Of a DNA stretch of 46,762 nucleotides, positions 1 through 46,762 are shown piece after piece; positions within the stretch are counted from its first letter, which is position 1, and every line of letters starts with the position of its first letter. The position numbers and the translations under genes were made by a program. Origin of the DNA: a virus. The notes under the pieces were generated by a model, which did not search any database, had not been told where the DNA came from, and worked only from the letters and a program-made list of their open reading frames with translations. The stretch spans positions 1-46,762 of the IMG/VR virus record IMGVR_UViG_3300042861_000953, one strand, 5' to 3'.

Positions 1-755
1 TCGCAGCCCGATGATCCGTTTCCGTCGTCCAACGAAAACTCACCGCGCTCGCACTCTGCCCATCTTATTATTTCTTTGATCCCTGTTGCGCCCATATACC
101 GGTAGGGGCGAAACATAGTTCTGGGCTTACCTTTTGAAGTGAACCCTAATGAATTTTCTAGCTCGGCTATCTCTTCTACTCTGGATGCATCTTTCGCCAG
201 TTCGCGGAGATCTTGCCTATTAGAGTTTATGCAAGGGAAACATTCCATAGACCTATGCGGCAAAGGGGCGACGCCAGCGCGCTCCAAAAGGGCATCGCGC
301 ATCTGTTCTGTGTGCGCAACAAGAGGAGCCCAAACGGTTCTCTTTTGCATGTCCACGCTGAACTCAGGGAACGATGCCCGGTTTGCGCTCTCCTCGCGTC
401 GCACACCTATCAACTGAACAGATGTGGCTTGCGGGTCATTATCTTCCAGCCATTTTATTGACGGCGCTATCTTCAATTCTTGCGTGCAAAATTGAATGCC
501 CTGACGGGGCCAACTTTTCTTTTTTCTTACTAGTTCTTCCATGCCAATAGATTGTGTTCTGAACGGGCTGAAACCTAACGACGCCGCCCAAGTTTCCATC
601 TCGGTTACGCGAGCGTTCCATTCCTTCGACGACCATCCTGTATCATTATACAGGACGGCGACGTTTTCCAGATTCTGTTCCAACGCCCACTGAATGAGCG
701 CGACGCTATCGTTACCGTAGCTGGCCTTAATTACGTAAGCATATCCGGTAGTCAT
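1..755 (-). CDS. PAPS-reductase-like / PP-loop ATP pyrophosphatase family protein, 3' end cut by window edge
   Basis: An open frame starts at the ATG at 755 (GAGAGG eight bases upstream) and runs off the left edge after 251 codons. Residues 12-18 read SYGNDSV, the PP-loop (SxGxDS) that binds ATP in adenine nucleotide alpha-hydrolases. Further on there is a QFCTQELK segment, an IGVRREES segment and a CFPC cysteine pair, all as in phage proteins annotated as phosphoadenosine phosphosulfate reductase. Family members usually end in a second cysteine cluster; here only GCD is reached before the edge. It is the last visible gene of the leftward early arm. In phages the true role is unknown; sulfur transfer or nucleic-acid modification is possible. 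Family assignment is firm, substrate is not. Confidence 0.85.
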   Translation of the reverse strand, partial: MTTGYAYVIKASYGNDSVALIQWALEQNLENVAVLYNDTGWSSKEWNARVTEMETWAASLGFSPFRTQSIGMEELVRKKKSWPRQGIQFCTQELKIAPSIKWLEDNDPQATSVQLIGVRREESANRASFPEFSVDMQKRTVWAPLVAHTEQMRDALLERAGVAPLPHRSMECFPCINSNRQDLRELAKDASRVEEIAELENSLGFTSKGKPRTMFRPYRYMGATGIKEIIRWAECERGEFSLDDGNGSSGC

Positions 756-778
756 CTTGACCTCTCCCGAGAAGAAGA

Positions 779-796
779 TGGGCGCCGAAGCGCCCA
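779..796 (-). terminator. GC hairpin with TTCG loop between two early genes
   Basis: On the minus strand a perfect 7-bp stem (TGGGCGC / GCGCCCA) closes a TTCG tetraloop. It is followed by TCTTCTTC and then the ribosome-binding site of the PAPS-reductase-like gene. There is no run of T, so it may be a weak terminator, an RNA-stabilising hairpin or a processing site. The same design follows the capsid gene at 21656. Confidence 0.5.
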
Positions 797-801
797 CCTG
801 T

Positions 802-1428
802 TTAGCCACGACGACGACGAACGGGCTCTTCTGTAGACGGAGACGCATCACCTTCACCGTCCAGAGAGATCCAGTCCTGCACGTTGAACACGGGCGTATA
901 GACGCGCCCGTAGCTCTTGTGCTGGTAGTGGTCGTTGGCCAACTTCACGAGCGCGACAGGATGCGCCTGATCCTTCTCGATCTGCTCAGCGACGTCCATA
1001 GCCAATGAGTGCATGGCCTTTTTGCCGCCGACAGACGTTACCGTGTAGCGCGCCTCGACGCCCTTATCTTCGCCGTGGACGCATTTCACGCTCATGCCGA
1101 CCTGAGACTCCCAGCCACGCTTGGCCTGCGGAGGGGCCGGCTCCAGCTCCGGCAGCGGCTCGGTGATCGGCACCATCTTCTCGGACAGCACCTCGCCCTC
1201 GCCCCACGCAATATAGCCGTGCGTGAACGAAAACGGGTTGACCGCCCACAGACCCTCGCGGTCGATCTCCGTCTGATCGGCGCCGTAGACCCAGTGGCCG
1301 GTCTTGTCCATCTTGATGATCACCTGACCGTCTGTGCCTGCTACGGCTTCCGTATTCCGTCGCAGGGCAGCCGCAAGATCCGTAGCGGCGGGAAGATTGG
1401 CGTTACCGAACTTTACGATATTGGACAT
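802..1428 (-). CDS. Conserved phage early protein, copy 1 (possible DNA-binding partner of the DUF2800 nuclease)
   Basis: A 208-residue protein clearly homologous along its full length to the product of 37076-37702. Both start MSNIVKFGNANLP, share KTGHWVYGADQTEID, NPFSF and YTVTSVGGK, and end in an arginine-rich tail (RRRRG). No catalytic motif is visible. The gene sits directly behind the DUF2800 gene, one base after its stop codon, as in the other copy. Phages with DUF2800 genes often carry a single-strand-binding protein (DUF2815) in this slot, but I see no clear DUF2815 similarity. A ssDNA-binding or recombination-accessory role is therefore inferred from position and the basic tail only. 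Confidence 0.8.
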   Translation of the reverse strand: MSNIVKFGNANLPAATDLAAALRRNTEAVAGTDGQVIIKMDKTGHWVYGADQTEIDREGLWAVNPFSFTHGYIAWGEGEVLSEKMVPITEPLPELEPAPPQAKRGWESQVGMSVKCVHGEDKGVEARYTVTSVGGKKAMHSLAMDVAEQIEKDQAHPVALVKLANDHYQHKSYGRVYTPVFNVQDWISLDGEGDASPSTEEPVRRRRG

Positions 1429-1429
1429 G

Positions 1430-2521
1430 CTATTTTACCTCTAGTTTAGAGAAGGCCCGACGGATGTCAGAGCCTATGGTCAGAACCGCAGGACGCGGGT
1501 CTGATTCGGGAGCCAGCGTGTTACCGGACGAGACCGCGACGATCAGTCCTTCTGGCATTGTGACCTTGTGCTTCTTCAGCACCTTCTCGACCTGCGCCGG
1601 GGAGCGCATCTCGATCAATTCTTCCGCCGGCACAAGCCCCTCAAAGGCTTCCAGCGCCTTCAGCTCGTCCACCCACTGGCGCGTTGCGCGCTTCGGGACC
1701 AGCTTGTAGCCTGGCACAGCCGCGCCCTTCTGCAACAGATCCTGCGCCAGTTCGCGCACGTCCTTGATCCAGCCCTCCAGCTTGTCGGCCACGACCAGCG
1801 CGTCGGCCAGTTGCTGGGCGTCCAGCGCCTTGACCTTGGCGGCCAGCGCGCGGTCCACTTCGCCGCTGAGCGCCGGGCAGATCGGCTTGGCTGCACAGAA
1901 GCGACAGTGAGCGCCGTGATTGATTGGCGCGTCAGGACGGAAGGAAAGCTCAACTGCCTTAACCAGCTCACGCTCGAAGGCAACGATCCGGCCGGGCGTC
2001 GTCACCCAGCGCCGGATAAAGGGCGGCTGGACGATGATAATCTCTATCTCGGTGACGCCCTCGAAGACCCATCGCAGCTCGGGCGTGCGCATACCGGCGG
2101 CGGTATAGAACATGCCCTGCTCGTTCTCTTCGGCCTCGACCTGCACGCCGTCGCCGAACTTCCAATCCAGCATGACTGCGCGATTGCGTATGCGCCCAGC
2201 GAGATCGCAACTACCAAAAACTCCGGCAAGAAAACCTCCAAAATGAACGCGCGTCTCGGTAACGAACTCCATCTCTCTGTTGGGGTCGATTTCTTCGAGG
2301 GCGGCGAGCGCGAACCGGATCTTGTCTTCCTGCGCCTCGGTGAGGTCTTCAGGAAACGGTTCGCCGGACAGGACACGGTGCATGACGTCATGCAGCATCG
2401 TGCCTTCTTCAGCATAGCGGCCTGCGGGCCGCGGCGGAACCTTGTCTATAAGCTGGCGGCTGCCGGGGCAAGCCATAAGGCGTTTGGCGGACGAGCCGCC
2501 GACAATTGTGCTGTGTGCCAC
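1430..2521 (-). CDS. DUF2800 family RecB-type nuclease, copy 1
   Basis: 363 residues. The start is taken as the GTG at 2521 because the protein then begins VAHSTIVGGSSAKR, matching MAHSNIVGGSTAKR of the second copy at 35982. An upstream in-frame ATG at 2629 would add a stretch with no counterpart. Visible features are YAEEG.LHD near residue 40, the D-x-K type core MLDWKFGDGV followed by EENEQ, and a cysteine cluster HCRFCAAKPIC of the sort that binds an Fe-S cluster in Cas4/AddB-like nucleases. DUF2800 proteins are phage recombination nucleases of the PD-(D/E)XK class. It lies between the methyltransferase and the conserved partner gene. The C-terminal 25 residues are almost identical to those of copy 2. 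Confidence 0.88.
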   Translation of the reverse strand: MAHSTIVGGSSAKRLMACPGSRQLIDKVPPRPAGRYAEEGTMLHDVMHRVLSGEPFPEDLTEAQEDKIRFALAALEEIDPNREMEFVTETRVHFGGFLAGVFGSCDLAGRIRNRAVMLDWKFGDGVQVEAEENEQGMFYTAAGMRTPELRWVFEGVTEIEIIIVQPPFIRRWVTTPGRIVAFERELVKAVELSFRPDAPINHGAHCRFCAAKPICPALSGEVDRALAAKVKALDAQQLADALVVADKLEGWIKDVRELAQDLLQKGAAVPGYKLVPKRATRQWVDELKALEAFEGLVPAEELIEMRSPAQVEKVLKKHKVTMPEGLIVAVSSGNTLAPESDPRPAVLTIGSDIRRAFSKLEVK

Positions 2522-2523
2522 GG

Positions 2524-3081
2524 TCAGTCCTCGAAGTGATAGGCAATGGTCGGCGCGCCATGGTGCTGCCAATCCCAGATGAACCACGCATGGTTGAACG
2601 ACGGCGACGACTTGCTGTCCTCGAACCACTGGATGCGCTTCGTCAAAACCAGCTTTTTAGCGAAAGCTGGATGATCCGCGAACAGATGCCGGCGGCTCTT
2701 CGCGTGATCGAAGTCCGTCCGCAGCAGCATCGCAACAAAACCCTTCTCAAACTCCATAAGACTCAAGGCATGCTCGATAAAATCTTGAGCCATGATATAC
2801 GGAGGGTTAGTAACAATAGCATTGACGCTATACCACGCTGCGAGCGCATCGCCCGACAACTTGCGATCATAACCTTCGCCCAAAGAGAAGAAATTTTCGC
2901 CAAACTGAATATCGGATCGATAAACAGCGTCTAACACGTTCGCCATTTTACCGGAGCCGCACGCAGGCTCCCATATGTTGGCGTTTTTGGGAATGTGTGG
3001 TAGCAGCGCCTTCGTCACCCATTCAGGCGTCTCATATTGATCGAACGCGACGCGCGCGTATCCACTGTCTCTCTGGCTCAT
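2524..3081 (-). CDS. Putative N6-adenine DNA methyltransferase
   Basis: 185 residues from the ATG at 3081 (MSQRDSGYARV), preceded by AAGGTAAGG. A longer start at 3138 would read through the divergent promoter region. Motif I is EPACGSGKMANVL (SAM binding) and motif IV is NPPY at about residue 95, the catalytic signature of N6-adenine methyltransferases. The N-terminal DQYETPEWVTKALL is typical of small phage enzymes that lack a recognition domain. It is first in the leftward arm and has no counterpart in the second copy of this block. It could protect phage DNA from host restriction. The target sequence cannot be told. Confidence 0.82.
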   Translation of the reverse strand: MSQRDSGYARVAFDQYETPEWVTKALLPHIPKNANIWEPACGSGKMANVLDAVYRSDIQFGENFFSLGEGYDRKLSGDALAAWYSVNAIVTNPPYIMAQDFIEHALSLMEFEKGFVAMLLRTDFDHAKSRRHLFADHPAFAKKLVLTKRIQWFEDSKSSPSFNHAWFIWDWQHHGAPTIAYHFED

Positions 3082-3112
3082 AGTTAACCTTACCTTTCTT
3101 GTGAGACGGACC

Positions 3113-3141
3113 TTGACACATTCATGAATTTTATGCAAGTC
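3113..3141 (+). promoter_or_regulatory. Candidate rightward promoter with CTTGACACA box
   Basis: A perfect TTGACA -35 lies at 3113-3118. No good -10 sits at 17 bp (CAAGTC at 3136-3141), which is common for alphaproteobacterial promoters. The 9-mer CTTGACACA recurs at the matching hub (35929) and beside the right repressor operator (46718). If active, its transcript would begin very close to the ATG at 3148, giving a short-leader or leaderless message. Confidence 0.4.
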
Positions 3142-3147
3142 GTATTT

Positions 3148-3426
3148 ATGGAAAAAAATTACGAAGCCTATCTGGTCAAAACCGTCGAGGCCCTTGGGGG
3201 CAAGGCGTATAAATTCAACAGCTTGAGCAACAGAGGGGTCAGCGACAGGATCGTGTGCCTGCCGGACGGTAGCACATGGTTCATCGAGATGAAAACTGAG
3301 ACTGGGCGGTTGTCCGCCCTTCAGAAGGTGTTCGCCAAGGACATGGCGGCGCTCAATCAGAAGTATGCGTGCCTCAACTCAAAGGAATCAATCGACAGAT
3401 GGGCTTGCGAGCTTACCAGGAAGTAG
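3148..3426 (+). CDS. VRR-NUC domain nuclease, copy 1
   Basis: 92 residues if started at the ATG at 3148 (MEKNYEAYLVK), which aligns with MLERDIEKYFVK of copy 2. ATGs at 3124 and 3133 would fall inside the presumed promoter. Core motifs are GGKAYKF, GVSDRIVCL (acidic residue) and FIEMK (E-x-K), followed by LSALQ, the standard VRR-NUC arrangement. These small PD-(D/E)XK nucleases cut DNA structures and in phages usually neighbour an SNF2-type helicase, as here. The 3' end overlaps the helicase start by 28 bp, implying translational coupling. Confidence 0.88.
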   Translation: MEKNYEAYLVKTVEALGGKAYKFNSLSNRGVSDRIVCLPDGSTWFIEMKTETGRLSALQKVFAKDMAALNQKYACLNSKESIDRWACELTRK

Positions 3427-4679
3427 CCGCCGATTTCCTGTTCGAGCGTGACCGTGCGATGATCCTCGCGCCAGTCGGCGCGGGCAAAACAGCCATCACG
3501 CTGACAGCGATGCAGGACATGACAGAGCGGAGGCTGGTCCGGCGCTGGCTGGTGCTGGCCCCCAAGCGTGTGGCGCAGTCCGTCTGGCCTGTCGAGCAGC
3601 CGAAGTGGGCGCCGAGGCTGACCATGTCCGTTGCGGTCGGCACGCCGAAGCAGCGCCGCGCAGCATTCAAGGCCGACACGCAGGTCGTCGTTACCAACTT
3701 TGAGAACGTCGAATCAATCGAGGGGACGTTTGACGGCGTCGTCTTCGACGAGCTGACGCGGCTGAAGAACCCGTCCGGCGTTCGGTTCAAGAAGCTGGAG
3801 AAACTGATCGAGGGCGTGGAGATCCGCTGGGGCCTGACCGGATCATTCACATCAAACGGGCTGGAGGACGTCTTCGGCCAATGCAAGATCGTGGACCGCG
3901 CGCTGCTGGGCCGGTCAAAGGGCGCGTTTATGCAGCAATACTTCTGCTGCATCCACCGCGAGTTCGGCATGTGGGAGCCGCTGCCCGGCGCGCTGGAGCG
4001 CGTCATGGAGACGATCAAGCCGGCGACCTTCGTGCTGGAGCCCGGCGAATACAAGGACCGGCTGCCGGAGCTGCACACGGTCGAGATGCGCTGCTCGATG
4101 GACCTGACTGCCTACAACCAGATGAAGAAGGACTTTGTGCTGGAGCTGGGCGAGACGATCACGGCGCCGACCGCGGCGTCGGTGACGACCAAGCTGCAAC
4201 AACTGGCTGGCGGATGGGTCTACGGGCCGTCGGGCGCTGAGTGGCTGTCCACGCACAAGTATGACCTGCTGGACGAGATTCTTGAAGAGAACCAGCACGA
4301 CAACACCATCATCGTCTACAACTACAAGGAAGAGTTGGCCGAACTCCAGCGCCGATACCCGAAGGCGCGGATGGTGGATGGCGCCATCGACGACTGGAAC
4401 GCTGGCAAGGTCGAGCTGCTGATGCTCCACCCCAGGAGCGCCGGTCACGGGCTGAACCTTCAGCACGGCGGCAACAAGATCGTCTTCCTGTCGCTGCCGT
4501 GGTCGCTCGAACTTTACGAGCAGACCATCGGCCGGCTGCACCGCTCCGGCCAGACGCGCGACGTGTGGGTCTACAACCTGATCTGTGACAAAACTATTGA
4601 CGAGAGGATCATGCAAGCGTTAAAGGATAAAAGATCTTTAGCAGAGGTGGCGCTGGATGAATTATCGAGAACTGCATGA
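3399..4679 (+). CDS. SNF2/DEAD-like superfamily 2 helicase, copy 1
   Basis: 426 residues from the ATG at 3399 (MGLRAYQEVAADFL), chosen by alignment with MDLRPYQHEAADFL of copy 2. The Walker A motif APVGAGKTAIT lies at residues 24-34 and the DExx box is VVFDELTRLKN. A GLTGSFTSNGLEDVFGQ segment follows. The C-terminal RecA fold carries QTIGRLHRSGQTRDV (motif VI). This is the phage SNF2-type helicase family that is paired with VRR-NUC nucleases and thought to act in replication or recombination. It overlaps the nuclease gene upstream and the small gene at 4657 downstream. Confidence 0.9.
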   Translation: MGLRAYQEVAADFLFERDRAMILAPVGAGKTAITLTAMQDMTERRLVRRWLVLAPKRVAQSVWPVEQPKWAPRLTMSVAVGTPKQRRAAFKADTQVVVTNFENVESIEGTFDGVVFDELTRLKNPSGVRFKKLEKLIEGVEIRWGLTGSFTSNGLEDVFGQCKIVDRALLGRSKGAFMQQYFCCIHREFGMWEPLPGALERVMETIKPATFVLEPGEYKDRLPELHTVEMRCSMDLTAYNQMKKDFVLELGETITAPTAASVTTKLQQLAGGWVYGPSGAEWLSTHKYDLLDEILEENQHDNTIIVYNYKEELAELQRRYPKARMVDGAIDDWNAGKVELLMLHPRSAGHGLNLQHGGNKIVFLSLPWSLELYEQTIGRLHRSGQTRDVWVYNLICDKTIDERIMQALKDKRSLAEVALDELSRTA

Positions 4680-4845
4680 AATCATCATGGATCTGTCGGA
4701 GTCGGAACTCCGGCAGATGCTGGAGGAGGAGCGCCGCGGCGACCGCCGACGCACCTTCATGATCCGCCTGCACCAGCGCCTGTGTGCGCTGCGGGCGCAA
4801 CGGGAACGGGAGGAGATCGAGCGTGTCTGTGCAGCAAACTCTTAA
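4657..4845 (+). CDS. Small charged helical protein, copy 1
   Basis: 62 residues with AGAGGTGG just upstream of the ATG. The product is highly charged (EEERRGDRRR) and predicted helical. It shares LxEEExxxxRRxTxxxRLHQR and a following arginine-rich helix with the product of 33710-33922, which occupies the same place behind the other helicase copy. The first codons overlap the SNF2 3' end. Function unknown; its conserved position suggests a small partner of the helicase/nuclease pair. Confidence 0.75.
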   Translation: MNYRELHEIIMDLSESELRQMLEEERRGDRRRTFMIRLHQRLCALRAQREREEIERVCAANS

Positions 4846-5074
4846 CGAACGGCAGTCCACGCACGGCGACTTTGAAGATGTCGCCCGCGCAGCGCAGATG
4901 CTGAAGACGGTGATCCAGAACCAGCCGGGCTGGAAAAACCTGAACGCCATGCAGCGCGAATCAATGGACATGATTGCCTGTAAGATGGCGCGCATTCTGG
5001 CAGGTAATCCTAACTTCAAAGACCACTATGTGGACATCCAAGGCTACGCCAAGCTGATTGAGGACCGGCTGTGA
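4823..5074 (+). CDS. DUF6378-like protein, copy 1
   Basis: 83 residues from a GTG at 4823 with GGGAGGAG upstream. The sequence STHGDFEDVARAAQ, RESMDMIACKMARIL and DIQGYAKL matches the pattern of the DUF6378 domain found in many phages. A counterpart with the same general layout (GQGYGGIENNFQLAADL) lies at 33346-33735. The gene overlaps the preceding small gene and its stop overlaps the next GTG start. No function is established for the family. Confidence 0.78.
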   Translation: MSVQQTLNERQSTHGDFEDVARAAQMLKTVIQNQPGWKNLNAMQRESMDMIACKMARILAGNPNFKDHYVDIQGYAKLIEDRL

Positions 5075-5436
5075 ACAGAGTCAGCAAATACATCCATGTC
5101 CGTAGCGGCATCTCCTGCGGTCCCGGCGACGGACGCCGCGTGCTGCTGTCGTTACCGCGCGTGGAATGGCTGGAGCGTCAGCCGGACTACGAGCCGTGGC
5201 CACCGCTCAAAGAACCGGAGCCGGAGCCTGTGCCGGACTTTCAGCCAACGCGCTACGACCTACGTCCGCAGCTACGCAGCCATGAACTGTCCAACCGTCA
5301 GCGGCAAGCGTGGAATCTGCACCTTGCCGGGCTGACCATGAAACAGATCGGAGAGAAGATGGACTGCACAGATAACGCAGCCAGCCATCTGGTTTGTCAG
5401 GCGCGGGAGAAACTGGGGATCGGGCTAGAGAAATGA
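5071..5436 (+). CDS. HTH protein with sigma-70 region 4 / LuxR-like C-terminus
   Basis: 121 residues from a GTG that overlaps the previous stop (GTGA). The N-terminal half is proline- and glutamate-rich (EPEPEPVPDF). The C-terminal half, LSNRQRQAWNLHLAGLTMKQIGEKMDCTDNAASHLVCQAREKLG, is a LuxR/sigma-4-type helix-turn-helix. The HTH resembles the C-terminal HTH of the larger protein at 37757. It probably binds DNA as a phage regulator; targets are unknown. Confidence 0.7.
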   Translation: MNRVSKYIHVRSGISCGPGDGRRVLLSLPRVEWLERQPDYEPWPPLKEPEPEPVPDFQPTRYDLRPQLRSHELSNRQRQAWNLHLAGLTMKQIGEKMDCTDNAASHLVCQAREKLGIGLEK

Positions 5437-5630
5437 GCAGTAAAGGCGTCGGAAGACCGGGTCTTAATAACGTGTTCGTATTGACCGATCGTGAGAAACA
5501 GGTCTACGAACTGCGCAAGACAAAGTCCACGAAAGAGGTCGCCGCTATGCTGAACGTATCCGAGGCGAACGTCCGCAAGCTGTTTGAGAATGCGAGGGAC
5601 AAGATATGCTGCGATGGGTCTACTGGATAA
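5433..5630 (+). CDS. Small LuxR/sigma-4-like HTH protein
   Basis: 65 residues; the ATG overlaps the preceding TGA. LTDREKQVYELR, then STKEVAAMLNVSEANVRKLFENARDKI, is a compact helix-turn-helix of the LuxR/sigma region 4 type. It follows a related HTH gene directly, so the two may be paralogous regulators. Function unknown. Confidence 0.7.
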   Translation: MSSKGVGRPGLNNVFVLTDREKQVYELRKTKSTKEVAAMLNVSEANVRKLFENARDKICCDGSTG

Positions 5631-5695
5631 TCGCCATCCTGATTGCGCTCATGTGGGCGGCAGTATTGATTGCGCCGGGAGGAGAGGTGGGATGA
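5606..5695 (+). CDS. 29-residue single-span membrane peptide
   Basis: A short frame with GAGGGA about eight bases upstream. The product begins MLRWVYWIIAILIALMW and is almost entirely one hydrophobic segment. It overlaps the preceding HTH gene and ends in an ATGA overlap with the gene at 5692, so its translation fits the chain of coupled small genes. Function unknown. Confidence 0.5.
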   Translation: MLRWVYWIIAILIALMWAAVLIAPGGEVG

Positions 5696-5934
5696 CTGAC
5701 ATCACAGAAATGGAAGCGCAGCTTGCCGACATGCCCGCTCACAGCGCGCAGAAGATGGTGGTTGAGAAGGCGAAGCGTATCGCGGAATTGGAGGCACTTA
5801 TTAAATCCGCATACGAAGAAGGTTGGTTTGATGCGGCGTACCAATACCAACACCCAAAACAGGCGGCGAAACATTTTGAAAAGTACTGGATGACAAGTCT
5901 CGCCCGCGCCGCGCTGAATGGAGAGAAGGGATGA
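5692..5934 (+). CDS. Small early protein with helical RIAELEALI segment
   Basis: 80 residues from the ATG at 5692, preceded by GGAGAGGTGG. The core KRIAELEALIKSAYEEGWFDAAYQY and the end LARAALNGEKG resemble a class of small phage early proteins that share RIAEL and a C-terminal RAAL/RAAY. Two others of this type lie at 41306 and 41571. Probably helical; function unknown. Confidence 0.65.
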   Translation: MTDITEMEAQLADMPAHSAQKMVVEKAKRIAELEALIKSAYEEGWFDAAYQYQHPKQAAKHFEKYWMTSLARAALNGEKG

Positions 5935-6065
5935 GTGACCAGTTTGAAAATGACGGCCCCTACCAAGATGCAGTGTCGGCGGAAGAGATTGAGCGACGAA
6001 TTATGGACAGCCAAACTGCAATCGTCCGGCCTGCGCATGATTATTTCCGTTTGGAGCGGATATAG
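5931..6065 (+). CDS. Small acidic ORF whose 3' end lies in the repressor repeat
   Basis: 44 residues with GGAGAGAAGGG before the ATG and an ATGA overlap with the upstream gene. The first 27 codons (MSDQFENDGPYQDAVSAEE...) lie outside the 489-bp repeat and the last 17 lie inside it, read antisense to the repressor 3' end. The natural C-terminus was probably replaced when the repeat was joined here. It is best read as a chimeric or truncated gene. Confidence 0.5.
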   Translation: MSDQFENDGPYQDAVSAEEIERRIMDSQTAIVRPAHDYFRLERI

Positions 6066-6421
6066 GTGAGATAGTCGAGCAGTTCAGTCTCTTCTTCGGC
6101 ACTGAGATTGTCGATCGAGAAGGTCGCGGCTCTACCGTGCTTTTCACCGTCGACACGGCTCGACGCGGGCACGATGTACCCCGCGCGCTCCATCAGCGTT
6201 TCGTAGGCGACGCCCAAGGCGGTCGATAGCGCGTACAGCACATGCGGCGACGGTTTCGTAACCTTGCCGCTCTCCAACTGGCTCAGATACGCGTTCGAGA
6301 TCTCCTTACCCGTGGCTTCTTCAACCTCGCGCAGCGACATCCGCATGTCCTGGCGGGCCTTCTTCAGAAACGGTCCGAGTGAAGGGTTGGCATGCGTCTC
6401 CATGGGTTTGTCATCGGGCAT
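6041..6421 (-). CDS. CI-like XRE-family repressor, copy 1
   Basis: 126 residues. AGAGGAG lies six bases before the ATG at 6421. The N-terminal HTH covers about residues 14-75 (LKKARQDMRMSLREVEEATG then NAYLSQLESGKVTKPSPHVL), the usual XRE fold. The short C-terminus (SAEEETELLDYLTYIRSKRK) lacks the Ser-Lys autoprotease, so induction would not be by LexA-like self-cleavage. Many such short repressors work with an ImmA-type protease gene downstream; here that gene is broken after nine codons. The protein is identical to the one at 46245. Confidence 0.9.
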   Translation of the reverse strand: MPDDKPMETHANPSLGPFLKKARQDMRMSLREVEEATGKEISNAYLSQLESGKVTKPSPHVLYALSTALGVAYETLMERAGYIVPASSRVDGEKHGRAATFSIDNLSAEEETELLDYLTYIRSKRK

Positions 6422-6468
6422 CGATGCTCCTCTGATTGTGCCTGCCGGACGCAGAGTCCGACCGAATA

Positions 6469-6499
6469 GTTATGGGCCGAAATGCTTGATAAGTCAAGC
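6469..6499 (-). promoter_or_regulatory. Repressor promoter and palindromic operator, left copy
   Basis: On the minus strand TTGACT (6492-6497), a 17-bp spacer and CATAAC (6469-6474) form a plausible promoter for the repressor. A palindrome, GCTTGA-TAAG-TCAAGC (6484-6499), covers the -35, as expected for an autoregulatory operator. The divergent promoter seen beside the right copy is missing here because the repeat ends at 6500. Confidence 0.6.
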
Positions 6500-6500
6500 G

Positions 6501-6537
6501 CATAAGTTTTTCCGGGGAACTTTATGATTTCGCTCAT
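6501..6537 (-). pseudogene. 5' stub of a MSEIIKFPGKT-type phage gene cut by the repeat edge
   Basis: An ATG at 6537, overlapping the stop of the upstream peptide gene (ATGA), opens a frame MSEIIKFPGKTYA. This N-terminus resembles a common small phage/host protein that begins MSxIxKFPG. After 12 to 13 codons the frame enters the repressor repeat, runs on through promoter sequence and stops at 6364 with unrelated residues. The real gene seems to have lost its body at the 6500 junction. Confidence 0.45.
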
Positions 6538-6602
6538 TTCAGCCCCAACACTATTTCGATTATTACCGCCAGCAAGATTGCCATCGCTTCACCGATTTTC
6601 AT
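6534..6602 (-). CDS. 22-residue hydrophobic peptide
   Basis: ATG at 6602, inside the 3' end of the DnaA-like gene; stop overlaps the next ATG. The product starts MKIGEAMAILLAVIIEIV, one membrane-spanning segment. No clear ribosome-binding site. It fits the chain of overlapping small genes but is too short to be sure. Confidence 0.3.
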   Translation of the reverse strand: MKIGEAMAILLAVIIEIVLGLK

Positions 6603-6846
6603 ATCGTTTGATCCCGTGCATGATGGTCGTATGGTCGCGCCCGCCTAGCACGTGCCCGATTAGTTGATAGGGCGCGTTTAGCTCGTGCCGGGCTCGCCAC
6701 ATGATCTCAAACCGCGCCCAAGCCACGCCAGCGCGGCGGTTATGGCCTAAAAGATATTCGGTGGAGATGTTATGCTTCTCGGCCGTCTCCTGCGTTATCT
6801 GTTTTATTTGTCGGGCTAGGGCTAGGTGATAGGGCGTTAGAACCAT
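6589..6846 (-). CDS. Orphan DnaA domain IV-like DNA-binding protein
   Basis: 85 residues from the ATG at 6846, with CCGAGG upstream. The C-terminal half reads YQLIGHVLGGRDHTTIMHGI, the signature of DnaA domain IV (IGxxxGGRDHTTVxHA), which recognises the DnaA box TTATNCACA. The preceding helices (AEKHNISTEYLLG, then WARFEIMWRAR) match the rest of domain IV. The AAA+ ATPase domain is absent, so the protein cannot open an origin by itself. It may compete with host DnaA or act as a regulator. DnaA-box-like sites lie at the promoter of this operon (8601-8635) and at 8259. Confidence 0.82.
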   Translation of the reverse strand: MVLTPYHLALARQIKQITQETAEKHNISTEYLLGHNRRAGVAWARFEIMWRARHELNAPYQLIGHVLGGRDHTTIMHGIKRYENR

Positions 6847-7027
6847 GTTGACCTCGGAACATAAAATTGAGCGCGTGCGCGGCTGTCACAAGCGCCCGCT
6901 CGTCGGCGTAGGGCGCGTTAATGGTTAGGATTAGGGAGCCGTCGCGCCGATGCAGCGACAGCCCCTTACCTACCCGCCAGCGCGCCGTCAGGCCGCCGGG
7001 TTTGGTATCAAGATCAAGACGGAGCAT
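6770..7027 (-). CDS. Small hypothetical early protein
   Basis: 85 residues starting MLRLDLDTKPGGLTARWRVG, with a predicted beta-rich first half and a serine/proline-rich tail. Its start overlaps the end of the gene at 7014-7166 and its last 77 bp overlap the DnaA-like gene. The tail could be an incidental read-through. Not recognised. Confidence 0.55.
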   Translation of the reverse strand: MLRLDLDTKPGGLTARWRVGKGLSLHRRDGSLILTINAPYADERALVTAAHALNFMFRGQHGSNALSPSPSPTNKTDNAGDGREA

Positions 7028-7166
7028 GACCGCGCTTCTCCAGCTCGTTTATTATGATCTTGGCGCGGTAATCGTCCTGTTCTGTCTCTAGCAGGATGTT
7101 AAGCGCCTCGTCGGACAGCCAGTGCAATAGCTGGCTAAACTCAAAATAGTCCTTCATGCGGCTCAT
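7014..7166 (-). CDS. 50-residue helical acidic protein
   Basis: Starts MSRMKDYFEFSQLLHW, continues LSDEALNILLETEQDDYRAK and ends KRGHAPS. The pattern LSDEALxxLLETEQxxxRxxxIINEL resembles the charged small proteins behind the SNF2 genes. The ATG overlaps the TAA of the membrane peptide upstream (TAATG). Function unknown. Confidence 0.55.
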   Translation of the reverse strand: MSRMKDYFEFSQLLHWLSDEALNILLETEQDDYRAKIIINELEKRGHAPS

Positions 7167-7264
7167 TATAGGCCCCCCAGGATGTAGGTTAAGAAGAAGA
7201 ACAGAAGCGGAATTGCAAGCGCCGCCCCTATTGCAAAGGCGATCAAGTCAGCTTTGGTAATCAT
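7166..7264 (-). CDS. 32-residue single-span membrane protein
   Basis: MITKADLIAFAIGAALAI followed by PLLFFFLTYILGG is one hydrophobic helix with a short polar N-terminus. The start lies inside the upstream gene at 7248 and the stop overlaps the next start. Probably a real small membrane protein of the early operon; role unknown. Confidence 0.5.
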   Translation of the reverse strand: MITKADLIAFAIGAALAIPLLFFFLTYILGGL

Positions 7265-7538
7265 CACGGCACGCCTCATACACGTCTCGGCTGGCGCATA
7301 GGATGGCCTCGACCTGTCTAAAGAGCGGGTCAGTCTGTTCTATGCAGCGGTCAGGCTCTTTAGCCTTGTCGGCGCTTATTGTGAGGTGCTCCAGCTCTAT
7401 ATCGTATGGGCCGCCATCGTCGCCCGTGTCGCGGTCGCGGCCCTCCCACTGGTAGGTTATGGTCGCCTCGCCGTAGCAATAAAGCGCGAGCCCCGGCCAC
7501 GGCTGATATTCGTCTAGCTCATATGTAATATATGCCAT
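7248..7538 (-). CDS. Hypothetical early protein
   Basis: 96 residues from the ATG at 7538, which overlaps the TAA of the preceding gene. It begins MAYITYELDEYQPWPGLALYCY and is acidic with many aromatic residues (YQWEGRDRDTGDDGG). An ATG at 7553 is in frame but less well placed. Not recognised; the conserved style suggests a soluble beta-rich protein. Confidence 0.6.
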   Translation of the reverse strand: MAYITYELDEYQPWPGLALYCYGEATITYQWEGRDRDTGDDGGPYDIELEHLTISADKAKEPDRCIEQTDPLFRQVEAILCASRDVYEACRDDYQS

Positions 7539-7699
7539 TAGAGTCCGCTCCATTTGTCTGTCCAGTATTCTTCCGCCGCGTTAGTGTGCGCGTCCTGTAG
7601 GGTCTTATAGGCCACGTCCAGCAGCGGCGTGCGGTCTTGCTTGGCAAGATGATCTAACAGCGCTTCAAGCTGGTCGATTTCAATGGTCAATTCGATCAT
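7538..7699 (-). CDS. 53-residue helical protein
   Basis: Starts MIELTIEIDQLEALLDHLAK and ends EEYWTDKWSGL. It overlaps the upstream gene's stop and the downstream gene's ATG, so it is embedded in a coupled chain. Predicted helical; function unknown. Confidence 0.5.
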   Translation of the reverse strand: MIELTIEIDQLEALLDHLAKQDRTPLLDVAYKTLQDAHTNAAEEYWTDKWSGL

Positions 7700-8244
7700 A
7701 GCGTTGCCCTCAAGAATTGACGCGCGATCATTTCGGCGTTGTCCAGCGATGCGATGGACGCGGCGAGCGACAGTGACAAGCCAAACTTGGCTAAGAACGT
7801 CGCCAGCTCGTCGGGCGGCACTTTGGCTATGATAGCGGCGGCCTGTTCGAGCTTTGCTTTGGGCACGCGCTTGCGCGGTATTGCGGCGACAGGTTCGGCT
7901 TTGTCTGCTTTGGGCCAGCGGTAATCATTGAGCATTTTAACTTCGGTCTGCACTTTGTTGCCGTTCTTCACCGGGCGGCCGTATCCGTCGACTATCGCCA
8001 CTTCCACGTTGCGCGGCGTCGCCGTTGCTTCAGCCAAAATAATCGGGCGCAACTTTTCGTTATACATTGCCAGTCGGGCGCGGCGCTTCTTAGTCTCTTT
8101 ATCGGGTTGCGGATTGCGCGCCGTTCCCGCCCGGCCAACGATGCTATGCGATAGCGCGTTAGCTTCCCACGCGACTAGATGGCCGGCATGATGCACGCCG
8201 GGTTTGTTCCATTGTTCGGTCATTACTTCTTTTAAGGTTGTCAT
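7696..8244 (-). CDS. Hypothetical early protein, 182 residues
   Basis: TAGGAG lies upstream of the ATG at 8244. The N-terminus (MTTLKEVMTEQWNKPGVHHA) is followed by a charged middle with VEVAIVDGYGRPVKNGNKVQ. A lysine-rich stretch (IPRKRVPKAKLEQAAAII) and a helical C-terminus complete it. No recognised family. A DnaA-box-like site (8259-8267) lies in its leader. Confidence 0.65.
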   Translation of the reverse strand: MTTLKEVMTEQWNKPGVHHAGHLVAWEANALSHSIVGRAGTARNPQPDKETKKRRARLAMYNEKLRPIILAEATATPRNVEVAIVDGYGRPVKNGNKVQTEVKMLNDYRWPKADKAEPVAAIPRKRVPKAKLEQAAAIIAKVPPDELATFLAKFGLSLSLAASIASLDNAEMIARQFLRATL

Positions 8245-8258
8245 GTCGTTTGCTCCTA

Positions 8259-8267
8259 TGTGGATAC
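8259..8267 (-). promoter_or_regulatory. DnaA-box-like site
   Basis: The minus strand reads GTATCCACA, one mismatch from the DnaA box TTATCCACA, 15 bases upstream of the gene at 8244. It is followed by the same TAACxTATCCACA context as the site at 8601. Confidence 0.45.
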
Positions 8268-8309
8268 GTTACAATAAAGGCGACGCCATTGTCTAGCGCC
8301 GCCTGTTAG

Positions 8310-8582
8310 TTATCGCGGTACTCTGATTCCATCGAAAAACGGTGATTCGTTGCCGTCTTTTAGGCGCACAAACCAGTCGCCCTTGCGCTGATAGACACCA
8401 AAGCCAAGTCCGAATTGCGTGGCCGCTTGGTTCATCTTGCGCTTGGTTGTCGCGGTTTGCCAACCGCCGCTGTTTAATGTGACCATATTTTCATCCCATG
8501 ACACAATGCGGGTTGACACGTATGTCACGCCGTTGTTGTCCCATGTTGTGCGATAGTTTGAGAGTTTATCCATTCTTGGCAT
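8310..8582 (-). CDS. Small conserved phage protein of unknown function
   Basis: 90 residues; AGGGAG lies eight bases before the ATG at 8582. Its core, SGGWQTATTKRKMNQAATQFG, with FGVYQRKGDWFVRL after it, is a pattern I recall from small early proteins of many phages and prophages of Gram-negative bacteria. It is the first gene of the leftward operon, directly after the strong promoter at 8614-8641. No function is known for the family. Confidence 0.72.
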   Translation of the reverse strand: MPRMDKLSNYRTTWDNNGVTYVSTRIVSWDENMVTLNSGGWQTATTKRKMNQAATQFGLGFGVYQRKGDWFVRLKDGNESPFFDGIRVPR

Positions 8583-8600
8583 TGTCTTGGCTCCCTACAG

Positions 8601-8635
8601 TGTGGATATGTTATTTATAGGCCGATTGTGGATAT
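8601..8635 (-). promoter_or_regulatory. Pair of DnaA-box-like sites at the early promoter
   Basis: The minus strand carries ATATCCACA at 8601-8609 and again at 8627-8635, each one mismatch from TTATCCACA. One lies at the expected transcription start and the other within the -10/-35 spacer. A protein bound at either would be expected to block the promoter. The operon it controls encodes a DnaA domain IV protein. Confidence 0.5.
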
Positions 8636-8641
8636 CGTCAA
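8614..8641 (-). promoter_or_regulatory. Strong sigma-70-like early leftward promoter
   Basis: On the minus strand TTGACG (8636-8641), a 16-bp spacer and TATAAA (8614-8619). This is the best-matching promoter I found in the window. It fires into the operon 8582-6534. Confidence 0.7.
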
Positions 8642-8762
8642 GAAGTTTTTTACGAAAAAGCGAAAATAGTTGCGCGATAGTTAGAAAATAGTCGAGACGA
8701 CGTGGGGCTGGAGGCGAGGCGCGGCAAGGGAATAGTCGTATAGTCATATTGGTTTACTACTG

Positions 8763-8790
8763 TTATCAAAAGTGTAAATGTATACATAAT
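8763..8790 (+). promoter_or_regulatory. Candidate rightward promoter toward the terminase genes
   Basis: TTATCA (8763-8768), a 16-bp spacer and CATAAT (8785-8790). The -10 is good and the -35 is weak, as for a promoter that needs an activator. It lies between the inverted hexamer clusters. Confidence 0.35.
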
Positions 8791-8875
8791 AGGTAAAGGG
8801 TTAGGGCGATGTAAGTTTGTATGACTATTCGACTATATGACTATAAGGGCCTCGTCTCGCAGCGCTGCACACGAC

Positions 8876-8920
8876 GCCAGGTCGCCCTGTGATGACATGC
8901 CAGGTCGCCCTGTGATGACA
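8876..8920. repeat. 23-bp-period tandem duplication
   Basis: A 22-base unit, beginning GCCAGGTCGCCCTG and ending TGATGACA, occurs at 8876-8897 and identically at 8899-8920, one base apart. It lies between two GACTAT clusters. Confidence 0.85.
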
Positions 8921-9112
8921 GCTCGCAGCAACCTCTGATCTCGATGACTATATGACTATGTATGTCAACTTAACGTAATGCTTTAAGTCTACATTCATGA
9001 TGCTATGGGATTGTAAACGGGAGGGGGGCTGGGCCGAGGGATCTCCTTTAAGAAATACGTAGGCATTAAGAACAATTTTTATTTTTTATTTTTTCATGCT
9101 AAAAGTTTTATT

Positions 9113-9619
9113 ATGTTCGAAAGCCTACCTTATGAACCGCGCAAGATCGAAGCTACCGAAGCAGTGCTTGAGCGCATCTATCTCGCCGCCCGCAAAGGGC
9201 TGAAAGGCGACACGCTCGCCTACGCCGCTGGCATGACGCCGACCGAATACCGGCGGTTGGTGCAGTTCGACCCCATCGCGGAGTATGCCGAACAGAAAGG
9301 CCGCGCAGAGGGCGAGGCGGAAATGTCCGAAGTGCTGCACAAGGCCGCCCGCGAAGGTGACACTAAGGCGGCGCTGGACATTCTCAAACACGTGCATAAG
9401 TGGACAGCGCCACAGTCGGTGCAGGTGCAGGTCGAGCAGCGCATATCCATCATAGCGGCGCTAGAAGAAGCGCAGCAGCGCGTCATAGAAGGACAAGTAT
9501 TAGATGCAAGTGCCGATCTACTCAGCGGACGAAGAACAGAAGCTGATGGCGACCCTATGGTCGGCGCAGGTGAAGAACGATCCGGTCGCGTTCGTGAGGA
9601 TGGCGTTCCCGTGGGGTAA
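9113..9619 (+). CDS. Terminase small subunit
   Basis: 168 residues. The N-terminal helical part (ATEAVLERIYLAARKGLKGDTLAYAAGMTPTEYRRL) is a helix-turn-helix as used by small terminases to bind the packaging site. A coiled central segment follows. The gene overlaps the large subunit by 116 bp, so the acidic tail after about residue 130 is the alternative frame of the terL start. No Shine-Dalgarno is visible before the ATG at 9113; the region is T-rich. It forms the packaging motor with the next gene. Confidence 0.8.
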   Translation: MFESLPYEPRKIEATEAVLERIYLAARKGLKGDTLAYAAGMTPTEYRRLVQFDPIAEYAEQKGRAEGEAEMSEVLHKAAREGDTKAALDILKHVHKWTAPQSVQVQVEQRISIIAALEEAQQRVIEGQVLDASADLLSGRRTEADGDPMVGAGEERSGRVREDGVPVG

Positions 9620-11030
9620 GGCTGGCACGCCGCTGGAACACTTCACCGGCCCGCGCAAGTGGCAGCTTGAGGTCTTACAGGATCTGAAGGCCCATATAGC
9701 GGACAACAACGGCCGCCTTGACTTCGAAACCTTCCGCATGGCCACGTCATCCGGGCGCGGTATTGGCAAGTCGGCCCTTGTTAGCTGGTTGGTCATTTGG
9801 ATGCTGACGACTCGAATCGGCTCGACCACCATCGTGTCGGCCAACTCAGAAGCCCAGCTCCGCAGCGTCACCTGGGCCGAGATCACCAAATGGCTATCTA
9901 TGTGCCTTAACAGCCATTGGTTCGAGGTGAGCGCAACACGAGTGCTACCGGCCAAGTGGATTGCGGAACTGGTCGAGCGGGATCTGAAGCTGGGCACGCG
10001 CTACTGGGGCGTCGAGGGGCGGCTGTGGTCGGCCGAAAACCCTGACAGCTACGCGGGCGTGCACAACTTCGCGGGCGTCATGCTGGTGTTCGACGAGGCC
10101 AGCGGTATTGATGACTCTATCTGGGCGGTGGCCAGTGGCTTCTTTACAGAGAACACTCCTAATCGTTTTTGGCTTGCTTTTAGCAACCCCCGCCGTAACA
10201 GCGGATATTTCTACGAGTGCTTCAACAGCAAGCGCGACTTCTGGCGAAACAAGGTTGTTGACGCTAGAAGCGTGGAGGGCACTGATAAGGCAGTCTATCA
10301 GCAGATTATCGACGAATACGGACCCGACTCTTCTCAGGCCCACGTCGAGGTCTACGGAGCCTTCCCGAACGCATCGGATGACCAGTTCATACCGTCCTCA
10401 CTGGTCGCGGAAGCACAACAAAGGTCGCCATCGAAGGATCAGACTGCGCCGATAGTCGTGGGCGTTGACCCAGCGCGGTTCGGGGCGGACGCTACGGTCA
10501 TCGCCATACGACAGGGCAGGGACATCATCGGCATACGCCGCTACCGGGGCGACGACACCATGGAGGTGGTGGGGCGCGTCATTGACATCATAGAAGAGTA
10601 TCGGCCGACCTTGGTGGTCATCGACGAGGGCGGCCTAGGGGCTGGCGTCGTGGACCGGCTGAAGGAGCAGCGCTACAAAATCCGGGGTGTCAACTTCGGT
10701 ATGCGCAGCAGCAAGCCGATCATGTTCGGGAACAAGCGCGCCGAAATGTGGCACGCCATGCGGGAGTGGCTAAAGACGGCCAGCATCCCTAATGATCGCT
10801 TCCTAAAGTCCGACCTGACCGGACCGTTAATGAAGCCCGACAGTAAAGGGACTATATTCCTAGAGAGTAAGAAGGACATGAAGGCGCGCGGGCTGGCCAG
10901 CCCTGACGCCGCCGACGCTATCGCGGTGACGTTCGCGTATCCTGTGGCGCACCGTGAAGCGCGCGTAGACAACAGGCCAAGGGTCAGTTATGGTGGCAAC
11001 GCAGCCTCTTCAGGATGGATGGGACACTAA
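9504..11030 (+). CDS. terL: Terminase large subunit
   Basis: 508 residues; GAAGGA lies upstream of the ATG. The ATPase half has Walker A TSSGRGIGKS at about residues 81-90 and Walker B MLVFDEAS near 195. The nuclease half has VGVDPARFGADA, VVIDEGG and SPDAADAIAV, the three acidic clusters of an RNase H-like packaging nuclease. It translocates DNA into the prohead and cuts it. It is followed, with a one-base overlap, by a small basic gene and then the portal. Confidence 0.95.
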   Translation: MQVPIYSADEEQKLMATLWSAQVKNDPVAFVRMAFPWGKAGTPLEHFTGPRKWQLEVLQDLKAHIADNNGRLDFETFRMATSSGRGIGKSALVSWLVIWMLTTRIGSTTIVSANSEAQLRSVTWAEITKWLSMCLNSHWFEVSATRVLPAKWIAELVERDLKLGTRYWGVEGRLWSAENPDSYAGVHNFAGVMLVFDEASGIDDSIWAVASGFFTENTPNRFWLAFSNPRRNSGYFYECFNSKRDFWRNKVVDARSVEGTDKAVYQQIIDEYGPDSSQAHVEVYGAFPNASDDQFIPSSLVAEAQQRSPSKDQTAPIVVGVDPARFGADATVIAIRQGRDIIGIRRYRGDDTMEVVGRVIDIIEEYRPTLVVIDEGGLGAGVVDRLKEQRYKIRGVNFGMRSSKPIMFGNKRAEMWHAMREWLKTASIPNDRFLKSDLTGPLMKPDSKGTIFLESKKDMKARGLASPDAADAIAVTFAYPVAHREARVDNRPRVSYGGNAASSGWMGH

Positions 11031-11179
11031 TGCCTCTCGTTAAGAGCACCAGCAAGAACGCCTTCCGTAAGAACATCAAAGCGGAGGTAGCCGCCGGTAA
11101 GCCTGTCAAGCAGGCTGTCGCCATCGCCTACTCGACGAAGCGCGCAGCGGCCAAGAAGGGCAAGTCTTGTGGCAAGTGA
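11030..11179 (+). CDS. Small basic DUF6496-like protein
   Basis: 49 residues. The pattern KSTSKNAFRKNIKAEVAAGK followed by PVKQAVAIAYSTKRAA is that of short lysine-rich phage proteins of the DUF6496 type. The ATG overlaps the terL stop and its end overlaps the portal GTG start. It probably binds nucleic acid by charge; role unknown. Confidence 0.7.
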   Translation: MPLVKSTSKNAFRKNIKAEVAAGKPVKQAVAIAYSTKRAAAKKGKSCGK

Positions 11180-13286
11180 TGATGTAGTCGCCGCTGGCAA
11201 AGTCTCCGAAAGCGGAGATCAAGATCGCCTTGCAACTATGCGTCATCGGTTCACGGTGGCGCAGGCCGCTTATTCGGACAGCCGCGAGGATGAGCTAGAC
11301 GATCTGCGGTTCATGGCGGGCTCGCCGGACAACGCATGGCAGTGGCCGGCGGACGTGCTGGCGACACGCGGAGCCGTGCAGGGTCAGACGATCAACGCGC
11401 GGCCGTGCCTGACGATCAACAAGCTGCCGCAGCACGTGCGCCTCGTGACGAACGAACAGCGCCAGAACCGTCCGACCGCGCGGGTCATCCCCGCCGACGA
11501 GAACGCGGACCCGGAGGTCGCGGAGATCTTCGACGGTATCGTGCGGCACATTGAGTATATGTCCGACGCCGACGTGGCCTACGACACGGCCTGCGATAAT
11601 CAGGTCACATATGGCGAAGGCTATATCCGCATCCTGACGGAATATTGCAAAGAAGACTCGTTCGAGCAGGACATCCGCATCGCGCGCGTCCGCAGTAGCT
11701 TCAGCGTCTACATGGACCCGATGATCCAAGACCCGTGCGGTCAAGACGCGAATTGGTGCTTTATCACGGAAGACATTCCGAAGCGCGAGTATGAGGAACT
11801 GTATCCTGACGCGACGCCTGTAACGGGCATGATGAGTCAGGGCGTGGGCGACCAGACGCTATCGATGTGGGTCAGCCAAGAGACTGTCCGCATCGCTGAA
11901 TATTTTTACGTTGACACGCGCAAACATACGCTAAACCTCTACCCGGACAACATTACGGCGTTCGATGGCACGCCGGAGGACAAGCGCCTCAAGGCTGTCT
12001 ATGGCAAGCCGCTGCGCTCGCGCGAAAGCGACCGCCGCAAGGTCATGTGGATCAAGACCAACGGCTATGAGGTGCTGGAAGAGCGCGAATGGGCGGGTAA
12101 ATACATCCCCGTGATCCGCGTGATCGGCAACGAGTTCGAGGTTGACGGTCAGATCTACATTAGCGGTCTGGTGCGTAACGCTAAAGACGCGCAGCGCATG
12201 TATAACTATTGGGTCAGCCAGGAAGCGGAAATGCTGGCGCTGGCCCCGAAAGCGCCGTTCATTGGTTATGGTGGTCAGTTCGAGGGCTACGAAACCAACT
12301 GGAAAACGGCGAACACGAATAACTGGCCCTATCTGGAGGTCAATCCTGATGTTACCGACGGAGCCGGCAACCCGCTACCGCTACCTGAACGCGCCCAGCC
12401 TCCGATGGCTCAAACGGGCCTTATTCAAGCAAAGATGGGGGCTGGCGAAGACATCAAATCGACCACTGGCCAGTACGATAGTAGCATTGGGGCGACTTCC
12501 AACGAGCGGACGGGTCGTGCGATCCTCGCTCGGGAGCGGCAAGGCGACACGAGTACTTATCATTATGTAGACAACCTCGCGCGGGCGATAAAATACGTCG
12601 CGCGGCAGTTGGTCGATCTGATTCCGAAGATTTACGACACGCAGCGTGTCGCCCGCATCATTAATGTTGAGGGCGAAGTCGGCATGGCGCGCATCAATCC
12701 GGCCCAGCCGGAGGCGGTGCGGTCGATTCAGAACGACGAGGGCATTGAGATCATGAAGATCTACAATCCCAACGTCGGCACCTACGACGTGCATGTTTCC
12801 TCGGGTCCTAGCTACATGACGAGGAAACAGGAAGCCATGGACACCATGGGCCAGATCCTCCAAACGAACCCGGCGCTTTGGTCGGTTGCGGGCGATCTGT
12901 TCGTCAAGAACATGGACTGGCCGGGCTCTGAGACGATGGCCAAACGGTTCGAAAAAATGCTCGACCCGAAAGTGCTTCAGGAAACCGACGAGTCGCCGGA
13001 AGCGCAGGCTATGCGGATGCAAATGGAGCAAATGGCCAACGAAATGGAGGCCACAAACGCCCAGATCCAGCAGCTTATGCATTCCTATGAGATGCAGAAA
13101 TTGGCGATTGACGAGCAAAACAGCCAGATCAAGGCTTATGAAGCTGAGACGAAACGGCTGTCGGCCATGCAAAGCGGCCTGACGCCGGAACAAATTCAGG
13201 ATATTGTGCAGGGCACTATCGCGGCGGCGCTCGACACGGGTGATTTAGTGCCGGGCAGTGAGCCTATGCGGGAGATTGGTCAATGA
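11169..13286 (+). CDS. P22-type portal protein
   Basis: 705 residues from a GTG at 11169 (AAGAAGG upstream). The sequence LTINKLPQHVRLVTNEQRQNRPTARV and SSIGATSNERTGRAI matches the large P22 gp1 portal family, and the length is close to P22 gp1 (725). The C-terminal 100 residues form a glutamine- and methionine-rich coiled coil. It forms the dodecameric ring through which DNA enters and leaves. It lies after terL, in the usual order. Confidence 0.9.
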   Translation: MASDDVVAAGKVSESGDQDRLATMRHRFTVAQAAYSDSREDELDDLRFMAGSPDNAWQWPADVLATRGAVQGQTINARPCLTINKLPQHVRLVTNEQRQNRPTARVIPADENADPEVAEIFDGIVRHIEYMSDADVAYDTACDNQVTYGEGYIRILTEYCKEDSFEQDIRIARVRSSFSVYMDPMIQDPCGQDANWCFITEDIPKREYEELYPDATPVTGMMSQGVGDQTLSMWVSQETVRIAEYFYVDTRKHTLNLYPDNITAFDGTPEDKRLKAVYGKPLRSRESDRRKVMWIKTNGYEVLEEREWAGKYIPVIRVIGNEFEVDGQIYISGLVRNAKDAQRMYNYWVSQEAEMLALAPKAPFIGYGGQFEGYETNWKTANTNNWPYLEVNPDVTDGAGNPLPLPERAQPPMAQTGLIQAKMGAGEDIKSTTGQYDSSIGATSNERTGRAILARERQGDTSTYHYVDNLARAIKYVARQLVDLIPKIYDTQRVARIINVEGEVGMARINPAQPEAVRSIQNDEGIEIMKIYNPNVGTYDVHVSSGPSYMTRKQEAMDTMGQILQTNPALWSVAGDLFVKNMDWPGSETMAKRFEKMLDPKVLQETDESPEAQAMRMQMEQMANEMEATNAQIQQLMHSYEMQKLAIDEQNSQIKAYEAETKRLSAMQSGLTPEQIQDIVQGTIAAALDTGDLVPGSEPMREIGQ

Positions 13287-13639
13287 GCTGCGCAGATCTG
13301 ATCGGACATTTATTTTTAGCTAGGGACGTTGTTCATAGTGTCCACCTGAACACGCGGTCTTACGCTAAACACAAGGCTCTCGGTAAGTTCTATGAAAATA
13401 TCATCGGGCTAGCCGACGATTTGGCGGAAGCCTATCAGGGTCGACATGGCCTAATCGGCCCGATTACGCTGCATTCGGCCAAAAAGACCAACAATGTCGT
13501 TGAATTTCTTGAGGATTCGCTAAAAGAGGTCGAAGAAGCTCGAAAAGAGTTTGGCGACGACAGCGCGCTTCAGAATATTGTCGACGGAATCGTGGACTTA
13601 TACCTTTCCACGCTGTATAAATTGAAGTTCCTAGCCTAA
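13283..13639 (+). CDS. DUF5856-like helical protein
   Basis: 118 residues; the ATG overlaps the portal stop (ATGA). All-helical pattern with RDVVHSVHLNTRSYAKHKALGKFYENI and LADDLAEAYQGRHGLIG, resembling the ferritin-like DUF5856 phage family. Role in the virion or in infection is unknown. Position next to the portal is conserved in many P22-like podoviruses as far as I recall. Confidence 0.6.
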   Translation: MSCADLIGHLFLARDVVHSVHLNTRSYAKHKALGKFYENIIGLADDLAEAYQGRHGLIGPITLHSAKKTNNVVEFLEDSLKEVEEARKEFGDDSALQNIVDGIVDLYLSTLYKLKFLA

Positions 13640-13649
13640 GAGAGCAAAA

Positions 13650-13919
13650 ATGGCTTATTATCAGGAAATCGAAGCGTCTACGCAGCTTAAGGTCGGTCTG
13701 GCCAAGCTGAAGGGCATTTTTGCCTCTAGCGGCACCTCTGTCACAGTCGCGGTTTATGACTCTCCTGCGGCGTCGACCTCAGATCCTCTCGTTCTGGCGC
13801 AGTTCACGGCGGCGACGCCCGGCAACTACATCTTTACGGCTGAAGGAATCAGTCTGAATAAGGGCCTTTATGTCGTCCTTGGCGGCTCTAGTCCGAAAGT
13901 CACCGTCTTTTTCGAGTGA
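13650..13919 (+). CDS. Small beta-rich virion-associated protein
   Basis: 89 residues, AGAGCAAAA upstream. The sequence alternates hydrophobic and polar residues (VTVAVYDSP, GLYVVLGGSSPKVTVFFE), as in small immunoglobulin-like or jelly-roll domains. It precedes the fibre gene. Not recognised; a fibre or head-decoration accessory is possible. Confidence 0.5.
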   Translation: MAYYQEIEASTQLKVGLAKLKGIFASSGTSVTVAVYDSPAASTSDPLVLAQFTAATPGNYIFTAEGISLNKGLYVVLGGSSPKVTVFFE

Positions 13920-13924
13920 TCTAA

Positions 13925-16174
13925 ATGGCCTTTATTTACAATCTTACTGATAGCTGGAACGACGCCGCAACGACGTGGAACGGCATTAAACTTGCCGTCA
14001 CCAACACAGGGTCTAGCGCGACTTCCAAACTGCTTAATCTGACCGTTTCGGGAGCCACAACGGCTTCTTTTACTGTCGATAAAAGCGGTAATTTAGAGCT
14101 AAACGGGTCTGTAAATAAGGTCACAATCACCGCCCCGGCGACGGCTGCGACGTTTACGCTGGCCGATAATTCGACGTTTGCGACGGTTGGCGGCTACGCC
14201 ACGACGTTTACGTTCTCTGGCGCGACGAGTCTGACATTCCCGACCAGTGGCACGGTCACGGCGCTCGGCAACACGACGACTGGCTCGGGTAGCATCGTGC
14301 TGTCCAACAGCGCGACTCTCGTGTCGCCTATCCTCGGCACGCCTACTTCTGGCGATTTGTCGAACTGCACGAACTTTCCGGCGTCGGGACTTAGCGGCCT
14401 TGGCGCAGGCGTTGGAACATGGCTCGCCACACCGTCGTCGGCTAATCTGCGCTCGGCCGTTACTGACGAGACGGGCACAGGCGCGCTTGTGTTCGCAACC
14501 AGCCCGACTCTCGTGTCGCCTGACCTCGGCACGCCGTCAGCGGTTACGCTTACTAATGCGACTGGCTTGCCGATCAGCACGGGCGTCACTGGCCTAGGTA
14601 GCGGCGTCGCGACGTTCCTTGCTACGCCTTCTAGCGCCAATCTTGCAGCAGCGGTCACTGATGAGACGGGCACTGGGTCGCTGGTCTTCTCAAACAGCCC
14701 GACGTTTGACGATGACATTACGCTTGGCACGCCCAGCACGACGCGCGGTGAGCTGATCCTAGCCAATACGACCTCTAATACGGTCAAGCTGCGCTCTTCT
14801 AACAGCACAGCGGCCAGTTACACGCTGACGCTTCCTGCTGCTGCGCCGGTCAACGGCTACTATCTTCAGACGGACGTAAACGGCGTGCTGTCTTGGGCTG
14901 CTGGCGGCGGGGGCGGAGGCGGCTCGCCTGGCGGCTCCAACACGCAAATTCAGTTCAATAATGCTGGCACGTTCGGCGGCGACGCGGCCTTTACGTTTGT
15001 AAATGGCACGGGTACGGCGACAGCAACGCTTGGTGTGGCGTCTACTACGTCGGCGGCGCTTAAGATCTATAACTCTGCGAGCGCCTATAGCGTCACAATC
15101 GCGTCGGGCAATAATACTGCCAATTGGACGATGACGCTGCCGGTTGACGATGGCACGAACGGTCAGCTTCTTCAGACAGACGGCAACGGCAATCTGTCTT
15201 GGTATACGAATACTTCGACGGGCGATGTGGTCGGCCCGGCGTCTTCGACCGACAATGCTGTTGCGCGGTTTGACGGCACGACTGGTAAGCTGATTCAGAA
15301 CTCTGCCGTGACGATTGCCGATACGACCGGCGACATTACCGGCGGCAAATATAACGGTCTGACCGTCTCGACGACGACCGGCACTCTGACGATTGCCAAC
15401 GGCAAGACGCTGGCGACTGACAATAGCGTCACGTTTGTCGGCACGGACGGCAGCACGGTCAGTTACGGCGCGGGCGGCACAATCCTGTATAGCGGCGGCG
15501 CGCTTGGCACGCCGTCATCTGGCACGCTGACCAACTGTTCGGGCTTGCCGATCAGCACCGGTGTGTCAGGTCTTGGCACGAACGTCGCTACGGCGCTTGC
15601 GGTCAATGTCGGCACGGCGGGCGCTGTCGTCGTCAACGGTGGCGCGCTCGGAACGCCTTCTAGCGGCACTCTGACAAGCTGCACGGGCTTACCGATCAGC
15701 ACCGGCGTCAGTGGGCTCGCGGCGAACGTCGCTACGTTCCTTGCTACGCCGTCGTCAGCCAACCTTGCGGCGGCTCTTACGGATGAGACAGGCACGGGCG
15801 CTAATGTCTTTGCGACCGCGCCCACTCTGTCTAATCCGACGATCACTAACTACGTCGAGACTTACTATAATATCGGCACCGTCACCTCGACGGTTACGCT
15901 GGATCTGGCTAACGGCACATTCCAGAACCTTACGCTGACCTCGGCCACGGCTTTGACCGTGACCATGCCGACAGCGACGGCTGGCAAATCGTTTATTCTT
16001 ATGGTGCGTCAGCCTGCCTCTGGCACGGCGACGACTGTGACGTTTACCAGCGTCAAATGGCCGGCCAGCACGGCTCCGACCGTCACGGCTACACTTAGCC
16101 GCGCCGACTTCTTTGCCTTCTTCTCAGACGGCACGAACTGGTATGGTTCGTCTGTCCAAAACTTCACGCCCTAA
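13925..16174 (+). CDS. Repetitive tail fibre protein
   Basis: 749 residues. It contains three recurrent modules of the form FLATPSSANLxxAVTDETGTG, followed by an SPTLVSPxLGTPS unit and GLPISTGVxGLG, which are widespread in phage fibre proteins and prone to recombination. A glycine-rich hinge (GGGGGGGSPGGSNTQIQFNN) sits mid-protein and the C-terminus is a beta-rich tip. It is threonine/serine/glycine rich with almost no cysteine. Probably a side fibre that contacts the host surface. The stop overlaps the start of the next fibre gene. Confidence 0.75.
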   Translation: MAFIYNLTDSWNDAATTWNGIKLAVTNTGSSATSKLLNLTVSGATTASFTVDKSGNLELNGSVNKVTITAPATAATFTLADNSTFATVGGYATTFTFSGATSLTFPTSGTVTALGNTTTGSGSIVLSNSATLVSPILGTPTSGDLSNCTNFPASGLSGLGAGVGTWLATPSSANLRSAVTDETGTGALVFATSPTLVSPDLGTPSAVTLTNATGLPISTGVTGLGSGVATFLATPSSANLAAAVTDETGTGSLVFSNSPTFDDDITLGTPSTTRGELILANTTSNTVKLRSSNSTAASYTLTLPAAAPVNGYYLQTDVNGVLSWAAGGGGGGGSPGGSNTQIQFNNAGTFGGDAAFTFVNGTGTATATLGVASTTSAALKIYNSASAYSVTIASGNNTANWTMTLPVDDGTNGQLLQTDGNGNLSWYTNTSTGDVVGPASSTDNAVARFDGTTGKLIQNSAVTIADTTGDITGGKYNGLTVSTTTGTLTIANGKTLATDNSVTFVGTDGSTVSYGAGGTILYSGGALGTPSSGTLTNCSGLPISTGVSGLGTNVATALAVNVGTAGAVVVNGGALGTPSSGTLTSCTGLPISTGVSGLAANVATFLATPSSANLAAALTDETGTGANVFATAPTLSNPTITNYVETYYNIGTVTSTVTLDLANGTFQNLTLTSATALTVTMPTATAGKSFILMVRQPASGTATTVTFTSVKWPASTAPTVTATLSRADFFAFFSDGTNWYGSSVQNFTP

Positions 16175-18657
16175 TGTTTAGCTCTAAAGATCTCTTCTTC
16201 GCGCCTACGGCAACGACTGGCTACACGATCAGCCGCAGCCTTCGCTTTCGCTCGTCCGCAAGCGCGTATTTGAGCAGGACGCCAGCGAGTGCGGGTAGCA
16301 GAACAGCTTGGACACTTAGCCTTTGGGCAAAAGTTAGTGCTTTTGCGACGAACCGCGTCCTACTGAATGTAGGCGGTCTTTCAACCGGTTACGGGCTAAT
16401 ATTTCTAAACAATGCCGACCAGATAGATTTTCAGGAACTTGGAGGCTCGACCGCTAGATTAACGACGACAAGAGTTTTTCGAGACCCAAGCGCGTTTTAT
16501 CATTTTGTATTTGTGTGGGACAGCAGCAATGCTACAGCCGCCGATAGGATGAGAATATATGTGAATGGCGTTAGAGAGACAGCGTTTGGAACAAACACCA
16601 ATCCGTCATCTGGCGCGCAAAGCGTTATAAACACCGCAGCATTACACCGGATAGGTTGGGATACATCGTCTACGTCTGGATGGACAGAAGACGGCTACCT
16701 AGCCGAAGTCAATTTCATCGACGGCCAAGCGCTCACGCCATCCTCATTTGGCGAGACAGACGCAACCACTGGCGTCTGGAAACCGAAAGCTTGCACTGTC
16801 TCGGACTACGGGAAAAACGGTTTTTACCTACCGTTCTCTGACGCGACTAGCACGACGACAATCGGCTACGATAAGGCGGCTATTGCGACTAATCATTCCA
16901 GCGCGAACAACTGGACGCCGAATAATATCAGCGTCACGGCTGGCACGACATACGACAGCATGATTGACACGCCGACGCCGTATGATGATGGCGGGAATGG
17001 CGTGGGGAATTATGCGACGCTTAATCCACTTTCAACTACGGCTGGCACGTATTCAAGCGCCAACTTGCGTTATGTTGGCGCAGCAGCATGGCGTCGTTCA
17101 AACGCAACAATCTCTATATCATCGGGTAAATGGTATTTTGAGGTCACAGTTGGGAACGCGCCTTATACGCCAAGAGCGAGCAATACCGCCTACAATGCTT
17201 TTGGTTTTGGCCTCGCTACCGTATTTAATGATACTACCGCTGCGTCATCTATAACAAACGCTGTTATATTTGGTGATAATGGGTATTATAAGAACTTTAG
17301 CAACGCTTGGACGGATAGCACATATTCTGTGGCGAATGGAGATGTTCTTGCCGTCGCCGTTGATCTGGACGCTAATACATTTACGTTTTACCAGAATAAT
17401 ACATCGCGCGTTACTGGAACAATCGGAACAACGGCAGGCACGTTATTGGTGCCGATCATACAGAGCTACGATGGTTCTTATGGTGTAATGGACGCCAACT
17501 TCGGCCAGCGCCCATTCACCTACACGCCTCCCTCCGGCTTCAAGGCGCTCAACACGCAGAACCTTCCGACGCCTACGATTGCCAATGGCGCTCAATACAT
17601 GGCGGCTACTACCTATACGGGAACAGGTAGCGCTATGTCGGTTGCAAACACGGTCAATAGCGTTTCTTTCCAGCCTGATTTAATTTGGGTCAAGCAAAGA
17701 AACAACGCCGCAACTCATGTCTTGGCGGACGCTGTTCGCGGCGTTTCTAGATACATATTTTCAAACCTGACAAATGTTGAAGCTACAGCAACTGCTGGCA
17801 CAGGCATTACCGCATTCAGCGCCGATGGATTTACTCTTGGAACAGAGACATCGACTTCTGGCTCTGTTAACGCGGCGGGCGGGACAGGCACATACGTTGC
17901 TTGGCAATGGAAAGCCAACGGCTCCGGCTCAAGCAACACCTCCGGCTCTATCACAAGCACAGTAAGCGCTAATGCGACGGCTGGGTTTAGTGTGGTGATT
18001 TATACCGGAACATTAACAGGAGCACCCGGAACTTGTCCAACAGTCGGGCATGGGCTTGGCGTAGCGCCAAGTTTAGTCATTAGTAAGTCACGAAACGTAA
18101 CTGGTGTTGACAGCGGGGCTTGGTTCGTTTGGAGCGCCAACACCGGCTCAACAGATAATTATTTGCGGCTAAATACAACTGCCGCCGTCGCGAGTGTTAC
18201 TGGCGGTGGTGGTGGACCGATGGTCGCTCCAACATCAACGGTGTTCTCTACCCCATATATTTCTGGGGCTAATATTAATGCCAACAATTACGTCGCCTAC
18301 TGCTTCGCCGCCGTCGCGGGCTACAGCGCCTTTGGTAGCTATACGGGGAATGGTTCGGCTGATGGGCCGTTCGTGTTCACGGGTTTTAGGCCAAAGTTTG
18401 TTTTGGTGAAGCGCACAGATAGCACAAGCAACTGGTTTATACACGACACCGCTAGGGATACATATAACGTGTCGTCGGCAAATCTTTATGCAGAGCTGTC
18501 AAATGCTGAAGATACAGGCCCCGCAGGAAACATGGATTTCCTGTCTAATGGCTTCAAATCCCGAACGGGCGGCGGTTCAAACCCTAATGTTTCAGGCGGC
18601 ACATACATATACGCCGCCTTCGCGGAAGTGCCATTTAAGTATGCTTTGGGGCGCTGA
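16174..18657 (+). CDS. LamG/SPRY-type adhesin, putative receptor-binding protein
   Basis: 827 residues. Residues 25-200 form a LamG/concanavalin-like domain (WTLSLWAKVS, then RMRIYVNGVRE). About 300-450 form a SPRY-like domain (GKWYFEVTVGN, then LAVAVDLDANTFTFYQNN). The rest holds repeated lectin-like units (LIWVKQRNN..., WFIHDTARDTYN). Such proteins bind glycans and are common in fibre cassettes. Codon use and spacing follow the preceding fibre gene. The exact ligand cannot be read from sequence. Confidence 0.75.
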   Translation: MFSSKDLFFAPTATTGYTISRSLRFRSSASAYLSRTPASAGSRTAWTLSLWAKVSAFATNRVLLNVGGLSTGYGLIFLNNADQIDFQELGGSTARLTTTRVFRDPSAFYHFVFVWDSSNATAADRMRIYVNGVRETAFGTNTNPSSGAQSVINTAALHRIGWDTSSTSGWTEDGYLAEVNFIDGQALTPSSFGETDATTGVWKPKACTVSDYGKNGFYLPFSDATSTTTIGYDKAAIATNHSSANNWTPNNISVTAGTTYDSMIDTPTPYDDGGNGVGNYATLNPLSTTAGTYSSANLRYVGAAAWRRSNATISISSGKWYFEVTVGNAPYTPRASNTAYNAFGFGLATVFNDTTAASSITNAVIFGDNGYYKNFSNAWTDSTYSVANGDVLAVAVDLDANTFTFYQNNTSRVTGTIGTTAGTLLVPIIQSYDGSYGVMDANFGQRPFTYTPPSGFKALNTQNLPTPTIANGAQYMAATTYTGTGSAMSVANTVNSVSFQPDLIWVKQRNNAATHVLADAVRGVSRYIFSNLTNVEATATAGTGITAFSADGFTLGTETSTSGSVNAAGGTGTYVAWQWKANGSGSSNTSGSITSTVSANATAGFSVVIYTGTLTGAPGTCPTVGHGLGVAPSLVISKSRNVTGVDSGAWFVWSANTGSTDNYLRLNTTAAVASVTGGGGGPMVAPTSTVFSTPYISGANINANNYVAYCFAAVAGYSAFGSYTGNGSADGPFVFTGFRPKFVLVKRTDSTSNWFIHDTARDTYNVSSANLYAELSNAEDTGPAGNMDFLSNGFKSRTGGGSNPNVSGGTYIYAAFAEVPFKYALGR

Positions 18658-18658
18658 C

Positions 18659-19126
18659 ATGGGACGCAAGAAAATAGACGTTTTAGAAAAGTTTTGGGCC
18701 AAGGTTGACCGCCGTGGTGTTGATGAATGCTGGCCTTGGACTGGCGCTTTTGACAAAGACGGTTACGGCCAGCTTTGGGATGGACACGCGGGCAAAATGC
18801 TCCGCTCGCATCGGTTCTCTGCGCGTATCCATCTTGGTGAGGATAGCCGTAGCGTTTGTCACACATGCGATAATCCAGCCTGCTGTAACCCATCGCATTT
18901 GTTCTATGGAACGACGCAGGAAAACGTCGCTGACAAGATAGCAAAAGACAGACAAGCGCGCGGAGAAATGCAGGGTCACAGCAAGCTGACAGAAGATCAG
19001 GTTTCTGAAATCCGCCGCCGTAGCGATGAAAGCTACGCAACTTTGGCGCAGCAATTCAACATTCATCATTCCACTGTCTACCGCGTGTGGCGCGGCGAGG
19101 CATGGAAGCACGCTCTAGCGAGGTAA
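18659..19126 (+). CDS. HNH endonuclease with C-terminal HTH
   Basis: 155 residues from the ATG at 18659, just after the adhesin stop. The N-terminus FWAKVDRRGVDECWPWTG and the zinc/HNH core VCHTCDNPACCNPSHLFYG identify the HNH_3-type family. The C-terminus SKLTEDQVSEIRRR, then YATLAQQFNIHHSTVYRVW, is a DNA-binding helix-turn-helix. It is a free-standing homing-type endonuclease lodged in the fibre cassette, between the adhesin and the probable fibre chaperone. Confidence 0.88.
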   Translation: MGRKKIDVLEKFWAKVDRRGVDECWPWTGAFDKDGYGQLWDGHAGKMLRSHRFSARIHLGEDSRSVCHTCDNPACCNPSHLFYGTTQENVADKIAKDRQARGEMQGHSKLTEDQVSEIRRRSDESYATLAQQFNIHHSTVYRVWRGEAWKHALAR

Positions 19127-19620
19127 TGATGACTTTTATGCTCGACGGGCGTGTCTTGCCGCTCGACACCGCCTTTGAACATGATGGCACCGGCTATCCG
19201 GCCAACTGGCTGCGTCTTGCTACACCGGAGATGCGTGCGGCTATCGGAATCACTGAGATCGTCGATCAACCGCGTCCCGATGACCGTTTTTACTGGGTTT
19301 CTGAAAACCCCGATGGATCATGGAACGCCATCCCAAAAGATTTGGCGGGGCTTAAAACCGCTTGGGCGGCGCAATTTCGTCAGGCAGCTTGGTCGATGCT
19401 TCAATCGTCCGATTGGCTAATTATCCGCAAGCAAGAGATTGGCACGGACGTTCCGGCTGATTGGTCGTCATATCGTGAGGCTGTCCGCACGACCACGCAA
19501 CTTGCGATTACCGATCTTGAAGCGACGCCCGATATTGAGGCGTTCATAGCTTCAGTGACCAGCGTTCAATGGCCGATAAGCCCTGACGCCCTAGTCGCTG
19601 TTGACCCTACCCCGGTCTGA
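19126..19620 (+). CDS. Putative tail fibre assembly/chaperone-like protein
   Basis: 164 residues from the first of two adjacent ATGs, overlapping the HNH stop. The pattern PANWLRLATPEMRAAIGI, FYWVSENPDGSW and a helical C-terminus (RQAAWSMLQSSDWLIIRK) matches phage proteins usually found next to fibre genes (DUF4376-like). The family is thought to help fibre assembly or to cap fibres. It closes the fibre cassette. Confidence 0.6.
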   Translation: MMTFMLDGRVLPLDTAFEHDGTGYPANWLRLATPEMRAAIGITEIVDQPRPDDRFYWVSENPDGSWNAIPKDLAGLKTAWAAQFRQAAWSMLQSSDWLIIRKQEIGTDVPADWSSYREAVRTTTQLAITDLEATPDIEAFIASVTSVQWPISPDALVAVDPTPV

Positions 19621-19672
19621 GGGTAATGTAGACGAACCGACTAGCCGGATAGCTAGGTAAAGGAGTATCGCC

Positions 19673-20452
19673 TTGAGCGACGAAGAACAGGCTGTAGCGG
19701 AGATCAGCCCCGCGCCGGAACCGGAAGCCACGGCAGCACCGGAATCTGTTGAGACGACGCCGGAGGAACAGCAGCCTACAAAATCGTTCTCTCAGGAAGA
19801 GCTGGACGCGATTGTAAGCAAGCGCCTTGCAAGAGAACAGCGCAAATGGGAAAGAGAGCAAGCCCAACGGCTTGCGGAGCAGCAGGCTAGAACGCCCGCC
19901 GCACCTCCACCTGCGCCGGATGATTTCGAGTCAGCTCAGCAATACGCGGAAGCGTTAGCGGAGCAGAAGGCTCGGGAACTTCTAGCCCAGCGCGAGGCCG
20001 CAGCCCAGCAAGCGGCTCTTTTGGAGTCCTATAAGGACCGTGAAGAAGAGGCTAGGGACCGATACGAGGACTTTGAACAAGTCGCGTATAACCCCAACCT
20101 TCCCGTCACGGACGTTATGGCCCAGGCTATTCAGGCTTCCGATATTGGCCCCGAAGTAATTTATTACCTCGGCTCCAATCCAAAAGAAGCTAGCCGGATC
20201 TCCCGTCTGTCGCCGGTCTTGCAGGCAAAAGAGATCGGAAAAATCGAGGTCAATTTGACTTCGAATCCGCCGGTTAAGAAAACCTCAACCGCGCCCGCAC
20301 CTCTTGCTCCTGTCACGGCTACCCGGTCAAATTCTGGACCCCGATACGACACGACTGACCCTCGGGCCACTAAGTCAATGTCAACGTCGGAATGGATTGA
20401 AGCGGAACGTCAGCGTCAGATCAAGAAGTGGGAAGCGCAGAATCGGAGATAA
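19673..20452 (+). CDS. Capsid scaffolding protein
   Basis: 259 residues. The start is a TTG at 19673 supported by a strong TAAAGGAG eight bases upstream. The protein is acidic at the N-terminus (EISPAPEPEATAAPES), has a long charged coiled coil (RLAREQRKWEREQAQRLAEQ) and a basic C-terminus (EAERQRQIKKWEAQNRR), the classical scaffold layout. It lies immediately before the capsid gene, 3 bp apart. It would direct prohead assembly and leave before packaging. Confidence 0.85.
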   Translation: MSDEEQAVAEISPAPEPEATAAPESVETTPEEQQPTKSFSQEELDAIVSKRLAREQRKWEREQAQRLAEQQARTPAAPPPAPDDFESAQQYAEALAEQKARELLAQREAAAQQAALLESYKDREEEARDRYEDFEQVAYNPNLPVTDVMAQAIQASDIGPEVIYYLGSNPKEASRISRLSPVLQAKEIGKIEVNLTSNPPVKKTSTAPAPLAPVTATRSNSGPRYDTTDPRATKSMSTSEWIEAERQRQIKKWEAQNRR

Positions 20453-20455
20453 GGA

Positions 20456-21652
20456 ATGTCTAACTCAATTCTTACGATTGACATGATTACTCGCAAGGCT
20501 CTTGAGATCCTTGAGAATAATCTTGTCCTGACGCGCACCGTTAACCGCCAGTATGATGACAGCTTTGCCGTCGAAGGCGCTAAGATCGGCTCGACCCTGC
20601 GTATCCGCCTGCCTGACCGCGCTCTGGTCACGGACGGCGCTGCGCTTCAGGTGCAGGACGACAACGAACAGTACACGACCCTGACCGTTTCGTCGCAGAA
20701 GCACATCGGCGTGAACTTCACGACCGCCGAACTGACGATGCAGTTGGACGACTTCGCGGAACGCGTGCTGAAGCCGCGTATTTCGCAGCTCGCGTCCTCC
20801 ATCGACGCCGACGTTGCTAACAGCTTCAAGTATATCGGCAACTCGGTCGGCACGCCCGGCACGACCCCGGCCTCTTCGCTCGTTCTGTTGCAGGCGCAGC
20901 AGAAGCTGAACGAGAACGCCGCTGTCATGTCGCCGCGCTATGCGACGGTCAACCCGGCTGCTAACGCCGCGCTGATCGAAGGCATGAAAGGCCTGTTCAA
21001 CCCGGTTTCGGCCATCAGCAAGCAGTTCAAGAACGGCATGTTTGGCGAAGGCATTCTCGGCTATGACGAGCTGAATATGTCGCAGTCGATCAAGCAGTTC
21101 ACGACCGGCTCGCGCGCTGGCACCGTGACGGTCAGCACTTCGGTCACGACCGAAGGTTCGACCACCCTTGTGCTGACGGGCCTCGGCTCGACGGTCATCA
21201 AGGCTGGCGACGTGTTTACGGTTGCCGACTGTTATGCCGTTAACCCGCAGACCCGTGAGTCGACTGGTTCGCTGTATCAGTTCGTTGCTCTGGCTGACGT
21301 TACGGCGTCGACCACCGCTTCGGTCACTGTCCCGGCGATGTATTCGGCTTCGCAGGCTCTCGCCACGGTCGACGCTCTGCCGGTTTCCGGTAAGGCCGTC
21401 ACCTTCTTCGGCTCTGCTTCGACGCAGTATCCGCAGAACCTGATCTATCATCGTGACGCCATCACGTTCGCCACCGCCGACCTGCTTATGCCGCAGGGCG
21501 TCGACATGGCTTCGCGTCAGGTTCACAATGGTATCAGCCTGCGCGTCGTGCGCCAGTACGACATCAACAACGACCGTCTGCCCTGCCGTATTGACGTGCT
21601 GTATGGCTACTCGGTCATCCGTCCGCAGATGGCTGTCCGTCTGTGGGGTTAA
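20456..21652 (+). CDS. Major capsid protein, P22-coat family
   Basis: 398 residues. The N-terminus ITRKALEILENNLVLTRTVNRQY and KIGSTLRIRLPDR, the central ELTMQLDDFAERVLKPRI and the C-terminal DVLYGYSVIRPQMAVRLWG match the P22 gp5-like coat family (HK97 fold with an inserted domain). The insert with threonine-rich beta strands (residues 220-310) is the likely I-domain. It is the most codon-regular gene in the window, as expected for high expression, and is followed by a hairpin. Confidence 0.92.
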   Translation: MSNSILTIDMITRKALEILENNLVLTRTVNRQYDDSFAVEGAKIGSTLRIRLPDRALVTDGAALQVQDDNEQYTTLTVSSQKHIGVNFTTAELTMQLDDFAERVLKPRISQLASSIDADVANSFKYIGNSVGTPGTTPASSLVLLQAQQKLNENAAVMSPRYATVNPAANAALIEGMKGLFNPVSAISKQFKNGMFGEGILGYDELNMSQSIKQFTTGSRAGTVTVSTSVTTEGSTTLVLTGLGSTVIKAGDVFTVADCYAVNPQTRESTGSLYQFVALADVTASTTASVTVPAMYSASQALATVDALPVSGKAVTFFGSASTQYPQNLIYHRDAITFATADLLMPQGVDMASRQVHNGISLRVVRQYDINNDRLPCRIDVLYGYSVIRPQMAVRLWG

Positions 21653-21655
21653 TTG

Positions 21656-21675
21656 GATGGGGCTTCGGCCCCATC
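21656..21675 (+). terminator. Hairpin after the capsid gene
   Basis: A perfect 8-bp stem (GATGGGGC / GCCCCATC) closes a TTCG loop and is followed by TTCTTC rather than a T run. It probably dampens read-through or protects the capsid mRNA. The design matches 779-796. Confidence 0.65.
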
Positions 21676-21699
21676 TTCTTCAACTAAGGAGAAATTCTT

Positions 21700-22005
21700 A
21701 TGACGACTTCTACTTCGAATGCCTCTTACCCGCTCGATTCGTACGGTCCGACCGGCGCGATTCCGAACGGTTCGGCCAACTACCTGTTTACGGACGGTAA
21801 CACGGCTGCTGCCAAGCTCGTTGGCGGCACGACCATCCTGTTCCCGAACGGCGCGGGTATTTACTTTGTCGACACGGCGATCACGGCCAATTCGACCACG
21901 ACCTCTGCGGTCAAAGGTTCGATTGGTCTGACGACGAACGCTACGGGCGTCGGCAAGATCTTCTACTCGGACGGCACCAAGTGGCAGTACGCTGCGGTTA
22001 GCTGA
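21700..22005 (+). CDS. Putative head decoration/fibre protein, paralogue 1
   Basis: 101 residues with AAGGAG upstream. The C-terminal half AITANSTTTSAVKGSIG, TTNATGVGKIFYSDG and KWQYA is closely repeated in the next gene. Placement right after the capsid gene suggests a head-decoration or head-fibre role. No signal peptide or membrane segment. Confidence 0.6.
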   Translation: MTTSTSNASYPLDSYGPTGAIPNGSANYLFTDGNTAAAKLVGGTTILFPNGAGIYFVDTAITANSTTTSAVKGSIGLTTNATGVGKIFYSDGTKWQYAAVS

Positions 22006-22019
22006 TAGGAGCGACAACC

Positions 22020-22346
22020 ATGCCTAATAGCAAATCGGTTGGCGTTGCCTTTTCTGACCCGGAACTCGTCTCTGGCACGACCATTACGGGCGCGACCATC
22101 AGCGGCGGCACCATTTCTGGCGCGGCTCTGACGACGGCGACTGTTTCTGGCACGTTCACGTCGACGGCGACTACGGACGCAGTTATCGCTAACGCGACGG
22201 CTGGTCTGTATTTTCTGACCGGCGCGATTACCGCCAACTCCACGACGACGAGCGCTCCGAAAGGATCTATCGCCACGACCACCAATGCGACTGGTACGGG
22301 TAAGATCTTTATTTCGGACGGCTCCAAGTGGCAGGCCCCGACCTAA
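22020..22346 (+). CDS. Putative head decoration/fibre protein, paralogue 2
   Basis: 108 residues with AGGAG upstream. It begins with a repeated turn pattern (GTTITGATISGGTISGAALT) typical of a beta-helix shaft, then shares AITANSTTTSA, KGSI and GKIF.SDG.KWQ with the preceding gene. The two look like a tandem duplication in which the N-termini have diverged. Confidence 0.6.
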   Translation: MPNSKSVGVAFSDPELVSGTTITGATISGGTISGAALTTATVSGTFTSTATTDAVIANATAGLYFLTGAITANSTTTSAPKGSIATTTNATGTGKIFISDGSKWQAPT

Positions 22347-22358
22347 TCTAACCCTACG

Positions 22359-22376
22359 GGCGGGCTACGGCCCGCC
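22359..22376 (+). terminator. GC hairpin after the decoration genes
   Basis: Stem GGCGGGC / GCCCGCC with loop TACG, followed by TGGCCCTTTCC. No long T run; a weak terminator or mRNA-stabilising hairpin between capsid-related and neck genes. Confidence 0.5.
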
Positions 22377-22398
22377 TGGCCCTTTCCATAGGTGTAAA

Positions 22399-22683
22399 AT
22401 GGCTATGATTTATTTGCGCCATGAGGTTCATGGCGTTAAGATCGCTACGCTGGAAATGGAAGCGGAAGCCGACGAAGAGAACGGCTGGGAAAGGTTCGAT
22501 CCGAATGACGACGACAGCGTACGATCAGATCTGCGGAGCCCTGAGACTGCTGGGCGTCCTCGCAGAAGGCGAAACGCCCTCGTCGGAGACGGCGCAGGAC
22601 GCGCTGACAGCGCTGAATCAGATGATCGACTCGTGGGACACGGAACGTCTGGCGGTCTTTTCAACACAAGATCAAGTATTTAA
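22399..22683 (+). CDS. Small phage protein overlapping the gp4-like gene
   Basis: Up to 94 residues from an ATG at 22399 with TAGGTG upstream. The first 40 residues (MAMIYLRHEVHGVKIATLEM, EADEENGWERFDPND) fit a short protein family often seen between capsid and neck genes. The rest is arginine-rich and overlaps the gp4-like gene for 179 bp in another frame, so it may be only read-through. Function unknown. Confidence 0.5.
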   Translation: MAMIYLRHEVHGVKIATLEMEAEADEENGWERFDPNDDDSVRSDLRSPETAGRPRRRRNALVGDGAGRADSAESDDRLVGHGTSGGLFNTRSSI

Positions 22684-23218
22684 CTGGACGCCGGGACTTC
22701 GGTCACAGACGCTCGGCCCGACTGGTGACTTTGTTGGTGAACGTCCTGTTCTAATAGACGACGCAACTTACTTCCGCGATCCGCAGACCAATGTGTCTTA
22801 CGGCATAAAATTAATTAACCAACAGCAATACGACGGTATTGCCGTCAAGACTGTCACGTCGACTTATCCGCAAGTCATGTGGGTCAACATGACTTACCCC
22901 AACATCGAAATGGTCATCTATCCGGTGCCGTTACGGTTGCTGGAATGGCATTTTGTGTCAGTTGAAAAGTTATCCAATCCGGCCAAGCTGGCTACGGCGT
23001 TGACATTTCCGCCCGGTTATCTTCGTGCGTTCCGCTATAATCTGGCCTGCGAAATGGCTCCTGAGTTTGGCGTCGAGCCGTCCGCGCAGGTGCAGCGCAT
23101 CGCCATGTATAGCAAGCGCAATCTGAAGCGCATCAATAACCCTGACGACATCATGGCGCTGCCCTACAGCATCGTCGGAACTAGACAAAGGTACAATATT
23201 TTTGCGGGAAATTATTGA
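22505..23218 (+). CDS. P22 gp4-like tail accessory / head completion protein
   Basis: 237 residues from the ATG at 22505 (MTTTAYDQICGALRLLGVL). The helical N-terminus with TAQDALTALNQMIDSWDTERL and the following VFNWTPGLRSQTLG, then PPGYLRAFRYNLACEMAPEFG, match the P22 gp4 family, which docks under the portal and plugs the neck. In order it follows the capsid genes and precedes the gp10-like gene, as in P22. The stop overlaps the end of a convergent HNH gene by 7 bp. Confidence 0.85.
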   Translation: MTTTAYDQICGALRLLGVLAEGETPSSETAQDALTALNQMIDSWDTERLAVFSTQDQVFNWTPGLRSQTLGPTGDFVGERPVLIDDATYFRDPQTNVSYGIKLINQQQYDGIAVKTVTSTYPQVMWVNMTYPNIEMVIYPVPLRLLEWHFVSVEKLSNPAKLATALTFPPGYLRAFRYNLACEMAPEFGVEPSAQVQRIAMYSKRNLKRINNPDDIMALPYSIVGTRQRYNIFAGNY

Positions 23219-23661
23219 TTTATCAAGGACTTATAACTAAGGTAAGCAGCATGTGCTTCTTCTGGTGTATCAAAACAACCTATCTTGATATGCTTACGGT
23301 TGAGCATTATTTGCGCGCGCCATTTTCCTTGATGGAGCGATACGCCTCTAAAACCCGATGTATTATTGCAGTTTGGGTGAGTTACGTTGTGCATATTTTG
23401 CGCTCGGCTTACGTCGCGCAAATTATTAAATCGGTTGTTAATTTTGTCGCCGTCTATATGATCGACGTGATGATTAGGCCATTTACCAGTCATATAAAGC
23501 CAAGCCAATCTATGCGCGCTATATCTCCGGCCTTTAACGGATACGCGCCAGTATCCCGATTTCATCTGATCCCCGGCAATAAGCCCTGTGTCTTTACGGG
23601 TAAAAATGCCTGTATCGGGATCGTAAGTAAGTTCTTCTTTGAGAATTTGAACCGTCAGCAT
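23212..23661 (-). CDS. HNH-AP2 homing-type endonuclease
   Basis: 149 residues, AAAGGAGG upstream. The N-terminus LTYDPDTGIFTRKDTG, the HNH core HHVDHIDGDKINNRFNNLR and the C-terminal AP2-like domain (GFRGVSLHQGKWRAQI, then GCFDTPEEAHAAY) are diagnostic. It is the only minus-strand gene in the late region, wedged between the gp4-like and gp10-like genes. Its ribosome-binding site and that of the next gene form an inverted CCTCC/GGAGG pair. It would be transcribed against the late operon. Confidence 0.92.
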   Translation of the reverse strand: MLTVQILKEELTYDPDTGIFTRKDTGLIAGDQMKSGYWRVSVKGRRYSAHRLAWLYMTGKWPNHHVDHIDGDKINNRFNNLRDVSRAQNMHNVTHPNCNNTSGFRGVSLHQGKWRAQIMLNRKHIKIGCFDTPEEAHAAYLSYKSLINQ

Positions 23662-23690
23662 GTTGCCTCCTTTACTGCGGAGGTTTTACC

Positions 23691-25433
23691 ATGAAGACCC
23701 CCATCTTGGGAAGTAGTTATGTAACTCGAAGCCCAAATGCCGCGGATAGTAGGTGCGTTAATCTTTACCCAGAGGTTATACCAGAGGGGGGCAAAGAGGC
23801 GGCATGGCTACAGCGCGCGCCAGGGCTTCGTTCATTGGCCATATTTCCAACCGGCCCTATTCGTGGGCTGTGGCAATACGGCGGGTATGGCTATGCTGTT
23901 GCGGGCACCAAACTGTATCGTGTCGACACCGACTGGTCATATCACGAACTTGGCACGGTCGCCGGCGTCAGCAACGTCAACATGGTCGACAATGGCACGC
24001 AGCTATTCATAGCCGCCGGCGCTAACGGTTACATTTATAATAACAGCGACTTTACGCTTGAATGTAACACAACCAACGGCGACGCCACAGTTACGACGAC
24101 TAGCACTGCCGACATATGGGTTGGCCAGCCTGTAACGGGCTCCGGCATACCTTCATCGACGACTGTTTCCAGTATAACCGACGGCACGACGTTTGAGCTG
24201 TCGGCTAACGCCACGGCGACGGCTTCCGGCGTTACGCTGACATTCTCGCCGTTCTTCAGCGAGATCACTGATCCTGATTTTCCTGGCGCTGTTGGTGTTG
24301 GGTTTCTTGACGGCTATTTTGTCTTTAACCAGCCTAACAGCCAAAAGTTTTGGGTCACGGCGTCTTATAACGGTCTGTCTATTGACGCGCTCGACTTCGC
24401 CAGCGCCGAAGGCTCGCCGGATAACCTTGTCACGCTGATCGTTGACCACCGCGAGGTTTGGCTGTTTGGTCAGAACTCAGTCGAAGTCTGGTATAACGCC
24501 GGCACGCCGGACTTTCCGCTTGCCCGTGTTCAAGGCGCGTTTAACGAGATTGGCTGTCTTGCGGCCTATTCTGTGGCCAAGTTGGACAATGGCTTGTTCT
24601 GGCTGGGCGCGGACGCTCGCGGTAATGGTATCGTCTATCGCTCAAAAGGCTATTCCGGCGAGCGCGTTTCAACTCACGCTGTCGAATGGCAGATCCAGCA
24701 ATACGCGACGCTTTCAGACGCCGTGGCCTACACCTACCAGCAAGACGGCCATAGTTTCTATGTTCTAAATTTTCCGACCGCCAATACGACATGGGTTTAT
24801 GACGTGGCGACGGACGCATGGCATGAACGCGCTGGTTGGGATAACAATCAGTTTACCCGCCATCGCGGCAATTGCCAGATGAATTTCAACAATGAAATTG
24901 TCATCGGCGATTACGTCGGCGGCGGTATCTACGCCTATGATCCGACCGTTTATACGGAAGCCGGTTCGACGCAAAAATGGTTGCGGTCTTGGCGCGCGTT
25001 GCCGACTGGCCAGAACAATCTGAAGCGCACAACGCAGCATAGTCTTCAACTTGACTGTGAAGCTGGCGTAGGGCTGGAAGGCTATACGCAGGCTGAATAT
25101 AACGCCATCACCTATATTTACGACCGCAACAATGAGTTTATTCTTGATCGCGCCGGTAGCGCGCTGCGGATTCGTAATTATCAGAACTACAGCATAACCG
25201 TCGGCGCGAACGCTAACGTCATGCTGCGCTGGTCGGATGATGGCGGCCATACGTGGTCGAACGAACACTGGAAGTCTATGGGCCAAATTGGTCGCACAGG
25301 CTATCGCACGATCTGGCGGCGGCTTGGCATGACGCTAAAGCTGCGCGACCGTGTATATGAAATATCAGGCACTGATCCGGTCAAGATCGCCATTATGGGC
25401 GCAGAACTCATAATGGACCCGACAAATGCCTGA
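23691..25433 (+). CDS. P22 gp10-like DNA stabilisation / tail hub protein
   Basis: 580 residues with GGAGG upstream. SRCVNLYPEVIPEGGKEAAW, GYAVAGTKLYRV, GYFVFNQPNSQKFWVT and VWLFGQNSVEVWYNAG are hallmarks of the gp10 tail-hub family. P22 gp10 is about 470 residues; the extra length is explained by an inserted beta-domain near residues 120-190 (VGQPVTGSGIPSSTTVSSIT) of a type common in fibres. The protein closes the neck below gp4 and carries fibres. Confidence 0.85.
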   Translation: MKTPILGSSYVTRSPNAADSRCVNLYPEVIPEGGKEAAWLQRAPGLRSLAIFPTGPIRGLWQYGGYGYAVAGTKLYRVDTDWSYHELGTVAGVSNVNMVDNGTQLFIAAGANGYIYNNSDFTLECNTTNGDATVTTTSTADIWVGQPVTGSGIPSSTTVSSITDGTTFELSANATATASGVTLTFSPFFSEITDPDFPGAVGVGFLDGYFVFNQPNSQKFWVTASYNGLSIDALDFASAEGSPDNLVTLIVDHREVWLFGQNSVEVWYNAGTPDFPLARVQGAFNEIGCLAAYSVAKLDNGLFWLGADARGNGIVYRSKGYSGERVSTHAVEWQIQQYATLSDAVAYTYQQDGHSFYVLNFPTANTTWVYDVATDAWHERAGWDNNQFTRHRGNCQMNFNNEIVIGDYVGGGIYAYDPTVYTEAGSTQKWLRSWRALPTGQNNLKRTTQHSLQLDCEAGVGLEGYTQAEYNAITYIYDRNNEFILDRAGSALRIRNYQNYSITVGANANVMLRWSDDGGHTWSNEHWKSMGQIGRTGYRTIWRRLGMTLKLRDRVYEISGTDPVKIAIMGAELIMDPTNA

Positions 25434-26022
25434 TAATAATACGCTTATACCGGCGGCGCGTGTCCCGATATGGGACAAGGTGACAGATTTTGTCACCCGC
25501 GAATGGTATCGCTGGTTTTATAATATGTATGTGTCGGTCGAAAACGGCCGACGTTATGGATCATATTACGATACAACCACGCAAACGGCGGCGGCGGCTA
25601 ATACAGCCTATGCCATGACGTTAAACAGCGTCGCGTCCAAGATTAATGACGGCCCATTACAGTATGGTGTCTATATAGGAACACCTACTTCGCGTGTTTA
25701 TGTAGACAATACAGGTACATATAACATACAGTTCTCGGCGCAGTTTATTAGTACTAATGCCAGCTCTAAAGATGTTTACATATGGTTAAGCGTCAACGGC
25801 ACGAATGTGCCCGATTCGGCCACGAAGATTACATTATCGGGGTCTAGTAATGCCTATGTCGCGGCATGGAATTTCGTGGTAAGTCTAACCGCAGGCGATT
25901 ATTTTGAGCTGTATTGGGAAACGACGAATACGAACGTCTCAATATTGGCCACTACTGCATCGGGGAATGTCCCCGCGATTCCTTCGGTCATTCTGACCGT
26001 CACTAGTATTGTAGGTGGATAA
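25426..26022 (+). CDS. Tail protein with C1q/jelly-roll-like C-terminus
   Basis: 198 residues, start overlapping the gp10-like gene by 8 bp. The N-terminus VPIWDKVTDFVTREWYRWFY is an anchor seen in proteins next to gp10-like hubs. The rest (GTYNIQFSAQF, KDVYIWLSVNGTNVP, AGDYFELYWETTN) has the strand pattern of a TNF/C1q jelly roll. Probably a trimeric tail component with a receptor or assembly role. Confidence 0.6.
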   Translation: MPDNNTLIPAARVPIWDKVTDFVTREWYRWFYNMYVSVENGRRYGSYYDTTTQTAAAANTAYAMTLNSVASKINDGPLQYGVYIGTPTSRVYVDNTGTYNIQFSAQFISTNASSKDVYIWLSVNGTNVPDSATKITLSGSSNAYVAAWNFVVSLTAGDYFELYWETTNTNVSILATTASGNVPAIPSVILTVTSIVGG

Positions 26023-27222
26023 ATGGCCGTCGTAACGCCCACAGCTAAAACGCAATTCATCGACGCCGCCGGCGCTCCTCTGGCCGGCGGTAAGCTCTAT
26101 ACTTACGTCGCCGGCACGACGACACCGCAGGCGTCTTACACTGACAGCTCGGGCGCTACAGCGAACAGCAATCCAGTTATTCTTGACGCTCGCGGTGAAG
26201 CGAATGTCTGGCTTGGTGAGTCAACGTATAAGTTTACGCTGACCGACGCTAATGACGTTGAGATCTGGACGGTCGATTATATTTCCGCGCCGACGACGGC
26301 GTTGTCGCCAGTTCTGTCTGGCAACGTCACAATCTCAACTGACTCGGCTGGCCCGGCGCTCAAAGTCACGCAGACCGGCACCGGCGACGTTATGCGCGTT
26401 CAAGACAGCGCCGATCCTGACTCGACGCCATTTGTCATCAACTCATCGGGGTATGTCGGGCTTGGCACTGTTGCGCCGGCCGAAGCTCTCGATATTGATA
26501 ACAGCGGTAAAATTCAGTTCTCGTCGGGCGGCACTGCACGGACTGTCATATCGGCTGACGCTTCTAACTCAATTATTGACGTTAAAGACGACCGCAGTTT
26601 AGTCGTTAAAGCTAATGGCGTTACTATAGTCACCGGAAATTCTACGGATGTGACTACAACAGTCCCCGTTGTATTGCCCGCCGCTCCTACGACTACATTA
26701 CAGGCCGCTACTAAAGGTTATGTTGATAATCTGACAGGTTCGCCGGCCGGTATTATTGCGCCTTTTGCGGGTACATCCGCACCTAGCGGTTGGCTGGCTT
26801 GTCAAGGGCAGGCCATATCACGGTCGACTTACGCGACGCTTTTTACCGCTATCGGCACGACATGGGGCAGTGGGGACGGCTCGACGACATTTAACCTCCC
26901 TGATCTTCGCGGCATGTTCTTGCGCGGCACCGGCACTAACGCGACTGGCTCGTCCAGCGGTGCGGTCGGTCCATCAGTCGGTGCCTACGCGGCGGACACT
27001 TATCTTAACCATAACCATACAGCGACCGATAGCGGTCATACGCATTCTGTAGGTGCTTTTGCTTCACCTGGTTTGAGCCCCGGCGGCACGACCTATCAGA
27101 CAGGATCAGGCACTACTAGCTCTGGCACCGGCTACGCGAGCATTACGGTTGCCACGTCGACAACCGGCGGCACCGAAACAAAGCCGAAGAACTACGGCAT
27201 TCTTTACATTATCAAGACCTGA
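26023..27222 (+). CDS. Tail fibre with phage collar domain
   Basis: 399 residues; the ATG follows directly on the previous stop. The N-terminus (TAKTQFIDAAGAPLAGGKLY, YTDSSGATANSNPVILDARG) is a standard podovirus fibre-attachment domain. The C-terminus contains the collar motif IIAPFAGTSAPSGWLACQGQ, FNLPDLRGMFLRG and a histidine-rich HNHTATDSGHTH segment that may bind metal. Probably the tail needle/spike or a second fibre. Confidence 0.78.
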   Translation: MAVVTPTAKTQFIDAAGAPLAGGKLYTYVAGTTTPQASYTDSSGATANSNPVILDARGEANVWLGESTYKFTLTDANDVEIWTVDYISAPTTALSPVLSGNVTISTDSAGPALKVTQTGTGDVMRVQDSADPDSTPFVINSSGYVGLGTVAPAEALDIDNSGKIQFSSGGTARTVISADASNSIIDVKDDRSLVVKANGVTIVTGNSTDVTTTVPVVLPAAPTTTLQAATKGYVDNLTGSPAGIIAPFAGTSAPSGWLACQGQAISRSTYATLFTAIGTTWGSGDGSTTFNLPDLRGMFLRGTGTNATGSSSGAVGPSVGAYAADTYLNHNHTATDSGHTHSVGAFASPGLSPGGTTYQTGSGTTSSGTGYASITVATSTTGGTETKPKNYGILYIIKT

Positions 27223-27231
27223 GGTTAGATC

Positions 27232-28233
27232 ATGGACCCGATCACAATGGCTCTACTTGGCGGGACCAGCCTAGTCTCAGGCGGTCTTGGCTATCTTGGC
27301 TCTCAACAGGCCGGTCGCGCGCAGCAGCAGGCGGCGCAAACATCGGGTCTGTTTGGCCTAATCGCGCAGCAGCAGGCGCAGCAACAGGCCCGCGAGATGG
27401 CCGAACGTGGCGCGGCGGCGGCTGGTGAGTATTACGGCAAGGGCCGCGCCGACCTGCTAGAACAGGCGCGTCAGGGTGAGGCGGCTGGCCGTGAGTTTTA
27501 TGGCCAAGGCATAGGCTTCCAAGAGCCCTACATGACCGCCGGCGCCGGCGCGACAAACCAGCTCGCAGCGCTGTTTGGTCAGGGCGGCGCGTATACGCAA
27601 CAGCCGACGTTTGAAGAACTTCAAATGGACCCCGGCTATGCTTTTCGTATGCAGCAGGGCCAGCGCGCTATGGAGTCGACGCTTGGGTCGTCCGGTATGC
27701 GTGGGTCTGGAGCGGCGCTGAAAGCCGGCCAGCGTTTTGGTCAGGATATGGCCAGCCAAGAATATCAGAGCGCCTATAATCGCTTCATGGCTAACCGCGC
27801 AGCGGCTACGCAGGGGCTTCAGAACTTGGCTGGCACTGGCGCTGGCGCGGCTGGCACGGCGACGGGGCTGGCTGGTCAGGTCGGCACAAACCTTATGTCG
27901 CAGCGGTTTGGCGCGGGGACTAACCTTGGCTCTATGGCGTCTAACGCTGGCGCGACGACGGCCGGAGCTTACACGGGCGCGATCCCGACGATGGCGGCGC
28001 TTACGTCCGCTAACCCTTATGGCACGGCTATGGAGAATGTGGGTCAAGCCCGCGCTTCTAGCTACATGGGTGGCGCTGGCGCGCTGGGTCAGGCACTTAA
28101 TACTATACCTCAGAATTATATGACGTATAGTATTCTGAACCGTATGCAGCCGCAGACCGCCGCAGCTACGCAGGCTGCTTCGGCAGCGCCGATGCAGTTG
28201 CCCGGTGCGATGAATCCGTTTGGCCTTTACTGA
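27232..28233 (+). CDS. Ejection protein (internal virion protein), first of three
   Basis: 333 residues, GAGG upstream. The N-terminus MALLGGTSLVSGGLGYLGSQ is glycine-rich and hydrophobic, followed by glutamine/alanine repeats (QQAQQQAREMAERG), typical of the first DNA-ejection protein (P22 gp7/T7 gp14-like). RGSGAALKAGQRFGQDMAS is a motif I associate with this class. It likely sits in the capsid and enters the host envelope with the DNA. Confidence 0.65.
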   Translation: MDPITMALLGGTSLVSGGLGYLGSQQAGRAQQQAAQTSGLFGLIAQQQAQQQAREMAERGAAAAGEYYGKGRADLLEQARQGEAAGREFYGQGIGFQEPYMTAGAGATNQLAALFGQGGAYTQQPTFEELQMDPGYAFRMQQGQRAMESTLGSSGMRGSGAALKAGQRFGQDMASQEYQSAYNRFMANRAAATQGLQNLAGTGAGAAGTATGLAGQVGTNLMSQRFGAGTNLGSMASNAGATTAGAYTGAIPTMAALTSANPYGTAMENVGQARASSYMGGAGALGQALNTIPQNYMTYSILNRMQPQTAAATQAASAAPMQLPGAMNPFGLY

Positions 28234-28243
28234 GGTTTAATCT

Positions 28244-29647
28244 ATGCCCGTTCGTTATGACATAGCCGCTCAGATCCCGCAGTATGGCGGCGGCGGGGGC
28301 TACGACCCCGTGAACATGATGGCGCAACTTCAGTCAATGGACTATCGCCAGCAGCAGAACGCGCTTGCGCAGTTGCAGATGCAAAAATTGCAGCGCGAGT
28401 TGCAAATGCAGGGTGCATTGAGCGGCGTGTTGACGAACCCTAATTTTAATGTGCAGTCGCCTGAAGCGGTTGGCGCGTTAGTGCATAGCGGCAATCTCTC
28501 TGAGGGTTTATCCGTATTAGGCGCGCAACGCTCGGCAGCAGCGCAGGCGGCTTTAGCCAGTCATTACGGAACGCAAGAGAATTTAGCGCGTCGTAAATAC
28601 GAAGAAATTGAATTGCCTGAAGCTGGCATACGGCGTGAGTATCTTGATTTTCAAAAAACTAAAGAGGGTCGTTTAGCCACGGAGGCTATTCACAAAGCCG
28701 ATGCCGCCGCTCTTGATCTTGGCATAAAACAGACCGCGCAGGCGCAGGATTTTTTGTCTCAGGCCACTCCTGAAACATGGTCTGACGATTACGAACGCAT
28801 CAAAGCCGCTGACCCTCATTTTGCGTCTAAGTTTAAGCCGGATGCATTTCCCGATAAGAAGCTGTTTGATACCGCAATGCGGAATGCGGATTTTACGCGA
28901 AAAATCGCTGAAGAACGTGCTAAAGAGTTGGCGCAAGCCGAAGCCGCGCAGCCTCAAATGCCTTCATGGGCTCCAGGTTATATTATGCGGCGCGATCCGG
29001 CTACAGGCGGCTATCGTCTTGAGGCTCCGCAACAGCCGGGGATGCGTATGCCTCAGAACGCTATGACGCCGGCTGTGCCGGGGCAGAATGCGTTTACTAA
29101 CGCGCCGCCGCCGGCTGCACCGGCTGAAGAGCCTACGCCGCCAATGGGCACGCCGGAATATGCCCAGCGCAGATCGGCGCGCGCCATGCTTGAAGTCGCT
29201 GGCGTCGACCCCGAAAACAATGTGAACCATGTTGCGGATCTTATTCGCGACACGCCTAGCAGCGCGTTTCGCGCTTATGCGCAGCAAAAAGAAGGCGCGT
29301 TTAAGGGTAAAGCGACGCCGCAGATGGAAAATGTGGGCCGGCTCAATACTATTATCGAAAATATTAAACTTGCGGCCAGCGAAGGTAAATTGGGTAGCGG
29401 CGTGTCTGACGCGGATATGCGGCTGTTGGATCGGGCGCAGGCTCAGATCAATGACCCCGCCGTGCAGCCTAATCAGCGCATGGCGGCGTGGGATGAAGTC
29501 GTGCGTATTCAAGCCAAGCGCGCCGGGCTTAAATATACGCCGATGACCGCCGAACAGATACGTGGTGAGCCTATCATTGGCGAGCGTAAACCGGCTAAAG
29601 TTGATGAAACTTCTATTCTTACCGATATTTTCGGGGCTAAGAAATGA
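28244..29647 (+). CDS. Ejection protein, second of three
   Basis: 467 residues, close in length to P22 gp20 (471). GAGG lies upstream. Glutamine-rich N-terminus (MDYRQQQNALAQLQMQKLQR), long helical middle and proline-rich linker (PPPAAPAEEPTPPMG). The C-terminus has a helical DADMRLLDRAQAQI segment. Position between two other ejection-type genes supports a role in DNA delivery. No enzymatic motif seen. Confidence 0.6.
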   Translation: MPVRYDIAAQIPQYGGGGGYDPVNMMAQLQSMDYRQQQNALAQLQMQKLQRELQMQGALSGVLTNPNFNVQSPEAVGALVHSGNLSEGLSVLGAQRSAAAQAALASHYGTQENLARRKYEEIELPEAGIRREYLDFQKTKEGRLATEAIHKADAAALDLGIKQTAQAQDFLSQATPETWSDDYERIKAADPHFASKFKPDAFPDKKLFDTAMRNADFTRKIAEERAKELAQAEAAQPQMPSWAPGYIMRRDPATGGYRLEAPQQPGMRMPQNAMTPAVPGQNAFTNAPPPAAPAEEPTPPMGTPEYAQRRSARAMLEVAGVDPENNVNHVADLIRDTPSSAFRAYAQQKEGAFKGKATPQMENVGRLNTIIENIKLAASEGKLGSGVSDADMRLLDRAQAQINDPAVQPNQRMAAWDEVVRIQAKRAGLKYTPMTAEQIRGEPIIGERKPAKVDETSILTDIFGAKK

Positions 29648-32139
29648 CCGACGCGATCTACGGTAAGATCCAGACTGCGCGCGAAAAAGGCGTAAGCGAT
29701 GAGGCCATAAAAAAGTTTCTTATGGACCATCCTCTTGTCGAAAAGGCGCGCGGACAAGGCGTCAGTGACGAAAAAATATTTGAGCATTTAGGTCTAAAGG
29801 CGCCTAGTGCGCTGGAAACTATCGGGAGTGAACTAGACTATATCGCCGGTAAGATCCCCGAAAATCTTATGGAGATCGGGCAGAGCCTTACGCCTACCGA
29901 ACTTAGTCGGACGATCAATCGCGTCGTAATGAGCCCGGCCGAAACGGCCAAGGGCGTTGTTTCTGGCATTAGCAACTTTATCCAAGATCCCTATGGGACT
30001 TTTCGCGAAGCGCCTGTATCGACTGTATTGAATGTCATGCCATTTGGTCAAGCGGCAGGTAAACTTACCGGTGCAACGCGCCGTTTTGCTGCGCCTGTTC
30101 TAGAGCCGCAGCAAGCCGCCGTTCAGAACATAATGTCTAAACTTTCACGACCGCAAGAATTTGCAAATGCTATGGCGCAGCCGATTGCTCCGGTGCCGGG
30201 CGCTCCGCCGGTCACAGCTTCGCAGGCCGCTGTTCAGGCTGGTCTATCTGAGCCCGCCGTCGCCGGTTTGGAGACTGGACTTAAGAATGTTACGCAGCCT
30301 TATGGCCGCGAAGTGTTTGCGTTGGAAGAACAGCGTTTGTCAGCTATACAGCAGCAGATCCGCAACATCGACGAAAACCTGAAGATGCGCGCCGACACGA
30401 TGTCGCCGGCTGAAGCCGCCAAACTAAAGACTGTGCGCGATGATTTGCTTCGTTCAGCAGCCGCCGAAGAACGGCGACTTACGACGGCTGGGCAAGCGCT
30501 TCAAACACAGTTGCCACCCACAAGCATGAGAGCGCAAGGTGAAACTATTCAAGAAGCAGCGCGCGGCATCCGAACGAATTTGCGCGAAAACGTCATTGAA
30601 CCCGCGTATAGAGAGCCAATAACGCGTGCAGGCAACGCACGTATCGACATTACGCCGGTTGTTAATATGGCCGAACAAGTTCTCGGTAGGCCATTGACTG
30701 CGTATCAGCCTGAAACCGCGCCAGGCCCGCTCGCGCGCGAACTTGCATCTTTACGTCAGCCGCCGACGCCGGGCGAATGGGTTTCTCTGGGCGAAGGCGC
30801 GGGGTATCACGGCGAACCTGGGCCGCCGCGTCCAACCACTGCAACGCTGCGTCAGATCGACGCCATTCGTCGTGGTATCAATGCGGATCTCGCGCAGGCC
30901 GCGCAAGCCACTGACGCGGGGGCAGCCACGCGATATAGCGCGCTTCGCGAAATGTCTAGTCGTCTAAACCGCGCTATTGAAACGACCGAAGCTATCCCCG
31001 ACGAAATTAAAGCCGGATACGCTCGGGCTAATGAATTATACGGCCAAGTTTACGCCCCGCGCGTTAAACACGGCATAACAGGCGACATGCTGCACAATAC
31101 CGCGCGCGGAGTCACTAAATTACTCCCTGACGATATTGTTGACGCGGTGTTAAAAAACGAAACAAACGCGCAGCAATTTGTCAGAACATTTGGTGAAGAT
31201 CCGACAGCGCGCGGCGCGCTTAACGCCAGCATTATAAACCGCGTCCGCGACGCCGCGTTTGATCCGGCGACTGGATTTATTCGTCCTGAAGCCATAGATC
31301 GTTTTGCGCAAAATCCGGCTCTCACGTCACTCGGAATTGATTTGCAGGCTACACTCGCGCCTTTGCGTGAAGAGGCCGTGCGCATAAACGAAGGTCTAAC
31401 CGAACTAGAGGCCCGCGCGCGTAGGCTTAACAAATCCGACGCCACTAAGATTGTGGACACCGCGCTGAAAAACGCGCCGGAAATGGATTATGTTATGCGG
31501 CAGATCGGCCCTAACGCCAGAGAAGCCCTGCGCAAAGAAGTGACAGACCGCGCGCTTGGCATGATTCGCGCCAATGAGCCGGCGAAAGCCGTCAAATATC
31601 TCGACAAGCACGCCAAGCCGCTTGAAATGGCTATCGGCAAAGACGCCGTTAATGACATTCGCGGGCTGGCAAACGCGCAGACTGTTCTCAAACAAGTCGA
31701 AGATACCGCGCCAAGACCTAAGAAACAGATTGCTGTGGCGTTAGACGGCTATACTACAGAACAGTTGACAGACATAAAATCTCTTGTCGACGAGATTAAC
31801 CGCGTCGAAGAGGTTGCGCGTTTGGCGTCAGTTCGTCCGACTGCCAGCGCCGCCGATTTGGCCGCGCAGGAAGGCATTGAAGGTGGTCAGATCCCGGCCG
31901 CAATGTCGCGTGCGGTGACGATTACTAAATCCGTGCTGGATAAAATATCTTCGTTTGCTACAAAGCAGATGCAAGTGGAGACGGCGCGACTGCTTGTAAA
32001 AGATCGTGAGCTGTTAGGTCAGCTTTTGAACGAAGCGCTGGCTAAAAAAGAAAAACCGCCATCAATGGCGTGGCGTAAAGCCGTCGCTCCTATTGCGATT
32101 GGCACGCAGCAAAATCAAAACGCGATGACGAGGCGGTAA
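29644..32139 (+). CDS. Large ejection protein, third of three
   Basis: 831 residues; the start overlaps the previous stop (ATGA). The N-terminus has two short helical repeats, EKGVSDEAIKKFL and GQGVSDEKIFEHL. The remainder is almost wholly alpha-helical with long charged coils (LEQQRLSAIQQQIRNIDE-like pattern). By order and size it corresponds to P22 gp16-type ejection proteins. I saw no clear transglycosylase or peptidase motif. Confidence 0.6.
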   Translation: MTDAIYGKIQTAREKGVSDEAIKKFLMDHPLVEKARGQGVSDEKIFEHLGLKAPSALETIGSELDYIAGKIPENLMEIGQSLTPTELSRTINRVVMSPAETAKGVVSGISNFIQDPYGTFREAPVSTVLNVMPFGQAAGKLTGATRRFAAPVLEPQQAAVQNIMSKLSRPQEFANAMAQPIAPVPGAPPVTASQAAVQAGLSEPAVAGLETGLKNVTQPYGREVFALEEQRLSAIQQQIRNIDENLKMRADTMSPAEAAKLKTVRDDLLRSAAAEERRLTTAGQALQTQLPPTSMRAQGETIQEAARGIRTNLRENVIEPAYREPITRAGNARIDITPVVNMAEQVLGRPLTAYQPETAPGPLARELASLRQPPTPGEWVSLGEGAGYHGEPGPPRPTTATLRQIDAIRRGINADLAQAAQATDAGAATRYSALREMSSRLNRAIETTEAIPDEIKAGYARANELYGQVYAPRVKHGITGDMLHNTARGVTKLLPDDIVDAVLKNETNAQQFVRTFGEDPTARGALNASIINRVRDAAFDPATGFIRPEAIDRFAQNPALTSLGIDLQATLAPLREEAVRINEGLTELEARARRLNKSDATKIVDTALKNAPEMDYVMRQIGPNAREALRKEVTDRALGMIRANEPAKAVKYLDKHAKPLEMAIGKDAVNDIRGLANAQTVLKQVEDTAPRPKKQIAVALDGYTTEQLTDIKSLVDEINRVEEVARLASVRPTASAADLAAQEGIEGGQIPAAMSRAVTITKSVLDKISSFATKQMQVETARLLVKDRELLGQLLNEALAKKEKPPSMAWRKAVAPIAIGTQQNQNAMTRR

Positions 32140-32396
32140 TGGTCGAGTATCAGGTTCTTTTCGATGTGGCCATTGGCGTGATCGGCGTGCTGGGCGGCTG
32201 GACGCTCAACACTGTCTGGGCGGCGGTTAAGGAATTGCAAGAAGCTGATAAAGAACTGGCCGAAAAGGTCGGATCTATTGAAGTGCTAGTCGCTGGACGT
32301 TACGTGACCCGCGAAGATTTTAATACCACATTAAATCAAGTATTTGAGCGTCTTGACCGCATCCGTGATCTGTTAAGCCAAAAGGCTGACCGATGA
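32139..32396 (+). CDS. Membrane-anchored coiled-coil protein of the lysis region
   Basis: 85 residues, start overlapping the previous stop. One N-terminal membrane helix (VAIGVIGVLGGWTLNTVW) is followed by a charged helix and a conserved-looking YVTREDFNTTLNQVFERLD tail. Similar proteins sit before endolysins in many podoviruses. It could be an inner-membrane spanin-like subunit or a holin accessory. Confidence 0.55.
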   Translation: MVEYQVLFDVAIGVIGVLGGWTLNTVWAAVKELQEADKELAEKVGSIEVLVAGRYVTREDFNTTLNQVFERLDRIRDLLSQKADR

Positions 32397-33016
32397 ATTT
32401 CCAGATTTTCTTCGACGATGTGCGTAATAGTCTGTTCGGCGGCAAGCTGTCGCAGGGCCAAGTCGAAGGCATGGAAAAGATCATCAACTATTCAACGGTC
32501 AGCCTCGACCAGTTGGCGTATGTCCTCGCGACCGTCAAATGGGAGACGGCGCATACAATGCAGCCAATCAAAGAATATGGCTCTACGGCTTATCTAAAGT
32601 CTAAGCCTTACTGGCCCTACTACGGGCGCGGGCTCGTGCAACTAACCTGGCGCGACAACTACGCTAAATACGGTTTGGACAAGACGCCGGACAAGGCATT
32701 AGAATGGGAATCGTCGCTGTTCGTGCTGTTCGACGGCATGACCAAAGGGCTGTTCACTGGCAAAAAACTAGACGACTATATCAACGACAATAAGCGCGAT
32801 TACATCAACGCGCGGCGGATCATTAACGGGACTGATCGCGCCAAAGAAATAGCGCAGATTGCGGATGCCTATCGCACCGCCCTTATCGCTGCGCAAGATC
32901 CCGTTGCTCCCCCTGAAGACGACGATCTCCAAGCCCGTTTCAACCAGATGCTTGCTGTTGCTTTAACAAGCGACCCCCAGATTCAGGACTTAGTTCGGCA
33001 AATCAGACGGAGATAA
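32393..33016 (+). CDS. GH19 chitinase-like endolysin
   Basis: 207 residues; the ATG overlaps the previous stop. VKWETAHTMQPIKEYG holds the catalytic glutamates and YYGRGLVQLTWRDNYAKYG is the family signature; IINGTDRAKEIAQIADAY closes the catalytic domain. GH19-type phage enzymes cut peptidoglycan glycan strands. There is no signal peptide, so it needs a holin. An acidic C-terminal extension (APPEDDDLQ) has no known role. Confidence 0.87.
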   Translation: MNFQIFFDDVRNSLFGGKLSQGQVEGMEKIINYSTVSLDQLAYVLATVKWETAHTMQPIKEYGSTAYLKSKPYWPYYGRGLVQLTWRDNYAKYGLDKTPDKALEWESSLFVLFDGMTKGLFTGKKLDDYINDNKRDYINARRIINGTDRAKEIAQIADAYRTALIAAQDPVAPPEDDDLQARFNQMLAVALTSDPQIQDLVRQIRRR

Positions 33017-33020
33017 ACCT

Positions 33021-33200
33021 ATGGTTATCAATAACCCCTACACGACCTTCAGCGGTATTCTAGCTCTTATCACTGTGCTGTGGCACGCATGGCAGACGAA
33101 GACGGTGAACTGGGATGATCTTCAGACGGCGCTTGTCGGTCTGGGCCTTGTCGCCGCTAAAGACTGGAACGTCACGGGCGGCTCTAAGTATCAGGATTGA
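33021..33200 (+). CDS. Small holin-like membrane protein
   Basis: 59 residues. Two hydrophobic segments, FSGILALITVLWHAW and LQTALVGLGLVAA, separated by a polar turn (QTKTVNWDD). Small proteins of this form follow endolysins in many phages and are usually called holins. It starts 4 bp after the endolysin stop. Confidence 0.55.
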   Translation: MVINNPYTTFSGILALITVLWHAWQTKTVNWDDLQTALVGLGLVAAKDWNVTGGSKYQD

Positions 33201-33210
33201 AGGGGGCAGG

Positions 33211-33426
33211 TTGCAAAACCTAAAACCAAAGATGAAACTGCCGCTGATCTTGATGCTGGCAAGTTTTAGCGGTTGTCAGTCGACCAGCAGGTGTCCCCCG
33301 CTGGTCGACTATTCGGCCGAACTCCAAACCAAAGCGGCCAAAGAGTTAAGCGCTCTCCCCCGCGACAGCGCTGTTGCTAGACTTGTCGTCGACTACGGCC
33401 AGCTTCGCCGCACGTGCCGGCTTTAG
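33211..33426 (+). CDS. Rz1-like lipoprotein, putative outer-membrane spanin
   Basis: 71 residues from a TTG at 33211 (AGGGGG just upstream) or 64 from an ATG at 33232 that has no good ribosome-binding site. A hydrophobic leader KLPLILMLASFSGC ends in a lipobox-like FSGC, giving a mature lipoprotein that starts with cysteine. The rest is short and charged. Position after endolysin and holin fits an o-spanin. Its last 81 bp overlap the convergent gene at 33346. Confidence 0.6.
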   Translation: MQNLKPKMKLPLILMLASFSGCQSTSRCPPLVDYSAELQTKAAKELSALPRDSAVARLVVDYGQLRRTCRL

Positions 33427-33735
33427 ATCTTTCTTAGCCCTATACGACACATCCTGAAGACCTCGCGCCTGCGCATAATCTTCGGCAAACGTCGCCGCGA
33501 ACAGCTCATAATTCACCGCGTCAACATGGCTGTCCATGTGAGTGGGTGACGCAAAAGCGCGCGCGTTCTTAACGCAGGCTAGGATAATCGCAATCTCGTA
33601 GGGGTGAAACTCACGCCCCAGACGCAGCGTGGCCAGATCGGCCGCAAGCTGGAAATTGTTCTCTATGCCGCCGTATCCCTGACCGCGTTGGTCAATGATC
33701 TTAGCAGCTTCATACAGCAGTTCTTGAGGGTTCAT
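33346..33735 (-). CDS. DUF6378-like protein, copy 2
   Basis: 129 residues from the ATG at 33735. The motif GQGYGGIENNFQLAADLATL, then YEIAIILACVKNARAF and DAVNYELFAATFAEDY, fits the DUF6378 pattern and matches the position of the gene at 4823 in the other block. A lysine-rich tail overlaps the spanin gene on the opposite strand. It is last in the leftward arm. Role unknown. Confidence 0.7.
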   Translation of the reverse strand: MNPQELLYEAAKIIDQRGQGYGGIENNFQLAADLATLRLGREFHPYEIAIILACVKNARAFASPTHMDSHVDAVNYELFAATFAEDYAQARGLQDVSYRAKKDLKPARAAKLAVVDDKSSNSAVAGESA

Positions 33736-33922
33736 TTATCATCTCCATGATGGCCGCCCTTTCTCGTAACATGCGCAGCACAGTGTAACGCTGATGCAGT
33801 CGCACTAAGATGGTCGAGCGCCGGGCGTGACGCTGTTCCTCTTCCAGTAGGTCTAAGACCTCCTGTTCCGTCAGATCGGCCAGCCGATCATTTAACATTT
33901 TCCACGTCATCGGCTCGGTCAT
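33710..33922 (-). CDS. Small charged helical protein, copy 2
   Basis: 70 residues. It shares LEEEQRHARRSTILVRLHQR with the 4657 protein. The start overlaps the end of the HNH gene and the end overlaps the next ATG. In copy 1 this gene abuts the SNF2 gene directly; here an HNH gene has come between them. Confidence 0.72.
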   Translation of the reverse strand: MTEPMTWKMLNDRLADLTEQEVLDLLEEEQRHARRSTILVRLHQRYTVLRMLRERAAIMEMINEPSRTAV

Positions 33923-34407
33923 TTGTGCCTCGCAAATTCGCCGTGGTATTTATCTCTAGCTTCGGACGCCACAAGCGCCGCCAATTCTAAGTCATGGACA
34001 AGGCCATAAAATAACATTTTGCCTTTTGACAGTAACATGACTTTCCATTTGCCGCTTACGCTTTGGCTAACATTTTTAACGCCGGATGTATTGTTCGCGC
34101 TTATTTTTCTGTTGTGACCGTTTCGTATAAAATCGGCTGGGCGCAAATTTTCTATTCTGTTGTTCAATGGATTACCGTCTATATGGTCTATATTTTCAGG
34201 TATATAGCCGTGATGAATTAAATAGATCAGTTGATGCACGCCATAATAGCGTTTCTTATACATTGTGTTGCGGTAGCCATTACCGTGCATATGCCCGGCT
34301 TCGTCGCCTATACGCGCGCGGCTACCCGGCTGTATTTTCCAATACAGTTTGCCATCGCGGTATTCCCACACCGCTTTAGCTTCAGTTTGTGTTAGACAGC
34401 TCGGCAA
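33919..34407 (-). CDS. HNH-AP2 homing-type endonuclease
   Basis: 162 residues. HNH core NIDHIDGNPLNNRIENLRPAD, C-terminal AP2-like segment (SGVKNVSQSVSGKWKVML). The start lies inside the last 26 bp of the SNF2 gene and the stop overlaps the next ATG, so it sits neatly in the operon without breaking a gene. It is absent at the equivalent place of the first block. Confidence 0.92.
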   Translation of the reverse strand: MPSCLTQTEAKAVWEYRDGKLYWKIQPGSRARIGDEAGHMHGNGYRNTMYKKRYYGVHQLIYLIHHGYIPENIDHIDGNPLNNRIENLRPADFIRNGHNRKISANNTSGVKNVSQSVSGKWKVMLLSKGKMLFYGLVHDLELAALVASEARDKYHGEFARHK

Positions 34408-35665
34408 GGGCCAACTCCGCTAAAGATTTTTTGTCGTGTAGCGCATCATATATGCGCTCGTCAATAGTTTTATTACACATGATGACATAACACCATACGT
34501 CACGCGTCTGGCCGCTGCGATGCAGCCGGCCGACTGTCTGTTCGAATAGTTCAAGCGACCACGGCAGCGACAGGAAAATGATCTTGTTGCCGCCAAATTG
34601 TAGATTGAGCCCGTGGCCGGCGCTCTTGGGATGAATCGCCAATAGTTCAATCGCGCCGGCGTTCCAGCGTTCGACGGCGTTAGGCGCGTCGATTGTCGTC
34701 ACGTTGAACTGGCGCTGAAGCTCGGCTAATTCTTCTTTGTAATTGTAGACGATAATAGTGTTGTCTCGCTGGTTTTCGTCGAGGATGTCTCGGAGAGATT
34801 CAAACTTTTGGCGTCCAAACCACTGAGCAGCGCCTTGGCTATCATAAGCGAAGCCGGACGTGAGCTGCTGAAGCTTGTTTGTGACAGCAGCCGCTGTCGG
34901 AGCCGTGATCTCTTCATGCACATATTCCTTCTTCATGTTCTCGTATGGCGTGCGGTCCTCAAGCTCGCACCGGATCTGCACAACATGGAGCGGCGGCAGC
35001 TTGTCCTTATACTCGCCAGGCTCCAACACGTATGTCGCCGGCTTGATTGCCTCCATGACTTTTGGCAGCGCTTGCGGCAGCGGCTCCCATTGGCCGTAAT
35101 CGCGGTTCACGCAGTAAAAATATTGCTGTAAGAATGCGCCCTTGCTGCGGCCTAATAACGTCTGATCGACAACCTTGCACTGGCCAAACACGTCTTCTAG
35201 GCCGTTTGACGTAAATGATCCGGTAAGCCCCCAGCGGATCTTAAACTGGTCGAGGATCTTGAGCAGGAACTTGAACCGCTTGCCAGACGGATTTTTAAGC
35301 CGCGTTAGCTCGTCAAATACAATGCCATCAAAGTCTTTCGGGTCAATCGACGGGATGTTGTCGTAGTTGGTGACGACAATATCAACGTCCGACGCAAACG
35401 CTTTCTTGCGTTGCGCTGGCGTGCCAACAGCGACGGCCATGCTCATGTGTTCAGCCCATTTCGGCCGCTCGACAGGCCACACGTCAGTGCAAACGCGCTT
35501 CGGCGCTAACACAAGCCAACGGTCGCAATGACCTTTGCTGGTCATGTCCGACATAGCCGTTAGCGTAATCGCTGTCTTGCCCGCGCCCACTGGCGCAAGG
35601 ATCATTGCCCGATCATGGGCAAAGAGGAAATCGGCGGCTTCGTGCTGGTATGGGCGCAGATCCAT
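34382..35665 (-). CDS. SNF2/DEAD-like helicase, copy 2
   Basis: 427 residues. GAGGATG lies upstream of the ATG. Walker A APVGAGKTAIT, DExx box IVFDELTRLKN and motif VI QTVGRLHRSGQTRDV. It is clearly homologous along its length to copy 1 at 3399 but diverged, with lower GC at third positions. It overlaps the VRR-NUC gene by 64 bp. Confidence 0.92.
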   Translation of the reverse strand: MDLRPYQHEAADFLFAHDRAMILAPVGAGKTAITLTAMSDMTSKGHCDRWLVLAPKRVCTDVWPVERPKWAEHMSMAVAVGTPAQRKKAFASDVDIVVTNYDNIPSIDPKDFDGIVFDELTRLKNPSGKRFKFLLKILDQFKIRWGLTGSFTSNGLEDVFGQCKVVDQTLLGRSKGAFLQQYFYCVNRDYGQWEPLPQALPKVMEAIKPATYVLEPGEYKDKLPPLHVVQIRCELEDRTPYENMKKEYVHEEITAPTAAAVTNKLQQLTSGFAYDSQGAAQWFGRQKFESLRDILDENQRDNTIIVYNYKEELAELQRQFNVTTIDAPNAVERWNAGAIELLAIHPKSAGHGLNLQFGGNKIIFLSLPWSLELFEQTVGRLHRSGQTRDVWCYVIMCNKTIDERIYDALHDKKSLAELALAELSNTN

Positions 35666-35919
35666 TGGTCAACATCCTCTTTGGACCATAAGCAGGCATA
35701 GTTCTGATTAAGCGCGCGCATATCAGACGCAAATATTTGTTGTAGTGGCGATAATTTACCGCCATGACGTTTCAATTCGACAAAATGTGTGGACCCATCG
35801 GCAAAGCAAACCACGCGATCACTGACGCCGCGATTCGATGGTGAGACAAATTTATATGCTTTGCCGCCAACGGCTTGCACACATTTTACGAAATATTTTT
35901 CGATGTCACGTTCCAACAT
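35602..35919 (-). CDS. VRR-NUC domain nuclease, copy 2
   Basis: 105 residues. GGKAYKF, GVSDRVVCF and FVELK are the family core (D, E-x-K). It is homologous to the 3148 gene but has an extended C-terminus (STKPPISSLPMIGQ) read over the helicase start. It begins the leftward arm of the bidirectional hub at 35920-35981. Confidence 0.88.
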   Translation of the reverse strand: MLERDIEKYFVKCVQAVGGKAYKFVSPSNRGVSDRVVCFADGSTHFVELKRHGGKLSPLQQIFASDMRALNQNYACLWSKEDVDQWICAHTSTKPPISSLPMIGQ

Positions 35920-35929
35920 AAAAAGTCTC

Positions 35930-35959
35930 TTGACACACCCGTAAAGAAAAGTCTAGTGT
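35930..35959 (+). promoter_or_regulatory. Candidate rightward promoter with CTTGACACA box, right hub
   Basis: TTGACA at 35930-35935 with a weak -10 (TAGTGT at 35954-35959, 18-bp spacer), upstream of AAAGGTAAGG and the ATG at 35982. The box CTTGACACA and the GAAAGGTAAGGT leader also occur at the left hub. Confidence 0.45.
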
Positions 35960-35981
35960 CGAATCACTGAAAGGTAAGGTA

Positions 35982-37076
35982 ATGGCACACAGCAACATCG
36001 TCGGCGGTTCGACCGCCAAGCGACTTATCAAATGCCCCGGTTCGCGGGCGCTTGTGAACACAGTTCCACCAAAGCCAACAAGCAGTTATGCCGAAGAAGG
36101 CTCGCGTCTGCATGACGCCATGCACATGATTTTGTCGCATGGTGCAAGCGTCGAAGATTACCCTGATAATGAGAAGCTAATCCTTGCTCTTGACTCACTT
36201 AATCAGATCGACCCTAATAGTGAGCTTGAGTTTGCCACGGAGGTAAATGTCCATTTCAATGACTTTCTTGCCGGAGTTTACGGTTCTTGCGATCTCGCTG
36301 GCCGTATACGCAATCGTGCGATAGTCCTAGACTGGAAGTTTGGGGATGGCGTTGCGGTAGACGCCGAAGAAAACGAACAGCTTATGTTCTACACCGCCGC
36401 AGGAATGCGGACGGAAGAATTGCGCTGGGTCTTTGAAGGCGTTGACGAGATCGAACTTGTCATCGTGCAGCCGCCTTACGTTAAGCGTTGGGTGACGACG
36501 CCTGGTCGTATCAAGGCATTCGAGCGCACACTGTATGACGCTGTGCAAGCGTCGTTTCGCCCTAACCCTAAGTTTGAAGCTGGCGATCATTGCCGTTGGT
36601 GCGCCGCCAAGCCAGTCTGTCCGTTGCTGACAGGTCAACTTGAGCGCGCCGTTGCGACGAAGGTAAAAGCTATTGATGTGGAGAAAGTCGGCAATGCTCT
36701 GGCGTTTGCGATCCTTGCGGAAGAATGGGCTAAAAGCGTGCGTGAACTGGCCCAGACGATGCTGGAGAATAACGCGCCCATCGACGGATGGAAGCTTGTC
36801 CCCAAGCGCGCCACTCGTCAATGGGTTGATGCTGAAGGAGCGCGAGAGGCTCTTGAGCAAATGGGACTTGACTCCGAAGAATTGATTGTGACGGAACTGA
36901 AATCGCCGGCGCAAGTCGAGAAAGTGCTGAAAAAGCACAAGCTCGAACTGCCGAAAGATCTGGTCGTCGCAGTCTCAACAGGTAACACGATAGCGCCGGA
37001 GAGCGATCCCCGTCCTGCCGTGCTTACAATAGGTTCCGATATTCGTCGGGCCTTCTCTAAACTTGAGGTAAAGTAA
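35982..37076 (+). CDS. DUF2800 family RecB-type nuclease, copy 2
   Basis: 364 residues from an ATG with AAGGTAAGG upstream. VLDWKFGDGVAVDAEENEQ is the nuclease core and HCRWCAAKPVC the cysteine cluster. It is homologous over its full length to 1430-2521. The end overlaps the next ATG by one base. It is probably a recombination nuclease working with the next gene and the SNF2/VRR pair. Confidence 0.9.
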   Translation: MAHSNIVGGSTAKRLIKCPGSRALVNTVPPKPTSSYAEEGSRLHDAMHMILSHGASVEDYPDNEKLILALDSLNQIDPNSELEFATEVNVHFNDFLAGVYGSCDLAGRIRNRAIVLDWKFGDGVAVDAEENEQLMFYTAAGMRTEELRWVFEGVDEIELVIVQPPYVKRWVTTPGRIKAFERTLYDAVQASFRPNPKFEAGDHCRWCAAKPVCPLLTGQLERAVATKVKAIDVEKVGNALAFAILAEEWAKSVRELAQTMLENNAPIDGWKLVPKRATRQWVDAEGAREALEQMGLDSEELIVTELKSPAQVEKVLKKHKLELPKDLVVAVSTGNTIAPESDPRPAVLTIGSDIRRAFSKLEVK

Positions 37077-37702
37077 TGTCCAATATTGTTAAATTCGGCA
37101 ACGCCAATCTCCCCACCGCTGCGTCTCTGGCTGAGTCGCTGCGTAAGCTCGACACTGAGGCTTCAGTTGGTTCGGTCATCCTGAAAATGGATAAGACTGG
37201 CCACTGGGTTTACGGTGCGGATCAGACTGAGATCGACAAAGACGGACGCTGGGCGGTCAATCCGTTCTCGTTCGTCCACGGTTTCATTGCGTGGGGCGAA
37301 GGCGAGGTGCTTGGCGAGAAGATGGTGTCCATTACGGAACCGCTTCCCGAACTGGACGTAGCTCCTCCCGGCGCTAAGCGCGGTTGGGAGCCCCAGGTTG
37401 GCATGAGCGTCAAGTGCCTTGATGGTGAGGATGCTGGCACGGAAGCCCGCTATACGGTCACGTCCGTTGGCGGCAAGCGCGCTATGCACCAGCTTGCCAT
37501 GAAGGTTGCCGATCAGGTCGAGAAAAATCAGGACGCGCCTGTGGCCGTCGTGAAACTCGGCTCGGAATATTATCAGCACAAGTCCTACGGTCGCGTCTTC
37601 ACTCCGGTGTTCGACGTGATCGAATGGATCTCGCTCGACGGTGCGCCGGCCGAATCGGTCGATGGCTCCGCTGGTGACACCGGCCGTCGTCGTCGCGGCT
37701 GA
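37076..37702 (+). CDS. Conserved phage early protein, copy 2
   Basis: 208 residues, the same length as copy 1 at 802. NPFSFVHGFIAWGEGEVLGE and SYGRVFTPVFDVIEWISLDG are shared with small changes. Ends in GRRRRG. A strong terminator follows. Possible ssDNA-binding role from position only. Confidence 0.82.
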   Translation: MSNIVKFGNANLPTAASLAESLRKLDTEASVGSVILKMDKTGHWVYGADQTEIDKDGRWAVNPFSFVHGFIAWGEGEVLGEKMVSITEPLPELDVAPPGAKRGWEPQVGMSVKCLDGEDAGTEARYTVTSVGGKRAMHQLAMKVADQVEKNQDAPVAVVKLGSEYYQHKSYGRVFTPVFDVIEWISLDGAPAESVDGSAGDTGRRRRG

Positions 37703-37711
37703 TAATAGGGA

Positions 37712-37743
37712 GGGGGAGGCGGATGCGCGCCTTCCCCTTTTTT
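37712..37743 (+). terminator. Rho-independent terminator after copy-2 early genes
   Basis: A 10-bp stem (GGGGGAGGCG / CGCCTTCCCC, one G-U pair) with a six-base loop, followed by six T. This is the clearest intrinsic terminator in the window. It should reduce transcription into the replication genes downstream. Confidence 0.85.
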
Positions 37744-37756
37744 CAGGATTATTACG

Positions 37757-38404
37757 ATGACTTGGCTATTTCCCTACGCGGGCTATGACGGCCCGAAACG
37801 CAAACCACCGAAACGCAAACCGCCTCCACCGCCGCCGCGCAAGAAACTGCCGCGTCCGGTTGAGCGCCCGCTGCTAAACTTTTCCGGTATATCTAACATG
37901 CCGCCGTCGCTGCGTGCGATCATGCTAGAGGTTTGCGAAGAGCATAACGTCGTGCCGGCGGACATTGCCGGGCATGACAGCCGCCAGCATGTCGTGCAGG
38001 CGCGTCGCGTCTACTGCATTATGGCTCGCGCTCGGTCTAAATACAGCTACACAAGCATTGGTCGGTCGATCAATAAAGATCATACGACCGTGATTCATTA
38101 CGTGAAGCAAGGTCAGGCTGGGCACTCGTTAGCACCTGTGGAACAGACTACGACGCCGCCCAGACCCCGTGCCGTGCGCCAGCCGGTGACAGAACTGTCG
38201 CCGTTACAGCAGACCTACGCTAACCTTGCCGATCAAGGACTAGAGAAGGCGCAAATAGCGGAGCGCATGGGTAAGTCATTGGCCGCCGTTAGTCATTACG
38301 AGAAGCATGTAAGGAGGAAACGTGCCCAGCAATCCAGAGAAGCGCAAGGAACAGCGCCGTCGCCGGAACGAGGAACGCAAGAAGCGCATGTTGATCGACC
38401 CTGA
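37757..38404 (+). CDS. DnaA domain IV-like protein fused to a second HTH
   Basis: 215 residues. A basic, proline-rich N-terminus (KPPKRKPPPPPPRKK) leads into a DnaA domain IV-like region at about 50-115, ending YTSIGRSINKDHTTVIHYV. A C-terminal HTH of sigma-4/LuxR type follows (LSPLQQTYANLADQG, KAQIAERMGKSLAAVSHYEK). The C-terminal HTH resembles the left HTH at 5071. It may bind DnaA-box-like sites and a second motif, joining replication with regulation. Confidence 0.78.
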   Translation: MTWLFPYAGYDGPKRKPPKRKPPPPPPRKKLPRPVERPLLNFSGISNMPPSLRAIMLEVCEEHNVVPADIAGHDSRQHVVQARRVYCIMARARSKYSYTSIGRSINKDHTTVIHYVKQGQAGHSLAPVEQTTTPPRPRAVRQPVTELSPLQQTYANLADQGLEKAQIAERMGKSLAAVSHYEKHVRRKRAQQSREAQGTAPSPERGTQEAHVDRP

Positions 38405-38543
38405 ATATGCGGCGCAACAGAAAGACATTAACAAGCGCGCTACAGCGAAGTATGCGCTTAAGAAGAGCCGGGAAACCAGTGGCCCGGTAGGTAGCGGCAA
38501 GCCAGGGCGGATCGTATCGCTCTGCGGTTGGTTAGGATGGTGA
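38322..38543 (+). CDS. Small lysine/arginine-rich protein
   Basis: 73 residues from a GTG with a near-perfect AAGGAGG. Highly basic N-terminus (EKRKEQRRRRNEERKKRM) followed by YAAQQKDINKRATAKYA. Overlaps the previous gene by 83 bp. Probably binds nucleic acid; function unknown. Confidence 0.65.
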   Translation: MPSNPEKRKEQRRRRNEERKKRMLIDPEYAAQQKDINKRATAKYALKKSRETSGPVGSGKPGRIVSLCGWLGW

Positions 38544-38725
38544 AGATGTTGGAAATGCTGACAGACACAACGTTGTATCTTTTCTTCTACGGCTTTGGCC
38601 TACTCTCGGGAGTATTCGTATCATGGTTAGAATCATATTCTGCATCGCGCTCTTATCGTCATCAGCAGCAGCTCAAGAGATCTCAGTCTGGGGCGGCCCA
38701 AACGGGCCAGTCGCAACCGAACTGA
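38537..38725 (+). CDS. Small membrane protein
   Basis: About 62 residues (ATG at 38537; ATG at 38546 also possible). One membrane helix (LYLFFYGFGLLSGVFVSWL) followed by a polar glutamine-rich tail. The tail overlaps the next gene in another frame for about 100 bp. Function unknown. Confidence 0.5.
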   Translation: MVKMLEMLTDTTLYLFFYGFGLLSGVFVSWLESYSASRSYRHQQQLKRSQSGAAQTGQSQPN

Positions 38726-38862
38726 GCTACCCGAACGAGAACTTTTACTACACGCCCTACGGCCAGATTAGCGCACCAAAGGTGGGCGACATGACCGTCT
38801 ATAACGGCCCGAATGGAGAGTATCTTGGCTATCATGTGGGTGGATTTCGAGACGCGGAGTGA
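38623..38862 (+). CDS. Small secreted protein
   Basis: 79 residues with a clear Sec-type signal (MVRIIFCIALLSSSAAAQ) and probable cleavage after AAA. The mature part (ISVWGGPNGPV, NFYYTPYGQ, VYNGPNGEYLGY) has a repeated NGP turn. It overlaps the membrane-protein gene and the polymerase start. A periplasmic product inside a replication operon is unexpected. Role unknown. Confidence 0.6.
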   Translation: MVRIIFCIALLSSSAAAQEISVWGGPNGPVATELSYPNENFYYTPYGQISAPKVGDMTVYNGPNGEYLGYHVGGFRDAE

Positions 38863-40738
38863 ATGCGATCTGCCGGTGAATGGCGTGTATAACTATGCGC
38901 GCCATCACTCTACAGAAGTCATTTGCATGTCTTACGCGTATGCCGACGGCCTTGTGCAGACATGGCGGCCGGGCGAACCTATGCCGCCGATCAAGAGTCA
39001 GATCCGTGCACATAACGCAGCATTTGAGCGGCTTATTTTCTGGCACGTCCTGAAGATGCCAATACCGTTAGAACAATTCTACTGCACCGCTGCGCAAGCG
39101 CGGGCGAACTGTGCGCCGGGGAGTTTAGAAGATGTGGGACGATTTGCGGGAACCGATATGCGGAAGGATCATCGTGGGGCGGCTCTTGTTCGTGCTTGTT
39201 GTATTCCTCCCTTCCGCGATGATCTTATACCAGAGCTTATCGAATACTGCGAACAAGACGTGCGCACAATGCGCGCCGCTAGCAAAGCCATGCGGGAACT
39301 GACGCCGGAAGAACTGGAGGATTACCATGTTAACGAGCGCATCAATGATCGTGGCGTTCTTGTCGATCAGCGCCTATGCCGCGCGGCGGTCAAGTATGCG
39401 GCTGACGAACTTCAAGAGATCGAAGCTACGGTTAAAACCGTCACTAACGGTGAGATCACGACTGTTAGAAGTCCTAGAATGCGACTGTGGGTGCAAGAGC
39501 GGGTGGGGCCGACAGCGCGGAAGCTCATGGAACGAGACGACAAGTTCTCCATTGACAAAACCGTCAGGGCTAACCTACTGGCCATAGACGACCCGGAAGA
39601 GGTGCCTCCCGATGTCAGAGAAGTCATACAATGCGCGGACGATCTTTGGGCGTCTTCTGTTGCTAAATTTAATCGCCTTGATAATCTTGCTTGTGACGAT
39701 GGCCGTGTTAGAGGGGCTTTCGTCTTTGCGGGAGGATCAGCCACAGGACGGGCTTCCTCGTATGGTGCGCAAGTCCACAACTTTACACGTAAGTGCGCCG
39801 ATGACCCGGAAGCCGTGCGACATGCAATGGTTCGGAGTCATGCAATCGTGCCTCGTTACGGACGACGCGTCACAGACGTATTGCGAGGTATGTTACGGCC
39901 AGCCTTGATCCCTGAAAAGGGCAAGCAGTTCGTCGTCGCTGACTGGAGCGCCATCGAAGGCCGCGTTAATCCGTGGCTGTCCGCCAGAGGTGATGATAAG
40001 TTACAGGCGTTCCGCGACAGACTTGACCCATATATTGTGAACGCTGCCGCTACATTTCGTGTCAAGTATGATGAAGTAGACAAGTCGCAACGCCAAGTCG
40101 GTAAAGTTCAAGAGCTTGCGTGCGGATTCGGCGGCGGCGTTGGCGCGTTTGCGGCGATGGGCCGCGTCTATGGTCTGCATCTTCCTGAAGCTGAAGCGAA
40201 AAAGATGGTCGACGCATGGCGTCAAGCTAACCCATGGTCAGTGCCGTTTTGGTCTGATCTTGAGATTGCTTACATTCGTGCGTTGCGCAACCCCGGTAAA
40301 GTGTTTGAGGCTGGTAAAATAAAATACTTGGCCGACAAACAGCACCTTTGGTATGCTCTGCCTTCTGGCCGGGTGCTTTGTTACCCGAACGCCCGGTTCG
40401 AAGAAGATGGTTCGATCACCTATTCAAAAGCGTCTTGGAAGCCTGCGGCGGATGCTAAAGAGTGGCCTCGGGGTCGGCTCTGGAGAGGGCTGGCTTGCGA
40501 GAACGTCACACAAGCGACCGCCCATGATCTTCTACGTGAGGCTCTGCGGCGTCTTGATAAGTTGGGCTTTGAAACTGTTTTACATTGCCACGATGAAATC
40601 GTGCTGCAATGCGATGCGGAAAAGGCGCTTGACTCAAAAGACAAATTAGAAGAGATTATGTGCACGCCTCCTGATTGGTGCGCCGATTTGCCGCTAGAAG
40701 TTGAGGCGTCAATTATGAACCGATACGGAAAGGGTTAG
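38834..40738 (+). CDS. Family A DNA polymerase with 3'-5' exonuclease
   Basis: 634 residues from the ATG at 38834 (MWVDFETRSECDL); an in-frame ATG at 38813 is possible. The exonuclease begins with DFET and ends with the C-terminal exo motif YCEQDVRTM. The polymerase has motif A VADWSAIEGR near residue 368, motif B region RQVGKVQELACGFGGGV near 420 and motif C HCHDE near 585. It is the replicative polymerase. The last 25 residues occur a second time downstream of the inserted HNH gene. Confidence 0.93.
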   Translation: MWVDFETRSECDLPVNGVYNYARHHSTEVICMSYAYADGLVQTWRPGEPMPPIKSQIRAHNAAFERLIFWHVLKMPIPLEQFYCTAAQARANCAPGSLEDVGRFAGTDMRKDHRGAALVRACCIPPFRDDLIPELIEYCEQDVRTMRAASKAMRELTPEELEDYHVNERINDRGVLVDQRLCRAAVKYAADELQEIEATVKTVTNGEITTVRSPRMRLWVQERVGPTARKLMERDDKFSIDKTVRANLLAIDDPEEVPPDVREVIQCADDLWASSVAKFNRLDNLACDDGRVRGAFVFAGGSATGRASSYGAQVHNFTRKCADDPEAVRHAMVRSHAIVPRYGRRVTDVLRGMLRPALIPEKGKQFVVADWSAIEGRVNPWLSARGDDKLQAFRDRLDPYIVNAAATFRVKYDEVDKSQRQVGKVQELACGFGGGVGAFAAMGRVYGLHLPEAEAKKMVDAWRQANPWSVPFWSDLEIAYIRALRNPGKVFEAGKIKYLADKQHLWYALPSGRVLCYPNARFEEDGSITYSKASWKPAADAKEWPRGRLWRGLACENVTQATAHDLLREALRRLDKLGFETVLHCHDEIVLQCDAEKALDSKDKLEEIMCTPPDWCADLPLEVEASIMNRYGKG

Positions 40739-40740
40739 CC

Positions 40741-41232
40741 GTGGTTACACATAAACGGCTTACAGAATTGTTTGTTTACGTTAAAAGCTCGGGCGATTTT
40801 ATTCGTCGCGTGGCGACAGGACGAAATGGTTGTCATCGTGCGGGTGTATATGCCGGGACGATTCAAAATCATGGTTATCTCGTCATATCTATAGACAAAA
40901 AACGCTATATGGCGCACAGATTAGCTTGGTTCTATGTCCACGGCGTGTGGCCTAAGGGTGATTTAGACCACATAAACGAGGATAAATTAGACAATCGCAT
41001 AGCTAACTTACGCGAAGCGACGCGGCGGCAAAACATGCAGAATGTGCGCCGGCATAAGCATAACATGAGCGGTTACAAAGGTGTGGCGTGGCATCATCAA
41101 CGTAGTAAATGGCGCGCGTATATATTTGATAACTATCGTCAGATTCATTTGGGGCTTTTCGATTCGCGGGAAGCGGCGGCGGCTGCAAGAGCCAAAGCCG
41201 AAAAAGAATATCATTCGCATAGAGTGGTTTGA
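40741..41232 (+). CDS. HNH-AP2 homing-type endonuclease in the polymerase 3' region
   Basis: 163 residues from a GTG two bases after the polymerase stop, AAAGGG upstream. HNH core DLDHINEDKLDNRIANLREA and AP2-like C-terminus (GYKGVAWHHQRSKWRAYI). Its stop overlaps the ATG of the polymerase remnant. The gene probably homes to the polymerase gene and replaced its 3' end. Confidence 0.93.
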   Translation: MVTHKRLTELFVYVKSSGDFIRRVATGRNGCHRAGVYAGTIQNHGYLVISIDKKRYMAHRLAWFYVHGVWPKGDLDHINEDKLDNRIANLREATRRQNMQNVRRHKHNMSGYKGVAWHHQRSKWRAYIFDNYRQIHLGLFDSREAAAAARAKAEKEYHSHRVV

Positions 41233-41309
41233 TGACGACGCCGCCCGTATGGGCGGAAGGACTACCGCTCGACGTAGAAGCGAGCGTTATGGGGAGGTAT
41301 GGCAAGTGA
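41232..41309 (+). pseudogene. Second copy of the DNA polymerase C-terminus
   Basis: 25 codons starting MTTPPVWAEGLPLDVEAS and ending VMGRYGK. The intact polymerase ends MCTPPDWCADLPLEVEAS, IMNRYGKG; 17 of 25 positions are identical. The remnant begins at the same methionine, directly after the HNH gene. It looks like the original 3' end, displaced when the HNH gene arrived with a related 3' end from another phage. Confidence 0.85.
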
Positions 41310-41578
41310 CTAACGAATATGAATATACGCGCAATCTTGATCTTCTAGGCGATTGGCTTGACGCCAAGGGCTACGGCGAAGAGGCAGGGTTGATTACGCG
41401 GTCGATGGATTACATGCACAAGCAAGCCGCCCGCATCGCGGAACTTACAGCGGCGCTGAAACCGTTTGCTGACTGCGGAGTATGGGACGGTTACAAAGAC
41501 GAAGAAGTGTTCAAATTAGGCTTTAAGATTGGCGACCTCCGCGCCGCCCGCGCTGCTATGGAGAAGAAGAATGACTGA
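41306..41578 (+). CDS. Small early protein with RIAELTAALKPF segment
   Basis: 90 residues from a GTG at 41306 that overlaps the polymerase remnant, with GGGAGG upstream. LGDWLDAKGYGEEA, QAARIAELTAALKPFADC and DLRAARAAMEKK. Similar to a class of small phage proteins whose members repeat RIAEL and a C-terminal ARAA. Function unknown. Confidence 0.65.
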   Translation: MTNEYEYTRNLDLLGDWLDAKGYGEEAGLITRSMDYMHKQAARIAELTAALKPFADCGVWDGYKDEEVFKLGFKIGDLRAARAAMEKKND

Positions 41579-41828
41579 CGAACTGATTATGCGCTTACGC
41601 TCAGAAGAAGTTCTTCCATGCGGAGAAGATAGCGTAAATCCTGTGCGTAAGCCTACTGCGCGGGAGATTGAAGCCGCCGACGCTTTTGAAGCGCAGGCGC
41701 GACGGATTGCGGAAATTAAAGCGGCGCTAGACGAAATACTGCATTACACAGGTGGCGCAAATAACGCGCTTGAAGATGAGTATGTAATGGAGCGCGCCCG
41801 CGCCGCTTATCTGGGGGAGAAGGAATGA
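41571..41828 (+). CDS. Small early protein with RIAEIKAAL segment
   Basis: 85 residues; overlaps the preceding gene by 8 bp. AREIEAADAFEAQARRIAEI and a C-terminal ERARAAYLGEKE. It looks paralogous in style to 41306 and 5692. Function unknown. Confidence 0.6.
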   Translation: MTDELIMRLRSEEVLPCGEDSVNPVRKPTAREIEAADAFEAQARRIAEIKAALDEILHYTGGANNALEDEYVMERARAAYLGEKE

Positions 41829-42259
41829 GAGCCTGTGACGGATGCAACAAATGTTGCGAGGGCTGGGTCAGCGGAAGCGCGCTTGGCAAAGACTTTTGGC
41901 CTGGCAGGCCGTGTCATTACAAGACAGGCAAGGGCTGCGCGGTCTATGACGACCGCCCGCATGACCCATGCCAGACGTTTCATTGCGGCTGGCTACAGTT
42001 CGAACAGATCCCGATATGGATGAAGCCGAACGAGTGCGGCGTGATCGTCGTGCCGCGTCAGAAGAAGGGCGAACATTATTTAGATTTTATTGAAGCGGGC
42101 GAGCGCATGAATCCGCGCGTTCTGTCATGGCTTCTTAATGCGTTTGCGTGCGGTCATTTGCGTAACATTCGCTGGCAGCTAGACGGCGGCTGGAATTACG
42201 CCGGCTCGGCTGAATTTATCGAAATCGTACAAGAAGAGCAAAAACATGTCCCTGTTTGA
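41825..42259 (+). CDS. Cysteine-cluster (YkgJ-like) protein
   Basis: 144 residues. The N-terminus CDGCNKCCEGW, then CHYKTGKGCAVYDDRP, and DPCQTFHCGW is the cysteine pattern of the zinc/iron-chelating YkgJ-type family. It overlaps the primase-helicase gene by 14 bp, so it may be made together with it. A metal-bound role in DNA metabolism is possible but unproven. Confidence 0.7.
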   Translation: MRACDGCNKCCEGWVSGSALGKDFWPGRPCHYKTGKGCAVYDDRPHDPCQTFHCGWLQFEQIPIWMKPNECGVIVVPRQKKGEHYLDFIEAGERMNPRVLSWLLNAFACGHLRNIRWQLDGGWNYAGSAEFIEIVQEEQKHVPV

Positions 42260-44525
42260 TTATTTTACCGGACTCGCCCCGGATGGCGAGACAGCGCTGA
42301 TCGTTAAACAGATCGACACCGGCAAGCTGCACAAAGACGGCTCGCCTAAATACACGTGGCCTGCCTACCTGCCGAAGCATAAGCGCAAGGAAGGCGAGAG
42401 CTGGTTTCTTAACACCGGCTCTTTTATTATGGATCGTATGCGTGACAAGCCGTCCGCCAGTGTGGCGAACTGCACGCACGTGCTGTTCATGATGCTGGAC
42501 GACATCGGCACGAAGTCGAAGATTCCGCCGCTTGCGCCGACCGCCATCGTCGAGACGAGCCCCGGTAACTATCAATATTGGTATGCCTACTCTGAGCAGC
42601 CGACCGTCGAGGAACATTGTGCGGCGTTGACGGCGATTGCAGCCGCCGGCTACACCGACCCTGGCGCGACTAACGCCGTGCGTAACTGCCGTCTTCCGGG
42701 CTCCGTAAACGTCAAGCCGGGGCGCGAGGCGTTTGTATGCCGCGAGGTGGAGTTTAACAAGGTAGAATACACGCTCGCGGAGATCTGCGCGGCGCTTGGC
42801 GTGACGCCAGCCGAAGTCGGTAACGCACAGCGTATTACGTTCCGCGTAAAAGACACCGGCAACGACACCGTGCTGGCGTGGTTGAACGAGAACAGCCTTG
42901 TTACGTCCGGCGTAAATCAAGAAGGCTGGTGCGGCGTTGTCTGCCCGAATTACGAAGGTCACACAGATGGACAGATTGAAGCGCGATATAAGCCGCAAGA
43001 TCGTTCGTTCTGTTGCTATCACGCTCATTGCGAGCATCTTGATAGCAAGTTCTTTTGCGATTGGGTATCGGAACAAGGTGGGCCGCGCACCATTCCCGGC
43101 TTGCGAGACGATCTCATTGCCGACTACACCAGCAAGATTAGCGCTCTGACGCCGACCGAAGCCTTCCCCGACGAGGCGGCGGCGCGTATTGCCGAAGTCG
43201 AGCGCAAGCAAGCGGGACGTGAAGAACGCGCGGGCTGGCATGAGCGCTTTGCTTACATCGTCGATGACGACGCTTATTTTGACAAGGACACGTGCAGCGA
43301 GATCAGCCGGCGCGCGTTCAATGCTTTGTTCCGGCACATTGACTGCCGGTCGACCGGCGAAAAACCGCGCAAGGTTGAGGCGTCGATCTGGTTCGACGAG
43401 CAGCGTGAGGCGATGGGCGGCTACGCGCTCAAAGGTCTGACCTATGCCGCCGGCGAAGACTGGATGGTTCATAAAGACGGGCTTGTCTATGGCAACGTCT
43501 GGCGTGACGCGCGGCCTGCTATTTCGACACGCTACGATCCGACGCCATGGCTAGAGCATTGCCGACGGCTTGTGCCGGACACGCAAGAGCTCGAGCATAT
43601 CTGGAACGTAATGGCGTACAAGCTGCAACGCGCGGACGTGAAGGTTAATCACGCGATCTTGCACGGCGGTAAGGGCGGCTGCGGCAAGGATACGATGTGG
43701 GCTCCGTTTATCTGGTCTGTGTGCGGCCCGCACGAGAAGAACAAAGGTCTGATCGACAATGACAGCCTGACAAGCCAATGGGGCTATCAGCTAGAGGCTG
43801 AGATCGTCGTTCTTAATGAGCTGAAGGAGCCGGAAGCAAAAGATCGTCGGGTGCTGGCGAACAGACTGAAGCCGATCATCGCCGCGCCGCCGGAAATGTT
43901 GACGATCAATCGCAAGGGCTTGCATCCTTATAAGATGGTCAATCGTCTCTTTATGCTGGCGTTCACTAACGAAGACATGCCGATCACGCTGGACAGCGAC
44001 GACCGGCGCTGGTTCTGCGTCTGGTCGGACGCGGACAAGATGACGGGCGAAGAAGCAAAGCGAATCTGGTCTTGGTATCACAACGGCGGCTTTGAAGCGG
44101 TCGCGGGTTGGTTACGGACGCGGGACGTGTCGGCGTTTAACCCCCAAGCGATTCCGCCGATGACCGATTATAAGCAAAAGCTGATCTATGTCGGCATGAG
44201 CAACGCGGAGAGCTTCATTTATCATCTGATCGAAAAGCAGGAAGCGCCGTTTAATGTGGACGTTATCTGCGGCCCTTGGCATGAGATTATTCGGCAGATG
44301 GGCCAGACCGCGCCGGACAATATAAGGATGCGGCTTGTGCAGCCGGCGCTTCATCATGCCCTGAAGGAAGCCGGGTGGGTTGACAAAGGGCTTTGCATGT
44401 CCCCGAAATACACGTCGAAGCGGCACATATTCGTGCGGCCCGAACTAGCGTCTTTGCCTAAAGCCAAGCTGCGCGAGATGGTCGAACCGGAGGCGAGGGA
44501 CAATGTCATCGCACTTAAAAATTGA
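42246..44525 (+). CDS. Primase-helicase (RepB-like primase, SF3-type/DUF5906 helicase)
   Basis: 759 residues. The N-terminal primase region includes AIVETSPGNYQYWYA near 99-113 and a NAVRNCRLPGSVNVKPG segment. A cysteine-rich WCGVVCPNYEGHTDGQIEAR / CCYHAHCEH region may bind zinc. The helicase Walker A is GGKGGCGKDT near 475, followed by VVLNELKEPEAKDRR and FTNEDMPITLDSDDRRW, typical of DUF5906 helicases. It would prime and unwind DNA for the family A polymerase. Confidence 0.88.
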   Translation: MSLFDYFTGLAPDGETALIVKQIDTGKLHKDGSPKYTWPAYLPKHKRKEGESWFLNTGSFIMDRMRDKPSASVANCTHVLFMMLDDIGTKSKIPPLAPTAIVETSPGNYQYWYAYSEQPTVEEHCAALTAIAAAGYTDPGATNAVRNCRLPGSVNVKPGREAFVCREVEFNKVEYTLAEICAALGVTPAEVGNAQRITFRVKDTGNDTVLAWLNENSLVTSGVNQEGWCGVVCPNYEGHTDGQIEARYKPQDRSFCCYHAHCEHLDSKFFCDWVSEQGGPRTIPGLRDDLIADYTSKISALTPTEAFPDEAAARIAEVERKQAGREERAGWHERFAYIVDDDAYFDKDTCSEISRRAFNALFRHIDCRSTGEKPRKVEASIWFDEQREAMGGYALKGLTYAAGEDWMVHKDGLVYGNVWRDARPAISTRYDPTPWLEHCRRLVPDTQELEHIWNVMAYKLQRADVKVNHAILHGGKGGCGKDTMWAPFIWSVCGPHEKNKGLIDNDSLTSQWGYQLEAEIVVLNELKEPEAKDRRVLANRLKPIIAAPPEMLTINRKGLHPYKMVNRLFMLAFTNEDMPITLDSDDRRWFCVWSDADKMTGEEAKRIWSWYHNGGFEAVAGWLRTRDVSAFNPQAIPPMTDYKQKLIYVGMSNAESFIYHLIEKQEAPFNVDVICGPWHEIIRQMGQTAPDNIRMRLVQPALHHALKEAGWVDKGLCMSPKYTSKRHIFVRPELASLPKAKLREMVEPEARDNVIALKN

Positions 44526-44709
44526 CGCCTATCCGGTCTTTATGAATGTTCTGGCCAATTTGACCGATCAGCTTGATCTTTACCTTGACTGGGCGGCGAC
44601 TCCGGGGGACGATGAATGTCCGCCGGAGATCGTCGAGGGGCTATGCCACGCCCATGAGACGGCCCGCGAGTTGCTGGAGGGCCTAGGCTATGGTCAGTCT
44701 CGTTCGTGA
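44503..44709 (+). CDS. Small acidic hypothetical protein
   Basis: 68 residues, start inside the primase-helicase 3' end. FMNVLANLTDQLDLYLDWAA and a C-terminal HETARELLEGLGY are helical and acidic. Not recognised. Confidence 0.5.
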   Translation: MSSHLKIDAYPVFMNVLANLTDQLDLYLDWAATPGDDECPPEIVEGLCHAHETARELLEGLGYGQSRS

Positions 44710-44824
44710 TCTGGTAATCTGCTACGGCTTCATTTTTCTATATTGGCATGAGTATAGTGCGCAGCGACGCCTGCTGCGCGGGCAGCTAATGCCTGCTCTT
44801 TTGTTTCGTAGTAGCCAAGGTTGA
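44690..44824 (+). CDS. 44-residue membrane protein, 3' end overlapped by a convergent HNH gene
   Basis: MVSLVRDLVICYGFIFLYW is a membrane segment. It overlaps the previous gene by 20 bp and its last 95 bp lie antisense to the HNH gene end. Its natural end may have been lost when the HNH gene arrived. Confidence 0.4.
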   Translation: MVSLVRDLVICYGFIFLYWHEYSAQRRLLRGQLMPALLFRSSQG

Positions 44825-45188
44825 TGGCTTTACGTTTTTTGTAGACGTAAGCATTCCATTTTTGGCTACCTTTATGAAAATAAACGCCCAGCGGTTTACC
44901 GCGATTCTGGCAATTTTCGCCGCTTGTCGCCAACCTAAGATTTTCTAGCCGATTATCTGATTTGTCGCGGTTTATGTGGTCTATTTGCGGTGCAGGCCAC
45001 TCGCCATAATGCATGGCCCATACGATGCAATGCGCGAGATAACTGCGCCGATCTGCGTATACGCTTATATAGCCCTTTTTAGGTGTTCCTGCCGGTTTGC
45101 CGGCACGTTTGCCTATCCGGCGCGTCAACTGGCCAGTTTGCGCGTCGTAAGAAAATAGCTCGTTAAGTCGGTCTGATGTCGGTCGCAT
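44730..45188 (-). CDS. HNH-AP2 homing-type endonuclease
   Basis: 152 residues. LNELFSYDAQTGQLTRRIGK, HNH core QIDHINRDKSDNRLENLRLA and AP2-like PLGVYFHKGSQKWNAYV. It faces the replication operon from the end. This is the fifth HNH gene of the window. Confidence 0.92.
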   Translation of the reverse strand: MRPTSDRLNELFSYDAQTGQLTRRIGKRAGKPAGTPKKGYISVYADRRSYLAHCIVWAMHYGEWPAPQIDHINRDKSDNRLENLRLATSGENCQNRGKPLGVYFHKGSQKWNAYVYKKRKAINLGYYETKEQALAARAAGVAAHYTHANIEK

Positions 45189-45219
45189 AGGTTCTTATAC
45201 TATGCGGGGATAGGATTGT

Positions 45220-45450
45220 CTATTCTTTTGGGCGGCGATGCATAGCGGCCAAGATACGCACTCGCCGGTTTTCGTCCTGCACCTCGTCTAGCGCCCATTC
45301 GAGCGCGTTCCGTAGACGGGTGCTCTCGTCGACAGCCGCCGCTATAGTCCACTGGGCGCGTTGCCTGGCCTCGTTATATCCTTTAAGATAGGACTCAGAT
45401 ACTTCTTGCTGGAGCGCCTTCAGGCGGCGTTCATATTCGGATTCGGTCAT
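45220..45450 (-). CDS. Coiled-coil small protein
   Basis: 76 residues. SEYERRLKALQQEVSESYLK and RLRNALEWALDEVQDENRR predict a coiled coil. Its start codon shares two bases with the start of the opposite gene at 45449. Function unknown. Confidence 0.55.
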   Translation of the reverse strand: MTESEYERRLKALQQEVSESYLKGYNEARQRAQWTIAAAVDESTRLRNALEWALDEVQDENRRVRILAAMHRRPKE

Positions 45451-45775
45451 GCCTTACTCGCTGGATTATGCGCCTGTGCCTCTGCCGCCCCGGCGGCCCA
45501 ACGCGTTTGGCGAACGCGAAAGCCTTAACGCCATGATGGGCCTAATTGCTGGCCCAAAAGAGGCTTGGCGTCAACGGCAAGAAGAGATGATGCGGCAATA
45601 TATGCAGTCGATCCATCCCGGCTCTATGCTTGGCATACGGGCGCGCATGGATCAGACCGTCCCCATGTCCGACTACGCCGGCGGACGTGATATTGACCCG
45701 GAGCAAGGGCCGCCCATGCCCGTTAGCAACAACGCCATCCGTGATCTGATCTATCAGTATATGTTTGGGCGATAA
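45449..45775 (+). CDS. Hypothetical proline/methionine-rich protein
   Basis: 108 residues. MPYSLDYAPVPLPPRRPNAF, then MMRQYMQSIHPGSMLGIRAR. No clear ribosome-binding site; the CATG at 45448-45451 serves as start codon for both this and the opposite gene. Not recognised. Confidence 0.5.
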   Translation: MPYSLDYAPVPLPPRRPNAFGERESLNAMMGLIAGPKEAWRQRQEEMMRQYMQSIHPGSMLGIRARMDQTVPMSDYAGGRDIDPEQGPPMPVSNNAIRDLIYQYMFGR

Positions 45776-45776
45776 A

Positions 45777-45793
45777 AAAAGACCCCGGCGGGG
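45777..45793 (-). terminator. Possible leftward terminator
   Basis: On the minus strand CCCC-GCC-GGGG followed by TC and seven T. The stem is short but GC-only. It would end leftward transcripts from the repressor operon before they reach the 45449 gene. Confidence 0.4.
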
Positions 45794-45850
45794 GAGCCAG
45801 GGCTAAGTCACCATTGGGAGGAAACGACACAAGCCTGTGTCAAATCCTTT

Positions 45851-46060
45851 CTAGCACGTTCCTAGGCCCATAAACAAGAGATCAAATCGCCTGACGATCT
45901 CTTGCTCGGTCATTACCGGGTGCTCTTGCGCTTTGGGGTCTAGGCGCTTGTATAATTGCCATAGAGAGCGGTTCACCTGATAGCAGGGTAGGTCTACCGG
46001 GCAGTCGGGGACAATGGCCCCATAGGCTTCTATCTGTTCCTCAAAGGTCATTTTGTTCAT
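45851..46060 (-). CDS. Small hypothetical protein of the repressor operon
   Basis: 69 residues starting MNKMTFEEQIEAYGAIVPDC; the ATG overlaps the end of the ImmA-like frame. It contains PVMTEQEIVRRFDLLFMG. Not recognised. Confidence 0.5.
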   Translation of the reverse strand: MNKMTFEEQIEAYGAIVPDCPVDLPCYQVNRSLWQLYKRLDPKAQEHPVMTEQEIVRRFDLLFMGLGTC

Positions 46061-46242
46061 CCTCTATGATGTAGAGTTTTGCGCGTTCTAATAGCCAGAC
46101 CATTTGCGGCGACCGCCATGATGCGGTCTATTGGCGTCGGAAAGACGTCGAGTGCGCCTGCTTCTCGCAGCGCACGCTCTGCTTCCTTGCGGACTCGAAG
46201 TCGCTGGCCGGGCGTCAAACTGCAATCGTCCGGCCTGCGCAT
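46057..46242 (-). pseudogene. Truncated ImmA/IrrE-like gene (N-terminal part only)
   Basis: 61 residues beginning MRRPDDCSLTPGQRLRVRKE; AERALREAGALDVFPTPIDRIMA resembles the start of ImmA/IrrE-family proteins that lie just behind XRE repressors and degrade them on induction. The HExxH metalloprotease core is absent. The start is 3 bp after the repressor stop. It may be a remnant, or a short protein that keeps only the partner-binding part. In the left repeat copy only the first nine codons remain. Confidence 0.55.
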
Positions 46243-46244
46243 GA

Positions 46245-46625
46245 TTATTTCCGTTTGGAGCGGATATAGGTGAGATAGTCGAGCAGTTCAGTCTCTTCTT
46301 CGGCACTGAGATTGTCGATCGAGAAGGTCGCGGCTCTACCGTGCTTTTCACCGTCGACACGGCTCGACGCGGGCACGATGTACCCCGCGCGCTCCATCAG
46401 CGTTTCGTAGGCGACGCCCAAGGCGGTCGATAGCGCGTACAGCACATGCGGCGACGGTTTCGTAACCTTGCCGCTCTCCAACTGGCTCAGATACGCGTTC
46501 GAGATCTCCTTACCCGTGGCTTCTTCAACCTCGCGCAGCGACATCCGCATGTCCTGGCGGGCCTTCTTCAGAAACGGTCCGAGTGAAGGGTTGGCATGCG
46601 TCTCCATGGGTTTGTCATCGGGCAT
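46245..46625 (-). CDS. CI-like XRE-family repressor, copy 2
   Basis: Identical in sequence to the product of 6041-6421: HTH at residues 14-75 with NAYLSQLESGKV as recognition region, no autoprotease. Start supported by AGAGGAG. In this copy the operator, both divergent promoters and the ImmA-like start are all present, so it is probably the original arrangement. It should keep the region to its right silent in a lysogen. Confidence 0.9.
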   Translation of the reverse strand: MPDDKPMETHANPSLGPFLKKARQDMRMSLREVEEATGKEISNAYLSQLESGKVTKPSPHVLYALSTALGVAYETLMERAGYIVPASSRVDGEKHGRAATFSIDNLSAEEETELLDYLTYIRSKRK

Positions 46626-46672
46626 CGATGCTCCTCTGATTGTGCCTGCCGGACGCAGAGTCCGACCGAATA

Positions 46673-46703
46673 GTTATGGGCCGAAATGCTTGATAAGTCA
46701 AGC
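46673..46703 (-). promoter_or_regulatory. Repressor promoter and palindromic operator, right copy
   Basis: TTGACT (46696-46701), 17-bp spacer, CATAAC (46673-46678) on the minus strand; palindrome GCTTGA-TAAG-TCAAGC at 46688-46703. Confidence 0.6.
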
Positions 46704-46718
46704 GTGCAAAGCAAATGC

Positions 46719-46747
46719 TTGACACAGTTAGCAGGCTCACCCATTTT
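46719..46747 (+). promoter_or_regulatory. Candidate divergent (cro-side) promoter at the window edge
   Basis: TTGACA at 46719-46724, 17-bp spacer, then CATTTT (46742-46747). A GCTTGA half-operator (46717-46722) overlaps the -35, so the repressor could shut it. The gene it would drive lies beyond the window. Confidence 0.4.
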
Positions 46748-46762
46748 AGCAACTCATCGGTG

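What the first reader, a model, noticed from the sequence alone, without database searches (positions are those of the whole stretch)
40570..41309. HNH gene has replaced the DNA polymerase 3' end and left the old end behind
The polymerase ends MCTPPDWCADLPLEVEAS then IMNRYGKG. Directly after the HNH gene a 25-codon frame reads MTTPPVWAEGLPLDVEAS then VMGRYGK, with 17 of 25 residues the same, starting at the same methionine. This fits a free-standing homing endonuclease that carried a matching 3' end from a related phage, restored the polymerase frame and displaced the resident end. It is a clear record of a homing event in an essential gene and shows the insertion point to the codon.
Basis: partly seen in the sequence, partly recalled or inferred. 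Interest (0 to 1): 0.8.

Follow-up and report, generated by a model that had tools for sequence, protein, structure and literature searches.

The report
HNH gene swapped polymerase's tail end
In this uncultured virus a DNA-cutting "homing" gene arrived together with a foreign version of the last part of the DNA polymerase gene, which now completes the polymerase, while 25 codons of the virus's own old ending sit unused just behind the intruder; fungal mitochondria show the same arrangement, but we found no report of it in a phage.

Summary
The polymerase ends MCTPPDWCADLPLEVEASIMNRYGKG; after the HNH gene a 25-codon frame reads MTTPPVWAEGLPLDVEASVMGRYGK (17/25 aa, 44/75 nt identical). Another metagenome contig carries the same HNH/leftover junction, so it is not an assembly error.

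One correction. The right junction is at the leftover's ATG (41232), but the left junction lies about 60 codons before the polymerase stop (40549-40555), just after a strongly conserved DNA block. The foreign tract is therefore about 680 bp: the last ~61 polymerase codons, including catalytic motif C, plus the HNH gene. About 28 resident codons were lost.

Trees agree: HNH presence needs 6 changes on the polymerase-body tree but 1 on the tail tree. At least one unrelated HNH type (NUMOD4-like, L031) shows the same tail swap at the same breakpoint. The anatomy matches the "hybrid gene" mobile ORFs of fungal mtDNA. Cleavage by the HNH protein is inferred, not shown.

The parts
38813..40738 (+). 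Family-A DNA polymerase gene, now a chimera: resident body up to about 40548, foreign 3' end from about 40549 (start codon not verified)
   Evidence: Pfam DNA_pol_A 4.6e-17; body/tail comparison
40499..40552 (+). Conserved block ENVTQATAHDLLREALRR next to the left junction; likely homology arm for the recombination
   Evidence: Highest third-position conservation of the gene among 19 HNH-free relatives, 0.86 against median 0.56
40549..40555 (.). Left junction: window identical to HNH-free L005 over 40421-40548, then diverges at once
   Evidence: Codon alignment
40549..40738 (+). Foreign polymerase 3' end (about 61 codons, includes motif C HDE and an extra C-terminal Gly)
   Evidence: 58-62% nt to closest HNH-free relatives, 82-99% to HNH+ L028, L007, L003, L002; tail tree
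40741..41232 (+). HNH_3 + AP2-like free-standing endonuclease gene (GTG start, 163 aa)
   Evidence: Pfam HNH_3 2.6e-17; AP2 5e-6, below its cut-off; plant AP2 protein of the PDB 6.7e-7 over residues 87-159
41230..41234 (.). Right junction TGATG: HNH stop overlaps the ATG of the displaced end; shared with resident ...GTGATGACG
   Evidence: Junction DNA
41232..41309 (+). Displaced resident polymerase 3' end, 25 codons plus stop
   Evidence: 79-91% nt and 20-24/25 aa to tails of HNH-free close relatives, 59% nt to the genome's own pol end
41306..41578 (+). Next gene (90 aa, no Pfam match); its GTG start overlaps the displaced stop, as next genes overlap the pol stop in many HNH-free relatives

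Best explanation
A free-standing HNH-AP2 homing endonuclease gene entered this virus as one tract with the polymerase 3' end that lay upstream of it in the donor. Proposed steps: (1) the HNH protein of a co-infecting virus cut the resident polymerase gene near motif C or the last 25 codons [inferred]; (2) the left end was resected to the conserved block ENVTQATAHDLLREALRR and repaired from the donor by homologous recombination, copying the donor's last ~61 polymerase codons and the HNH gene [left junction shown; repair inferred]; (3) the right end was joined at TGATG, leaving the resident's last 25 codons behind the HNH stop [junction shown; microhomology joining inferred]. The polymerase is a complete chimera and the leftover is debris that decays (partly deleted in L002). 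The new tail differs by ~40% of nucleotides, so it probably also lacks the cutting site and makes the allele resistant [inferred].
For: Leftover matches HNH-free relatives' ends, present end matches HNH+ relatives' ends. Sharp left breakpoint against L005. Body against tail identities: L005 90/58, L006 88/60, L009 89/62, but HNH+ L028 74/82. HNH-AP2 label: 6 changes on the body tree (at least 5 forced), 1 on the tail tree, support 98/95; AU test rejects one HNH-AP2 clade on bodies (p 1.8e-45) and the body clade on tails (p 1e-102). The junction occurs in a second contig. In L002 the leftover is cut short, consistent with a deletion between GCCGCCCG repeats. Unrelated HNH gene with the same breakpoint in L031. 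HNH_3 domain and motif residues conserved.
Against: No cleavage data. No donor or recipient was found that gives the exact right joint; the donor's HNH end is unknown. A full leftover is seen only in the window and the near-identical L088; other carriers have none or a few codons. For carriers other than the window the direction (gain or loss) is not shown, and the separate placement of W, L002 and L003 on the body tree is only marginally supported (AU p about 0.04).
Confidence: 0.85

Rival explanations
1. Ordinary phage mosaicism: a homologous crossover in the conserved block plus an illegitimate joint on the right brought in pol tail and HNH gene as passengers; the HNH protein played no part.
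For: All sequence features except the repeated HNH association would look the same. HNH-free L021/L022 also differ just between LRRL and MTTPP.
Against: All 11 HNH-AP2 carriers tested share one tail clade while their bodies do not; a NUMOD4-like HNH gene shows the same breakpoint (L031), and body-to-tail drops are larger in HNH+ loci than in HNH-free ones (p about 1e-9, rows not independent).
Confidence: 0.1
2. Duplication of the polymerase end inside this genome around the HNH gene, followed by divergence of one copy.
For: Two homologous ends in one genome.
Against: The copies are 59% identical in nucleotides while each is up to 91-100% identical to ends of other viruses.
Confidence: 0.01
3. 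The 25-codon leftover is kept for a function, such as translational coupling of HNH and the next gene through TGATG and GTGA overlaps.
For: Frame intact; both overlaps present; L002 keeps a shorter frame with overlaps at both ends.
Against: L003, L007 and L028 lack it and the HNH gene leads straight into the next gene; the overlaps follow from pol-stop/next-start overlaps that many HNH-free relatives have; intactness can reflect recency.
Confidence: 0.1
4. Alternative exon or intron: HNH and first tail are spliced out and the old tail is used.
For: Two alternative 3' ends of one gene stand side by side.
Against: No Rfam intron match in 38700-42400; relatives use the first end with no second copy; the left junction is inside coding sequence.
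Confidence: 0.01

Closest known systems
Hybrid-gene mobile ORFs of fungal mitochondria (Allomyces atp6, Paquin 1994 as cited in PMC3630166; Glomus sp. atp6, cox2, nad3, atp9, PMC3630166)
   Same: Endonuclease ORF behind a foreign C-terminal end that is in phase with the resident gene; native end displaced downstream; native end closest to relatives (Glomus atp6: 91.2% nt to a close relative against 63.5% between the two copies; here 79-91% against 59%).
   Different: LAGLIDADG or GIY-YIG endonucleases in mitochondria; here HNH-AP2 in a tailed-phage-like virus, target a DNA polymerase, with ~28 resident codons replaced and carriers with different right joints.
Free-standing seg/mob endonucleases of T4 and relatives (review PMC2988022)
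   Same: Free-standing endonuclease genes near replication genes, transfer with co-conversion of flanking sequence by break repair.
   Different: The insertions into genes described there (mobE in Aeh1 nrdA, mobA in T4 gene 60) split the gene; here the gene stays whole because its 3' end comes with the element.
HNH-AP2 / IPA-HNH homing endonucleases of phages (PMC10448857, PMC2248197)
   Same: Same domain pair; 29% of IPA-HNH genes lie near DNA polymerase genes (PMC10448857).
   Different: The study of Xanthomonas phages found no conserved flanks and proposed sequence-independent spread (PMC2248197); here the flank, a polymerase tail, travels with the gene.
Group I intron with HNH endonuclease in phage DNA polymerase genes (I-PfoP3I, PMC3428280; I-HmuI from own knowledge)
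   Same: HNH endonuclease tied to a phage DNA polymerase gene.
   Different: No intron here; the gene is preserved by tail replacement, not by splicing.

Membership tests
Free-standing HNH-AP2 homing endonuclease | HNH_3 nuclease domain with conserved motif | tested here: met
   Pfam 2.6e-17, above cut-off; motif residues invariant in 7 relatives
Free-standing HNH-AP2 homing endonuclease | C-terminal AP2 DNA-binding domain | tested here: inconclusive
   Pfam AP2 E 5e-6 but 27.1 bits under the 33.3 cut-off; a plant AP2 protein matches residues 87-159 at 6.7e-7
Free-standing HNH-AP2 homing endonuclease | Empty alleles in close relatives and sporadic distribution | tested here: met
Free-standing HNH-AP2 homing endonuclease | Site-specific cleavage of the empty allele | not testable with these tools
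   needs a cleavage assay
Hybrid-gene mobile ORF (fungal mtDNA type) | Foreign C-terminal end in frame with the resident gene, followed by endonuclease ORF | tested here: met
Hybrid-gene mobile ORF (fungal mtDNA type) | Native end displaced downstream and closest to relatives without the element | tested here: met
Hybrid-gene mobile ORF (fungal mtDNA type) | Mitochondrial location, LAGLIDADG or GIY-YIG endonuclease | tested here: not met
   virus record, HNH_3 domain; hence 'works like', not 'member of'
Group I intron with homing endonuclease | Intron RNA around the endonuclease gene | tested here: not met
   no Rfam intron match

The most novel reading that the evidence does not exclude
In this group of viruses, HNH genes of more than one family behind the family-A DNA polymerase spread as a two-part element: a divergent polymerase 3' end with catalytic motif C, which both restores the gene and removes the cutting site, plus the nuclease gene. 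This would be a non-intron, non-intein way to invade an essential gene harmlessly, reached more than once, and the phage counterpart of fungal mitochondrial hybrid genes.
Probability: 0.4. Interest if true: 0.72.

Novelty: new variant of a known kind. Interest (0 to 1): 0.57.

Why it matters
Free-standing homing endonucleases are usually pictured as sitting harmlessly between genes or splitting them. This locus preserves both ends of a recent event and shows a third way: replacing the end of an essential gene and carrying that end as cargo. It accounts for body/tail mosaicism in these polymerases, gives exact recipient sequences for cutting assays, and links phage homing to the hybrid genes of fungal mitochondria.

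Tried and rejected
In-genome duplication: rejected by identities. Assembly chimera: rejected by L088 and L002. Intron: no match. Leftovers behind other HNH genes: none in 9 HNH genes of named phages and none strong among 107 local comparisons, apart from a short suggestive one in L147 (KVMTRYGK right after the HNH stop; too short to score). No clear end duplication at three further HNH-AP2-like genes of this window. Correlation of HNH, tail and body identities was useless because all three correlate at about 0.96; only tree topology and breakpoints discriminate. Several paper searches found fungal cases but no phage case; subscription journals are mostly not held, and Paquin 1994 itself could not be read.

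Full report
Observation. The two ends are where the finding puts them. The polymerase stops at 40738, the HNH frame runs 40741-41232, and a 25-codon frame starts at the ATG that overlaps the HNH stop (41232) and ends at 41309, overlapping the GTG of the next gene. The peptides match in 17 of 25 positions without gaps; a local alignment scores 94 against shuffles, z = 17.8. The junction is present in a contig of a different metagenome, identical over 1175 nt (L088), and the left part of it in L002, so it is not an assembly artefact.

The decisive comparison. A search of IMG/VR with the polymerase returned 80 loci, many of them close. HNH-free close relatives end ...HVHDEIVLESDRPEEAKALLEEVMTTPPxWAEGLPLDVEAxIMGRYGK*, which is the leftover's version; relatives with the same HNH-AP2 gene (L002, L003, L007, L028, L029, and more distantly L064, L065, L149, L152, L153) end ...MCTPPxWC...RYGKG*, the window's present version. 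The leftover is 91% identical in nucleotides to L019, 88% (24/25 residues) to L027, and 59% to the genome's own polymerase end. Of 17 IMG/VR loci with the tail motif, 16 continue in frame from a polymerase; the one exception is the L088 contig, where it follows the HNH gene. So the second copy is the resident end and the first is foreign.

Where the junctions are. Against HNH-free L005 the window is identical from 40421 to 40548 and then diverges at once. The foreign tract therefore begins at 40549-40555, about 61 codons before the polymerase stop, not at the methionine. It includes motif C (HDE). The ~28 resident codons between this point and the methionine are gone. The left junction abuts the block ENVTQATAHDLLREALRR, which has the highest third-position conservation of the whole gene among 19 HNH-free relatives (0.86 against a median of 0.56) and is nearly the same in recipients and in HNH+ genomes such as L003, L007 and L028: a natural homology arm. 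On the right, HNH stop and resident sequence share TGATG (resident GTGATGACG, junction TTTGATGACG). Other carriers have other right joints: L003 and L028 at the last codon (AAATGA), L147 possibly eight codons from the end. In L002, which probably shares the window's event, the leftover is cut short, consistent with a deletion between GCCGCCCG repeats, as expected for useless debris.

Body against tail. The polymerase body of the window is 84-90% identical to its closest HNH-free relatives while the tail is 58-62%; for HNH+ L028 it is the reverse, 74% and 82%. On a tree of bodies the HNH-AP2 label needs six changes, at least five forced by supported branches; on a tree of tails it needs one, with 98/95 support. 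The body data reject a single HNH-AP2 clade (p 1.8e-45; W, L002, L003, L007 and L028 alone p 9e-6), and the tail data reject the body clade (p 1e-102). Tail and HNH gene thus move together and independently of the body. Direction is shown only for the window, by its leftover; elsewhere part of the changes could be losses by recombination. The test for W, L002 and L003 alone is marginal (p about 0.04).

Beyond one family. L031 carries an unrelated, NUMOD4-like HNH gene behind the polymerase (type judged from its sequence by eye, not by a profile search). It is identical to HNH-free L034 for 93 nt up to the same breakpoint and then has a different tail, also ending in KG. L066 and L070, with similar HNH genes, drop from 87% to 55% and from 85% to 60%. 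L015-L016 are a mild case: they keep a resident-type end with the HNH gene after the stop codon. Across the set, the drop from body to tail identity is larger in HNH+ loci (p about 1e-9, rows not independent). Exceptions among HNH-free loci are L021/L022, which differ just in the stretch between LRRL and MTTPP, as a conversion without HNH inheritance, or a later HNH loss, would leave it, and the distant L076.

Mechanism. The simplest account is homing by double-strand break repair with one legitimate and one illegitimate joint: cut in the resident 3' end, invasion on the left through the conserved block, copying of donor tail and HNH gene, and a microhomology joint on the right. The HNH_3 domain is clear and its motif intact; the AP2 domain is likely but below Pfam's cut-off. 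Cleavage, its site and the resistance of the new allele are inferences. Ordinary mosaicism with a passenger HNH gene is the main rival.

Comparison with the known. The same anatomy was described for mobile ORFs in fungal mitochondria: a foreign C-terminal end completes the gene, an endonuclease ORF follows, the native end remains downstream and is closest to relatives (PMC3630166, which also cites Allomyces atp6, Paquin 1994). T4 free-standing endonucleases show flanking co-conversion, but their described insertions into genes split them (PMC2988022). HNH-AP2 genes are often near phage DNA polymerases (PMC10448857). No phage example of a displaced host-gene end was found in the papers searched, which is a limited library. 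Hence: new variant of a known kind.

Noticed in passing
window 40499-40552: The block ENVTQATAHDLLREALRR has the strongest third-position conservation of the whole polymerase gene in HNH-free relatives; it may be a recombination hotspot or part of an endonuclease recognition site.
   Followed up: partly
window 23215-23685 (-), 33922-34419 (-), 44733-45194 (-): Three more HNH-AP2-like genes in the same virus; none shows a clear duplicated end of a neighbouring gene.
   Followed up: partly
L021 / L022, polymerase 3' end: Two HNH-free relatives (97% body) differ just between LRRL and MTTPP; possible conversion without the HNH gene, or HNH loss.
   Followed up: partly
L147, right after its HNH gene (locus 3980-4025): Frame KVMTRYGK* directly behind the HNH stop looks like a shorter displaced polymerase end in a distant virus.
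   Followed up: partly
L031, L066, L070 and L015-L017, behind pol: Different NUMOD4-like HNH genes occupy the same slot behind pol; L031, L066 and L070 also have replaced tails, L015-L016 only mildly so.
   Followed up: partly
window 41306-41828: Small genes between pol and the primase share short coding motifs (ARIAELxAALKPFAD, LRAARAAY) that recur in other arrangements in relatives; a fast-shuffling region.
   Followed up: no
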